DNA from: Yarrowia lipolytica
Taxonomy: Eukaryota; Ascomycota; Dipodascomycetes; Dipodascales
Assembly: GCF_001761485.1 (NCBI RefSeq)
Contig: NC_090774.1
Coordinates: 4,134,535-4,198,534, forward strand
Length of the DNA stretch: 64,000 nucleotides
Direction of reading: 5' to 3'
Shown piece by piece: positions 1 through 64,000 of this stretch (positions are counted from its first letter, which is position 1; each line of letters opens with the position of its first letter). The position numbers and the translations under genes were made by a program. The notes under the pieces are model-generated. The model was not told where the DNA came from, did not search any database, and was given only the letters and a program-made list of their open reading frames with translations.

Positions 1-1
1 C

Positions 2-1027
2 AACTTTTGTTTCAACACTTCAAATCTGTTTCTGGTCGGTTCTCCAGTTGGGTTCTTCATGCTTCTTCACAACGCCAATTTCAAGGCTCGATCTGAGGAG
101 AACGGACCCCAATACGGATGCCTGGCCGTTAAAAACCTCTACAATGTCATCAACTTCTCCGATCCCATTGCCTATCTCCTAAATCCCACTGTTGATACTG
201 ACTTGGCTGAGAATATTGAGACAGCCAATGTTCCCACAGAAAAGAACTTTCCCTTGGAGGGAGAAGACGAGTCGTGGATCAAATTCCCCGTCAAGTTCCC
301 CTTCTGGAGTCCCTCAGGAACCCCTTCTGTGGAAGAGAAGGAGTCTGATAAGGGTGTTAAGGCTGTCAAGGACCTCTCTGAAGGTTCCAAGGATGCCACA
401 GACACCAAAGACCTCGAGGAATTCTCTGCTTCCGAAGTCAAGGGGTCTCTGAAACCTCGGCCTAGATCAGACTCCACAAAGTCCGACAAATCCATGTCTT
501 CTCGACTTTCTGGCATCTTCAGCAGCCGTCCCAAGTCTCCCCTTTCGCCCAACGCCCGTAAAACCGAGCACAAAAAGAGCCCAATGGCCACCTCGGGCCC
601 CTTCTCTCCCCAGGAAGTTTCTCCCAAGGACGAGGTGCCCATTTTTACACCCACTCCTGTGAAACCTATGAATGCTAGTGTGGAGATTGGTGGTTCTCTG
701 ATTGGAGAGGGCAATTTGACTTCTTCGCCACCCAAGTCTATTCCTCTGCAGAAGCGAGACTTTGCTCGGGAGCATCAGGCCGAGCAACAGATGCAGGGTC
801 TCAATGATAACGGTCAGATTGACTGGATTGTGCCTCTTACCGGAGCTCTGGAGAACCAGTACGTGTCCATGATCACTGCTCATTCCAATTACTGGGACAA
901 CAAGGATCTGGCTCGAATGTGTGCGATTGAAAGTTGTCGAGAGCCCGGTCCTGAACACACTATTGAGCAGTTCCGAGTGAAGATGAAACCTCGAGCCGCA
1001 GAGTCGGAGGAGGCGGTTACAGAGTGA
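2..1027 (+). CDS. DDHD-domain phospholipase, C-terminal part (5' end outside window)
   Basis: The frame is open from base 2, before the first ATG at 59, so this is the 3' part of a gene that begins upstream. The residues before that ATG include NLFLVGSPVGFF, the usual hydrophobic core and GSP-x-G loop of DDHD domains, followed by LYNVINFSDPIAYLLNP, the counterpart of the YNxFHPxDPVAYRxEP block that carries the final Asp of the DDHD set. A long Ser/Pro/Lys-rich linker follows. The last 90 residues (QIDWIVPLTGALENQYVSMI and onward) resemble the C-terminus of yeast Ddl1, a phospholipase of the PA-PLA1 family that acts on mitochondrial lipids. The catalytic serine region is not in the window. Family assignment is good; the exact substrate is inferred. 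Confidence 0.85.
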   Translation, partial: NFCFNTSNLFLVGSPVGFFMLLHNANFKARSEENGPQYGCLAVKNLYNVINFSDPIAYLLNPTVDTDLAENIETANVPTEKNFPLEGEDESWIKFPVKFPFWSPSGTPSVEEKESDKGVKAVKDLSEGSKDATDTKDLEEFSASEVKGSLKPRPRSDSTKSDKSMSSRLSGIFSSRPKSPLSPNARKTEHKKSPMATSGPFSPQEVSPKDEVPIFTPTPVKPMNASVEIGGSLIGEGNLTSSPPKSIPLQKRDFAREHQAEQQMQGLNDNGQIDWIVPLTGALENQYVSMITAHSNYWDNKDLARMCAIESCREPGPEHTIEQFRVKMKPRAAESEEAVTE

Positions 1028-2165
1028 AACAAAGAAAGGTGAAACTGTCAGCTGAGTACATAAAAATAAATATAGATGTTATGATCAATGTGTGTTTAGA
1101 GATGTAGCTTGGCTGGAGATAGAACTGTAGGGCGACTGAAGAGATCGATACATACTGTACAGCACTGTAGCTACCAAGAGAGGCAGTTATGGACACAGAT
1201 TCAAGCAGCCTAGCCGTCCACTTCACGAGCTGTCCAAAACTGAGTTCCACTCACACACATGAACCAGGCATGGCCGCTCGTGATTGTCGTAAAAAGTGCA
1301 CAGACAAGGTTGGGGGGAGGGGGGGGGCGCGGATGTGATTAGATGGGGCGTGTGAAGTGAACTGGTTTTCTTGTGGGAGACGATCGGAGGTTATTGGAGG
1401 ATATGGGCGGCTGTAGAAGGGGGTTACGTACATATCTTTAGGTTGCTCCGCATTAATTTCATTTCCTCGATCTACGAATACGGCCGATCACGACTGTAGA
1501 ACTTGTCACCACTATGTACATACGATTGATGGTTAGTAGCATATACACAGCCAACGGGCATCAGGGCTGCATATTGAATGTTAACTGTGCTTGTGATGGT
1601 GGGGACACTTCAGTGGCCCGTAGAATCCACACAGATATCCTAGAAACACGTGGATTACCCAGGATTGTTCCTGGAGGGTCCATTTTTTTACGTCCGGAAG
1701 ATCCGGAACTTTTGGAATTTTCCAGCTTTTTCCAACTCCGTGTTTCGAACCCCAAGGGTCCCAATGGAATGGTTATGAGACCCCCACGTGCATTAAATAT
1801 GCAGTCGCCACTGGAGGCATCTCCGCCTTCAAGAGAGAAGAAAAATTTTCGGGGGTCAAAGCAGGTTCTGGAAACGGGCTCAGGGGAGGATTTGCGAAAT
1901 AATCTCAATATGGGCGATTTTTGCGCCCAGAAATACCACCGTTTTAACCAGCTTTTCAAACACAACAGTTTGGTACCCTAAAGTCCCCCCAATGTGCCTG
2001 TATTATGCATAGTCACATGACATTTTGACTTTTTCTGGCAACTTCTGTGACTGTCTTTTACGCTTTTGGAAGAATTAGACTTCCGACCCTCTGGATGTGC
2101 TGAAAGCTCTTATACCGTCTCTTTTTCCATCCGTCGCATCAACGAAACGAACGAATTAAAGCAAA
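1028..2165. other. Intergenic; terminator of the DDHD gene and promoter of RPS27
   Basis: No convincing gene. Two overlapping frames on opposite strands (1514-1981 + and 1561-1965 -) have ordinary random composition and no recognisable motif. A G-rich run (GGGGGGAGGGGGGGGCG) lies near 1313-1328. A CACGTG is at about 1787. The 150 bases before the RPS27 ATG are pyrimidine-rich, as is usual for ribosomal protein promoters. Confidence 0.6.
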
Positions 2166-2691
2166 ATGGTGAGTGCTGAAGCTATATGATACGGAGAGCA
2201 CTAGGAGCAGGAGGGCGATAGGGGGATTTTCCACAGCGATATTGAGAATATTTCTTTCAGAAGAGCTCAGTTTGGAGCTCACAACGACATGAAAAATTTG
2301 ACGGGAATGGTTAAACGACGTTATCATCACCAAGGATTTGCCACCTCATCGACACGTCATTCGAAGCCCTTTATGGCAGCTTCATCATCTCCTGCTGCTC
2401 CATTCCTTCCGACACGACGCTTTTCAGACATTTTTACTAACTCAGGTTCTTACTCAAGATCTTCTCAACCCTTCTCCTCAGTCTGAGGCCCGAAAGCACA
2501 AGCTCAAGACTCTTGTCCCCCAGCCTCGATCCTTCTTCATGGACGTCAAGTGCCCCGGTTGCATCAACATCACTACTGTCTTTTCTCACGCTCAGACCGT
2601 TGTGACCTGCGGCTCTTGCTCCACTGTCCTTTGCCAGCCCACCGGCGGTAAGGCCCGACTCACTGAGGGCTGCTCTTTCCGACGAAAGTAA
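2166..2691 (+). CDS. RPS27: 40S ribosomal protein eS27 (spliced, 82 aa)
   Basis: Zinc-ribbon protein of the small ribosomal subunit. Exon 1 is only the ATG (2166-2168). The intron is 2169-2445 (277 bp), with donor GTGAGT and the end ACTAACTCAG, so the branch point sits next to the acceptor. Exon 2 is 2446-2691. The joined product is 82 residues, the standard length of the family. It contains [12 protein letters not shown] near the N-terminus, the four-cysteine zinc ribbon CPGC...[13 protein letters not shown] between them, and the conserved end TEGCSFRRK. An intron directly after the start codon is common in yeast ribosomal protein genes. In the unspliced frame the nearest upstream ATG gives unrelated residues, so the spliced start is preferred. 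Confidence 0.95.
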
Positions 2692-3381
2692 ATGCAGATC
2701 CTTTAGGAGCATCTAAAATATTAAAAGAGGGGGTGGACTGAAATACATACGAAAATTTGAAATCTCGATTTGATTGAAATACGAAAGCTGTCTGTAGTGA
2801 GACTGTAGTATGCTGTGTTATTATGTGTACATGTGACACGGGGTACCAGAGCTACAGTAGTACAGCCCAAGACATAATAAATGGAATGAATTATATTGAA
2901 GAATAAATAAATACTGTAGTAGATGAATTGAAGGTACATACGAGAAGGCGGTATCCCGCAACTGTGGTGTCATGTCGTAATGTGGTGGTTATATCGTGTT
3001 TGGTCACGTGCTCCTGCTGTGAGCCAAATACAGTATACAGTAAGTAGTATGTGATAGGGGGTCATTCAGGGTCTCATCACTTAGACAAGGCAATGGAAAT
3101 GCTCACCATGGGAACCAACCCCGTACATTCGGTGTCTGGCCACGTGACTGCTCCAACACCGCCGTAGTTGAGGATGTTTGGGTGCAGTTTTGTGGTGCTG
3201 AGGCATCATAGCTAACGATAGCTACGAGTAGGCCATAAAGCTGCCAGTGTCACCCGAAATAATAATATCCAGGGTCTGTTTCTGACCTTCTTATTTCTGG
3301 CCTGCTTATCTCTGACATGTCTCTTCATCCCTTCTCTGGACTGCTTGGCCGTGCCTTGCAGTAGTCTCCAGTGGTGTCACG
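2692..3381. other. Intergenic between RPS27 and a minus-strand reading frame
   Basis: AT-rich 3' flank of RPS27. CACGTG hexamers occur near 3005 and 3141. No coding signal was seen on either strand. Confidence 0.5.
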
Positions 3382-3690
3382 TCAAACACCATTATGTTGA
3401 AAGTGGTAGAAGAAGCCCTTCTTGAGTCGGTTGAGAATCAGAACCCCCAGGTCGAGCAACCGGTGCTTGTGGTAGTTTGCGTAGCCCGTGACAACGAGAC
3501 TGGCGGCCGGAAACACATGAGCCAGCCGTATGTCAATCGCCACAAACAGCGTCACACAGGTTACCAGACTGAGCCACCATTCAATGGTCTGAAACAGATA
3601 GTAGTTGGACGAGAGCTGGAGACGTGGAAAAACCTCCGGAAGCCATTGCAAGCCTATCGTAATCGCTGCGAGAATGAGGAACATGACCAT
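3382..3690 (-). CDS. Possible small membrane protein, 102 aa (start uncertain)
   Basis: The frame is open from 3834, but an ATG there would start only 20 bp after the stop of the neighbouring same-strand gene. The internal ATG at 3690 is the more believable start. From just before this Met the codons become typical of the genes in this window (CTC, ATC, GTC, AAG, TAC, TTC, AAC CGA CTC AAG AAG), which argues for real coding. The product would have two or three hydrophobic segments (MVMFLILAAITIGLQWL; WWLSLVTCVTLFVAI; AHVFPAASLVVTGYA) and a basic C-terminus ending FFYHFQHNGV. I do not recognise the family. It could also be the last exon of a larger gene or a remnant. Confidence 0.4.
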   Translation of the reverse strand: MVMFLILAAITIGLQWLPEVFPRLQLSSNYYLFQTIEWWLSLVTCVTLFVAIDIRLAHVFPAASLVVTGYANYHKHRLLDLGVLILNRLKKGFFYHFQHNGV

Positions 3691-3853
3691 GGCGCGAGAG
3701 ATAATGAGCACTACTAAAACGAACCTTGCGTGAATTCTAAGTATGATACAGCATAAGGTGAGTGCAGCATTGTACAGTATGTACACACACAATCTGAGAG
3801 ACACAACACTACACAAAACAACAGTAGTTATCATATGACGTATAAATTACTAA

Positions 3854-4810
3854 TTACAACAAGGCCTTGGCAATCTTGGCATCTCCAATCTCAATTTCTT
3901 CCTCCTCTTCTTCTTCCTCGTCACCCTCACCCTCGTCTCCCTCTTCTCCCTCCTCGTATTCGCTATCTTCATCTCGTACCTGCTTTTGCTGGGCCTTGAC
4001 CTTATCCTGCTTGGCACGCTCATCCTTGAACTTGGCGGCTTTGGCGTCCTCAACCTTTTTGGCCTCCATAGCCTTGGCCTGGGCATCGGAAGCCGGCCGC
4101 TTCTTGCCCAGCTTCTCAGCCAGGTCGGTGGGGCTGGCGTTAGAGTCTTCAGCCCCAGTGGCAGCCCCAGCTCGAGCCTCAGCGGCCCCAGCGGCATCGT
4201 CTGCATCCATGTAGTCCTCAAGCTCTTCAAGGTCATCTTCCTCCTCCTCTTCCTGCTCCTCCAGCTCCTCCTCCAGATCCTGCAACTTCTTTTGGGTTTT
4301 GGCCTTGTTTACCTCGTCAGCCTCGTCGGCCTTAACAGCCTTGCCACCAGCCTCAGACTTGAGAGGCTTTGTGTCCTTGGAGTTGGCGGCAGGCTTCTCA
4401 GCCTTCTCAGGCACTTGGGCAGGGTCAGCGGCAGGAGCTCCCTTTCGAGCATTCACCTTGATTTTGGCATCCTCCTTCTTAGCAGCAACAGTGGGCTTGG
4501 GCTTGGGCTTCCCCAGCACAACCTCCTGCTCTCGAGGGTCCTTTCTCAACGGAGCAGGCTTCTTTTTGACCAGAGCCAGCTCGGGCTCGTTTGGATCAGA
4601 GTTGTCTCGCATTTGCATCAACATGACGGTGGCAATGAGCGAAAAAACGAAAATGTATGCAATGGCCCGTTTGGCGGTGTTTGTGATGAACCCAGGCTTC
4701 TGCCGGGGCACAAAGCTGGGGTCTAGACCCTTGCCTCCTCGAGGCTGGGCTAGCGTGAAGTGGTTGCCACCCAGATCGTTTCGAAAGGCCAGTTTCTCGC
4801 CGTATCCCAT
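3854..4810 (-). CDS. Single-pass membrane protein with long acidic/Ala-Lys-rich domain, 318 aa
   Basis: Unrecognised family. Residues 1-46 are basic and hydrophilic, residues 47-66 form one transmembrane segment (KRAIAYIFVFSLIATVMLMQ), and the remaining 250 residues are low in complexity: Ala/Lys/Pro-rich first, then two long Glu/Asp tracts and a Lys/Ala/Glu coiled-coil-like stretch, ending IEIGDAKIAKALL. The short basic N-terminus suggests a type II orientation with the acidic domain in the secretory lumen; that is inference. A TATATA box lies about 75 bp upstream (near 4883), and the gene is divergent from EMP24. The low complexity makes homology calls unreliable. Confidence 0.75.
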   Translation of the reverse strand: MGYGEKLAFRNDLGGNHFTLAQPRGGKGLDPSFVPRQKPGFITNTAKRAIAYIFVFSLIATVMLMQMRDNSDPNEPELALVKKKPAPLRKDPREQEVVLGKPKPKPTVAAKKEDAKIKVNARKGAPAADPAQVPEKAEKPAANSKDTKPLKSEAGGKAVKADEADEVNKAKTQKKLQDLEEELEEQEEEEEDDLEELEDYMDADDAAGAAEARAGAATGAEDSNASPTDLAEKLGKKRPASDAQAKAMEAKKVEDAKAAKFKDERAKQDKVKAQQKQVRDEDSEYEEGEEGDEGEGDEEEEEEEEIEIGDAKIAKALL

Positions 4811-5389
4811 GGTTGCGTGCTTGTTAGGGTGGTGATGTACTGTACTTCTGCTGGAGGTGCACCGCTGATGTCATGCGATGAGGTATATACTCCCGTGAAA
4901 TCTGGGTTAGGTTTGGGAGAATGTGATTTCTGGAGGGTGTACGCACAGTAAACGCAATGAGACACGGAATGTCGCGTGATAGAGATTGGGATTTTCGGCA
5001 CAGTCGATCATTTTGTATATTGCTAGCTACTCGTAGCCGGTATATATGTTATGTTATGTTGTACTTGTACATACTATACACCTTATTGGGTATGTATGGG
5101 TTTGGTCTGGGTGAGGAGTATGTACAAGTGATCTCAATAATACTCGTAACCTGTCAAATTCTTGGAGAAAAACATGCCTGTCTTGTAAATATTGGATTAT
5201 AACTCGTTTTTTCCGGTCCTAAGCAATTTTCCGCTCTTGTATTCAAGTACTGTCCCCCTTCACAGTCTCCACTCTCAAATTCACTATTACGCTTGCTCGC
5301 GTTTTTAGGTTTGGGAATCCTTTAACGTGTCATTTGTATCCTGTGCACTGCGACCTTGATCTTCCTCCAACACCAACACAAAACACAAC
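4811..5389. promoter_or_regulatory. Divergent promoter region (acidic membrane protein / EMP24)
   Basis: 579 bp shared by two divergent genes. It contains a TATATAC on the minus-gene side (about 4883), a TATATATG near 5041 and several TACTTGTAC-like words. No ORF here looks coding. Confidence 0.5.
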
Positions 5390-6086
5390 ATGAAGTTCCT
5401 CGTTTGTCTTCTGGTTCTGGCGCTGGCCTCCGTGGTCAGCGCTCACAACGTGCTCCTGCTGCCCTGGAAGCGACAGTGCTTCTACGAGGATGTCAAGAAG
5501 GGTGACACTCTGGCCGTGTCTTTCCAGGTCGGAAACCGAGACCCCCAGGCCGGTGGACAGCTTGCTGTCGACTTTGTGGTGAGTATTATATGAAAAGGGA
5601 CGGCAGGAATGGTGGATTGAATCGTTTTCGGCGCGTGACGCGTCGAATTATCGTGCCATACAACTAACAAAGATCAACGACCCCCATGGAAACCAGGTTG
5701 TCAAGCAGCACGAGGTTCCTGACGGAGACGTCCAGGTGCCCATCCAGGTCCCCGGCAGATACGAGTACTGCTTCTCCAATGAGTTCTCCGGCATTGGTAC
5801 CAAGGATGTGACCTTCAACGTGCATGGTGTCATTGTCATTGATCTCAACCAGCTGACCGACGACGCTCTGGATCAGGAGATTGCCAAGCTCAACCAGGTT
5901 GTGCAGGAGGTGCGAAACGAACAGAGCTACATTGTTGTTCGAGAGCGAACCCACCGAAACACTGCTGAGTCCACAAACGCCCGAGTCAAGTGGTGGAACA
6001 TTCTGCAGCTGGGTGTTGTTGCCGTCAACTCTCTGTTCCAGATCTACTACCTTAAGCGATTCTTTGAGGTCAAGACTTTGGTTTAA
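5390..6086 (+). CDS. EMP24: p24-family COPII cargo receptor Emp24 (spliced, 200 aa)
   Basis: Type I membrane protein that cycles between ER and Golgi and helps load cargo, GPI proteins among others, into COPII vesicles. Exon 1 is 5390-5578; the intron is 5579-5672, donor GTGAGT and end CTAACAAAG; exon 2 is 5673-6086. Order of parts: signal peptide (MKFLVCLLVLALASVVSA), a GOLD domain beginning with RQCFYEDVKKGD and containing EYCFSNEFSG, a coiled-coil stretch (about 120-165), a transmembrane segment, and the short tail YYLKRFFEVKTLV. That tail, with the FF coat-binding pair, is nearly the same as in animal TMED2 and marks the Emp24 (p24-beta) subgroup. The 200-residue length is standard. Confidence 0.93.
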
Positions 6087-6333
6087 TGGGATAAAAATAC
6101 ATGTTCATTGGTTACAAGTGCGAGGCATTTCGTGTAGTGTGGTGTTTCACCGCCGTGGGGCGTATTATGACGTGTAAGATATGGTGATGTACAAGTACCA
6201 TAGTGGATCTGGGGATGTTTATTACTATTCCTCGTGTTAATCTGTGTATTCTAATCTATATAATATACTGTGAAGCTGTCAGGGGTTCTAGTTAGCGTGG
6301 CGTGGTGAGTGTACATTCTGTACAGTATGTACT

Positions 6334-7593
6334 CTATCGGGTCATAAAGTCGACAATCAGAGAGTTAAACGCTCGGGTGTTATCAAGATAAATATGGTGA
6401 CCTGCTCTCTTGACCAGCTTGAACACGCTCTGGGTGTTGTTTTCATTGCTGGCGTTTCGGTTGAGAGTCTGGGTGGCCTCGGCTCCTGCCTCGGCATTCA
6501 TCCAGTCCTTCTCTCCGTACATCCACATGGTGGGACACTTGATTTTGTCAAGGCGATCCAGTAGAGGCATTCTAGCCAGTGCTACAGGCTTGAGAAGCCG
6601 AGTCAGAGCCAGCTCTCCAGACGCCTTGCTGTCCATGAGCTTGTAGGAGTACAGATGGAGTTTCATTCGATCCTCTTCGCTGAGATCCTGGAATCGCCAC
6701 AAAGACCAGGCTGACATGAGACGCACTCCTACTCCCGGAGGAGCCTGTCGGATCAGCATGAAGGGCGAGTAGTGGTGGGTCCACAGATACTTCATAAGCC
6801 AGTGGATTTTCTCCTGGGGAGGGATAGCGCCAGGATGGACCTTCATGCCTTCGTCGTGGGTGATGGCTGGGAACAGACGTTCGTCGGGAACAGGTTGAGC
6901 GGCAATTTCTTTGGCTCCTTGCAGAAGAGAAGCCGAATCGTCCACCTCCACGTCTCCTGATCTCTCCACACCTACGGGGGACACCAGAATGAGTTTTTCT
7001 ACTCTCTCGGGGTACTTGAAGGCGTAGGCAGCTGCGAGGTAGCCGCCCATGGAGTGGCCCATAAGAGTGAATTTTTCAATCTTGCGCACCTGTCTCCAGT
7101 CCTCAATGGCGTCGATAAAGTAGTTCTCTGACTCGATCACCGCAGGGTAGACGACTTCGCCGGTTTTTTCGTTCACAATCTTCTTGTCTGTGTCCGAGGT
7201 CTGGATCTTGAATTTGGGCCGTCTTGAGGATCGGCCTAGACCGAGTAGATCAAGAGAGAAGACGTTCCAATCGGGTGTAGAGGAGATCTGGTCGTAGTTC
7301 TGGAAGAAGATCCCCAGGCCAGTTCCGTAGCCGTGGAGCATGACGAGGTTGCGATGGGGGGTTCCATTGGTGGTGTTTTGGATGTGGAACTCGTTGATGT
7401 ATCTGTTTTTACCAATGTCGACGAGTTTGGACGTTGCTGTTCGGGTGGCATCGGGCTTAGGAAAGAAGGGGAGCATGGACAGAACGTCGAATTCGGCCTT
7501 CTCGGCCGAGGGCGCGTTCCACCACTGTCGCAGCGCCTCCTTGTACGGGAACCGCTTCATTCGGACGTTTCTGGTCTCTTCAAGTTCCGACAT
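6334..7593 (-). CDS. Alpha/beta hydrolase of the ABHD5 / CLD1 / ICT1 group, 419 aa
   Basis: Lipid-active alpha/beta hydrolase. Visible elements in order: oxyanion HGYG (87-90), DLLGLGRSSRP-like strand, the nucleophile elbow GHSMGG with Ser181, KLILVSPVGVE, the acid in MYGEKDWMN, and the catalytic His in AGHHIYLDN, which also fits the HX4D signature of this group. Yeast relatives are Cld1 (mitochondrial cardiolipin deacylase) and Ict1/Ecm18 (lysophosphatidic acid acylation). Because the nucleophile serine is present, a hydrolase such as Cld1 is favoured over an inactive ABHD5-like coactivator. I see no strong mitochondrial presequence; the N-terminus is mixed charged (MSELEETRNVRMKRF), so location is open. 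Confidence 0.85.
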   Translation of the reverse strand: MSELEETRNVRMKRFPYKEALRQWWNAPSAEKAEFDVLSMLPFFPKPDATRTATSKLVDIGKNRYINEFHIQNTTNGTPHRNLVMLHGYGTGLGIFFQNYDQISSTPDWNVFSLDLLGLGRSSRRPKFKIQTSDTDKKIVNEKTGEVVYPAVIESENYFIDAIEDWRQVRKIEKFTLMGHSMGGYLAAAYAFKYPERVEKLILVSPVGVERSGDVEVDDSASLLQGAKEIAAQPVPDERLFPAITHDEGMKVHPGAIPPQEKIHWLMKYLWTHHYSPFMLIRQAPPGVGVRLMSAWSLWRFQDLSEEDRMKLHLYSYKLMDSKASGELALTRLLKPVALARMPLLDRLDKIKCPTMWMYGEKDWMNAEAGAEATQTLNRNASNENNTQSVFKLVKRAGHHIYLDNTRAFNSLIVDFMTR

Positions 7594-9089
7594 TTGAGAT
7601 TTTCGTGTCGAGAAATAGTTTTTATGATCCCGCCAGGTCGCGTCAATTTATCTGTTATCGACTTGGGACCCGCATGGGCGGTGGCGATAGTTAACTTTAA
7701 CTAAATGCCGTTATAGGCGGACTTAAATGAAGGGTGACAAATACCTGCGTGGCAAGTGGAGATAAGATGATGTATCGCATTGTTGATGGAGACGTCTCTT
7801 TGGTGTATGGGAGGTCTATTTTCAGCCATAAGAGCCACATAGCTGGCTATATCACCATCACAAGCCATCCAAGCTATGCACACCGATCTGCTGTAGCTAG
7901 TAATTACCACACGTGTCTTGGGTGAATCAAGGGTTGTCTCTCCTGGCTTTTATTAGTGAGGCTTTGATCTTCTTTGGGACGTGTTTGTTTCGCGTCACAC
8001 CGGTAATACTTGCCCAGTCACCATTATTGCGCCTCCTAATGCTCTACGAGATGGTAAGCTGCTCCCTCGAAAGTCCATGTGGCTGCGTAGTCTTGCCTGG
8101 TGACATTTGTCTCGATGCATCTCAAGTCCGTCGCGACGGAGATAAGGTGGGAGTGGCGAGTGGCAAATGCAGCGTCCACCATTGAGCCGTGCAAAGTGAT
8201 CTGCAGTAAATACTGTACAAGACCAGAGGAGCGACGGCGGGGATAAGCGGGCGGTATTTATAAAGATGCAAAAATCCAGCTTGCGCCACAAAACACAAGT
8301 CTGCACCACTTTTTCAAAAAAGCCAGGTCAACCGCTTGGCTCACCTGCATTATCTTCAGTTATACGAACCCAACGTTGCTGCCATAATAGTGCACTTGGA
8401 GCGAGGAATATTACGACGTTGCCGAGGGAGCTACAAGTAACCGTAAGAGGAAACACCCGTGCCAGCCACAAACGTCGTCTCCAGAATCCATCTATAAAAT
8501 CTCTCTTCATCGTTATCCTCATTTATCAGGTCTGTACTGGTGATTGTACTGACGCTCCAACACGGACCAATGGACGCGCGCCTCACTAGATGCGACCAAT
8601 TCCAGTATGATCTGCGTTTACGGGCCAACGGTGCACTGTGGCTAACGGGCTGGGCAGAGGGTTGGTGACCCCCACCACCGATAATACGTGTTAATTCCGC
8701 GACCGCCGTAATAATGTCGTTTTTAAGCGACCGTAGATACCCTACAACTCACCTCCAAGTGGGGGGCCCGGATCCAAAAGTTCCGACCCCGCATCCCAGA
8801 CAAAGGCCTAGCTCGATGACTTGCAACTTCCCCCACACCAACAGAGTTTTGCACGGCTGGATTACGGACATACCAAGCTCCTGTATGCACTGGAGACAAG
8901 GAATTGGGCAGCTGGAAACCGACCAGGGCTGAAATCGCTGGAAAAAACCACCACAGAAATGCACCAATCCACACACTCCACAAGTTGCTCCAAAAGCTTA
9001 TCACGCTCTGCAAGAGTCATGCTATATATGAGTTGATGGGGGTCGCCGCGACACTGGGGTACAGTACTGAAAACACGACATAAACCGAC
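7594..9089. other. Divergent intergenic region (hydrolase / MCT transporter)
   Basis: 1.5 kb between two divergent genes. A TATATA at 9023-9028 lies about 62 bp before the transporter ATG. Several frames of 60-107 codons exist on both strands, but none has codon bias or motifs. Holds promoters only, as far as can be seen. Confidence 0.55.
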
Positions 9090-10505
9090 ATGGACGAAAA
9101 GAACCCAGGCATTCTTCAGACAAGAGTGTTTGAAGAACAGTCTGCGGACTCAACCAACGAAGGACAGACGGAAATCTGCACCATCATGTCTCCTTCGAAC
9201 CTGGAAAAGGGAGAAGAATCCGATCTGCCGCCCGATCAGGTCGAACCTCCAGACGGAGGCTACGGATGGGTCTGTGTTGCATGCACCATGGGCGTCTGTG
9301 GCACGGGATGGGGCCTCAACTCGGCCTATGGCATTTTCCTCGCACATTACCTCTCCTATGATGTGTTTCCAGGGGCAACGCCACTCGATTATGCATACAT
9401 TGGAGGAATTGGCATTGGAGCTGGTCTGTTGGCAGCCCCAGTGGCCAACTTGGCTATCAGAAACCTCGGGCTGAAGCCCTCTCTGCTGATTGGAACGTTC
9501 CTTCAATTGGCAGGCTGCATTGTGGCCTCGTTTGCCACTCACATTTGGCACCTCTATGTGTCCCAGGGTCTGTTGATGGGACTGGCAATCATTTTCCTGT
9601 TTGCTCCGGCCGTCACAGTGCCTCCACAGTGGTTCAAGAAGAAGAGATCGCTGGCAAATGGCCTGACAGTGGCGGGGTCAGGTATCGGAGGAGTGCTGAT
9701 CATGCTGGCAGCACAGGAGTGGATCAATAAGTGGGGCCTGGCGTGGTGTTTCAGAGCTACTGCAATCATGACTTTTGTCATTAACATGACAGCAGTGATT
9801 CTGATCCGAGAAATCTCAAAAGTCAAACCAACCTTTGCCGTGTGGGACTTCAAGTTCCTCAAGCAAGTCGAGACCAATGCATACTTCCTCTGGGTCTTCT
9901 TCTCGCTGGCGGGCTATGTGGTGATGCTCTACTCCATGTCTCCAGCTGCCAAAGCTGCCGGCTTGACCGATAACCAGGCCACCAACATTTCTGCTCTTCT
10001 TTCTGCATTCATGGCTTTTGGACGGCCCTTCATTGGCCACTTTTCTGACAGATACGGACGTGTCAACATTGTGATTCTCTCTGCGGTGCTGGTAATTGTG
10101 CTGGAGTACGCTCTGTGGCTCCCGGCCAACTCCTACGGCATGTACATCGCGTATTCCATCCTCAATGGCTTTGTCCTTGGCACAGTGTGGGTCGGTCTTG
10201 GCCCTATAGCTGCTGAGATTGCGGGGCTATCGAGTTTCCAGACATTGTCTTGCATGGGAATGGTTGGAATGTCCATCCCGGGTTTCTTTTCCGAAGTCGT
10301 TGCTATCAAAATTCGCCGAGACGGAGACAAGCCTTACCTGTGGCCCATTGTCTACTCCTCGGTGGCTTTCTTCTTTTCGATTCTGAGCGCATTCGTCATG
10401 AGAGAATATGCAATCAGACGGCAGATGGTTGCGAAGCGAGAGGAGGACCCTAGCTTCGTCATGCCAGGCTACTGGTGTCGCATGTTCAAATGGGGCCGAG
10501 CGTAG
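9090..10505 (+). CDS. Monocarboxylate-transporter-like MFS permease (MCH/MCT family), 471 aa
   Basis: Twelve-helix major facilitator of the MCT (SLC16-like) family. The N-terminal cytosolic region of about 55 residues ends with PPDGGYGWVCVACTMG, the diagnostic [D/E]G[G/S][W/Y]GW signature before helix 1. Helix blocks include GGIGIGAGLLAAPVANLAI, GLLMGLAIIFLFAPAVTVPP and QWFKKKRSLANGLTVAGSG, and the central loop separates the two six-helix halves. The second half has GRPFIGHFSDRYGRVN, the MFS loop 8-9 motif. Yeast relatives Mch1-5 are poorly defined (Mch5 is a riboflavin permease) and Esbp6 is related, so the substrate cannot be named. Plasma membrane or vacuole location is inferred. Confidence 0.9.
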   Translation: MDEKNPGILQTRVFEEQSADSTNEGQTEICTIMSPSNLEKGEESDLPPDQVEPPDGGYGWVCVACTMGVCGTGWGLNSAYGIFLAHYLSYDVFPGATPLDYAYIGGIGIGAGLLAAPVANLAIRNLGLKPSLLIGTFLQLAGCIVASFATHIWHLYVSQGLLMGLAIIFLFAPAVTVPPQWFKKKRSLANGLTVAGSGIGGVLIMLAAQEWINKWGLAWCFRATAIMTFVINMTAVILIREISKVKPTFAVWDFKFLKQVETNAYFLWVFFSLAGYVVMLYSMSPAAKAAGLTDNQATNISALLSAFMAFGRPFIGHFSDRYGRVNIVILSAVLVIVLEYALWLPANSYGMYIAYSILNGFVLGTVWVGLGPIAAEIAGLSSFQTLSCMGMVGMSIPGFFSEVVAIKIRRDGDKPYLWPIVYSSVAFFFSILSAFVMREYAIRRQMVAKREEDPSFVMPGYWCRMFKWGRA

Positions 10506-11932
10506 AGCCAAGGCACCACCTTACAGGTAGAGATTATCATAACTTATAGCTCATAGCGCGGCTCGCATTCACAAGTAATCACACAGCAAACGTCAGTACA
10601 TATATAATACAAGTCAGATTGGGATATCTATGGGCATCTTTCTGCCTGTTCAGCCATGGTAGCTCTTTTGGAAGATACAGTCTTAGTGTGAATGTGAGTG
10701 AGTATCTGCTGTATGTACTGGTATCAGATTGAACTGTATGTACGTTCCATATGGCCGAGTCTCCAACGGTAAAACGCTCAAGTCGCCAGTCCTTTGTTTT
10801 GCGGGATCCCAATGAGGGAGCTCTTTACGCAAGTCGTGTGTAACTGTGTTTGGGTGGTTTGCTCATGCGCTTAACCTCATAGCTGCACATGCGTCTTCTT
10901 CCACGACGCATTCTACAAGGCACAGATTCCCCTTACAGTAAAGTACTGTAGTTGCATAAGCATGTTCAAGCAGAGTTTGGGCCAGTTTGCATGCTGCTAT
11001 GCTTGGCTTTGTTGTGTACGCTGCCCAGCTACAAGTATACTTATTCTTCTTTTCGGTTTCGTTTGTTCTTGGGCCTCTCTCAAGGTTAGGCTCCAACTCT
11101 TGATCCCTCAGCTGTCTACAGTATTTGTAGGTACCTCGGCATATCTGCTGTACTACGCAGTCAGTGAGAATGGACGAAATTACGTTTCATTACCGATATC
11201 GGCGGTGGATGGTTTGGCGAATGGGTCTATGAGACACTTGGTGCACTCTTATCAATCTCTATTTTTCACCCAAACCTAATTTTGGTGGATATCACCTGCG
11301 AACAACGAACTACTGTAGTGGTTTCAGCCGTATTGCAGCCCCCTTTTACACAAGGACAGAAGCTCCCCCCTTATCATGTGGAACATTCTCTACTTATCCG
11401 CTCGAATATACTTCTAACAAGGGTCGATGAACGGAGAAAAATACATCCCCACATACAAGCATGTAAACTCATACATGCATCTCGCATGGCATCTGTCTGC
11501 CGACTCCAACTTGGCATTTAAAAGAGTGCACAATTGGGAGTGTACCTGTCAGCTGCTGTTCAAAGGCCGAGTTCCTACTTTTTCCGAAGGAGGCGTCTTG
11601 GGCCACTTTTGCGGAAAAAATAAGAACAAATGATCCGTCCTAACAATGGCTGGATTAGCTGGGTCAACATCAAGCATGTTTTTAGACTACGTGCATCACG
11701 GAAACAAAATAAGGTCTCGGAATTATATTGGCTCTGCAGGAGAGAATAATTCATTTTTGGGGCGAATATTATGGATATTGTGCATAATTCTTTGTCTGTC
11801 TTTTGGATTTACCCAACCATTCTGTGGTAGGGGAGCTAGACACGCCCCAACTATAGCTCTGTTCTATGGGGTTTACTGTTGTCCTGTTTGCAAATTAACA
11901 CTTCTTGGCGTGCAAGCGAACCAACCTTCACT

Positions 11933-11960
11933 ACAGTACCTACAGTACCTACAGTACAGT
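11933..11960. repeat. Short ACAGTACCT tandem tract
   Basis: Three near-identical copies of a 9-bp unit, ACAGTACCT, end in ACAGTACAGTAG. The unit contains the TACAGTA word that is scattered through intergenic DNA of the whole window. Confidence 0.7.
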
Positions 11961-12045
11961 AGTCGGATTAGTAAGAACGTTTCGCAGACTGACTCGGGAT
12001 CCAGCAACAAGGCCCCAAAAACAAAAACACAAACAAGTCGTTTGT

Positions 12046-12065
12046 CTCATCTCATCTCATCTCAT
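12046..12065. repeat. (CTCAT) pentanucleotide microsatellite
   Basis: Four perfect CTCAT units, followed by a diverged CGCAT. Seen directly. Confidence 0.85.
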
Positions 12066-12543
12066 CGCATCGGGAGCCACGCAAGCAATCGTTATTTCGA
12101 TTCGGGGGTTTATGAAACCGTTTACGTTGCACAGCCGGGTTTGCATTTCTCGCTTCCATCATCAGGGCGCATTTCACAGCCCCAGGATGCAACTGTTGTT
12201 CCGAAGAAGGACCGAAGACAGGCGAAAAACAACAGGTGAGAGAGCAAAGAGAAGAGCAAAAGGCAATATCTATCAATTTCCGTATACTATGCTCAGGTTT
12301 AGGGGGTCCTGCAAAGAACCAATTCTTGTTTTTGTTGGCCCTTTTTTTTGTGTGCTTTTTTTTAGTGTCCCACCATCTATTGTAGCCTAATTAACCTTAC
12401 GCACGCGCAGTTGTGAAAAGTGCTTGTTGCACTGGGATTAGCTTTAATGTATCATGTGATAGTGAAAATAGAGATGGCAACAAGCAAACCTAGAAAACAC
12501 CGTTTGGAGAATGAGCAAAGGGAGAGGGAATTGATCGTGAGAT

Positions 12544-12567
<24 letters not shown>
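12544..12567. repeat. (GA)n dinucleotide microsatellite
   Basis: An uninterrupted GA run of about twelve units, then AAGAGAGACAAG. Purine tracts of this type are common in fungal promoters. Confidence 0.9.
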
Positions 12568-12575
<8 letters not shown>

Positions 12576-15275
12576 CAAGAAAGATTGCTATGACCTGAAT
12601 CGTCAACAAGCCGAGAACCGAGACAGAATTGGGCCCGTCAGCACCGGGAAGCACACCCTCATACACCGGTGGAGGTCATGCACACAAAACAAAGCTCATC
12701 TCATCTCATTGCCAAGGGGGGACGGGCAACGTTCATCTATGGCACAAGGTTCCCGACAGCCGAACAAATGTGCATACCACCGACTGCTCTGCACTCCACG
12801 GGGGCTGCTGCTCATCGCAAACAATGGTCTTGTGTGTGTGTGTGGGTGATGCTTGTTTGGTGGTTTCAAGCACCAGGCGGCAGGTGCTTCCCCACGTGGT
12901 TTCCAATGGGGTAGTCTTTTCCGCATCAGCAGCAGCTCCTATTGATTACCTATCAGCAAAGGTCTTGTTGGGGACCCTCACAGCGACGTTGGCTCGTATT
13001 CCTGTCTTACCAGTGAGGAGATCGGCCTTATAGGTTTCATCCGGTCTAAAGGGACAGAGAGCATTACGAACACGACTGTCAGACCAGATCCCGTCTCAAC
13101 CTCGATCCCTACTGCACCATCAAGGCACAGAGGTCGGCAATGATCGAGCCCTGCGACTTCTGCATGTCTTGCAAAGGGCCAGTGTCGATGACATAACAAA
13201 AGCTCGTTGCTTTTGCCAGTGGGCGCGTTAGTTTAATTTCAACAACGTTGCGAAAAAGATGATAACCTACGTCATGTTTGGTCCGGCCGGGTAATGTTCC
13301 ATACGTCGCCCTGGCATAGCTCTCTTGTTTGCCGGCTAGGCATAAGGCTGTAGCTTGGCAGCCTCGTAACTTGCTGAACCTACTGTTAGTGTATTTGTAA
13401 TACACTGTAAAAAGAAAGCAAGAAAGGTCTCCACTCTGGTGAAGAACTTGGCAACCATTTAACTACGCCAAGAGGAGAGATGTTCGTGTCCATCACAGGG
13501 GTCTAAATAACCAGGACTGACGACAGTCATTGCTTTTGTGGGTCCACCAGGTCCAGTTGCTTGCCGTCGCTCTCTTTGCTGCTGGCAGGTGACAGCGAGA
13601 TGCCCAAAGACACGGTACTGTACTTCTGCTGTAGCTTCCGAACGGTCCAACGGTTTCAATGGAGATCCCGCTCTTCTGCACGTGGAATTGGAGGTCGAAA
13701 CCATGTCGCAACCTCGGTAAGAAAATTAAACTGTGGGATAGACACGTAGGCTAGCTGGGGTTCTAGAATTAACGGGAAGAAGCCCGGCAACGTCCTGTTT
13801 AGTGCACTTGTATGCCACACATCAGGGGTCCCCTGCCGACGGGTGCCTTCTTAAATCAGGCTCCCAGTAGATCAGGGGAAGCCATCTGAGACCTTGTTTT
13901 TTTTTTTTTGTTGTGAAACACATGCGGTAAAGACCAGCCTGTCTTATTCAGGATCATCGCAGACCCCAGACCCACAAGCACAAGTCCATCGATTCACCCC
14001 ATGCTAAGGTTGTTTGGGGGACTGGAGCTTGAACTTTGCAATATGCAAAAAAGCCCAGATACAAAAAAAGGAGCACAGGAACGAGGTCGACGCGGCAATT
14101 CTGTAGTCCAGAGAGGCTTCGCCATTGTTCTTCACCGCCGTTTACACAGGGCAAACGTGCAGCATACCGTAATTACGTATAGTAAGTACAGCCAACCGAC
14201 GTGTGAGTAGTCTTCTTTTTTTCTTCTTGTTTTCTTCTTCGTCTGCTTCTTCTTGTTCCTTCGTATATCAGTGTCTTCTTTAAACCACCTGCTTCTTCTA
14301 CGTATACTCCTGAGAATCCCGTCTGTGCCCCAAATCATCGTCACCGCACGGCTCGTTTCTTTTTCCGGGCCACTCCCCCCAGCTCCTCAGGTGGAGGAAT
14401 CGGAGATCAAGTGCGCCAGGTCCTGCCATTTTTATCCTGCACATATTTCTGAACCTTGGACAGCTCTATTCTGCATCAATGAGCACTTTTTAATAGGCTT
14501 GTGCCATTGTCCTTGGGGAGCTGCAGTTGGGGGCGAGAGCACACATCTGTGCACCTGCGAAAGGGGTCTTATACGGCCTGGCTGGCCACCCAGTTCCGGA
14601 GGTCCGTTAATGAAAGAGTCCAGCCTAAAGTGTTATGAGAGTCGTGACTTGAAGGGCCCGGGTGATCGGAACAAAAAGGTTTCACAGACAGTATATCAAT
14701 TAAGTTACACTCGGATAATCCCAGGCTGATGTGAGAGTTGGGCCAGTTGGGGTTTGATTTTAAGCGAAACCTAGAAGCCCACAAAATACGTAGATGGTGG
14801 AAATTAGCCCGTTGCCATTGATTCTGGCTTTTTTCCTCTTGTTCTAGTTCACCGTTGTACTGTATGTATACAGTCGATGGCTGTTCTTTGTGCGTCTCTT
14901 GTCTGTGGACATTGCCTTTGACAGGGGGGGGATTAGCGTACCGGTAGTCTATAAAGATACGGGGTTAGGTCTGGGTCCAAAAGGGCAAGTTGCGCGCCAG
15001 TCTGCAATCGCCGTTACACATTCACAAGAACTAACAAAGCGCTGCCCATAATATTTGAATCCGATAATTACACCAACAGCGAAGATTTCACAATGAAACA
15101 AAACGGCTCCGCATCTCTGGCGCCCTGTTGCTAACCGTTCCGAAAGGGGAGGGCGTGACTCAAAACAGACACGGACGACAGTAGGTCGATTTCAGACGCC
15201 CATTCTGATAAGCCTCGGACCTATCTGTACTCCGCAGACGGCCCCGCGACGACTCCAAAGGCCCATCTCGACCGC

Positions 15276-15313
15276 CTGCCGTGTACCTGATCTTCTGCCG
15301 TGTACCTGATCTT
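15276..15313. repeat. 19-bp perfect tandem duplication
   Basis: CTGCCGTGTACCTGATCTT occurs twice in direct succession with no mismatch. It lies in non-coding DNA about 1.6 kb before the Zn2Cys6 gene. Confidence 0.9.
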
Positions 15314-15633
15314 CTTTTCTATGGCATTCCGTCATGTTTGCGGACGCAGACGGTCACCGGCCCAATGCACACTCCCGTTGCGTTAGGCTCATACTGTATT
15401 TGACTCGTATTGTAAGCTTGTTTGACATAGCGTAATCCCCGATCCTTGTCTCTTCCATTTCGAGTGTTTTACTCCACCGTGTTATCTGGTATATACCAGC
15501 CCTCTGGAGACGCGACGGAGAAGCATCCACCAAACACTAGATCATAAACAGACGTAAATCCCGGCATAACCACCCTCCTGCGACATGGGACATGTGTGGA
15601 CGATCTAAGCCATTCTGGAGGCCGCCAGCATGC

Positions 15634-15671
15634 TCCAAACAACTGGAATAGTTCCAAACAACTGGAATAGT
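15634..15671. repeat. Second 19-bp perfect tandem duplication
   Basis: TCCAAACAACTGGAATAGT occurs twice head to tail. Its sequence differs from the duplication at 15276-15313, but the unit length is the same. Confidence 0.9.
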
Positions 15672-16901
15672 TGCTGACAATGTGCTCCTTCCCAGAGAGC
15701 ATCCACGGAGTCATCCTTAACACGGGAAGCCGGCTTGGAAGTGACAGTTGACGACTCAAAGCTTTTCGGTTTCTTCCCAGATCTGTTCGAGTACTCGTAT
15801 CTATAACTCCGCTCTCAATGTCGCTCAGTCTTTCAAATGTCAATGGACAGTGAGACACGTCACCCTGCAGTGGCAGACAATTGAGAGAGCCCGCAGCAAT
15901 TCGAAACATGTGGCTGTTATTATTGTCATTATTATTTGTACGCAAAGTATCGCCTCCTCTTGAGGCAGGGTGCTTCTCGCGAGTATTCAGGTGTGAAACC
16001 TGACACCACATCAACAAGAAGACGGAACGCCCGGGTTAACTTTAGAGGTTTTGGCAGGCAGTTGTGATCACATACGGCGACGAGATACGTGTCAGCTTGA
16101 ATATCATGAATATCAACTGCCGGGCACTCCTATCTTTGCTACCTTGTAAAAGTAGTGAGAATATAGACCCCCAAAATAAAGGTGTGTTTGATAATCGGGC
16201 TGGTGGTCAAGATATAGATATAGCGTTTCAAAAACTGGCTCCTATGGCGAGCTGTAGGTACGGAAAACCAGTTGAGACCCTGTGTGTGGAGCTGTCGCCA
16301 CGAGAGCACGCGTGGTCATGCCGAGGTCCTATAAAATCCGTCTCATATTTGCTTGCTTTAGATAGCCTTAGAAGCAGGTGTACTGTAGTTGCGAGCCTCT
16401 CAGCGAGTCTACTGTAAGGGTTGCATTGTGTGTGTTTATTGCCGTGCCATCCTTGGCGTGATCGCTTATAGGGAGACCTCTGCTGGATGATGGGGTTCTG
16501 CGAAATTGTGACAAATGGACAAGCAAGATGTCAAACGATCGTTATCACTTTGTGTTTTTGCGTTACGTAGCTCATTTGTTTCAGCTCGCACTCAGTTTTT
16601 CGCTTCCAGCGCCCAAACCTTGTGTGGATAAATCTTAGTGAAATTAGAGTGCCATCACTGGTCAACTTTGCGTTTTTAAAGTTGGAAAATTCTATTTATC
16701 CACAAAATATAACCTTGTCATATGCTAAATCAAACAGCTTTGGAGGCCCTTTGTGTGCGTGGTGTTCATTGTTTCGTTTCGCGCGTCCAACCCGAAACCT
16801 TTGTAGTGGCTTCAGATGTAATTCTCGCCGCTCCAGCTTTTATATAGTCGCCAGGTCCCTTCTATGTCAGGCTGCTCGAAGACAATCAAAAGCTCACACC
16901 A

Positions 16902-18364
16902 ATGTTTGGCGCCATCAACCTCAAGATCAAGCAGAATAACAACTCACAGCCAAGGGCATGCGACAGTTGCAGAGTTCGCAAGATCAAAGTAAGTACCAAT
17001 CACTCACCAATTGCCCCACAAGTTTGCTCCACTAACACCAGTGTCCCAATATCGAACAAGGCATTCGACCAAACAATGGCATCTTCAAGCCCTGTGACAA
17101 GTGTGTTCAGGCCTCTCTGTGCTGCACATACAACCAAATGTCCAAGAAAAAGGGTCCCAAGATTTCCACCAAAAAGCGCAAGCTGGCTCTGGACCAGCCC
17201 TGGGAGATCACCGAGGAGATTGTATTCCAGCACTTTGAGAACGAAGAAGAGTCCCATCTCTGCTTTGTCAAGAAAGACGAACCCAACGAGGTGTTCAGCA
17301 GTCCCGAAACCTCCAATTGCAGCATTATCGACGAAGACCTAGGCTCCTATTCCTTCGGAAACACAACTCCCTGGGGAGGCTCGTCACCAATGACCGCCCC
17401 TCCCATGTCCCCCATACTTATCAATGAACTGGTGTATTACTTCCGACACGTTTACACAGAGCTGCCGATTGTGGACCTTGGGGACGACAACTACTGCCTA
17501 CTGGAGGGCCTTCGACTCGCTAACATGACCCACAAGTTCAAGACTGCACGTGATGCCGTCAGTAAAGACGCTCTGGTGTCTCAAATCCAGCAGGTGCACA
17601 TGCAGAGAGTCTCTTCTACTAACGACAATGTCACCATAGACTCTGTCTGTGATTCTATCTTTCTGCACATGGCCATGGCCGCCCTCGACAACCGCAACAA
17701 GGCCATGGTCTACCTCAGCGAGGCCCACACATACTACCAGCTTGTGGTGTCTTGCCACGAAAATAACTCTCGCAACGCCCCTCGTCGCAAGCGAGTCAAC
17801 TGTGTACTAACCAACCTGCGACACGAAGCAGGTGCTCACCATCTCTCCAGCGAACCACCCAACTACATTCTGCTGGAGCTCATGTCCCCACCTTACATTG
17901 GACATCTGGCCCACATCTGTCTCGACTCCTACAACTACCAGGTCACTTCTCTTCTTTTATGGCATACTTCGATTACTGTGGGTCAGGAACACAAGGCCCC
18001 GGCCACGTCGGAGTGTGTCACCATGGAGCCACAACAGCGAGCTGCAATGGACTGTCACGTTGCCAAAATCGCCATCCAGCAGTATTTGCAGTTTCTAAGG
18101 AAGCCCGGGTCGTCTCAACAGGCGTTGATAAAGTTCGGCGAACTACTCAACAACCGCCTCGGCTTGCTCTCTTCTTCTCAGCTCCATGTCTGCGGAACCT
18201 CGACTCTCAAGACCATTGTCGACATTCTCAAGCAGTTCCCCGCTCTGCAGCAACTGGCGGGCCTTCTACAAAACCACATTGACAAGTGCGAAATGTGGGA
18301 CTTTAGCATTGACTGGCTGGACCTTCCCCAGTGGGAAACTCAGATGCCGGCTCTCAGCACTTGA
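16902..18364 (+). CDS. Zn2Cys6 transcription factor (spliced, 469 aa)
   Basis: DNA-binding regulator of the fungal binuclear zinc cluster class. Exon 1 is 16902-16988; the intron is 16989-17041 (53 bp, GTAAGT...CTAACACCAG); exon 2 is 17042-18364. The intron splits the zinc cluster: exon 1 supplies ACDSCRVRKIK, and exon 2 opens with the third cysteine and later gives PCDKCVQASLCCTYN. The pattern is C-x2-C-x6-C-x16-C-x2-C-x6-C, so the central loop is longer than the usual 5-12 residues. A basic KKKGPKISTKKRK stretch follows as linker or nuclear signal. The remaining 400 residues are helical, as in regulators of this class, but no defined ligand domain can be named. The target pathway is unknown. 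Confidence 0.85.
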
Positions 18365-21300
18365 TAGGCGAACCAATTCTATAATTTATACACGCAATAA
18401 TTGAAACCACGAGTCTGTAGTATGTACTTGTCCCCAGGTTTGCATTTGAGTCAACCCTCATCATGCGACCAATGTTACCCACATCACCGTAAATGATGAA
18501 ACAAAACAGTGGAAACCCGTAAAGGGCCCTTCTGGCGTGATTTATTTCCAGGGTTCGACGCGAAACGACACGCCATTGAAACGTGATAATTCCAATAATA
18601 GAGCGAAGGCCTACAATAAAGCGTCCCACCCTTGTTGGTTTCAGATAAGTATTCTATTTACCTGCTTCAAACAGGTTGGTGGTGCAATGCAACTGGACTT
18701 GTCTTGCAACCACCGCTGCTGCACGGGAGTGCATTTGCAGGGCAAATCAACCAGATCTTGATCGCAAGATTTAGTCCAGTGATGTGCGCAATCCCGAAAA
18801 AGGACAAAAAGATTGGTTTTAATCGTCTGGGGAGGGCACAAGGGTAATGGACAAGATGCACCCGGCTAGCCCAACTTTTCACATGACGCACAGGGGAGAG
18901 GATTTCGGTCATTTCAAGCACACCAAATTAGAGCCAAAGGGCCTCTCATTTCCCTGAGGCCACAATGGAAGTCTGTCGGCTAAGCAGCCAAAATTATCAA
19001 ATGACTTTTCGTGTATCAAAATAATAATGGAGGGGAGAGGTTGTGCGCAAGCTCGAATCTAAACTCTGAATATGTAACGAAGATCGTGGGTTCACAAGAC
19101 TGTACAGTAGCCAAATAAAGGTGGGCACAAATTCGTGGAGATACCTGCGTCCAGGCGTTTCTTTTAGATCTTCGGTTTCATAACAGCAAGAGCCAACTCC
19201 CTCTCTAGAGTTTACTAGTAGGCTATTTTCCCACCGGCCGATCGATAGAGTTGATTTGCCCAAGGGTACCTGTGAAGATCAGATTTTTAGCGTCCACATT
19301 CGCCCAGCTATTCACTCCACCCCCATAACAGTCTGTAATGACCACCTAAAGAGACCAATTAGTGTGTCAAACACTCGGACGCACTCTGCGAAGGATGCAG
19401 TAGACGTCGACCACGTACTGTGACGAGCTACTGTGTCCCACACTAGCTTTCAGGCGCAAATGAGACAGGCGCCGATTTACCTCACTTGTTCCACTCGACT
19501 GAGAGGGTGCAGTTTGGCAACGTAAAGATAGGAGGTCCTCCCCATTATCGCCAAGACGTGGCATGCGTGCGACGAGCTTACACCCACAGTTAGTCAATAT
19601 TAGTAAATGGGCCTCATGTGGGGATTGACATCGGTTCTGCAGTAACCTTGCACTCTAGACAGTCTACCTTGAAGTCTAATGGGGTTCAGCCAGTCACACA
19701 GCTTTGGCGAGGTGCGTATCTCAGATTTTGGCTTTTATATTTAGGCCGCGAGCACAAAGAGCCCATAAAGAAGAATGGATTAGTCTCAAGCATCAAGATT
19801 CGAGACGAGACAACCAGAAACATGCATATCGGAACATCCAAATAGGGCTTACCGTTGCACAGAAGATTTGAGTTGGGATACTCAGAAACAGCCGGAATAC
19901 GAGATCGAAGAGAGCCCTGTTTTCGCCCCATTTTGCATCATTTTGGCACCGGAGTCGCTCTCAGCAGCCTCTGGGCGGCCCCATAAACGTCCCCCGTTCG
20001 ATAAAGCGAACATTTATGATCCCCCAAACGCCTAAATTAGGTTAAAGAGAGTTTCTGGCCATAGGCAGCATCCACGCTTAAAATCCTAATGGCGATAAGC
20101 ACCTCTTCTAGGTTGCACTTGGCCCGACGAGGCACTCGAGCGTGACTCTCTGGTGATTCACGTTGCACCAAGGAGACGCGCCGGTGAGTTTGGGGGCGAC
20201 AAAAAAAAGCACTTCCGATGTCTGGTCATGTAGAAGAGATGCCACAAGTTAGTCAAGCATAGTAATGGCATGATCGTCACTCATCATACCGGAACGTGCT
20301 TCACAAGGGAGATCGATGGAAGACACACAAACTCCACAAGGCGGTCCACACAGGTTAGTAACACTTTGTAAATTGTAAATTGAGCCCTTTCCTGGTAATA
20401 ACTCAGAGGTAGGAAGCTACCGCAACAATGGGGAGGGCATCATAGACATATACCTGGCTGCAAGGGTTGGCAAAAGGTGACGACACCTGTCTGCATCCTG
20501 TTGTCTGTGCATATTGCTGTGTATACAAAATGACAGCTACTACTACTGTTTTTAATGTATATGTATAGGTGTGTCTCAAACAAGAACAGGGTCTAGTGGA
20601 GAGCGTCAGAGGTGACCCGACTACGTCACTGTTTTCGTCCAAGGGCCGATTCCACACAGCTGTGAAGCGAAGCGAGATCTCATCTCACACAAGGCTCATC
20701 TGAGATCATCCTTGCTCTATCGTTTCAACACACAAGGTGAACAGATTTAACGAGCCGCTGACGAACAATGGGTGGTTGTAAATCTAGTCATCCATGATAC
20801 CATCCCGGGATAAACACCATCTCGGGTTGTCAACAATCTGGAAGGAGTTGTTTCGCAACTGTAAATCGTCGAGCCGCCCAACATGACGACTAGACTGGCA
20901 CCATCGCTACAAGTAGTCATTACTTTTTCCCACAGACCCGTCCTTGCCTTACACACGTCCCACACGGAAGCAGCACATCCTGCACTCTACCCGAGTGGTG
21001 TGCCAAACCTACATCAGCCACATCGTGGCTTGTCTAGACGAAGCCTAAGAGAATATTTGACAGGAGCAAAAAGCAACGAACACAAGCGGAAAGCCAGAGC
21101 ACATGATGTCGGAGCTGCCGGGTACCGCAAATGTCTCATTCCAATGTCAATGCTCCATGCAGAGACTGCTTCCTACAGATTACGGGGCCCGTGTCGATAA
21201 AACTCACGTCGATCTTTGAAATCTAGGCATTTGAAAATACTGTAATAATACTACTTGTAGGCACGGAGCCATCAATAACTTACACACACTATATATATAA

Positions 21301-21392
21301 CAATAATGGTTGGCAATTATTTTGAATTGCACATGACACACACCTTTTCCATCATCCTTTCATGAAGACGAAAACAACTACTCCGTCTTCTT
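18365..21392. other. Intergenic, no supported gene
   Basis: About 3 kb between convergent genes. Open frames up to 105 codons (20883-21200, +) have no codon bias or recognisable motif. No RNA gene, long repeat or mobile element was recognised. Confidence 0.5.
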
Positions 21393-22418
21393 CTAATCCA
21401 GCTCCTTGCAGCTCACTCGCACCAACTCTTCGTCAAACTTGCCATTCTTCTTCTGGGTAATGATCATGGCGTTAAGCTTGCCTCCCTTGACACAGCCGGA
21501 GTCCAGACCTCGGGTGTATTTGGTGAGCTGCAGGCCCTGACGAGCGTCATGGCCATAGAAGATGGTCATTCGGTCCTTCTTGGGCCGATCTTCAATCTTG
21601 TCGTTCCACACCTCGAACCACGGCACTCCATCGTCGTCCTCAGTGTACACGGTATCTCGTGGAGGAAGCAGAGATCGCATGCGCATAACCGCGTCGGGAT
21701 CCTGATCTTCCAGCCGGGGCACATTCCACATGAGACCGGCATGCACGGCGACAGCGAGGTTGCCTGTTTCGGCAATGTCTCCCAGTCTCATGATAGCAGG
21801 ACACGATGCAATGTACTTCATCTGCTCGGCGGTAAAGTCCTCGGCCAGATCGTCTTCGTCAGCGAGAATGTTGGCAGGTGCGTCTCGGGTAATGTGATGC
21901 CCTCCAGGGGTCTTGAGCGTTTTCTGATGGTGCAGATGGTGGTATTTTTCATACGCGTTGACGAGTTTGTCCTCGTGGTTTCCTCGAACGCAGAGCGCAT
22001 TGTGTTTGATGGCAAAGTCTACGACTCCCTCCGAGTCCTTGCCCTTGGAGATGAAGTCACCTAGGAAGAAAAGCTGGTCCTTCTTCTTGTTGTAGTCGGC
22101 TTTGTCCAACAGATGCTTGAGCTGCTTGAAAGAGCCGTGGATGTCACCAACCAAGATGAGCCGGGTATCGTCCTTGTGGCTGGGGATGAGCTTGGGGTCC
22201 ATGTCCTTGACCACATAGAAGTTGGGCAGGTCGGGGTACTTGGGTTTAGTCATGGAAAGGGTGACCACGACGTACGACGTGGCGACAAACGTCAGCAACA
22301 CGACCAGTGCAAGCAGCTTGCCCCAAACACTGGCGATCCGCGACTTTCTGGGCGTTGTGTCGAGCAGAGGCTGCTGTTCGAGAGACATGGCGGATTTTTC
22401 CGAGTAGACCGTGTTCAT
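21393..22418 (-). CDS. PPN2: Vacuolar endopolyphosphatase-like metallophosphoesterase, 341 aa
   Basis: Calcineurin-like phosphoesterase with the full metal set: GDIHG (91-95), GDFISKG (120-126), RGNHED (145-150), VAVHAGL and FYGHDARQG. The sequence style matches yeast Ppn2 (YNL217W), a zinc-dependent vacuolar enzyme that cuts inside polyphosphate chains. A single transmembrane segment at about 33-54 (GKLLALVVLLTFVATSYVVV) with a short cytosolic N-terminus makes it a type II membrane protein. The N-terminus contains EQQPLL (13-18), an acidic dileucine signal of the kind sorted by AP-3 to the vacuole. A second Met at residue 11 is an alternative start that would keep this signal. A CACGTG lies about 207 bp upstream. 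Confidence 0.87.
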   Translation of the reverse strand: MNTVYSEKSAMSLEQQPLLDTTPRKSRIASVWGKLLALVVLLTFVATSYVVVTLSMTKPKYPDLPNFYVVKDMDPKLIPSHKDDTRLILVGDIHGSFKQLKHLLDKADYNKKKDQLFFLGDFISKGKDSEGVVDFAIKHNALCVRGNHEDKLVNAYEKYHHLHHQKTLKTPGGHHITRDAPANILADEDDLAEDFTAEQMKYIASCPAIMRLGDIAETGNLAVAVHAGLMWNVPRLEDQDPDAVMRMRSLLPPRDTVYTEDDDGVPWFEVWNDKIEDRPKKDRMTIFYGHDARQGLQLTKYTRGLDSGCVKGGKLNAMIITQKKNGKFDEELVRVSCKELD

Positions 22419-25400
22419 GTGTGTCTGTATAACCTGGGTCGTCTGTGGCGTTGATCTCAGTTTTGTAGCCGGTAAAGGTGGACGTAGCAGAGCTGAAACA
22501 GTTATCTACACAGTCCTAGCGTGACCTCTAGCGTGACCTCTTTATCTAATTTCTGGAGGGGGGAAAATTACGCTAAGTTTAACCGTTACCGGTGTTATGC
22601 ATGTTGGTATCCAGTCGGTGCACCCACGTGGGGTTATGTTAAGATTATACGTTGCAACCAGAGATGGAACCACCGGTGTAGATATAAGGGCAGCAACCCA
22701 GTGGGACTGGCGCTGACGGGCTCAGATGTCACCCCAACCGCGCCCTCTCGCCACTACTTGTACATCGCTCTAGCTCTACTTGTTCAATGCACATGACGCT
22801 TGGTATGGGCACATACAGCAATGACGTAATACGATGTACCTACATAATTATTTGGAGGAAATTCAACTCCCGATTGGGAAGTTCATTCTTGCCTCCAATC
22901 AGCCAGGCACCATCAAAACAACGCAAAAGTGTCTACATACAGTATCGCACAAGTAGTGAGTCAGATATACATCCTTATCTGGCCAGAAACAGATAAATAC
23001 TACTTGTAGATCTATGTACGAACATAACCACCAACACCAAGGTTATAAAATACGGACTATAGGTCTGGTGTGCAACAGACTTGAGTGTGAAACTTTCCCG
23101 CCCAACTCTACAGTGAGGCGGGAGCCGCCGCCTTCTAGAATAATTACTGCTGCTCTCTCTTGGGACTGCCCCTCGTGAGACACCAGCTGCCTAAGCTACG
23201 ACAGCCGGACCGAAAATAAATAATTATGGAGGCCCATGCAGGGTATTGCTCTTGTGCGGCTACAGGTTCTTCATAACACTGGACTCCCCCCCAAACAACA
23301 GACAGAGACAAAGCTATGAAAAGTGCCACGCGCTAGTGGGTGTTTTAGACCCAAAATATCCCGGGAAAAATACCTCTGGACGCGTCAAGCTCTCGGGCAA
23401 AGACGGAGGCACAAGGTGTGTGTTTTCTTTTGGCCTTTTTGCATGCTATATACAAGAGCAAGTGGTTCAACATTATTTGCCACAGGACGATACCCGCGCA
23501 CACACTGCTTTTTCTGCTCGTTTGCGTTAATAAATTAAATGCAATATGCGCTCACATGATTCATCCTAAACCAGGGTTTGTCCATCGCCACCCGACAATG
23601 TCTCATACAAACCCTCCAGAGTGGAGATAAAGACAATAGTATTCCTGCGGACAGTACAGTAAGTAGAGTGCAAAGGTGACACAACCAGCATGCTTAATAA
23701 GCGTCTAGACTGACCCGTCATACTTTCATGTCTTATCGGAATATTCCGAGGTTTTTCCGACTTGGGTAGGGGTTTCCGGAAAGGTTCACAAGCACTATTG
23801 GCCGCCTACTGTGATGGACTGTGTGAGATGTTGAAGAGCTTTACGGTCTCCGATATATACTGTACTCTTTACAAGTACAGTAGTCTGAAATAAGATGATG
23901 TACCTGTCGATTGACTCAGAGCCCCGTATACACGTACTGTACAACAGTATTTGAACTTGGAATAACTTGTTCCACGTAAGTTGGAACCATGAACGAGAAT
24001 AGGGGGGTAACAAACAGCCGCTCGTACTACCCGCATTACCTACACGGGTCCGGGCCGTTGCCCATAATATCTACCCCTGGTATTCCTGCTAGCAATTACT
24101 CTACAGGACAGTGAATGTTGGTCGATGTTGCTGACACTGCGCCGCAGTGTCCAACCTCCAATTTCCCGTCCTGCAGTATAAGAACTGACTAAACAGCTAC
24201 TTGTAGTCAGAACAAAGAACTAGAAATCAGTGGTTTTTTTGCTTCATCACATCTACAGTATTGGGGATACTTTGCGTTTGGGAAGACTTCTCTAGCAACT
24301 CCTTCCCCTGGTGATTTTATGTGAAAAGTCTGAACATTTCCACGACATATGAGGACGACAAAAATCGTAGTAAATCGAGGTATTTTTTCTTCTTAACAGA
24401 AATACGAGATGGAGAGTCTTTGAAAAGGAACCGTAGCTTTAAATTTGACCGCCATGCCTTTAGTTCTCTTAGACCAGGGCTACTCCATTGTTTCGTTACA
24501 AGCAGTTGAGACGTTGACAGATGCCAGACTCACTTGCAGAAGCTCACAGAGTGGATCGCGGAAGCTCACAAGGAGGTGCTGTCAAAAACACAATGAATCC
24601 AGACAAGGAGAATCATTTTGTTCATTATGTCAAATCTAACACAAGTGGTCTTGTCCCCTGTGTTATCTGAATTTCCAATATTTTTTAGACTATTTTCAAA
24701 TTACATAGAGCATAATGATATGGAGTAAATTCTGGAGAAGCTGCTAATTACTGTAGTCATTGATACAAGGGCACAAGTACAGTACAGTACGCAAAAGTGA
24801 CAGTTAACAGCTAAATTATTAAGAACATGGCAACAATACCCATTGTCGTGTCTTACTCGAACACTGTACCGCGGTAGACTGCATGTGATTCAACTTCTTA
24901 CCAAAAGGAACAGGCCAAGCTCCATCAGAAACAGTACTTTCGATCATTAACTGATCGCAAAAAAAGCATGGTACTTCGAAAACTTCCGATACGCTCCATC
25001 AGCCTCAGTAAGTCGTGATGTTTACAGCACAGTACATCTCAATTCTGTAGCCGACGCCTCAGACCTTCCCCAACACTTACTAAGCATATCAATATCTAAA
25101 GTCTAGAACCTCCAATATCTATCCAAGTTTCTAAAAAAGGGAATGTGGAGAGTTCCTGAACTTGTCTTTTAGATCAGTCAATACCACATACAGTACTTGT
25201 ACCATGTGGACTCGCACTACTTGTAGAGCGTTAGTGTATTGGTTTGCGGACCGAGTTTTGCCCATAATACCATAACCACCCATTTCATTCCATAGTAGAA
25301 CAGTTATGAGCATGACAGCAGTTGCTAACGGTTGATTTTGCGACTTCTAGATGATATATTATTCAGAATCTGATCTCGTATACCTCGTCTCAACCATCAC

Positions 25401-25565
25401 AGCTGCGTCAGAGATGTGGGGAAGACGGATTCCGGAGACGCTAAGGCACTAAAAAGCAGACTAAAGACCAATCAGTGAGAATAGTAGAGTCGTCCATAGA
25501 GGGTCTTGAAATCATTTCTCTCTTATATACTTTTCGAAATACAAAACTACAAACCCCAACTCTCC
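22419..25565. other. Intergenic, no supported gene except as listed
   Basis: 3.1 kb between the polyphosphatase promoter and the small secreted-protein candidate. AT-rich, with many TACTTGTA and TACAGTA words. Frames of 60-94 codons look random. Confidence 0.5.
22625..22630. promoter_or_regulatory. CACGTG element upstream of the polyphosphatase gene
   Basis: Perfect E-box palindrome about 207 bp before the ATG at 22418. In yeasts CACGTG is bound by Pho4 and also by Cbf1, so phosphate control is only a suggestion. The same hexamer occurs at a dozen other places in the window. Confidence 0.4.
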
Positions 25566-25799
25566 ATGAACCTCCACAGTATCGTCCTCAGCTCTCTGAT
25601 AGCCTCAGCGTGGGCAAGAGATCCGCCGCCGACGCACTCAACAATCAAAGACACTCTGGCGTCATACATCCCATACTATCAGAAGGAGCCACAGACGTGG
25701 ATGCAACAGAAATTGGCCTCTGTAGGAAACACGCACAGCAATGCCCCACGGAGTCAAGGTTCTTTGATTCTCATTATTGTCATTCCCTTGTTTTGGTGA
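25566..25799 (+). CDS. Candidate small secreted or GPI-type protein, 77 aa
   Basis: Not a recognised family. The ATG at 25566 is preferred over an in-frame ATG at 25506 because the product then begins with a clean signal peptide (MNLHSIVLSSLIASAWA), and a TTATATAC box lies about 45 bp upstream with a CCAATC box further up. The mature part is short and hydrophilic (PPPTHSTIKDTLASYIPYYQ, then a Ser/Asn-rich stretch), and it ends with a hydrophobic block LILIIVIPLFW, which could be a GPI-attachment tail or a membrane anchor. It is convergent with MPO1, with stops 134 bp apart. The short length leaves open a chance frame. Confidence 0.45.
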   Translation: MNLHSIVLSSLIASAWARDPPPTHSTIKDTLASYIPYYQKEPQTWMQQKLASVGNTHSNAPRSQGSLILIIVIPLFW

Positions 25800-25932
25800 A
25801 GTCGGAGTGCTGGTAAAGTCCTGAACGCTGGGAGAGTTCTCCCTCTTCCTTTCTCTTGTCGATATTTGGTTCATTCACTACATAGCTTATTACATTCGTT
25901 TTCAATGTGGTAGCCCGTAAGTGTAATCCGGC

Positions 25933-26671
25933 TTACTGTCCCTTGAGCAGCTCGGCTTTTCTGTTAGCAATGATCACGTCCACGTCTCTGAGAACGTCCT
26001 GTCGGAATCCCAGGAACGAGGCAATCTCAAACAGCACAAAGAAGGGTGCCAGAACCAGAGCTTGTCGCAGATTGTCCAGCAGTGCGGGGGCTCGCTTCTC
26101 GTGGGCGCCGTGTCCGTAGAACTGGGCCAGCCAGGAGAACACAAACAGGATGCCGGCCAACATATTGACCGAGCCAGACTCAGGGCCCCAGGTGAGTCGG
26201 GGGAAGTAGGCGCAAGCGGGCAGCAGAATGGAGGCGGCCAGCAGTCCAAAGGGAGGGTCCAGCCGGAGGTACACGTAGTTCATGTAGATGGCTGAAATCA
26301 TACCCCAATTGAGCTGGCTGAGCACCCAAGGGTTTGAGGGCAGAGGAGCACCGATTTTAGAAAGAAATGGTACCACCGAGAGGTTGGTCAGCAGCAGGTA
26401 TGTGGTGAGCAGAATGATGGGCACGCAGATGACATGGATGACCACATTGACGGGGTTGCCTTTGTTAGTTTATATATTTTGTACAGTGTGGTGATTGATA
26501 TTGATTGATGTTGGTTGATGTCGATTGATACTGATTGATGAGTTCTGTTTGTATTCCACTGTGTTCCGACTCGTTTTGCTTGCGCCCCTCCTACTCACTG
26601 TGATAAGCCCGGTAAAAGGCGAGCTGGTTTTTGAGGTCGTAGGCTCCGACCTTGGCGGGTTTGGTCGTCAT
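25933..26671 (-). CDS. MPO1: Mpo1-like (DUF962) fatty-acid alpha-oxidation dioxygenase (spliced, 199 aa)
   Basis: ER membrane enzyme of the DUF962/YGL010W family. Yeast Mpo1 is an iron-dependent dioxygenase that shortens the 2-hydroxy fatty acid made from phytosphingosine. Exon 1 is 26599-26671; the intron is 26460-26598 (139 bp, GTGAGT...CTAACAAAG); exon 2 is 25933-26459. Splicing joins AFYRAYH with SNPVNVVIHVICVPIIL, rebuilding the family's N-terminal YHxNPxNxxIH signature. Further family blocks are WLAQFYGHGAHEKRAPALLD, with the conserved GHGxxEKRxPAL, and ALVLAPFFVLFE. About five hydrophobic helices are seen. Length and order agree with the family. Confidence 0.92.
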
Positions 26672-28229
26672 GGTTGTCTTTGAGTTGTGAGTGAATGCCA
26701 GTGATGTGAATCAAGCAATGCTGGTGTTTAGCTTTGGCCTGCCTGTTCCATATTAATAGCGTCAATTGTAGCGATCATCATGTGGTGTGGGGAATAGAGT
26801 TTGGAAACCCCTCACCCCATATTTTGGGGGGACGATTGGTGAGGTGGCTATCTGCATGTTTTCGTGGAAGCTGTGACTACAGTACTACAAGTAGTAAGCG
26901 GTGTGATCAATTCATTTGGTTGGCTGATATAGTACTCTCATCAAAGTAATCTGGCAGAGATTTTCCAGCGCACGCTACTGGTCAATCGCTCAACCAGGTC
27001 CCGCTGGATACACACATCCTGATTGAGACATCGGCGATAGTCTTAACTCCACCCTCCACCACCCTCTCTGTCAGACCTTTAATTAGCAGCAAATGCCTGG
27101 GTTGAGGAGGGGCTTGTGAGCCTCGGTAGAGACATGCAGTTGAAAAACTGCTCTTGTGGTCGGTGTCATAGACAGAGACGACTCATTGACTAAAGTATGT
27201 ACTGTATGTACAGTAGCGCCTCTTGCAACGCAACTTACTCTTTCCTGTCGGCGGTTCCACTACGAGTACTTGTAGCTACAAGTACTGTGACTATTATAGA
27301 ACATGTCCAGTAATATGGCTACACTTTGGGCTGACACATTTCCCTGCAATAGACTTCCACTGAAAGTCGGCGGGCGTTCTGGACTGAGATTTCCCTCTCA
27401 GATTCTCATATGCAGGAAGCAAGCATTTGCCACCGGCCATTGTAGCAGCTCCAGCCACGTGACTGAGCCTGTTGAAGTCGAAATCCAACAGAAAATCTCA
27501 AACAATTTCCGCTGGAATGGCCCCAGAGCCGAATATTACTGCTATCGAATGCTAGACCGCCTATTTCCAACGCCCCCAATATAGACTTCGATGCACCCCA
27601 CTCAATTTGCGCAGACACGAGACTGGACGTGATTGTTGTTCCTGAAAGAATTAGGCAACGTTATCGAGGTTTGGATTTCGGCGTGGAAATATTTATAACG
27701 ACTCTAGAGAAATGAGCATAGCAGCTGGGATATAGATAACAGAGAGATTATCTATTTAGATACCTGATATACATTTATTTTAAAATTCAGAACTTCTAAT
27801 TAAGAATTTGTGTCAATAATGAGACCGTGAAATAAATCCATCTTCAATTAAAGTTGGTATTTGGGACCGTTTTGGGCGTGTTTTGTGGGGGGTGTTTTGG
27901 GGGCACGCGTCTTACGCATTCCTAACATAGCAGGATCTTGGGTCCAAAGACCCCTTTGACCAGAAAATCCTCACATACTTGTACTCGCAGTTGAATGTGT
28001 ACAATGAGGATGAAACCAAGAATACAAAGTCCCCCAAAACCAACCAGAAACCATCACTCACGCGTCTTGTGATGCATATTATTATGAGAGTGGGTGCCTG
28101 GCATCTGACAAGGAGTGAGAGCTGATTTCGTGTTACAACTTAGGCCCATCTACTATCTAAACACATATATACCCTCTAAAATATAACAAGTCAAACAATA
28201 AATACTTTTATCTATATACAAGGAATCCC
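26672..28229. other. Intergenic between MPO1 and the HSP70 gene
   Basis: 1.56 kb. The MPO1 promoter side is followed by AT-rich DNA and the 3' flank of the HSP70 gene. Frames at 27303-27584 (+) and 27294-27488 (-) overlap each other and lack coding character. Confidence 0.5.
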
Positions 28230-28236
28230 TTAGTCA

Positions 28237-28364
28237 ACCTCCTCAACAGTGGGACCCTCGCCGCCACCAGGAGCGGCTCCAGAACCAGGCATACCTCCTC
28301 ACCTCCTCAACAGTGGGACCCTCGCCGCCACCAGGGGCGGCTCCAGCTCCAGGCATGCCTCCTC
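28237..28364 (-). repeat. 64-bp imperfect tandem duplication at the HSP70 3' end
   Basis: Bases 28237-28300 and 28301-28364 are the same 64-bp unit with four mismatches. On the minus strand each encodes the Gly/Pro-rich tail plus GPTVEEV. Because 64 is not a multiple of three, the two copies lie in different reading frames. Confidence 0.95.
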
Positions 28365-30225
28365 CGGGCATTCCACCGGGAGCACCACCGTCAGCTCCGT
28401 AGAACTTCATAAGGATGGGGTTCGCAATACCCTCGAGCTCCTTCTGCTTATCGGAGTACTCTTCAGTAGCACCGGACTGAGTAGCATCGAGGAACTCAAT
28501 GGTCTCGTTGATGGCCTTCTCAAGCTTCTCACGCTCGGCCTCGTCAACCTTCTCCTTGAACTTCTCCTCGGAGAGAGTGTTCTTGAGAGAGTAGGTGTAA
28601 GACTCGAGGCCGTTCTTGGCGGCAATTCGGGCAGCCTCCTTCTCGTCCTCGTCCTTGTACTTCTCAGCGTCGTTCACCATTCGCTCAATTTCCTCCTTGG
28701 AAAGTCGGCCCTTGTCGTTGGTGATAGTGATTTGCTGAGTCTTACCAGTACCCTTCTCAACAGCGGAGACGTTGAGAATACCGTTGGCATCAACGTCAAA
28801 GGTGACTTCGATCTGAGGAACACCACGAGGAGCGGGGGGAATACCGGACAGCTCAAACTTACCAAGGATGTTGTTATCCTTGGTCTGAGCTCGCTCACCC
28901 TCAAAGACCTGAATCAGAACGCCAGGCTGGTTGTCAGCGTAGGTGGAGAAGGTCTCAGACTTCTTGGTGGGGATAGTCGAGTTTCGGGGGATGAGCTTGG
29001 TCATAACACCGCCAGCAGTCTCGATTCCAAGAGAAAGGGGAGCAACGTCAAGGAGCAGAATATCCTGAGTGGAAGAGGAAGTGTCACCAGAAAGGATGGC
29101 AGCCTGGACGGCAGCACCGTAGGCAACAGCCTCATCAGGGTTGATAGATCGATTCAGCTCTTTTCCGTTGAAGAAGTCAGAAACGAGCTTCTGCACCTTG
29201 GGGATTCGAGTGGAGCCACCAACAAGGACAATCTCGTTGACTGAGGCCTTGTCCATCTTAGCGTCCTTCAGGACCTTCTCAACTGGCTCAAGAGTGCCTC
29301 GGAAGAGATCCTGACAGAGTTCCTCGAATCGGGCTCGAGTGATGGAGGTGTAGAAATCAATACCCTCGTAGAGAGAGTCGATCTCAATGGATGTCTGAGC
29401 GGAAGACGAAAGGGTTCGCTTAGCTCGCTCACAAGCGGTTCGCAGTCGTCGGAGAGCTCGCTGGTTGGTGGAGATGTCCTTCTTGTGCTTTCGCTTGAAC
29501 TCCTGAACAAAGTGGTTCACGAGTCGGTTGTCAAAGTCCTCACCACCGAGATGGGTATCTCCAGCGGTGGCCTTGACCTCAAAGATGCCGTCTTCGATAG
29601 ACAGAAGAGAAACATCAAAAGTTCCTCCTCCAAGATCGAAAATGAGCACGTTTCGCTCGCCAGTCTCCTTCTTATCGAGACCGTAGGCAATGGCGGCAGC
29701 GGTAGGCTCGTTGATAATTCTCTGAACATTCAGACCAGCAATAAGACCTGCGTCCTTGGTGGCCTGTCGCTGAGAATCATTGAAGTATGCGGGAACGGTA
29801 ATGACAGCGTCGTTCACCTTTGTTCCGAGGTATCCCTCAGCAGTTTCTTTCATCTTGGTGAGGATCATGGAAGAGATCTCTTCGGGGGTGAAGACCTTGG
29901 TTTCGCCCTTGAATTCGACCTCGATGTTGGGCTTTCCAGCCTTGTCGATAATCTTGAAGGGGAAGTGCTTGGCGTCATTCTGGACCTCAGGGTCGTCGAA
30001 TTTTCGGCCAATCAGTCGCTTGGCGTCAAAGACTGTGTTTGCAGGGTTCATGGCAGCCTGGTTCTTGGCAGCATCACCAATGAGTCGTTCAGTGTCGGTA
30101 AAGGCCACAAACGAGGGAGTGGTTCTGTTTCCCTGGTCATTGGCGATGATTTCGACTCTGTCATTGGCGAAATGGGCCACACAGGAGTATGTGGTTCCAA
30201 GATCGATTCCTACTGCTTTAGACAT
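28243..30225 (-). CDS. SSA: Cytosolic HSP70 chaperone of the SSA type, with frameshifted C-terminus (660 aa)
   Basis: ATP-driven chaperone. The start is taken at 30225 ([19 protein letters not shown]), the normal SSA start; an ATG 66 bp upstream adds residues foreign to the family. Seen in order: phosphate loop [62 protein letters not shown], then the substrate-binding domain ([15 protein letters not shown]-type block), the helical lid and a Gly/Met/Pro tail. The tail reaches GPTVEEV at residue 642, where Asp and stop are expected, but runs into 18 unrelated residues ([18 protein letters not shown]) because of the 64-bp duplication. A normal EEVD and TAA remain in another frame at 28230-28241. 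Heat-shock elements lie upstream. Confidence 0.93.
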
Positions 30226-30393
30226 GTTGTTGTAATGTGTTTCTTTCGTTTTCTTTTGTGTTTGTGATGGCCTATTTTCTGTGGCAGACACCCCGACTTT
30301 TAATAGTGTCCACGGTTCGTGATCTTTCTCGAAGGTGAGGGAATGTGGGATAAGAGATAATATGGAACCTTAACTTTATCTGTAGAACAACCT

Positions 30394-30456
30394 GGAAACT
30401 TCTGGAAGACTGGAGAAATTCGTTGAAATTCGGGTAAATTCCAGATTATTCTAGAA
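30394..30456 (-). promoter_or_regulatory. Heat-shock element cluster upstream of HSP70
   Basis: Alternating GAA/TTC units: GGAAACTTCTGGAAGA carries three perfect 5-bp units, followed by ATTCGTTGAAATTCG and ATTCTAGAAAA. The cluster lies about 170-230 bp before the ATG. A TATTAAAAG box-like stretch is about 75 bp before the ATG. This fits Hsf1 control. Confidence 0.85.
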
Positions 30457-31862
30457 AAAATTGAAACTGCAAAACTTCAAGTGTATCAACTGTCAGCCAT
30501 GATAAACAACCGGTATAGCAGCCCCTGTGTGGTTTTGTGGCGAGTGTTGAAGACCACTGTGAAAGGTATAGTGTACATGTATACTATAGCTATCGACACC
30601 AAAGAAGGTAACTGGTACCAGTACAAGTAGCAACATCAACAGAACTCCACTCTCTGAGGGTCGAGAGGTTGGAGGACAGGTTGAGATCAGTAGAAAGATA
30701 TGGAGCGAACATTCATCCTAAATGATGAAGAGTGGTCAGATACAGCCTAAGTCTTAGCAGTGTCAAGGACTGATGGTGAGTGGACACCTAGCATAGAATC
30801 GAGAGAGATTACGTATTAATAATTTCATCCAGCATAGATTATAGCGCTACTCACGTAGTACAGTACTGGGTAAATGGTCGTACTTTTCGATACAGTACAG
30901 TCAATGTACATACATCATAACACACCAAACACAAACCTCCCTGTCCTCCTCCTTATCCGAAAGAGACAGATGTTAGGAAGGAAGGTGGAACCTACGGTTC
31001 AGATGGTTCTAAGAAGCCAACAACACAGCTCTGCAGTCTGCTACTGACTCTCACGCCCAATGTTACGGTACATACGTGGGCTCGTGGTGAGCAAGGTTGC
31101 GGAAAGTGCCCAACGGCGGGTCACAGGAGTCCTTGTTTGCACAGTACAGTATGTACAGTATGTACGTACAGGTGTACGGTGATAAAAGAGATTAAGAGAT
31201 TTCAGAGAGGATAAATGAGATCCGATCTAGGGCAGATAGGAAATATTGTTTATTAATTTATATCTTATCATAATTTTTATTTGATTGCAATTGTTTTGTT
31301 TAATTCCTTTCTGATTATATAGACCGTATGGCCCTGCTTGGGTCTTCTCTTTATGAGTTCTCCACCTATTGCTCGATGCAACCGTAGGTAATACCGTCAT
31401 ACCTTGATCGATGCTATGAGAGTTTCAGTAGAGAGCCAAGCACGGCAAAGAGAACTTTTTCATAGTAACGGAGACTCTCTTCCAGGCCCCCTTAGATTCC
31501 ACTCATCGACAAACTCCACTAATGCTTCGTAATGATGTCCACTATTACCCCTCAACTCTGTGTCTATGTAAGGAAGGTCTGTATGTATTATACATCAGTG
31601 ATGGTCCCTGGACGACAGCATTAACTTACATTCCCCTCGTGCACTCCAATTGCCCTGATTTAACCTCCTCCTTCAAGTTCGGTCATTGAGTTGCCTACAG
31701 AGCCCATTACCCCATTACTCGTACTTCTATTATCTTGCTGCAGTCAAGCATATGTTTTCAGGCACTGTCTCAGACGTTGTTCTCCACCCCATCCTTAGCT
31801 GAGGACATCGTATAATAGCTCCTTGGCAACATGTCAGTGATCGATCGTCCCTTTGTGCATGC
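30457..31862. other. Intergenic between the HSP70 promoter and a protease pseudogene
   Basis: 1.4 kb, AT-rich, with many GTACAGTA words (for example 31141-31165). No coding frame of note. The missing N-terminal half of the protease relic could not be found here by eye. Confidence 0.45.
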
Positions 31863-33108
31863 TTTACTACCCACATCTGGGGTGGTATCGGAAACTTTGG
31901 TACAGATACTGTCTCCTAAGCAGGACAGACTCTCAATGACTTCCAGGTCTGGGTTTCAAAGGACAGAATAATGGGCGCCATTGGTATCTTTGGCCAGTCT
32001 GGCTATGATGACCCCACCAGCTCTGTTGTTCAGGGTCTTGCCGACTCTGGAAAGATATCCCGGGCTATCTACTCTCTCAAAGCTGAGAAGCCTATTTGGT
32101 GGCGGAGCAAGGCTACCGAGGGTGTTACCAACAACGTCTACTACGGAGGTTTTGACCGAGCCAAGTATGAGGGCCCCCTGACCACCATCAAATGTGGACA
32201 TCATGGAGGTTACGCCATGCCTCTTGGTGGTCTATCCATCAAGGGAGAGAAGGTCCATACCGCGCGAGACCACCAGAATGTTCTGGACACTGGAGGGGTC
32301 GCTCTCATGCTGCCAGACAGCACCCTCAAGACCCTCTCCGAGAAAAGAGGTGGTAGTGGTGTCTGGGAGTCCCCAGGCTACTTCAAAATTGAGTGTGGCT
32401 CCAAGCCTGAGATCACCTACGAGTTCGGATACACAACGATTGATGTCGACTTGTCTACCTATGTTCGTGCCTCTCCCTACGGAGGCTGACGATTAAAGTG
32501 TGTCAACAATGCTGACGACAACACAGATTCTGCTTAACGGTCCCTCTCTTATCTCCAAGGCTCTGGTGATTTACGATAACACCCGAGATACCATCACCAT
32601 CGTTAAGGCCAAATACACCGACGAGTCTGATGTTGTTGAAATTACTGGTGACATTCCTGGTACCGTCAAGTATGAGGACTGGGTCGCTGGAAAGCCTCTT
32701 GCTGTTGCCTCTTCTGCTCCTGCCTCTTCTAAGACTTCAACCATCCTAGCTTCTTCTTCTTCTTCTTCTTCTTCTTCTGTTGCTCCCAAGAGCTCTTCTG
32801 TTGCCCCTCCTTCTTCTTCTGCAGCTCCTCAGAGCTCTTCTGTGGTCCTCAAGCCCTCTTCTGCAGCCCCCACTACCTCCAAGGCTGCTCCTCAGAGCTC
32901 CACTCTGGTTGTCAAGACCACTTCTATCCAGCCCGAGCCTCAGCTCTCTCCTACTCAGGCCGAGCCCTCTCCTACCCAGCAACAGTGGTGCTCTTGGTTC
33001 GGCACCTTCTGTATCTCTTTTGACTCTTACGAAGCCACTTCATTTATTTTTTTGCTTCTATCTTCAAATATATTATATATTATCTTCAACCAATTCCAAG
33101 TAAAATAG
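31863..33108 (+). pseudogene. Decayed yapsin-like aspartyl protease
   Basis: Three pieces of one pepsin-type protease. From 31863, before an in-frame TAA (31917-31919), the frame gives GGIGNFGTDTVS, the usual G-x-FGTDTV block. The same frame resumes with LNDFQVWVSK, GAIGIFGQSG, VVQGLADSGKISRAIYSL and YYGGFDRAKYEGPL, and carries the second active site as VLDTGGVALMLP (about 32280-32315). It stops at TGA 32487. A shifted frame from about 32500 gives TQILLNGPSLISKALVIYD, the normal C-terminal strand, and then a Ser/Ala/Pro stalk with a TCT microsatellite, as in cell-wall yapsins. The first active-site half is missing. At least one stop and one frameshift make function unlikely. Confidence 0.82.
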
Positions 33109-33306
33109 TACATACTGAGTAACTTGAATGCAACCATAGCTGTTGCTTGATCTTTAAGTGAAAAGAAAAACAAACTGTGACACTGATTGTGATGTCTAAA
33201 GACATGAGTGCTGCCCACGTAGTTGTTGTAGCTACAACCGGAACTGCTTATCGTCAAAGCGTTCATTCATTACATATTTTTAATAGGCCCTGTTAGTGTC
33301 CACAGG

Positions 33307-35406
33307 TTACCAAGAAAAAGACTCCTCAAAGTAATCGACTCGATCGGTTTGAGACTCAATGTTATCACACATACTCTTTCTTGTGTCATCATTGAGAACG
33401 GGAGGGCCACAGACGACAATGGCTGTAGATCCCGGGCACTCGGAGAGATACTGAGGAAGCAGATCGGCCATGCACGGACGGAAGTGCTCGACATGAAGGT
33501 TCTCTCGCGTGGAAGAGGTAATGGAAAGCTTCTCGGGGGACTTAGATTCCAGCTCGCAAGCTTCCTCGGCCAGCTCCTCAGCCAGGCCTTCTTTCTTATC
33601 GACCTTAGTGATGTACAGATTGACCCTGACGCGGGGGTCGGCCAGCAGGTACTCGAGCTCGTCTCCGAACCACTCAAGACAAGAGTCTCCTCGAACAACC
33701 CAGGTGAAGATGATATTCTTACTGACCGAGTTTGCTACAACTCGCTGGGCATACGAGTAGGTTGCAGTGATACCAATTCCCCCAGCAATGTAGATGGAAG
33801 AGTCGTACTTGCCTACAGGGTGCTTGGATCCGTAGGGTCCCTCGATGAGCATCTTCATGGACCGTTTTCCTCCAGCTGATATCAGTCGGGTGGCCAGCTC
33901 GAATGTGATGCCGTCCTTGGCCTTGAGAAGCAGAGTCATGTTGCCCTTCTTGAGAGCTTCAGGAGACTGGTAGATTGTGAAGGGATGGGACTCCCAGAAC
34001 TTGTTTCCGGACAGGAAGTAAATATAGACATGAGAGCCTGGGTAGACGGACCATAGTTTGGAGTAGGGAATTTCAGCCTTGATGATAAGCTGCTCTCGGT
34101 CGACCAGAGTGAAGTCACCCGTTAGAATTCCGCCACAGTAAACAATTCTGGCAATTCGAAGGATTCGATCAAATCCCCAGACAGCAATAGTAGCCCAAAC
34201 CCACTGCATCCAGCCAATGGTCCAGCAGTGGTACCACAGGCCTACAACAAAGAGGATGCCAAACACTATATGGAGTACAAGGAAAATCTCGTACCATCTG
34301 GATCGGAAAAAGTGCATGGCTTGCAGAAGCATCAGGGAGCCAGCAATGGTAGCCACAGTTCCCAGAATCCAGTAGAGTTCAGCGGCGTCTCTGGCCAGCT
34401 CGTCTCGGCACATCCAGGTCCAGATAATTGAGTGCAGAATGGCGTAGATCATCATGACTCGAGAGGTCCATCGGTGATAGACATTGAAGGTGTCGAAGGA
34501 CCACCCAGTCAGCCACATGAGAAAATTGTTTCGTCCAGCAAAAAGGAAGACAATGGGAGCCTGGGTAAAAGACATGATTCCGGTTCGGTCAGCCAGGAAT
34601 CGTTCCAGTTGAACACCCCAGGTGCCAGCCTCTTCATAGTCATCGTCAAAAGGGTAGGAAGGGAAGCATAGGACAAAAGCCATGATTAGATAGCCAATAA
34701 CAACCAGGGACTGGATTCGTGTAGGGGTGGCCATCTTGAGAGGATCCCATCCCAAAGGTTGAGAGTGCTTGTAGCCGAAGAGAGCGGGCAGAGATATGTG
34801 CTTTCTGAACTTGTTGAAGCCAACCTTCTTGTAAAGACCAAAGAAGGCATTCTGAGAAAAGTTGAAAAAGACACCAAATGCAAAAATCATAGCCCAATAG
34901 GCCAGCAGAGCCACTCCGTACCAAGTAGCATAATCCAGGTTGATATAGTGGGGCAGAATCTCTTCGTACTCCTCTTCCCAGTGATCATGGTCAAAAGGCA
35001 CAGGTGCCCAAAGAACAGCAGTTGCATTCGCAGGCTCCTCGGCAACCAGAGTAGCGTTCTTGAGCCACTCATCGGTCATCTCCTCAGTCAAGTAATCGGG
35101 ACAAGTCTGGATAATCTGCTTCCGCACCTGAGTGTCATAGTGCTTTGGTTCAATGGCTCCTTGGTAGCACAGTAGCTTACTCTGGATGTAGGGAACAACT
35201 GCGCAATATGCGGCGGCGATCTCCTTACGGCTGCTCTGGGTGTTTCGACCGAACTTGGGCATGTCAAACTTGTAATGACCGATCAGATGATCACAACCGA
35301 GGGCGGCCCAGTATGCCTTGTTGTTGACTCCATCCTGACGTCGGTATGTTTTGGCAGACACCATTGAAGCGCACAGAAACGTCACCAGCACCGTGGAGAC
35401 TTTCAT
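33307..35406 (-). CDS. FRE-type ferric/cupric reductase, 699 aa
   Basis: Plasma-membrane flavocytochrome that reduces extracellular iron or copper before uptake. Seen: signal peptide MKVSTVLVTFLCASMVSA; an extracellular Cys-containing domain; transmembrane helices with the heme histidines in HRWTSRVMMIYAILHSIIW and LVLHIVFGILFVVGLWYH; the FAD-binding block HPFTIYQSPE; GPYGSKHPVG; the nucleotide-binding YIAGGIGITATYSYAQ; a C-terminal CGPPVLNDDTR; and the family end FEESFSW. Length agrees with yeast Fre1-Fre6. Which Fre subgroup it belongs to, and whether the metal is iron or copper, cannot be told by eye. A TATATAAAG box is about 50 bp upstream. Confidence 0.93.
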   Translation of the reverse strand: MKVSTVLVTFLCASMVSAKTYRRQDGVNNKAYWAALGCDHLIGHYKFDMPKFGRNTQSSRKEIAAAYCAVVPYIQSKLLCYQGAIEPKHYDTQVRKQIIQTCPDYLTEEMTDEWLKNATLVAEEPANATAVLWAPVPFDHDHWEEEYEEILPHYINLDYATWYGVALLAYWAMIFAFGVFFNFSQNAFFGLYKKVGFNKFRKHISLPALFGYKHSQPLGWDPLKMATPTRIQSLVVIGYLIMAFVLCFPSYPFDDDYEEAGTWGVQLERFLADRTGIMSFTQAPIVFLFAGRNNFLMWLTGWSFDTFNVYHRWTSRVMMIYAILHSIIWTWMCRDELARDAAELYWILGTVATIAGSLMLLQAMHFFRSRWYEIFLVLHIVFGILFVVGLWYHCWTIGWMQWVWATIAVWGFDRILRIARIVYCGGILTGDFTLVDREQLIIKAEIPYSKLWSVYPGSHVYIYFLSGNKFWESHPFTIYQSPEALKKGNMTLLLKAKDGITFELATRLISAGGKRSMKMLIEGPYGSKHPVGKYDSSIYIAGGIGITATYSYAQRVVANSVSKNIIFTWVVRGDSCLEWFGDELEYLLADPRVRVNLYITKVDKKEGLAEELAEEACELESKSPEKLSITSSTRENLHVEHFRPCMADLLPQYLSECPGSTAIVVCGPPVLNDDTRKSMCDNIESQTDRVDYFEESFSW

Positions 35407-38209
35407 AGGGGGAGATTGTCGAGATTGATGAGATAGATTATCATCTTATCTTCCCCTTTATATATCTGGATCTCATCTGATTTATTCTTCTTCCATCTCA
35501 TGCCGGATATTGAAGTTCAGCTCCGCCAAGAAAAGGTCCTCCGACATGCCTTCCGAGATGTGTTCCGAGGACAACGAAAGATGTCGGCACTGTGCTTGGC
35601 GGATCAGAAATTGGCTCGGTTATGCAGGGTCAGTTAATTGGCGAAAGGGGGAGTTTTAGATGATGATACAGTCAAATAAAATGAGGTAATTACTGAAAAT
35701 ATATCTATACATGTATCTTTGAGATATTTATCTACTGATATAGTTTTTATTTTAGCAAGATTTTTCTATCAACATTTTTCTTTCAGAATCCTGAAACGGC
35801 GTACAAACTTAAATAACACCGTGTGTGGGAGCTTTGATGGCTTATACGAGAGACGTCACTTGTCACCTCCTTGAATTTAAATCATCATCGTCATCACTAG
35901 CCTATATGTCATAATGATGCCCCTATACAATCTAGTAGAACCTGTGTGATATCATAACCTTTGGACGACCGAGACCTGGTCCTGGTTCCGACGACAGTCA
36001 AGTCGTCCAATATTTTTCCAATAACACTGCGATGCCAAGACACCTGGGCGTCCGCATGGCACCATACATGTCTTACACTCGTTTATTGCTGCCTGAAATG
36101 GTCGGATCAAAATATTGAGTCGCCTCGGATCCATTCGTGCCGGGGTGTTTATCTCGATATTTGGTCATATCAATGCTTTTATATTGTCAGGAAAGCATTC
36201 TTATCGATGTAATGTGTTTAATGTTCATTGATTTTTGATCCCCTACTGTCACCGCAGTTTCTGCCCTCCAGCGGTCTTCCGACATTAGCTCCGACTCCGA
36301 CTCCGATCTGATTTGATTGATAATTTTCAATCAGACTTTCCGATGATCCAGAATAGTACAAAGGGTGAAACACCAGCCGCGAGTAAAACGTCGGCGAAAC
36401 TGCGGTTAATTATGAGAGCGTAACTCGTCTGAACTCGTACAGACATTATGGATCTGCAAGATGAGCCGTTTGCTGTTGAACATGATACTTGTCACAAGTG
36501 ATACAAGTAGCAAGCAATAATGTCAATTTTTTCCGTTTCATACATGGATTCCCGGCTCCAAGTAGTGCCGGGACACTTCCTTCGGTGACCTAAGTCATGT
36601 ACACAACAGAGAGACTGAGAGCACTAGACTTTCTAAGCCATAGGTTGAAGTGCTGTACAGTATATAGCTAATTACGGAACTGTACGCATTGTACATACTG
36701 TACTGTCCATGTGTTTTTTTTGTTTTGTCTAGTAGCTTAGGGTAAGCCTCTAAACCTCGATAGCACCTAGATGTCTCCAAACAGACAAAAACGAGATTCC
36801 TGGCACTTGACACGAAAATTGAAAGCGAATCAATTCCTCCCCAAATCCAATGTTGTTTCTATCCCTGCGTTCGAGTTGTAGCTATCCGACACTTTCCCGA
36901 GTCTTCTGGAAGTTAATCATCCCTAATTACCCATGTGTGGAAGCTCTCCTTGCGCGAGTGTGGGACTGGCTGAACGGTCTGTCCTTTGACCTTGTAAGTG
37001 TACTCCGTAGGTTTCTGGAGCACCCTCTGACCCCCATTTGGTATCAGTTTACCTCGTATGGCGGCTTTTTCGTTGCTCTCAAACCAAACCCATATCAGTC
37101 TTACTCGGTGTGCATCAGTCTCCAGCTTCAACGTACTGACAGCTCCGTCTTTTCTGCATGTCTTACCAGCTCTAGGTAGCGCAGAAAGACCATCTCGGAA
37201 AGACACCCTAGATAAGAGTCTTGCATGTCTCTATGTTTGGCTCTTCGTTGATGCAAGCTGACAGTCCTTGGCTCCCTGTCTTTCAGCTGGTGGGTGGTTC
37301 CTGGTATTTCAATCAATGCGCATCGAAGTCCAAGCCAAGCATGGATATGGTCAAATATTGTTATTGAAACTCTCATGTATTGCCTCAGCAGCAAACTTGC
37401 TACAAGTATTGTTTTTTTCATCAACACCTCTTTCCCGCTGTAGGCAAGGACTGAAAAACTAATTTTTTTTATCTATTTTATCTCTAATTCTTAAAAGATG
37501 AGTTGAAACGATTTGAGATTTTTGTTAGCAGAGATATCCTAACTTACACAAATAGATTCTAGTTTGTCGACTCAAGAAATCCAGACCTACAGAATGCATC
37601 CGAAACAAATAGATATGCCGTCAGAATGTACAAGTAGTAGCGAATCGTGGTCATCTGAAATTTAAACTCTAATTTAGTGTACAAGTGTTTTTTTTTGTTA
37701 TTCTGACAACCTTGCATTATCTCCATTCAGGAAACTCAGATCAGATTAGTAATCAGTTTTTCCTGTTTCTCGTCGACCAGCAAACTGAAATAGAGGTGTC
37801 TTTAATGAATCAATAGCTGTGCACACAATGGACTTCATACTATTGTAATATGGTAAGCTTCAGCCGATTATATTTCTCATTACTGAAACTGGATCTAAAC
37901 TGGAACAGATGTGCCATTAGAGGGCTACTTGAACCAGCCAATATCCCATTATTAGTATAGTAATATTGCAACTGATAAATACCATGACCCATAACTTACA
38001 AGTATCCTTCCTCCTCATGGCAATGTGTGTTCCACGAGATCACGCTTGTGTATATCTATGTAGGCCTTTGGAAGGTAGCTATTCGTACTCTGAGCTACTT
38101 GTACTACATATGTGAGTCATTAGCTTTAGTAGACATTTATTACCCCAATATCTCGATTAGTATGGTTAGTTAGCATGTGTGATGAACAATTAGACTGTAC
38201 AAAGCCGTA
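35407..38209. other. Intergenic, no supported gene; FRE promoter at its left end
   Basis: 2.8 kb. The first 200 bp hold GATAAGATGATAA-type sites on the FRE side. The rest is AT-rich, with poly-T runs (near 36715, 37463 and 37690). Frames up to 109 codons show no coding character. Confidence 0.5.
35456..35465 (-). promoter_or_regulatory. TATA box of the ferric reductase gene
   Basis: On the minus strand the sequence reads ATATATAAAG about 50 bp before the ATG at 35406. Confidence 0.6.
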
Positions 38210-38482
38210 TTACAGCCTAGAATTCTCAGATGTGCTATCTAGAGTCTTTCGTCGATCCCAATCAGCTTTGACTCTGGTGATCTCCTTGATGATTTCTCGC
38301 TTGTCCTTGTAGGCATTTCCCATGGTGACCCGATAAAGCTCATGGTGGAGGTGCTCGTCAATCTTTCCCTGGTCTCGATACTTGGCAAGGAGTCGTCGAA
38401 TGACTCTCTGTCGCCGCATCCAAAGTACTAGCTGGGGCACCTTTGTGTGATTGTTGATTGTTATGTTCTTGTTTGCCGTCAT
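38210..38482 (-). CDS. Truncated ribosomal protein eL19-like protein, 90 aa
   Basis: An intact frame that encodes only the middle of 60S ribosomal protein eL19. After 14 unrelated residues (MTANKNITINNHTK) it has VPQLVLWMRRQRVIRRLLAK, YRDQGKIDEHLHHELYR, GNAYKDKREIIKEI and RVKADWDRRKTL, which correspond in order to about residues 88-152 of the roughly 190-residue family protein. The long N-terminal domain and the basic C-terminal helix are absent. Codons are still of the highly expressed type (CGA, AAG, GAG, CTC, ATC), there is no internal stop, and a TATATATA lies about 130 bp upstream. It cannot replace eL19. It is either a dying duplicate fragment or a small novel gene built from one. Confidence 0.7.
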   Translation of the reverse strand: MTANKNITINNHTKVPQLVLWMRRQRVIRRLLAKYRDQGKIDEHLHHELYRVTMGNAYKDKREIIKEITRVKADWDRRKTLDSTSENSRL

Positions 38483-38955
38483 GTTTTCGCTTGATGAGGT
38501 TTGGTGTGTATTGGAGAGTGAGGTTGATGATTGATCAGGTAGGGCAAACCAATCGGCGATTTCTGAGTCTTCAAAGGATCATAAATTCTTGAAAACCAAC
38601 TTCTGTTTCTGGATATATATACCATGAATGTTCTGCAAGAGTCACCAAGCCTTGCGGTCACTAGGGCAGTTATGTGTCACGAAGTTGGGACAACTAAAGA
38701 CTCATTGCTATTGAAGATCATAAGTATTATTGATGTGATATAGTTAATTAACAACTTACAACCCACTTCTAGAAGCTATGTGGACCAACATACAGTTCAG
38801 TATTTAGTTGGCATTACCAACTAACTTTAGAAATTAGTTGGGGACTTCTCAATAGCTTCATGTAGAGAAACCCATCATATTCGTGTAAGCGTACATTCAT
38901 TTCAAGGTTAATTCTTTCACGGCAAAGTTATAATTAAAAGAATGTATATGCAAAG

Positions 38956-39017
38956 AAAAAAAAAAAAATAGGGACACGGCGTTCCGATAGGTAGCACACA
39001 CCCTTCGGTGTGTGTGC
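38956..39017 (-). terminator. Possible Pol III-type terminator: hairpin then T13 on the minus strand
   Basis: The plus strand has 13 A residues (38956-38968), which are 13 T residues on the minus strand, preceded in that direction by a strong hairpin (arms 38994-39002 and 39007-39017, GCACACACC against GGTGTGTGTGC). A long T run ends Pol III transcripts. No tRNA, 5S, U6 or other known RNA could be recognised upstream on the minus strand, so the element may instead be an unconnected poly-A tract. Confidence 0.3.
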
Positions 39018-39366
39018 TTGCCTCATTCACCAGAAAAGAGATTCTAGATCAGTGGACAAAACTATCTACAAGATGGACATCTCGTCTACGACCCAGCTGA
39101 TTCCTCTCATTACTATGTGGTGACATCTCATCATTATGTGAGGAATTATCCAGGTATTACCCTACCGGGTATTACCTTCAACAGCTACATGGCTCACATC
39201 TCGGTTTACAGCAAATGTAAAGGCTATGTATTCATTCAATAGCTTCAATAACCCCTATCAAGGACACGAACAAATTATGTGTATCGCCGGTTCAAAATTG
39301 CTAGAGCTCGACAAATCAACCATTGTATGTCCTCGCCACCGCGTTGCCTCGGTTACTGGTAAAACT

Positions 39367-39987
39367 TTAATTCATATAGACCACGTAGTTCTGGTGGTTG
39401 AACGAGTTCTGATTCAGAGCCAACGAAGGGTCACTGAGAAATTTCAGCCCACAGGGTCGTTCTCCGTAACTGATCTCCGGGTACAGGGACTTTCTGCTGG
39501 GCTTGTTGATGTGGAAGAGATCTCCGGCTTGCAGAAACATGTCCACATCCTGCGTCCTAGTGATACCCATAATTTCGTGAAACCTCTTCCCAAACAGGAT
39601 CCAGCTCGTTGTATCCCACATGGTTATCTGTGGTTATGGGAATCCGTATTGTGTCTGGACCGCTTGTTGCCATTGCGTCAATGGTTGTATCGTGGCTGGC
39701 TTTCACGGGTGGTATATTACATATCTACAGTAAAGTATGGGTGGTATGTCACACTATTGGAGTCTCGAGAACTTTATTTGCGTGCTCCTCCACGTATTAA
39801 GTTGAGCGCATACATACAAAGAAATAGAAGCCGAGGACAATACATACTGTACCTGTAATGCAGCTGCATCATTGGGGAGACCAGAAGATGGTATTTTTCC
39901 CGGATTGTATCGACGCGGAAAGGCCTTGTACAACGTGTTTTCGTGCTCGTCGACACCTGGTTCTGTGCCACTATCACTGTTTCCCAC
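39367..39987 (-). pseudogene. Relic of an unidentified gene family, copy 1 (left of DUR1,2)
   Basis: Coding-like pieces on the minus strand. A first piece (39853-39987, 45 codons from ATG, MGNSDSGTEPGVDEHENTLY...) ends in phase 0 at CAG/GTAC. A second piece from about 39724, after CTGTAG, has VKASHDTTIDAMATSGPDTI. A third, in a shifted frame, runs to a stop at 39367 with GKRFHEIMGITR, DVDMFLQAGDLFHINKPSRK and LSDPSLALNQNSFNHQNYVV; its codons are strongly coding-like. The same blocks ATSGPDTIR and K-x-F-x-EIM recur at 46905-47124 on the other side of DUR1,2 with mostly synonymous changes. The family is not recognised. The frame change may be a frameshift or an unseen intron. Confidence 0.55.
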
Positions 39988-40405
39988 AGTGGGTTGAGGT
40001 TATCATAGGTTCCCAAAGAGGGAGTGCTAACCTGTGAATCTTTGTTACATCATGCATAAGCTGACTGATAAGGATCTACCCTATAAACTGAAACGTGCAG
40101 CTCATGTTCCGTCCCATAGTCAGGTCTTTGACATAAAACCAACACGCGTAAAGAGAAGGCCCCTTTTCGCGTCACTTTTTTCATCTTTTCAGCCAATTGT
40201 CACTCTCTTGCTCACCCTTTCGGTGCCTTCCGTTTGTAGAAGCTGAATAAGGTTATTCTGATACGAGTCGGATACTTGCAAAGTATCGTGGGTGGAGGAA
40301 AATCAGATGGAATAGACGGATAGATATATAAGAAATCCAAGTCAGAGCCATTGATATAGGGGCCTAGTAACATTTAGCCGCCCGCCAAGGTTAGTTGACC
40401 ATGGA
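39988..40405. other. Intergenic upstream of the DUR1,2 control region
   Basis: No gene supported. Short frames on both strands are unremarkable. Confidence 0.45.
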
Positions 40406-40788
40406 GATAAGCTCGAAGATAGTACGTAGAGATAAGCCGATAGGTGTGATAGGTGTGATAGGCGTGACAGGTGTGACAGGTGTAACGGGGCTATGAAGGA
40501 AGACCTCTGATGTCCAGACCCAATAAAAACGGTCTTTAAGAGGTAATAATCGAGGGGGTTCAACTGATAGTGGGGTCCTTGGGTCCTCGGGTGCACTGGA
40601 GTGTCATTATTTAGCGGAAAATTATCTTAGCTGGCTCAGACATTCCTATTAGACGGTCAAACTGACACAAAATACTGCGGGGCAAACAAGCTCCGGTCTA
40701 ACCTGTGGATAATTGGTGGGAGGGTTATCTTCCCAGGCCAAGGAGATAGCTTAGACAAAGATTTTCCTTACCTACACACACGTTATCT
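40406..40788 (+). promoter_or_regulatory. GATA-site cluster of the DUR1,2 promoter
   Basis: GATAAG at 40406-40411 and 40431-40436, GATAG at 40418 and in the repeat units at 40440-40466, TTATC at 40622, TTATCT at 40725 and 40783, and GATAG near 40745. All lie within 540 bp of the ATG. Clustered GATAA sites are the binding places of Gln3/Gat1-type activators and GATA repressors that mediate nitrogen catabolite repression, which is expected for urea amidolyase. Confidence 0.7.
40440..40484. repeat. Five 9-bp tandem units in the DUR1,2 promoter
   Basis: ATAGGTGTG, ATAGGTGTG, ATAGGCGTG, ACAGGTGTG and ACAGGTGTA follow one another without gaps. The first three units each carry or extend a GATAG core, so expansion of the repeat multiplies GATA sites. 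Confidence 0.85.
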
Positions 40789-40879
40789 CGGGATTCGATA
40801 CGTGACTCGTGAGATACCGGTGCTTCCGGCCCCTGACGGCAAACTCTGTCATTATTCATGGAATCAGCGGGGACACGAG

Positions 40880-40885
40880 TATATA
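40880..40885 (+). promoter_or_regulatory. TATA box of DUR1,2
   Basis: TATATA lies 51-56 bp before the ATG at 40936. Confidence 0.6.
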
Positions 40886-40935
40886 GAGTAGCATGACCCC
40901 CTTCCAGTGGTCAGAAAGATTTAGTCAACATCACA

Positions 40936-43900
40936 ATGAGCACATCAATCGGCTGGACTATTCCTGAATGGAAGGAGGCACAGACCAACTCGTCTTACGA
41001 GGAGGGCCGACATCGATTGTTGGACCTTGTGGCCACCTTCAAGGACTATAAGCGTGGAGATCCCGCGTGGATCACTCTTGCCTCAACAGAACTTATCAAC
41101 AAGCAATGGAAGGAGCTTCAACTGATGAAAAAGGACCCAGAGGTGAGTATGAGATATACAAAAATAGCATTCGACTTTATTCTCAGCAAAATTCAGCAAT
41201 GATCTCTTGATTTGATCGAAGGATCTTTCCCACCATGCTGGAGTGGTCACAGCAGCTCCAAATCATTGGGTTGACCTAATGCCATCGCAACTGCTTAGAT
41301 TAAGGCGCTAACACAGTCCCTACCACTCTACGGAGTCCCTTTCGCTGTCAAGGACAGCATTGACGTGGCAGACTTTCCAACAACAGTTGCCTGCCCCGCC
41401 TACCTCTACGTTGCCAAGGAAGACGCCACCACCGTCCGTCTCATCAAGGAAGCTGGAGGCATTGTTGTCGGCAAAACCAACCTGGATCAATTCGCTACGG
41501 GTCTGGTTGGAACCCGATCTCCCTACGGAAAGACCCCCAACACCTTCTCCGACAAGCACGTGTCTGGTGGCTCTTCTTCTGGTTCCGCTTCAGTTGTCGC
41601 CCGAGGCCTTGTTCCCTTCTCGCTCGGAAGTGACACCGCAGGATCAGGTCGAGTTCCTGCCTCTCTCAACAATTTGATTGGTCTGAAGCCCTCCGCTGGC
41701 ATCGTTTCCATGAAGGGTGCGGTGCCTGCCTGCAAGACCATCGACTGCCTCTCAATCTTCTCTCTGGTGCTATCTGATGCCCAGCTGGTGTTCAACATTA
41801 CCGCCCACTACGATAAGGATGACTTCTACTCGCGAAGTTTACCCCATCGACCTCTCAAGTCCTTTGGCCCCGCCCCTGTCTTTGCTGTCCCTGAGAACCC
41901 TTTGTGGTTTGGTGATGAGCTCAATCCTGAGATGTTCGACAATGCCGTCGAGCATCTGCGACAACAGGGCGTCAAGGTGGTCAAGATTGACTTTAATCCT
42001 TTGTTTGATCTCGCCAAGTGCCTCTACGAAGGTCCTTGGGTAGCTGAGCGATATGCTACCCTCAAGGATTTTATGCAGAACCGAAAGGAAGATATGAACG
42101 AGACTGTGTACGGCATTATCAAACATGCAGAGACGTTCACTGCTGCAGACGCCTTTTCTTACGAATACAAGCGACGGGCCATTGTGCGGAAGATTGAGGA
42201 GATCTTCTCTTCAATTGATGGTCTGTTTGTGCCTACCTGTCCTCTATTCCCCACCATGGATTCTGTGGCCAAGGAGCCTGTCACTGTCAACGCCAATCAG
42301 GGTACTTACACCAACTTTGTCAACCTTGCTGATCTCTCCGCACTGGCAATTCCTGCTGGTTTCCGAAAGGACGGCCTTCCATTTGGAATCACACTCATCT
42401 CACAAAAGTTCAACGACCATGCTCTGCTGGACATGGCTCAGAAGTTCCTATCTACTTCTCGACCCCTGGGTGCCTTACCCAAGGATCAGTTCACTGCTAA
42501 GAAGGGTGATGCTCTGGCCTCCTCCATTGTTGACAATATGCCTCGAACCATTCCCCTGGCTGTGGTAGGAGCCCATATGACTGGCATGCCTCTCAACTGG
42601 CAGCTTCAAAAGGTCGAGGCGACTCTTGCCCGACGAACCCAGACCGCTAAAAACTACCGACTTTACGCGTTGGCCAACACCGTTCCTTCCAAGCCAGGTC
42701 TTCGACGAGTGCTACCTTCCGACACTACTCTTCGAGGCGAGGCTATTGAGGTTGAGGTTTGGGATGTTCCTTACCAAACCTTTGGTGAGTTCGTCTCCAT
42801 GATCCCTCATCCTCTTGGTATTGGAACCATTGAGCTTGCCGACGGCAAGTGGGTCAAGGGATTCATTTGCGAGCAGCAAGGATATGACGACGCCGAGGAC
42901 ATTACCAAATTTGGAGGCTGGAGAGCATTCAAGGCTGAAATTAAGCTGAAATCGGAGTCTAAGCCCTTTGAGACGGTCCTGGTGGCCAACCGAGGTGAGA
43001 TTGCTGTCCGACTCATCAAGACTCTGCGAAAGATGGGAATTAGAGCTATTGCGGTCTTCTCCGAGCCCGACAGATTTGCTCAGCACGTCCTTGATGCTGA
43101 TGACTCCGTTTCTCTAGAGGGTACCACTGCTGCCGAGACCTATTTATCCATCCCCAAGATCATTGCTGCTTGCAAGCAGACAGGCGCTGAAGCCATTCTT
43201 CCTGGCTACGGTTTCCTGTCTGAGAATGCCGACTTCTCTGACGCTTGTGAGGAGGCTGGCATTGTCTTCGTTGGTCCCACTGGTGACTCCATCCGAAAGC
43301 TTGGTCTCAAGCACTCTGCTCGAGAGATTGCCCTCGCCTCTGACGTGCCTCTTGTTCCCGGCACTGGTCTGATCGAGACGGTTGCCGAGGCTGAAGAGGC
43401 TGCCAAGAAGCTCGAGTACCCCCTGATGATCAAAAGCACCGCTGGTGGAGGTGGTATTGGTTTGCAGAAGGTCGACAAGCCCGAAGATCTCAAGCGGGCG
43501 TTCGATACCGTTAAGCACCAGGGTAAGTCTTTCTTTGGAGACGATGGTGTCTTTATGGAGCGATTTGTAGAGAAAGCTCGACACGTGGAAGTTCAGATTC
43601 TCGGTGATGGTAAGGGTAATGCCATCGCTATTGGTGAGAGAGACTGTTCTCTTCAGCGACGAAACCAAAAGGTAATTGAGGAGACTCCCGCCCCTAACTT
43701 CCCTGCCGAGACTCGAACGCGGATGATGAATGCCTCCGAGATGCTGGCCAAGAATCTTAACTATCGAGGGGCAGGCACTGTGGAGTTCATTTTCGACGAG
43801 AAGCGAAACGAGTTCTACTTCCTAGAAGTCAACGCTCGTCTGCAGGTCGAACATCCCATCACCGAGTACGTCACTGGTCTGGATCTTGTCGAGTGGATGA

Positions 43901-46572
43901 TTCTTATTGGTGCTGGTAAGGCTCCCGACTTTGAAGCGCAATGTGCTAAGACCCCCAAGGGTGCTTCTATCGAGGCTCGTCTCTACGCCGAGAACCCCAT
44001 CAAGGATTTTGTGCCGTCTCCGGGCCAGCTCACGGACGTGCAGTTTCCTACTGACGCTCGAGTCGACACCTGGGTCTCCCGTGGAACTAAGGTCTCAGCC
44101 GAGTACGATCCTACGCTTGCCAAAATTATTGTTTATGGTACTGACCGAGCTGACGCTCTGCAGAAGCTTCAGAAAGCTCTGGAAGAGACTGTGGTTGCCG
44201 GGGTGACTACCAACCTCGATTACCTCAAGTCCATTGTCGGATCTGAGATGTTTGCCGAGGCTAAAGTCTCCACCCAAGTGTTGGATTCCTACAATTACCA
44301 TCCCAACGCCATTGAGATTACTGCGCCCGGCTCCTATACAACAGTTCAGGACTATCCTGGCCGAACCAAGTTGTGGCACATTGGTGTTCCCCCTTCTGGG
44401 CCTATGGACACATACGCCTTCCGAGTGGCCAACCAGATTGTTGGTAACAACCCTAAGGCTCCTGCCATTGAGGCTACTCTTGTAGGTCCCTCTATTCTGT
44501 TCCACAGCGACACCGTCATTGCCGTCACCGGTGGATCTGCTGAGGCCACCCTGAACGGCAATCCTATCGAGTTTTGGAAGCCAGTGAATGTCAAAGCTGG
44601 ACAGACTCTGGCTACTGGTCGTCTAACCTCTGGATGTCGACTGTACATTGCCATTCGAAAAGGCTTATCCATCCCCGAGTACCTTGGCTCTCGATCCACC
44701 TTTGCTTTCGGTAACCTTGGAGGCTTCAACGGTCGGACTCTCAAGTTTGGCGACGTCATCTTCATGAATGATCCTGAGCTCCCTTCTTGTTCCATTCCTG
44801 CTCCCATTTCCGAGCCTGCTCCTGCATCAGCTGATATGATCCCCCAATACGGAAACTCCTGGACTGTTGGTGTTACCTGTGGCCCTCACGGTTCGCCCGA
44901 CTTCTTTGCCCAGGGTTGGATGGATACCTTCTTCGATTCCAAGTGGAAGATTCACTACAACTCCAACCGATTTGGTGTTCGATTGATTGGCCCTAAGCCG
45001 GAGTGGGCTCGAAAGGACGGTGGAGAGGCCGGTTTGCATCCCTCCAACCAGCATGACTACGTCTACTCTCTGGGGGCTGTTAACTTCACTGGTGACGAGC
45101 CTGTCATTCTGACATGCGACGGTCCTTCTCTTGGTGGTTTTGTTTGTGCTGCTGTTGTTGCGGAGGCTGAGCTGTGGAAGATTGGCCAGGTGAAGCCGGG
45201 AGACACTGTGCAGTTTGTACCCATGTCCATCGACTCTGCTCGACAGCTTAAAAAGGCACAGGACAGAACCATCACCAACCTGTGTGGTTCTTCGTATGAG
45301 TCTGTTGATGCTCTCCTTGCCCTTGAGGACTATGAGAACCCCGTCATATACACTCTTCCTGCCTCAACGTCCACTCCCCGTGTCGTCTATCGACAAGCTG
45401 GAGACCGGTACATTTTGGTTGAGTACGGCGACAACAGCATGGACATTAACATATCATACCGAATCCACCGACTCATCGAGGAGGTTCAGCAGTCCATAAA
45501 GGGCATTGTCGAAATGTCTCGAGGGGTTCGTTCCGTTCTGATCGAGTTCCATGCTTCTGCCTCTCGATCCACTCTCATGAAAGCCCTGGTTGATTTTGAG
45601 AAACGACTCCAGATTGTCGAGACCTGGCAGGTGCCCTCTCGAATCATCCGACTTCCCATGTGTTTTGAGGATTCCAAGACCCTCGAGGCAGTCAAGCGAT
45701 ATCGGGAGACCATTCGGTCAAAGGCTCCGTGGCTGCCCAACAACGTCGACTTCATTCAACGCGTCAACAAATTCTCCGACAGATCCCAGGTCAGAGACAT
45801 TCTCTACACTGCCCGATACTTGGTCCTGGGTCTTGGAGATGTGTTCCTCGGTGCTCCTTGCACTGTGCCTCTTGATCCCCGACACAGACTGCTTGGAACC
45901 AAGTACAATCCCTCTCGGACCTACACTGCCAACGGTACTGTCGGTATTGGAGGCATGTACATGGCTATTTACACCATGGACTCCCCTGGTGGTTACCAGC
46001 TGGTTGGTCGAACCATCCCCATCTGGGACAAGCTGTCTCTTGGTCAGGAACGACCGTGGTTAATGTCTCCCTTTGACCAGATCGAGTACTACCCCGTTAA
46101 TGAGGAGGAGCTCGACAACATCACCACCGAGGTGGAGAATGGTCGATACGCTGTGGAGATAGAACAATCGGTCTTTGACTTCGGCGTTTACTCTGCGTGG
46201 CTTAAGGACAACTCCGAGTCCATCGATGCCCACATGGCTTCTCAGGCCGAGGGTCTGGACGAATTTACCAACCTGATCAAGGTCGCCAACGAGGATCTGT
46301 CCTATGGTAAGGCTGTAGCCCCCAAGGAAGAGACCCCGCTGTCTGCGTCAGCCGTCCAGGTCTTCTCGGAGGTCACTGGTCGGTTCTGGAAAAGTTTGGT
46401 TGCTGTTGGGGATACCGTTGACAAGGGTCAGGCTATCCTTGTGGTGGAGGCCATGAAGACCGAGATGATCATCAACACTCCGACGGCAGGAAAGGTTGTC
46501 AAGTTGTACAACATCAACGGAGATATGGTGGATACTGGGGATTGTGTGGCTGTTATTGAGCCAGTTGTTTAA
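40936..46572 (+). CDS. DUR1,2: Urea amidolyase (urea carboxylase + allophanate hydrolase), spliced, 1820 aa
   Basis: Cytosolic, biotin-dependent, bifunctional enzyme: carboxylates urea to allophanate with ATP and hydrolyses allophanate to ammonia and CO2. Exon 1 is 40936-41142; the intron is 41143-41316 (174 bp, GTGAGT...CTAACACAG); exon 2 is 41317-46572. Order as in yeast: amidase-signature hydrolase with Lys81 (GVPFAVKDS), GGSSSGS near 155 and GSDTAGSGR with the nucleophile near 179; biotin carboxylase from about 620 (FETVLVANRGEIAVRLIKTL), with KSTAGGGGIGLQKV and FLEVNARLQVEHPITE; the AHS2 (KipA-like) domain from about 1068; the AHS1 (KipI-like) domain from about 1423; and the C-terminal biotinyl domain with VVEAMKTEM, biotin on Lys1783. 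The length is close to the 1835 residues of the yeast enzyme. No defect seen. Confidence 0.97.
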
Positions 46573-46904
46573 GTATTATTAATCTATGTATTTTATCGTG
46601 CTTGTAGTTTTTAGTTACAATACAGTATGTAGTACAACTACAAGTATATAGTCTGCTCTAGGGTATCACTTCCCACTGGTATCTCGGTCTGGCATATCTC
46701 CTTTGATGGCAATTGTCACGTCTTTCTACAATCGCTCCTCTGCACCCATGTCTGCACAACGGGACAGAAATGACAAATTTTAGTCAGCGGCAAAAGCTCT
46801 GGGCCTCGAATCTCTTCTTCCTTAAACAAACTTTCTGGTCAACTTCCTCGAGAAGATTGAGCTTGAACGACGTTGCTGATCGTGGTTACATCGTCCTCGG
46901 TAGG
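46573..46904. other. DUR1,2 3' flank
   Basis: AT-rich 3' region with TACAGTATGTAGTACAACTA. No gene seen. Confidence 0.5.
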
Positions 46905-47124
46905 ATTTGTGAAAATCCTGACGTATCACCCTATAGATAGAGCTAGAGGATTTCTTCCATACAAAACCAGACTCCATCACAGTCAAGGGCACCATCGCAA
47001 CCAGTGGTCCAGACACAATACGGCCCCTTATCACCTCCGACCGCCTTTTGAAACCAAAGAGCACGATTCCATTCGAAGAGACCACTGTAGGAAGTCGTTC
47101 CGAGAAATCATGAGGTGTGGCTAA
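46905..47124 (+). pseudogene. Relic of the same unidentified family, copy 2 (right of DUR1,2)
   Basis: A fragment on the plus strand. In frame it reads ICENPDVSPYR, then (shifted) EDFFHTKPDSITVKGTIATS, GPDTIRPLITSDRLLKPK, and in a third frame RKSFREIMRCG before a stop. The blocks ATSGPDTIR, the ITxD that follows, and F-x-EIM match copy 1 at 39367-39987. In ATSGPDTIR the two copies differ only at synonymous third positions, so the reading frame was once selected. There are at least two frame changes and in-frame stops, so this copy cannot be functional. Confidence 0.5.
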
Positions 47125-49085
47125 GGAAGAGGGGTAGTGCATAGGCCCCACTCAGCGTGTCGGAAAAGTTTGCTAATGATGCAGCTCATGAGATGCTACT
47201 AACAAGTCGCAATCGTATGACACGTCTGAAGAATCGAGGTTGAAAGCATGAAGCGACAGCCCCCCCGCCTCGGAAAGGGAGGTGTGGGTGAATCTGCAGC
47301 TCTTATGCAGAGATGTTGTGTCTCGCGAATGCAGGCCGGCCAGGTTTCTCAGGGTGGTTGACGACAGTGACATTAATGTCCAGATCTCTGGGCTCGTGGT
47401 TAAATGGGTTGATGTGGTGTTTCTCTTGCACCGGGAGAGCTCAGCGCAGTACAATTACTTGTATGGTTGCTGGTCTTGTTGTTTTGGGTTTTCCATCATG
47501 TTGTTTTTGTCGTTGACATTTATAAGTACAAGTACAAGTATACAAGTACTTGTATGACCAAAATGACTGTCATATGTTCATGTTCCAGATGCAAGATTAA
47601 GGTAATTGGGATAAGGTTTCATATAAACATCGAAAATTCTGCACTCCGTGGGAGGATGACCTTACACAATGAAGAGCATTAGCGAAAGGAGTTGTTCGAG
47701 ACCAAGTACGTACTATACTCGTACAAGTACAGTGACGTGCTTGTAAAAGCACTCAATCACAGATTTCCCTCTCGGCAATGCAAAATTTCGACAAAACGCG
47801 ACGAGTTACATGCTTAATGACGTCATCAGGCACGCCACACATCAGACACACCTAACGCGTCACGCCCATCAATGATATCAGGGCGGACGCATGGCCCCCG
47901 GGGGAAACACGCAACACGCGGCCTGTGCGCGTAACTGTTCGCGCACCACACTGCGCAGCCCAGACATCAACACTCTAGAGAACACCACGTTTACCAGGCG
48001 CATTGCTCAGCTCTGTGTCGGTGCTCCCGACCAAGACTCCCTCGACATCGCGAACCGTTACTCAGGCTGCTCCTTCCCTGAATCCAAAGGGTCTGAAACC
48101 TGGTCCTTTCCTGAGCTACCTGAAGTCCCGGATCGCATGAAAGCTCTCTTAGGTGAGAACGCAGTACGATGCCTTACAGGCCGGCGTGTGGGCCACCGAA
48201 CCGCCGATTGTTAAGGTCGATGAATGACGATCTCGAGTCGCTTGCAACACAGGTTTCTACTTGTAGTCACTTGCTTGTCCCACACGGACTCAGTTCTAAT
48301 GAGGGTCCACTTGGGGTTTTGGGAGGAGAAGAGGACGAGTGTCTTCTCTTCATACTCGCGCCCAATTTGACTAGCAACCGCAGCTTGTACTTGTTTTTTT
48401 TCCCGTACACAAGGTTTGTCGGTTACAGCGTGTCACTCCCCCAACACCACCGCCGCTGACTGTCCTGTCCTGTCTACCCACTTCCGTCTGCAAGTCTGAC
48501 ACGACTGTGAGTATCACTCACCTCTAACACAGCACAACCGCCAGGAAGACACACTAGTGTTTGTTTTCCCGCGACAGCAACGACGTCGCTACCAGTTGCA
48601 GTGCACCACACAGCGATCAGACCAGTACAGTACAGTACTGTAAGTATGTGAACGACATTCGAACTACCTGCACAGATTCAACCTCGCAACATTCTCACTA
48701 AAAAGGAGCTCCGAACGCGCGATGCTAGTGACAGCATGCCAACACGACCGCGCAACACCGAATGCCCCCACACTATCCTAACAGACACCAGCAACGCACG
48801 CCCCAGAAGCCAACGTCGCAAGGCATGAGTGAGTATACTTTTGACAGTGCTGTATGACGAGTTGCAACATACGTCGCGCTACTGAGTGACTAGGATCTAC
48901 GAGTCACTGACCGTACTGAGTCATAGTTAATACCCGATGTGATTCCCAAGTCGTCACAACATGATACCCGCATAAATGGCGGTGGACGCCATAAATCGGC
49001 GCAGCACGCTACTGGCCACCGCAATCGAGCACCACAGTATTATCATCTAAGTGATATATTAAATACAGCATTATTACAGAATTAC
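47125..49085. other. Intergenic with possible exon-like segments
   Basis: Mostly non-coding. A tandem AGTACAAGT tract is near 47525-47555. Segments 47951-48151 (+) and 48677-48826 (+) have coding-like codons and are bordered by donor- or acceptor-like sequences. No single coherent gene could be built with confidence. Confidence 0.4.
47525..47555. repeat. AGTACA/AGTATACA tract
   Basis: Overlapping AGTACAAGTA words (AGTACAAGTACAAGTATACA followed by AGTACTTGTATG) form a short tandem and palindromic tract. The TACAAGTA/TACTTGTA word occurs throughout the intergenic DNA of the window. Confidence 0.7.
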
Positions 49086-49309
49086 TCAGCGCTGTGACCC
49101 CTCATCAATATTTCCCAAGTCGATGAATAGCTCCTGATCCTGTAGCTCATATGCATCAGAAATGTTGTTGTTGAGCCCGTATATCAGGGAATCCACCTTC
49201 TTGTTCATACCAGTCACTGTTTCTCCGTCCAACTCGTCAACAAGTTTGCCGAGTTCATAGTCACCTGCAACCTCTGGTTGCGCGTGTACTTATCTTTGCC
49301 GTCTTTCAT
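49086..49309 (-). pseudogene. C-terminal coding relic, family unknown
   Basis: On the minus strand an ATG at 49309 opens MKDGKDKYTRNQRLQ. The coding sense then continues one frame over as GDYELGKLVDELDGETVTGM, NKKVDSLIYGLNNNISDAYE and LQDQELFIDLGNIDEGSQR, to a TGA at 49086-49088. Codon choice (AAC, AAG, GAG, GAC, CTC) and composition are those of a real acidic protein. Either one frameshift or a missed splice separates the two parts. I do not recognise the protein. Confidence 0.5.
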
Positions 49310-50531
49310 AATGTTACTTGTAGAGGGTGTGAAAGTGACCTGTGGTATCCATACGTGGTAACACATCTTGTTGTACAGACAGAGCATCCATACTACTTGT
49401 AGGCAGGTCAAATTCTAAGGCGATATGAGCAAGCAATACGTAGCTACCGAAAGTGAGTCTTGGAAGACAGAGTGTTACCGTGGTGTGAAGCTGTAACAAA
49501 TAGCAAATATGTCACCATTGACACTGCGTGCTTAGCCTCCAAAGCATCGGGAGGGTCTAAACTGAATCTTCTAGAAGAGTGACGCGTCATTGCAAAGGGT
49601 CCTATGCTCTCAAAGCCCCTTGGTGTTCCCTGCTATCACGCCAAAGGGCAACACGGTTTGGTACGAGGCGCTTGCTGTTCCACAGAACGCATATGAAGGT
49701 TAGCATGGAACCGGGATCCAAGGATCAGCTACTTGTAGATGAATAAGGACCGAGTATATTAAAACTTCATGGTTATCTTCAATCTTGAGGAGATCTGTGG
49801 CTGGACTGTGTCACAGTTTAGGTTCAGCCACACACAGATATAGATGCGATGATTATTCGAGATTCAGGAACGCGAATCGTTCTGGTTCAGAAGTAAGACA
49901 CAGACACACAATGTCTACATATATGTATTTCAACAGTGTTATACCCCTCTGACACCTCTTCCGTCTCTTAGCCTTCCAGCTTTCCCGAAACTCCACTATC
50001 TCTACTGCGGCTTGACTTGGTCTTAACCTACTGCTCTACTCGTACTATACGAGTAGTTCCAGTGTATATCCGACGCCCAATTGAACCTACAGGCAAGTGG
50101 GTTGTTTTCAAATTTGAGACGCTCTTGATGTTTGCGAAGTCTCAAGGTATCTCCGAGCGGTCACCGCAAGTGTCCTAAAGTGGAAGTTCCAAGCTTATCC
50201 ACCCTGTACGACACCCGCTCCCCATCCTCACGTAATTCTAGTCTACAGCTCTAAATGATTCGTGTCTGTCATATTGGGGAGTTCAATTGATACATCAAAT
50301 GTGACATTTTGGTGGCATCAGAATCTCCATCTTTTGAAAGTATTGGCACGTACTGTGTATCTTTAGACACCCTAAAAGTCAATCTTTGCGATCTCCATTA
50401 TCTCCATTGTGGCTGCTATCTAGCAATCAAAATACCATTGTGGCTGTGGTGAAGTCATATTAATGTAGACTAAGTCCACGGGGACATTGGAACTTATACA
50501 AGCTCCTTTTCGCTTCCAATGATTCTCTCAA
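49310..50531. other. Intergenic, promoter side of the ACS-family transporter
   Basis: 1.2 kb without a supported gene. Pyrimidine-rich near 50400 (ATCTCCATTATCTCCATTG). Confidence 0.5.
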
Positions 50532-52196
50532 ATGTTCGACGTTCTCCGCAAAATCAACATCCTGCCTCTGGTCAAAGAGCCTTCCCCAGAGGTATACCAG
50601 CAGGTGCTCGAGAAGTACCCCAAGTACCGAGAAGAGGAGAAGGACCAAGGTCTGGAGTACCGAGATGAAGCCAACAGGTCAAGATGGTCCTTTTTCGACG
50701 AGTACGAGTACAGGCTACCAAGACTGACCTCTTCCAAACCACTCACGCGATTTGGTTGGTTTGATCCAGACGACACACCGGCTGAAAAACGACTCATAAT
50801 GAAGTTGGATATCATCCTGACTTTGTATTGCTTTCTCATTTATTGGATTATGAAGTTAGACCAAGCCAACATCAATAACGCCTATGTTTCTGGCTTGAAG
50901 GAAGATATAGGACTCGAAGGAAACGATCTCGTGACCACCCAGGCTCTGTATTCTGCAGGAGCGATCATTTTCCAGCTTCCATTCATTTACATCATTCCCA
51001 AGTTTCCCAAAAACTACATCTTGCCAATCATGGTATCAGGCTGGGGTGTGATGACCCTCTTACTCTTCGAAGCTAAGAACCCCGCAGGAGTCAAAGCTCT
51101 GAGATTCTTTGTAGGGGTTTTTGAGGCTTCATGGTACCCTCTGATGCACTACATGCTTGGGTCTTGGCTGAAACCTCGGGAAATCAATCGAAGAGCTGGC
51201 TTCGTTTACTGCGCTCAGTTCCTAGGTACAATCACATCGGGGTTACTTGCCGCAGCTTCTATCACTCATCTCGACGGGTACTTGGGTCACAAGGGTTGGC
51301 AATGGATGTTCATTCTGGATGGCATTATTACACTACCCGTTGGAATTCTGGGCGTTTGGATTCTCCCTGGAACACCATACAGATGCAGTTCGATTTTCAT
51401 CACCGAAGAAGAGGTAGTTATCGCCAGAGAGCGCCTAAAGAGGGGTCCCAACGACAACCACCAATTGAAATTGTTTGATAGGCAACTCTGGAAAAATATT
51501 CTCACCTCATGGAAACTATGGATTCCAATGCTTGCTGATGTTGCCTTCTGGTGTTCATGCCAGATCCCCTCCAGTGGGGCATTCATTCTATGGTTAAAGT
51601 CATTGAATCGGTACACTTCGGCTGGGGTCAACAACATGTCAACGATATCACCTGCTTTGGGGTTCGCTTGGGTAGCCATCGTGGTGACCATTGCAGACTA
51701 TGGTAACAGATGGATGGGTATTGTGTTCGCAGAGATATGGGTGATCATAGGGGCCATTATTCTAGCCATCTGGAACGTTCCGGAATCTGCAAAATGGTTT
51801 GCCTGGTGCACTTCCTATTTTTCCATCAGTATGTCTGCCTCTTTGTACTCTTGGATCAATGACATTTGCCGACATAATGCTCAGGAACGAGCCATCATTT
51901 TATTGCTAGTCAACACAATGGCCCAGACATTCTCCACCTGGACATCAGTTGTGGTCTTCAAGACCGTGGAGTCACCGCGATACCTAAAAGGTTATTGCTT
52001 CACTGCTGCCTTATCCTTCACCCTGATTTGTCTGGTTTTTGTCATGCTATGGTTTTACAAGAAGCAAGAGCGTAAGGACGCCAGGCTGAACGGAATTGTG
52101 CTGTATAATTCGGAGCTGGCCGAAACTACAGACCCAAGCGAGGCGTCAGAAAGCGACCGAAAGATGGACATCATTGAGCAAAAGTGTAGTATTTAA
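50532..52196 (+). CDS. Anion:cation symporter family MFS permease (Liz1/Fen2/Vht1/Seo1/Dal5 type), 554 aa
   Basis: Twelve-helix plasma-membrane transporter of the fungal ACS group, whose members import vitamins (pantothenate, biotin), nicotinate, allantoate or peptides. The 90-residue cytosolic N-terminus contains LTRFGWFDPDDTPAEKRLIM. Helix 1 follows as KLDIILTLYCFLIYWIMKLD, then QANINNAYVSGLKEDIGLEG, the ACS signature region. Later blocks are FVGVFEASWYPLMHYMLGSW, GYLGHKGWQWMFILDGIIT and the loop PGTPYRCSSIFITEEEVVIA. The style is nearest to the pantothenate/biotin branch, but the substrate cannot be fixed by eye. Proximity to DUR1,2 makes a ureide substrate thinkable but unsupported. The start was chosen at the first ATG of the frame. 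Confidence 0.88.
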   Translation: MFDVLRKINILPLVKEPSPEVYQQVLEKYPKYREEEKDQGLEYRDEANRSRWSFFDEYEYRLPRLTSSKPLTRFGWFDPDDTPAEKRLIMKLDIILTLYCFLIYWIMKLDQANINNAYVSGLKEDIGLEGNDLVTTQALYSAGAIIFQLPFIYIIPKFPKNYILPIMVSGWGVMTLLLFEAKNPAGVKALRFFVGVFEASWYPLMHYMLGSWLKPREINRRAGFVYCAQFLGTITSGLLAAASITHLDGYLGHKGWQWMFILDGIITLPVGILGVWILPGTPYRCSSIFITEEEVVIARERLKRGPNDNHQLKLFDRQLWKNILTSWKLWIPMLADVAFWCSCQIPSSGAFILWLKSLNRYTSAGVNNMSTISPALGFAWVAIVVTIADYGNRWMGIVFAEIWVIIGAIILAIWNVPESAKWFAWCTSYFSISMSASLYSWINDICRHNAQERAIILLLVNTMAQTFSTWTSVVVFKTVESPRYLKGYCFTAALSFTLICLVFVMLWFYKKQERKDARLNGIVLYNSELAETTDPSEASESDRKMDIIEQKCSI

Positions 52197-53445
52197 TAGA
52201 TGTAAAAGAAAAGAAGCTGAGACTTGAACGGGAAGATATCACATTGCTACTGGTGTTTGTCAACTTTTGGAGCCACCCGTATAATATTCTGGATTTATGA
52301 TGGGCCCCGGGTTTAGCTATCAATCAAGGTTTAGATATTGCGTGTTAGATGCATGGCGTGACAACACACCACGTGGGCACGAGCGCGACAGATTCACCAT
52401 GTCACGAACGCACCACCAAACACACGAACGTTCTATCATGCAACCATCATCGAATGATCTCTGAATCATTATGCTTCACAATTGCTCATCTCATTATGGC
52501 TTTGCCTATGCTATGACTAGCAAGACCTTGTCGAAGACGCTATGATGTAGCCGACTCGTCGACACGTGCACCCTATTGCTATCGGAACGTACAACTCTTG
52601 CTTCGAAACAGAACGCCGACACATTGAATGTATCTTACTGCACACTCAATGGCCACAAAATTGTCTATCATGTCGCTACAGCACGTTGGAATTCTACTCT
52701 TGAGCGACCATGACAAATGGTAACCTCCAAGAACGCGCCTGGCGGATCCGCAGTTTCTTTCGCGTACGAGTGCAATAGGTGTTAATTACGCAAACGATAC
52801 AACTCGCTTCTTGATACCTCTTTCGTTTTGCTAGCCTGTGTCAGCCGCAGCATTACCAGTTGTCCTAATTCGTTCCAACACACCCCACTTTTGGAAGCAA
52901 GGGCAAAGACTCATCGACTCTGGGTCTAAACGCACAAGACTTAGCTCACGACACGCATAACGACTGGGACCTCATCTCGCACACTCAATATAGCGCTGGA
53001 ATGCACTGTACACCGAATTTACTCTCTGCGCTAGTCCTGTGTTGCTGTGATGCCACAGAGGCGGGTCCAACAACGCCACCCTGAAACAACCAGACACCGC
53101 TTCTTCAACCTACAGTATAAGCACAGTAACTCTATCGTAATCGATTTAGAGTAGAGGGGTCGGAACATATATACGTCGTGCAGGGGTCGCAAAAGCTCGT
53201 AATCGTGCGTTATCCACACGTGCTTTGTAAACGTGGGATTTAAACTTCTACTCTGAGTTGCCCCCACCCTTGGGTGTGGTTGATAGTACAAGTAATTTTT
53301 CTACAGTTCAATACATTATTCAAGAAAAAAAGCCAACAGTACCTGTGTATGGTACGAGAAGTCGTATTATAATCGTCGTAGGACACATCACTGTAAAATT
53401 AAAAACTTTTATTAGATACAAAAGAGTTGACTCGTGTCAGACAGG
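52197..53445. other. Intergenic between convergent transporter and phosphatase genes
   Basis: Unlike most intergenic regions here it has runs rich in CAC/ACG/CGA (52360-52440). CACGTG occurs near 52371, 52564 and 53218. No gene is supported. Confidence 0.5.
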
Positions 53446-54819
53446 TTAGAGAAGAAGAGCACCGATGGCACCAACAAGAGCAGCTCCAGAAAGAGTAATG
53501 AGGGTGGCTCCATTGGTGTTCTTGGAGGGAACAACGCTGGGAGAGGTGTGGTTGAGGTCAGGGTTAGCGACGCCAGCGCCGGAAGTAGCGGACGCAGTGG
53601 AGTTAGGGTAGGCGACAGTAGAGTTCTTCTCAGCAGCCTTGCCCCAGATCTCGGCGATCTTGGGCAGAATCTTGTTACCGGAAATACCAACGGCAGTCAG
53701 GTCAGGGACCGGGATAGGGACGGTGTCGTCCATAAAGTAACCAGGCTGAGAGGCGTTATGGTACAAACCCTCAGTGGAAATGTTTCGGTTCTTGATGTTG
53801 AGCTCATCGGCGACAAACTTGAAGACGTTGGCATTAACATCGCCACGTCCAAGATGGGGGAGCTCCCAATTGGCCTCGACGGTGGCGAGGTTGGAGTAGT
53901 GGTCGTAGAATGTATCGTCAGTGGTACCTCGCAGATGGTCGGGGACGGCACCACCAAGAAGAATAGCGAGGACCGAGTTCTGGTCCTTGTAGGTCTCGTT
54001 CTCATCGAACGTGATGATGATGAGACTGTCCTTGGCGAACTCGGTGTTGTTGAGCAGAGGCTTGACCCAGTTGGTAACGTACCGACCCGAAACAGAAATA
54101 TCGGTATCGTGACCATCGTTGGTCATGTTGGGGGTGAAGAAGGCCCATTGGGGAAGATCCTTGTTCTTTAGGTCCTTGTTGAACTCAGTGTAGTTCTTGA
54201 TGTAACCGAGGTTGTGAGGGTTGGACACAACGGAGTCGTAGATAATGAGAGGGTTGTGCTTTCGGACGTAATCGTTGGCGTAATCGGACTGTCGAGAGTA
54301 ATTGAAACCCTCGAAGCCGGCATGGGGCTGGTGTTCTTGGTACTCGGCCCAAGAGATGTTCTTGGAGTCGAGCAGATCGACAACAGTGGACACATTCTCA
54401 GGGATTCGGAGGAAGGCATCATCAAAGATACCAAAGTAGTCACCACCGACAACACCAACATAGTTGGGCTCAGAGGGGTGAGTGAGACCCCAGTAGTTGG
54501 TCAGAGTGATACCCTGCTTCTGGAGCTCAACGAGACCGGGCTCGTCCCGAGCCTTCCACTTGTCAGTGTTCTCGAGCCACACCTGGTAGAACTTATCAAA
54601 GGCCTTACCCTTAACGAGAGGCTTGTCCTTGAAGGAGTTGACAGCGGCAGTCTCGGCAGCCTTGGCGATATCAGTGGCAGCAGGATTGATGGTGGAGAAC
54701 TTGGGTGTTCGGGTGGCCTTGGAAACAATCTCATCGTAGGCGCTGAAGTCGTTATGGGCGGTGGTCTGGGCAGACACACCAGCGACAATGGCCAGGAGGG
54801 TGATAGGTGCAAAGAGCAT
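53446..54819 (-). CDS. Secreted, probably GPI-anchored acid phosphatase (phosphoesterase family), 457 aa
   Basis: Member of the fungal phosphate-repressible acid phosphatase group in the broad phosphoesterase family (PF04185). It has a signal peptide (MLFAPITLLAIVAGVSA); LTNYWGLTHPSEPNYVGVVG, the family's HPSxPNY block; EYQEHQPHAGFEGFNYSRQ; NPHNLGYIKNYTEF; SLIIITFDENETYKDQN, with the acidic metal-binding DEN; and many N-glycosylation sequons (NVS, NYS, NYT, NMT, NNT, NRNIS, NAS, NST). The end is a Ser/Asn-rich stalk and a hydrophobic tail (GAALVGAIGALLL), which suggests GPI attachment to membrane or wall. A TATATAAA box and a CACGTG lie within 100 bp upstream. It releases phosphate from outside substrates. 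Confidence 0.88.
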   Translation of the reverse strand: MLFAPITLLAIVAGVSAQTTAHNDFSAYDEIVSKATRTPKFSTINPAATDIAKAAETAAVNSFKDKPLVKGKAFDKFYQVWLENTDKWKARDEPGLVELQKQGITLTNYWGLTHPSEPNYVGVVGGDYFGIFDDAFLRIPENVSTVVDLLDSKNISWAEYQEHQPHAGFEGFNYSRQSDYANDYVRKHNPLIIYDSVVSNPHNLGYIKNYTEFNKDLKNKDLPQWAFFTPNMTNDGHDTDISVSGRYVTNWVKPLLNNTEFAKDSLIIITFDENETYKDQNSVLAILLGGAVPDHLRGTTDDTFYDHYSNLATVEANWELPHLGRGDVNANVFKFVADELNIKNRNISTEGLYHNASQPGYFMDDTVPIPVPDLTAVGISGNKILPKIAEIWGKAAEKNSTVAYPNSTASATSGAGVANPDLNHTSPSVVPSKNTNGATLITLSGAALVGAIGALLL

Positions 54820-54863
54820 AGCGAGTGTAGTTGTTGCTTGAACTCCGGAAACCGGACACTGTG

Positions 54864-54875
54864 GAGTTTATATAC
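54864..54875 (-). promoter_or_regulatory. TATA box of the phosphatase gene
   Basis: TATATAAAC on the minus strand, about 50 bp before the ATG at 54819. Confidence 0.6.
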
Positions 54876-54910
54876 ATGCTGAAGGGACGGCAATTTCGCG
54901 AGTCACGTAC

Positions 54911-54916
54911 CACGTG
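54911..54916. promoter_or_regulatory. CACGTG element upstream of the phosphatase gene
   Basis: Perfect palindrome about 95 bp before the ATG and just upstream of the TATA box, with a half site (CACGTA) five bases away. A Pho4-like site here would fit phosphate repression; Cbf1 binding is the alternative. Confidence 0.55.
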
Positions 54917-57189
54917 TTTCAAGAACTATCTGTGGATCTCGTCATTACGATCTGGGTTCGGAGAGTTTTGGTTATTGAATCTTATTACTTGGGGGTTATT
55001 TACATTCACCCTCATTGGTCGAGAAGAGTTCGGAGGTAAACCAAGGTAGAAGTGGGTGCGTTCGTAGCGGCTATCGGAACTGCTCCATAAAAGTGCAATA
55101 AATATTACTTTCAAGGTATGATAATCACCTGGAGCCGAGTGCTCGCTTGTCCCCCAATGTGAGTCCTTGTCATTTAATTACATAAAAGATGTCGCCAAGA
55201 GGCGTCACTTGCGTCGTGTGGAGGTCGAAGTTAACCTTGAAAAAGCTTGGCCTACTTAGTGTTCATTTCCTTTTGGGAGGTCATGGTTAGGTTGGGACCT
55301 TTGATTGGTTCTAATGGAGATAAGCATTCGATGTGAGACAAGATATGCGCCCCGGTGAAGCCGCCAGCCACGGAAGATCGGGAAATTTTAGGACAACGTT
55401 GGCCGAAACAAGCCGTATAAGACGAGCGGCACACATGAGAGTTTGTAGCTGTTGGGACCCAAACCTGTACGATGTAGAAAGCTACTTGTAGCTACTGCAC
55501 AAGACTACATCTGCAGGTCTTCTCCTCAAAACCTCAGTCGAAATGGCTGCTGCTTCGAACTACGGTACATACTGTACAGTGTACTTTATAGTATCAAGTA
55601 CAAAATGGAAGCATTTAAACAGCAATTATATACAATAAGAGAGAGCTGGTGAACAATGCTACAAACAGAATGGATAGTACTGGTCGTAATCGTAGTTTAC
55701 AGCATGTACTGTAGTATAAGAGGTGTATTAACCAACCATCGATACAGTAGTGGAAAGTAAAACTATTTCTCGAAGGAGAAACATCTCACTGTGATATCTG
55801 CGTGCATTGAAACTCATATGGAAGGATATGTACTCGTTCTTACAGTATGTGTACTCGTAGGTACCGTGGGGCTACAAGAAGCTTGTTTTGGGGTTCCTAT
55901 CTATGCCAAAGATGGTTGTGAACGTATCCCCCATCGACTGTGACTCGGGGTTAACATTAGTAACAGGAGTTCTTGAAGCCAGAGTCGCTGACCGAGTTGT
56001 AAAGCTCAGAGTCATGACTTCTATTTAGATCAGGGAGAAGCTAAGGGTACATGACGGTTTGATAAGGGGGCTCCCACACTTGAATCAATCGGCGTTTTTC
56101 CATTATCCTGTTGCACAAGTTCACATATAGGTCATCCGTTCCAGCCTCCTCATCATGCATGCATTCTGAATACCCCAAGGGAAAAAGACGGCTATCTGGG
56201 AGCTAAGAAGACAGTTTGTTGCACAGATGTTGCCACATCCTTCCAGTCGGAACATGTATCTTCCGAAATCAAGATTTAGGTGGCTTCGGTATCATGGAAT
56301 ATTCTCCGCTATTCTTCTCTGTCAATTTTTCTTGCCCAGGAGGGCTGGTGCATAATTAAAGGTTTTATGATATGTAAGGGGGGATGGCATCTTTGGGGTC
56401 TACGAAGTAGCAGGGAAACTGACATGGGACTGTTTAGAAGAATGAAATCATAATTTTACCACTAAAGTATGCCATCATTGCAGCATTTGTTTCAAAATAT
56501 CTCTACCATCACATTCTGGAGCTTTCCATCTGATTCTGACGACTTCTTCCTCCTGCACCCTAAAGAATGGTCGGCATATTGCATGCATCAACGATGCACA
56601 TTTTTTCGCCACTGACCAACCTCTTCGAACCTAAACAGCCTCGGCAAGGAATATATAAACCCCCTCTACGTCCCTCTTTTTCAATCAGAATCAGACCAGT
56701 TCACTCTGAGTCATTCTGGAGATGGAAGGTGCCTTTTATAGCCTGCTGAGATGCAGAGCTGATAAGCAGACCTGTCTCATACAACGAGGACCGCTTCGCT
56801 AGTCATGTCCGTTGAGTTGTTTGGGCAATGACGCGTTTACCGCATGAGCCCTTTTCGGTCAAGAGACTCTCGCTATGACGCATTGAAAAAGATGTATGAG
56901 CCTGAGAATGTGCGACAGCTTCTGATTGGGCGTTTGAGCTGAGATTTGGTTCTCGGCGAGTTCAACACAGAGGCGAGTACGACCGCCTGCGCCAAGTGTC
57001 AGTAAGTCCGTGACTGTGCGTCCGGTTGACCGCCATGAGCTGAAAATGCCATGAGCCAAGAGCGAGTTTGGCCGGCTGAAATGCCTGAGCCTACTCCGTG
57101 TCTTGTGAGTTCTTGAGGACCACATGTGCAGCCGCCAGAGCAAAGAGCCAGACAGTGAAACATCTGCAGAGCCACCGACAGAGATTATC

Positions 57190-57290
57190 AAGGGTGAAAC
57201 TCCTTTCGAGACTCCTTTCCCACAGGTGAAATTCCTGTTTACTCACAGGGTGAAACTCCTTTGTGAAGTCTCATAGGGTGAAATTCCTGT
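57190..57290 (+). repeat. Degenerate GGTGAAAyTCCT repeat, four copies
   Basis: AGGGTGAAACTCCTTTC, AGGTGAAATTCCTGTTT, AGGGTGAAACTCCTTTG and AGGGTGAAATTCCTGTAT follow each other at irregular spacing of about 30-45 bp. Confidence 0.75.
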
Positions 57291-57309
57291 ATGAGAAGCC
57301 GCCTAGAAT

Positions 57310-57820
57310 CTGAAGAGCCAAGCTGAAATGCCAGAGCTGCCAGTTGTAGAGCAAAGATCTGGACAGACGCCATACATGGTCAAAAGAGCAAGCCAGAGCC
57401 AGAGCTATAAGCCAGAGCCAGTGCGACATGAGCCAGAGCTGATACGCCAGATACCACAGAGTCAGAGCGATAGCCAGAGCCACAGATGCCTGAGTGTGAG
57501 CCATAAGTCCAAAGAGCAAGAGCCACACAGGTCAGAGCCAGCGCTGAAATGCCAGAGCCAGAACCCATGCCACGAGCAAAGAGCCAGTAAGCCCTTCAAG
57601 GCAATAAGTGCCAAACGCCGTGAGAGCAACGTCAATGCCACTAAGTCCAGAGAGCAATAAGAGCCATTTCGCCTGAGCAAGAGCCAGTGAGTCCACAGAT
57701 GCAATAAGCGCCAAACGCCAGAGCACAGACAGAGCCGAAGGAGCCAGGGCCATAGAGCCGAGGCCAGCCAGTTGCCAATAAGTCCAAAGAGCAATGAGAG
57801 CCTGAGCACGAGCCAAGTCA
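57310..57820 (+). repeat. Degenerate GAGCCA-type short repeat, about 500 bp
   Basis: At least fourteen GAGCCA hexamers, together with many GCCAGA, CCAGAGC, AGAGCAA and GCCATAAGTCCAAAGAGC variants, fill this stretch. Frames on both strands are open because of the repeat, giving runs rich in Gln/Ser/Glu/Pro on the plus strand and Leu/Ala/Trp on the minus strand, so they are not evidence of genes. Confidence 0.8.
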
Positions 57821-58137
57821 CACTATTCAAGGAATAGGCGGTGAACCTCTTAGCCAGAGGACGTAACTGACCGAACCTGTTTATCTAGTTTTGAGAGGAG
57901 TAGGTGAAAATCCGAACCTCTTGGGTTAATAAATCATGGACCAAAGAGTCCCCCCGAATATTTGAGTTGTAGAGAGTTGAACAGTATTTGTAGTTGTAGA
58001 AGCTATTTTTTGTAGAGAACCATTGCTGAACCGCCTTGATCTCGTGATTATTCACCTTGTTGGAGTTGGAGAATGGTGTTATAGCCAGTACACAGTTGCA
58101 CGTACACAGCGGAGAGGCCAAGTATTAGTAACGTTGA

Positions 58138-58612
58138 GGAAACTTAGCCTCGACAAATATCCGTGACTCCCTTTGGCAGAGAACAGGTGAGCAGACTGAT
58201 CCCACGGAAGACTTCCTGTGCTATGGGAATGCTCTTATGGGCTTCGAGCACGACACCATTGGCCTCATGTTCATATATCCCCCTTAGAAGACCCCTGTGG
58301 CGCTCCCCAAGCAAGACGGCACAATATCGCTAATCATATTGTGCCAGGTGGTACGAAAGACTCCTAGAAAGAGGTCATGAAACAGCTACCGTTATGAACA
58401 GATGGAGGTGGCGATAGACAAAGATATACCTTTCGTTGAAGAATACGCCCACTTCGAATAGTCTTGGTCTCGCGATCACGGTCGGTGCAGTCTCAGCTGT
58501 CAGCTCCGACTCCACAGGTTTTGTCGGTCCCTCTGAAATTCACGGTAGATCCGAGTCCCCCGAATCGACTGATGACTTCTCTCCTGGCTCCGACATGGAC
58601 GGTGAAGAGTAG
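58138..58612 (+). pseudogene. Decayed coding segment 1 of the + strand relic field
   Basis: One frame from 58138 to 58461 reads as protein with only two internal stops (TAG 58285, TGA 58378): NIRDSLWQRTGEQTDPTEDF, LCYGNALMGFEHDTIGLMFI, PVALPKQDGTISL, then EQMEVAIDKDIPFVEEYAHF. A second frame, from 58457 to a TAG at 58610, gives an acidic Ser-rich tail (SESPESTDDFSPGSDMDGEE). The codons look like those of ordinary genes. No family recognised. Confidence 0.45.
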
Positions 58613-58830
58613 TTCTACAAGTAGCCTGACGGACTTCGTAGGCTTGCCATCAGCACCTCTCTTTTCCGCAGGTACATCTGGTGCTGTCACTTGTCGTAAT
58701 CCCATATCTTAGATCGTAGAAACTATTTTATGGCCCATTATGAGCTATACCTGTTCCTAGTCAGGCAAATAAGTAATCATCAAAGTTATACGTGACTTCT
58801 AAAAACTACTGATTATATTGTAGATGACGT

Positions 58831-58986
58831 TGCAATCCAGAAGGTACATGGGTTGACTACTCTGTGCTTCAACACCAATTCTTCGACTTATACATTGATG
58901 AAGCCCCCGTAAACCACGAAGTAGAGTCAGTTGAACTCTTCATGCCATATGGAATACGCTCTTACGACCATCTTGAGAACCACTAG
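58831..58986 (+). pseudogene. Decayed coding segment 2
   Basis: Open for 51 codons without a start codon, ending at TAG 58984-58986: CNPEGTWVDYSVLQHQFFDL, YIDEAPVNHEVESVELFMPY, GIRSYDHLENH. The composition is that of a globular protein. Family unknown. Confidence 0.45.
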
Positions 58987-59382
58987 AGCACGCCTGAGAA
59001 TGTCTTGATATCTGTTATAATCTTATATTGAAGCAAGGTCGTTGAAAGCATCCCCTTTATTATCTGCACCTCCTAACAGCTTGGTTGAATGGAGGTGGGG
59101 GACCGGTGGAGGAATTAATGTACACGAGTCGCAGCCCTCGATCTATTCGGTTAGTATACAAGTAGAAGTGCTTTATTTTAACAATCGGATGGGTTCACTA
59201 CAATCTGTTCATCATGAAGTACCAACCCCACAGTCACCAACCAGGAACCGTTCAACATTCTGACTGTGACCCATTACACCAGGATGTCAACAGGAAAAGG
59301 ATGTTATCGATTAATAACCCCTTAAAATTCGCACAGAGCCTTTAGAAAAGCCTTTGTACTCCCATTACTTCATATTCTCGCT

Positions 59383-59714
59383 GTGAGATCAATACATTCT
59401 CGATGTTCATTGGTGAGTCCGCCATCCTCGGCAATCTCTGGTGGAGGCTATTGCGGTGATATTGCGCCTGTCCAAGTCCTTGTTTATCAAGAATCTGACA
59501 TTTCCGGATCACCAGGTCGTCCAGACTTGACTCTAGATATGTACTCATACAAGGCAGGTTCACTCTGCCTCGATTACTGCTGCACCTTCCCGATCTGTTC
59601 CACGGTGTCTAAATAAGTAGCATTGACCATCATGCCACAGTAAACGAAGCTCGATTCATTGCAATCATCCAATGGCCTAAGACACCTACCGCCAGATTCC
59701 CGAGAATCAAGTGA
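59383..59714 (+). pseudogene. Decayed coding segment 3 (two frames)
   Basis: The first frame (59383-59616) includes YCGDIAPVQVLVYQESDIS and LTLDMYSYKAGSLCLDYC. A second frame (59613-59714) adds SIDHHATVNEARFIAIIQWP, and a third continues SSDTVGRLVYTGQNES to a stop near 59756. Frames follow one another in the same direction, as expected of a frameshifted gene. Confidence 0.35.
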
Positions 59715-59910
59715 TACTGTGGGCCGCCTCGTATACACAGGGCAGAATGAGTCATGAAAAGCGTCGACGGGTGCGATGGGAAGGCCCAACTTTAAACCAT
59801 TATTCATCGCGCGTCAGTAGTCGATCCCCATACGTCAGGTTGACAGATGTCTGGTGGAGCTGAAACATGTCAAACGTCATTGTAAGTTTTAGCACCTGAC
59901 GGTATTTTGT

Positions 59911-60123
59911 TTGCGTCTGGCTTGCTCTCGCCCCAGTGGATCGTGTATGCCAGATATCCTCGCCAAACATCCTTGCTTATTGCCTCAACACATGAGAATT
60001 CTAACATATATGGGCTCAGGCAACCTCCTGCCAGATTTTACCGAGGCATATCCTTCCAGAAGACCCTATCATCAATCATGGCGGCATAAAGCCTCTGGAT
60101 TGTACTGTCTAACCTCGCTGTAG
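59911..60123 (+). pseudogene. Decayed coding segment 4
   Basis: A 70-codon frame with DILAKHPCLLPQHMRILTYM and GSGNLLPDFTEAYPSRRPYH. It lies in line with the other + strand segments. Family unknown. Confidence 0.35.
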
Positions 60124-60161
60124 AAGACTCGACGAGCTATGACAAATGTTATTTTCGGTGA

Positions 60162-60452
60162 CTAAAGAGCAATGAAGATCAGCAGGTCTTATCGGACGAG
60201 GTGGCGTCTATGGTGTCGGCGACCCGTCGGAGTTCCGCTCAGCACTGTCACCGAGAGAAACGGCTGAACGAAGTGGTTGGTGCTGGGCGAGAACAAGAAG
60301 CAGTTGAGCTACAGTAGTTGCTGGGTCAGCTTGGACCGGATGGCTCACTGCGGAGGAGGATAGATATTCTACCTTCATGTGAATTGCCTAAGAGCAAGCC
60401 GTCACATATGTCCCATAGTGTAAAAAGACAAGAAGGATGTGTGAGCATCTGA
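60162..60452 (+). pseudogene. Decayed coding segment 5 (one internal TAG)
   Basis: A 96-codon frame broken only by TAG at 60315. It gives NEDQQVLSDEVASMVSATRR, HCHREKRLNEVVGAGREQEA and, after the stop, LLGQLGPDGSLRRRIDIL. The helical, charged composition is not random. Family unknown. Confidence 0.45.
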
Positions 60453-60637
60453 CAAGCCCGCTGTCCACAAGATCAAAGGGGATAAGTTCCATAGAGATGA
60501 GTAGGAAGCCAATTTCTATTGCAAAATGTACATGAGCCGTCAGAGAATAGCAAAAGCCGATATATGCATTCGCTATATAGTAGAAACTCAAGCCTTTCGC
60601 TTACTTTCGTAAAAGTGTCAATGTCCAACATTCCAAG

Positions 60638-60871
60638 GTGTCTAAACTGAGTCCTGCAGTTCATTGTCAGTCATTTGAATGCTTTGACAAGACAGTTGCT
60701 GAAATAAAGCTGAAGTCCCCTTCTCTGTTGTGTCATGAGCAGGAAGAGTTCTTCCAAGCTGGGCAGCCCTTCAAGCCAGATATACTGCTTCCTGACCAAC
60801 CAGAGTCAAGAAAAATGAGCGAGGGGGGTCAAAGGACAGTTCCAGGAGCTCGGGACAAGTCTGAATGGTAA
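60638..60871 (+). pseudogene. Decayed coding segment 6
   Basis: A 77-codon frame with SFECFDKTVAEIKLKSPSLL and HEQEEFFQAGQPFKPDILLP. Codon use is gene-like. Same strand as the other relics. Family unknown. Confidence 0.4.
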
Positions 60872-61451
60872 CCCAAAGCGTCTATTATGTTTTCATGACT
60901 GAATGTATCTCTTCATGCTGTGATCTGTCGTAAATAACTTTTCTCGATAAAAAGTTGAAATGTGACGGCTTGAAAGAAGGAGTGTATAGAGCATAGACCT
61001 GGTCGTGGGGTGTGAAACTTGTTGACAGTGTTATACCATGCCTACCATGGTGTCTAGACCATTTTAATTGTAGTCAAAGCCTTGCTCTGAGGTCTTGGAA
61101 GGTGTTTTATTCACTTTACAGTTTCAGGGCTGAGCTAAATTCATACGATAAGATCACTTTACCGTTTCTCATGTTGAAGTAATGGAGGTGTGACTTGAGA
61201 TATGGATCTTGAACCAATTCAAAAGTCTTACTTCCACTGCCAATTCAAAGTCAAAAGGCCTCGGCTGTTGTATTATTGAATACCACGATTAATATCTTGT
61301 CCCTATCGTGTTTCCTCAGTCAATATTGATGAGGAGTTGAGATGATTAATGGTGAAGGCGTTGCTAGGGAATAGAGCGCTGGAGAATCAGCACAGAAGGC
61401 TCGTGAGACTTTTGAACTGGCGATTGACGTCTAAGTTGATTTAATTGTGAT

Positions 61452-61685
61452 ATGATTCATTTTCATACCACCTCGCATTCTGAGAAGTATTGGGAAAGAT
61501 GCGAAAAGATAATGGAGCGGTATACTGACCCCGGGATGGATATTAAACCGTTCTCTCTGAAATACAACCACTCTACCACCTTTACTGATGTGTCTGATGA
61601 TTTATACTGCTATATCAAACAAGGGATTGCTTCCATTCCATTATCAGATGTCCATTTACCCTGTTTACACTGTACATTGTCCTAG
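61452..61685 (+). pseudogene. Decayed coding segment 7
   Basis: A 77-codon frame with SEKYWERCEKIMERYTDPGM, DIKPFSLKYNHSTTFTDVSD and DLYCYIKQGIASIPLSDVHL. A short gene-like piece (ESAQKARETFELAIDV) lies just upstream near 61385-61432. Family unknown. Confidence 0.4.
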
Positions 61686-62341
61686 AAGCATCACATGTAT
61701 TGCACTCGATATATGTAAAGAATTTAGCTGGTGCATTTTATATAATCATTCATTCATGTTAGTCTCACAAAATCCCAAGTAACAGCCCACTAATGTAATG
61801 GCGCCTACCTGCAGAAGGACGGGAGAATCCAGGGCACTACCATGGTCGAAGAACGGCAACCAGATCCATGGCACACGGCCATGACTTGTACACGTATGTG
61901 TTCTATCCTGCCACGATCCCTTAAAACAGGTGCCTAAAACATTATATGGAGAAGTTCCATCATCCCAAAGGTTGTCACCTCGAATATCACTGTACAGATG
62001 GTACTAGAAAATGGTAAAGCAGAACAGCGGCAGTGGTGAAAAAGCTTCAAAGTCTAACAGACACTCGACGAGGACAGCGTATAGACCGAGGTGTTCTGGG
62101 TTGTCAGGTGATACAAGTGCTATTCACAGGGGCTACCACGTGGGTAACTCGTTGACTGCCTGAATAAGCATAGCGACGGTCTACAGGTAGCCGACTGTAG
62201 ATAGCCAGGTGATTTTCCTGAGAACCAGCTGATGGAAGACCATGCCTCGGACCGAGACTTTGAGGGAGCCGCGATGGAGATCCGTGCCCGACGTATAAAT
62301 GAATGGGGAGTGTCATGAGCGGAGGACTGTAACTCGTCTCG

Positions 62342-62418
62342 AACTTCCGAATGGGGAGAGCCTTGGTGAATCCTGAATTGGACCGGAAGGACTCTTCCCC
62401 AACTTCCGAATGGGGAGA
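62342..62418. repeat. 18-bp direct repeat, 59 bp apart
   Basis: AACTTCCGAATGGGGAGA occurs at 62342-62359 and 62401-62418 without mismatch. A related TGAATGGGGAG is about 40 bp upstream. Confidence 0.85.
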
Positions 62419-63808
62419 ACGTTGCCCTGACGATTCTCTGACAAGGGATTGTCTCGCGCGACCTCGAGGGGACGGACTAATGGTAGTAAGAATGGGGGTG
62501 GTTGTACCGCAGTATGATCATCTCTATCTCACTAAGATTAGTCTGAGTGGGGATCCTGCCAAGTGGTGGGACCATCTTGTCTTGACGACACAAGGTGGTA
62601 GGGAGTCCATGGGGGAGGGTCAGAGACCCAGCTCAGGTGGGCCAAGGCCTACCAGGGTTGGAGTGCTGGCCATTGGCACCCTTGATGGGTGGTCTCGAGA
62701 AGAGAAGAGCTTAGTAATGTTTTTGTTGTTTTTTCGCCAAGTTTTCCCTGGCGAGGTTGCGGGGGCTGGGTGAGAGAGAGGGATGAGAGAGATGGATAAG
62801 AGATAAATGAGGGAAAAAGAGATAAATGGAGAGAAGTTGGAGGTGAAAAACGTGGCGTGCATGGATAATGCGGGTTAAAGTTGTGGCTGCAGTGCTAAAA
62901 TTGTCAAAGTGTCTAGAGTAGGATGTGGTAAAAATGTCAAAGTAGTGTGTTTAGTCAGCATTTCAGTTCCTAAGTAAGAATATCTAACGGCAGTTGTTAT
63001 TTGTCTGTAGGGAAGGAATAAGGCTCACTGTCTTCAACAATATATATGGGTTGATAGTTGATCTTTTAGAGGGGGAGGTTCCTTATAGCAGAAGTAATGG
63101 CGCATTAACTTTGACACGGCAATGAAGTCCATATCAAGACAAGACTTGGAAAATCATGTGAGAAACAATATAAGGCCTTTGATTGGTCCCCCTTTACGTC
63201 CATGACCGCGAAAAGTTGCCAATCTGGTTCAAATCGCTTTACTCCATTGTCTTGCTATACGATCGTATAAGGAGAGATATGAAAGTCTAATCCATGGTAG
63301 AAGAGTGAGTATAGCAACAGAATAGAGCAGTAGAATGACAGATGGATAGTATTGGGGTTTAATGGAATGATTCTGGTCTCAGGGATACCCTAACCCTGTT
63401 CTATTAATAGCAAATGGATCGTTTATGCGTTCTTGAGCTCGACAGACGGTAAGGGGTACATGCATGGCTTGAAATGGAGATGGAGTAAGATGAGAGGGAA
63501 GAGATGATGAACTTGATCGATGAGGAAACACCAGGAGTTGTGATTATACACTGACATTGAAATAGTCTGTGGAGATTCGAATGCCTACAAGAGAGATGGG
63601 GATGTCTATGATCTTTCCATTCACATGCCAGTCGGGTGAGTATGCGTTTTCATTATTCCCTATCAAGTGTTCTCTGATACACACGTGCTTGAATTTACGG
63701 GGTTATCTCCTATCAATTGTGCTCTGATATAGACATCCGCTCGGATGGTAACTCACATACTGCTTCGGCATATGGACGTTGACGCGGTACATCTGCTCAG
63801 GAATCAGC

Positions 63809-63835
63809 TCAATACTAAAGTCCAATACTAAAGTC
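63809..63835. repeat. Short tandem duplication CAATACTAAAGTC
   Basis: CAATACTAAAGTC is repeated once almost directly (two copies, 13 bp each). A looser 25-bp direct repeat (TATCAAGTGTTCTCTGATAC against TATCAATTGTGCTCTGATAT) lies at about 63661 and 63710. Confidence 0.7.
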
Positions 63836-64000
63836 GCCTACCATGGATTTACTCCCACTCCTAGTTCACATGGTGTTTGCTGCTGTCTGATCAGGCAATG
63901 CAGCGAAGCTACCATCCGCTGGATTATGGCTGAACGCTCTCAGTCAGAACCATGCTAGAAGTGATGAATTAGGGGGTAGGATGGATATGAATACTATCGC

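What the first reader, a model, noticed from the sequence alone, without database searches (positions are those of the whole stretch)
28230..28364. HSP70 (SSA) gene has lost its EEVD end through a 64-bp tandem duplication that looks paralog-derived
The reading frame passes GPTVEEV at residue 642 and then, instead of Asp-stop, runs into 18 foreign residues. The downstream copy still encodes GPTVEEVD and TAA, one frame over. The two 64-bp copies differ at four bases. Read in the EEVD frame, three of the four changes are synonymous and one gives Ala/Ser, so the downstream copy appears to have evolved as a correct HSP70 tail. That suggests a recombination join with the tail of another SSA gene, not a simple slippage. 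EEVD binds TPR co-chaperones such as Sti1 and Hsp40 partners, so this paralog may be uncoupled from them. A sequencing or assembly error of one or two bases is the main rival explanation.
Basis: partly seen in the sequence, partly recalled or inferred. Interest (0 to 1): 0.72.

Follow-up and report, generated by a model that had tools for sequence, protein, structure and literature searches.

The report
Assembly seam mimicking HSP70 tail loss
A yeast heat-shock chaperone gene appears to have lost its conserved C-terminal EEVD tag, but the break lies exactly at the edge of a stretch that stands identically on four chromosome arms of the reference assembly, so it is most likely a stitching error and not biology.

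Summary
The 64-bp imperfect tandem duplication is present (window 28237-28364, 4 mismatches), and the minus-strand SSA-type HSP70 frame ends EEV + 18 foreign residues. All six contig lengths equal those of the Yarrowia lipolytica W29/CLIB89 assembly; place and relatives fit SSA6. The duplication is the edge of something larger. A 2,011-bp block (28301-30311), from 86 bp before the ATG to ...GAGGAGGT, is letter-identical at four loci. At or within a few bases of that 3' edge, 3 of 4 loci carry different frame lesions (+64 bp, +T, +C); only the chromosome A copy ends cleanly in EEVD. One 5' edge also carries an imperfect duplication. The assembly stitched Velvet contigs with error-prone PacBio joins and placed repeated contigs. 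Two chromosome ends show this: identical 3,662-bp and 1,767-bp stretches around a join with 54 gap events. Published identities of Ssa6p match a normal-ended protein, not the 660-residue one, if gaps are counted. Verdict: the loss of EEVD is most likely an assembly artefact. The subtelomeric SSA loci are probably real; whether their 100% identity is real cannot be decided here. No reads were examined.

The parts
28243..30225 (-). SSA-type cytosolic HSP70 ORF as it stands in the assembly (660 aa; by place and relatives SSA6 / YALI0E35046g)
   Evidence: Pfam PF00012 HSP70, 868.9 bits; locus name from PMC2721632 passages; identity pattern
28301..30311 (-). 2,011-bp block, letter-identical at the left end of C5 (L002), the right end of C4 (L003) and the right end of C1 (L004); runs from 86 bp upstream of the ATG to ...GTTGAGGAGGT
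28301..28364 (-). inner copy of the 64-bp unit: last 64 bp of the repeated block ([21 protein letters not shown])
28237..28300 (-). outer copy of the 64-bp unit: this locus's own SSA tail ([22 protein letters not shown] with the bases that follow), joined bluntly to the block end and so out of frame
28230..28236 (-). rest of the resident tail: TGACTAA, completing EEVD-stop in the resident frame
28246..28299 (-). 18 out-of-frame codons [18 protein letters not shown], a by-product of the join (stop TGA at 28245-28243)

Best explanation
The finding is an assembly seam. The genome has several real SSA-type HSP70 loci near chromosome ends, with related but diverged flanks. The short-read assembler gave one contig for their shared coding part, and that contig was placed at four loci. 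At the right arm of chromosome E its last base (...GAGGAGGT) was joined bluntly to a flank piece that still held the last 64 bp of the resident gene, so 64 bp appear twice and the frame slips by one. At two other loci the same edge was joined with one surplus base. In the cell SSA6 most likely ends in EEVD-stop like its relatives and binds TPR co-chaperones in the usual way. Shown: the block, its edges, the lesions, the published assembly method, an error-rich join elsewhere. Inferred: that the block is one reused contig, and that the native gene ends normally.
For: (1) All six contig lengths and the total equal Table 3 of the CLIB89 paper. (2) Its methods: Velvet contigs, PacBio scaffolding, a step for repeated contigs, junction consensus with an estimated 8% error before Illumina correction. 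(3) A 2,011-bp block identical at 4 of 4 loci with sharp edges at the same bases (L002 shares one further base), while flanks differ, save that the A and D 5' flanks are identical. (4) Lesions at or within a few bases of the same 3' edge at 3 of 4 loci, three different kinds: +64, +1 T, +1 C. (5) The same type of imperfect duplication at the 5' edge of L002: 36 resident bases against the block's first 38, with 3 mismatches and 2 gaps. (6) The resident piece kept in the window differs from the block at 4 of 64 bases with no gaps, so the placed block is not the native sequence there. (7) Chromosome A and D right ends share 3,662 bp identical, then 483/521 bp with 54 gap events and 8 mismatches, then 1,767 bp identical to the last base. 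(8) Gap-inclusive identities of the 660-aa form to SSA5/7/8 are 91.6/92.8/90.2; published Ssa6p is 94/95/92; forms of 642-643 aa give 94.0-94.2/95.2-95.4/92.6-92.8; the method reproduces three control pairs.
Against: No reads were examined. The paper says the joins were corrected with Illumina reads, at very deep coverage, and the two 64-bp copies differ by no indel. The published Ssa6p values presumably come from the earlier reference, not W29, and Table 1 does not state how gaps were counted; with gaps left out the test does not separate the forms. Homogenised, mostly subtelomeric SSA copies are known in two sister species, so the block identity itself could be real.
Confidence: 0.93

Rival explanations
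1. Real gene conversion: a donor SSA coding region overwrote three other SSA loci, and faulty ends of the conversion tracts broke the EEVD end in three of the four.
For: Identical coding block with diverged flanks; concerted evolution of SSA copies, 4 of 6 of them subtelomeric, in Y. yakushimensis and C. galli, and conversion tracts matching coding regions in SSB1/SSB2 of other yeasts (PMC3879978 passages).
Against: Homology-directed conversion ends seamlessly; here the joins are blunt, the window keeps both copies of an octamer (GAGGAGGT twice in a row), and surplus bases stand at one fixed place in three loci. The same edges recur at all four loci. PMC3879978 found signs of concerted SSA evolution in only those two species, so none in Y. 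lipolytica. Published Ssa6p fits a normal end.
Confidence: 0.04
2. Sub-case of the best explanation: conversion or recent duplication truly made the four coding regions identical or nearly so, but the broken ends alone are stitching errors.
For: As above for homogenisation; the 3' edge is where the four loci diverge, which is where a graph contig of a truly identical repeat would end.
Against: The resident piece kept in the window differs from the block at 4 of 64 bases, and that at the L002 5' edge by 3 mismatches and 2 gaps, though gaps there may be read errors; so at least the ends of some native copies are not identical.
Confidence: 0.35
3. A simple tandem duplication by slippage or unequal crossing-over within one SSA gene, in the living strain.
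For: Exact 64-bp unit, head to tail.
Against: Copies differ at 4 of 64 bases, the inner one equal to the block end at three other loci and the outer one, with its tail, found at 100% only here; both copies of the bordering octamer are kept; the position coincides with the block edge.
Confidence: 0.02

Closest known systems
Y. lipolytica SSA6 (YALI0E35046g; PMC2721632)
   Same: Chromosome E gene; the block's gap-inclusive identities to SSA5, SSA7, SSA8 (94.0, 95.2, 92.6) agree with the published 94, 95, 92.
   Different: The window frame runs 18 residues past EEV; the published identities fit a protein without that tail.
Repeated contigs placed several times in a hybrid short-read/long-read assembly
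   Same: Identical block at several loci, sharp common edges, duplicated or surplus bases at the joins; the CLIB89 method describes placement of repeated contigs.
   Different: Contig coordinates of the original assembly were not available, so the edges could not be matched to a listed contig.
Concerted evolution of fungal SSA and SSB genes (PMC3879978)
   Same: Coding regions more alike than flanks, subtelomeric SSA copies.
   Different: No broken ends are described in the passages and section that I saw; here the ends are broken at one common place.

Membership tests
Cytosolic HSP70, SSA subfamily | HSP70 ATPase and substrate-binding regions | tested here: met
   PF00012 over residues 4-609, 868.9 bits; best PDB match 7kw7_C, Heat shock 70 kDa protein 1A, over residues 3-641
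Cytosolic HSP70, SSA subfamily | High identity to other Y. lipolytica SSA proteins | tested here: met
   94.0, 95.2 and 92.6% (gaps counted) to the SSA5, SSA7 and SSA8 genes of the same genome, for the block's 642 residues; those names rest on chromosome and identity pattern
Cytosolic HSP70, SSA subfamily | C-terminal EEVD | tested here: inconclusive
   Absent from the frame as assembled, present in another frame in the resident tail; the lesion lies at a suspected assembly join. L005, L006, L007 and the chromosome A copy L004 end EEVD-stop
Assembly artefact (reused repeat contig with faulty join) | Identical block with the same edges at several loci whose flanks differ | tested here: met
   4 of 4 loci; the 5' flanks of two of them (A and D) are identical, the 3' flanks all differ
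Assembly artefact (reused repeat contig with faulty join) | Errors concentrated at the block edges | tested here: met
   3 of 4 loci at the 3' edge, 1 of 4 at the 5' edge
Assembly artefact (reused repeat contig with faulty join) | Raw reads contradict the assembled join | not testable with these tools
   no reads available
Gene-conversion tract | Seamless ends in homologous sequence | tested here: not met
   surplus or duplicated bases at 3 of 4 loci; the chromosome A copy is seamless

The most novel reading that the evidence does not exclude
In W29 one SSA coding block really has spread to four chromosome arms by end-joining and not by homology, leaving three of four copies of a heat-inducible HSP70 with altered C-termini (EEV-stop, EEVD plus ten residues, EEV plus 18 residues), that is, a strain-specific set of chaperones uncoupled from EEVD-reading co-chaperones.
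Probability: 0.04. Interest if true: 0.6.

Novelty: not a real feature. Interest (0 to 1): 0.08.

Why it matters
It does not reveal new chaperone biology. Its use is practical: W29/CLIB89 is the RefSeq assembly for an industrial yeast (PMC12888388 passage), and the sequence and ends of up to four SSA genes in it should not be trusted for primer design, expression, proteomics or evolutionary work until re-read.

Tried and rejected
Tandem duplication in place by slippage or unequal crossing-over: rejected because the inner copy equals the block end at three other loci while the outer copy belongs to this locus, and because both copies of the bordering octamer are kept. The exact 28-base tail searched occurs once, but that count leans on the lesions at the other loci, so one search is the fairer test.

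A one- or two-base sequencing error as the whole cause: insufficient for the window, since 64 bp are duplicated with four differences; the fault is in the join. It would do for L002 and L003.

Retrocopy or transposon: considered by eye only; the block starts upstream of a TATA-like stretch and ends before the stop codon, and no poly(A) was seen at the joins.

A de Bruijn overlap of k-1 = 64 (k = 65) as the source of the 64 bp was considered; the value of k was not in the sections that I read, and the four mismatches do not fit a plain untrimmed overlap, so it is left as a guess.

Papers searched for a report of this break: (capped listings). In the rows listed and in what I opened (PMC5014426 outline, sections 48, 10, 12 and part 1 of 2 of section 5; PMC2721632 passages and section 5; PMC3879978 passages and section 15; PMC10670989 and PMC12888388 passages) I saw no mention of it.

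Full report
What is there. The minus-strand ORF at 28243-30225 is an SSA-type HSP70 (PF00012, 868.9 bits; PDB matches). Its frame passes GPTVEEV and then runs through 18 residues to a stop. Two 64-bp units lie head to tail at 28237-28364, with four differences, three synonymous and one Ala/Ser in the SSA phase; the outer one continues into D and TAA in another frame.

Where it is. The search of the window's own genome placed the window at the last 64 kb of contig C5. The six contig lengths, 2,257,857, 3,044,971, 3,366,276, 3,629,463, 4,198,534 and 4,002,965, and the total of 20,500,066, are those given for the six CLIB89 (W29) chromosomes of Yarrowia lipolytica in Table 3 of PMC5014426. The gene sits 36 kb from the right end of chromosome E. 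By place and by identity to its relatives it is SSA6, YALI0E35046g (PMC2721632).

The wider anatomy. Of 9 matches to the gene's 3' part in the genome, three besides the locus itself are 100% identical over all 600 bases up to the duplication. The HSP70 profile finds 14 places in the genome, four of them with the same score of 869 bits. Extended, the identity covers 2,011 bp, window 28301-30311, from 86 bp before the ATG to ...GTTGAGGAGGT, at the left end of chromosome E (L002), the right end of D (L003) and the right end of A (L004). Outside it the four 3' flanks are related but diverged, and so are the 5' flanks, except that those of A and D are identical.

Lesions at the edge. After the common ...GAGGAGGT, the window has the 64-bp repeat, L002 has TTGACTAA (one T too many, EEV-stop), L003 has CGACCTAA (one C too many, EEVD then LMDSHPHFCI), and L004 has TGATTAA (clean EEVD-stop). 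So 3 of 4 loci carry different frame lesions at or within a few bases of one fixed point. At the 5' edge L002 also holds an imperfect duplication: 36 resident bases that align with the block's own first 38, with 3 mismatches and 2 gaps. The other three SSA genes, at C4 (L005, L007) and C6 (L006), end EEVD-stop. In the 194 kb scanned, 2 arrays of this kind (period 30-200, at least 88% matches) exist, one of them this one, so a coincidence with the block edge is unlikely.

How the assembly was made. The methods section read describes Velvet contigs of Illumina reads, scaffolding with PacBio reads, a step for finding the mates of repeated contigs, and junction sequences from alignments of PacBio reads with an estimated 8% error before correction with Illumina reads. 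A block present once as a contig and placed four times, with faults at its ends, is what this could give. Two arms show the process directly: the right ends of A and D share 3,662 identical bases (the block and 1,651 bp upstream), then a 483/521-bp stretch with 54 gap events, 37 of one base, and 8 mismatches, then 1,767 identical bases to the very last base of both contigs. In the A copy the open stretch that reaches into this join carries an eIF3_p135 match. The left end of D matches the same terminal stretch down to its base 3,178 (98.9-99.1%; the outermost 1,767-1,776 bases identical), which is just where the paper says 3,177 bp of CLIB122 were added. So three contig ends stopped at the same base. 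[quoted passage not shown] this agrees with the loci being real and does not speak to their letters.

An independent check. Published identities of Ssa6p to Ssa5p, Ssa7p and Ssa8p are 94, 95 and 92%. Counting gaps, the 660-aa form in the window gives 91.6, 92.8 and 90.2; forms ending EEV or EEVD (L002, L004) give 94.0-94.2, 95.2-95.4 and 92.6-92.8; L003 with its ten extra residues gives 92.8, 93.9 and 91.4; three control pairs give 95.4, 93.6 and 92.0 against published 95, 93 and 92. If gaps are left out, the 660-aa form is not separated from the others (95.5, 96.0 and 93.5) and the control pairs come out at 96.1, 94.1 and 92.4, two of them too high, so the gap-inclusive reading is the one that fits. 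The published protein therefore most likely has a normal length. It presumably comes from the earlier reference, not from W29.

What remains open. Whether the four coding regions are truly identical is not settled. Two sister species show concerted evolution of SSA genes, 4 of the 6 genes concerned being subtelomeric, but the same paper found such signs in no other species (PMC3879978). It also describes a subtelomeric SSA copy that arose before Y. lipolytica split from these two. The resident piece kept in the window differs from the block at 4 of 64 bases, which favours collapse of diverged copies; the one at L002 differs too, though its gaps may be read errors. Either way, the broken end is best read as a faulty join.

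Mechanism in the cell. From general knowledge, EEVD at the end of cytosolic HSP70 binds TPR co-chaperones and some J-proteins. SSA6 is reported as heat-inducible, about 4-5 fold at 42 C (PMC2721632). Nothing here supports an SSA6 uncoupled from those partners. The weak growth support by Ssa6p in S. cerevisiae (306 min per division) is a property of the cloned gene, whose published identities fit a normal end.

Verdict. No reads were examined.

Noticed in passing
L015 7751-8233 (C1 right end) and L013 7713-8233 (C4 right end): Error-rich join of 483/521 bp between stretches identical on both chromosomes; in the A copy the open stretch entering it has an eIF3_p135 match, so gene models there are unreliable.
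   Followed up: partly
window 53594-64000: According to the CLIB89 paper, CLIB122 sequence was appended to chromosome E from position 4,188,128, so about the last 10.4 kb of the window would be from another strain.
   Followed up: no
L008 1501-1965 (C5:3487813-3488277): An SSA-like fragment, 82% identical to part of the gene; the HSP70 profile match there is partial (445-548 of 599) with 2 TGA stops inside, so it looks like a relic.
   Followed up: no
L021 7344-7459 (C6 right end): Another two-copy tandem duplication, 58-bp unit, 98% matches, in a repeat-rich chromosome end.
   Followed up: no
window 56024-64000: Subtelomeric repeat family of several kb shared with the left ends of C3, C4 and C6 and the right end of C6 at about 88-99% identity.
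   Followed up: no
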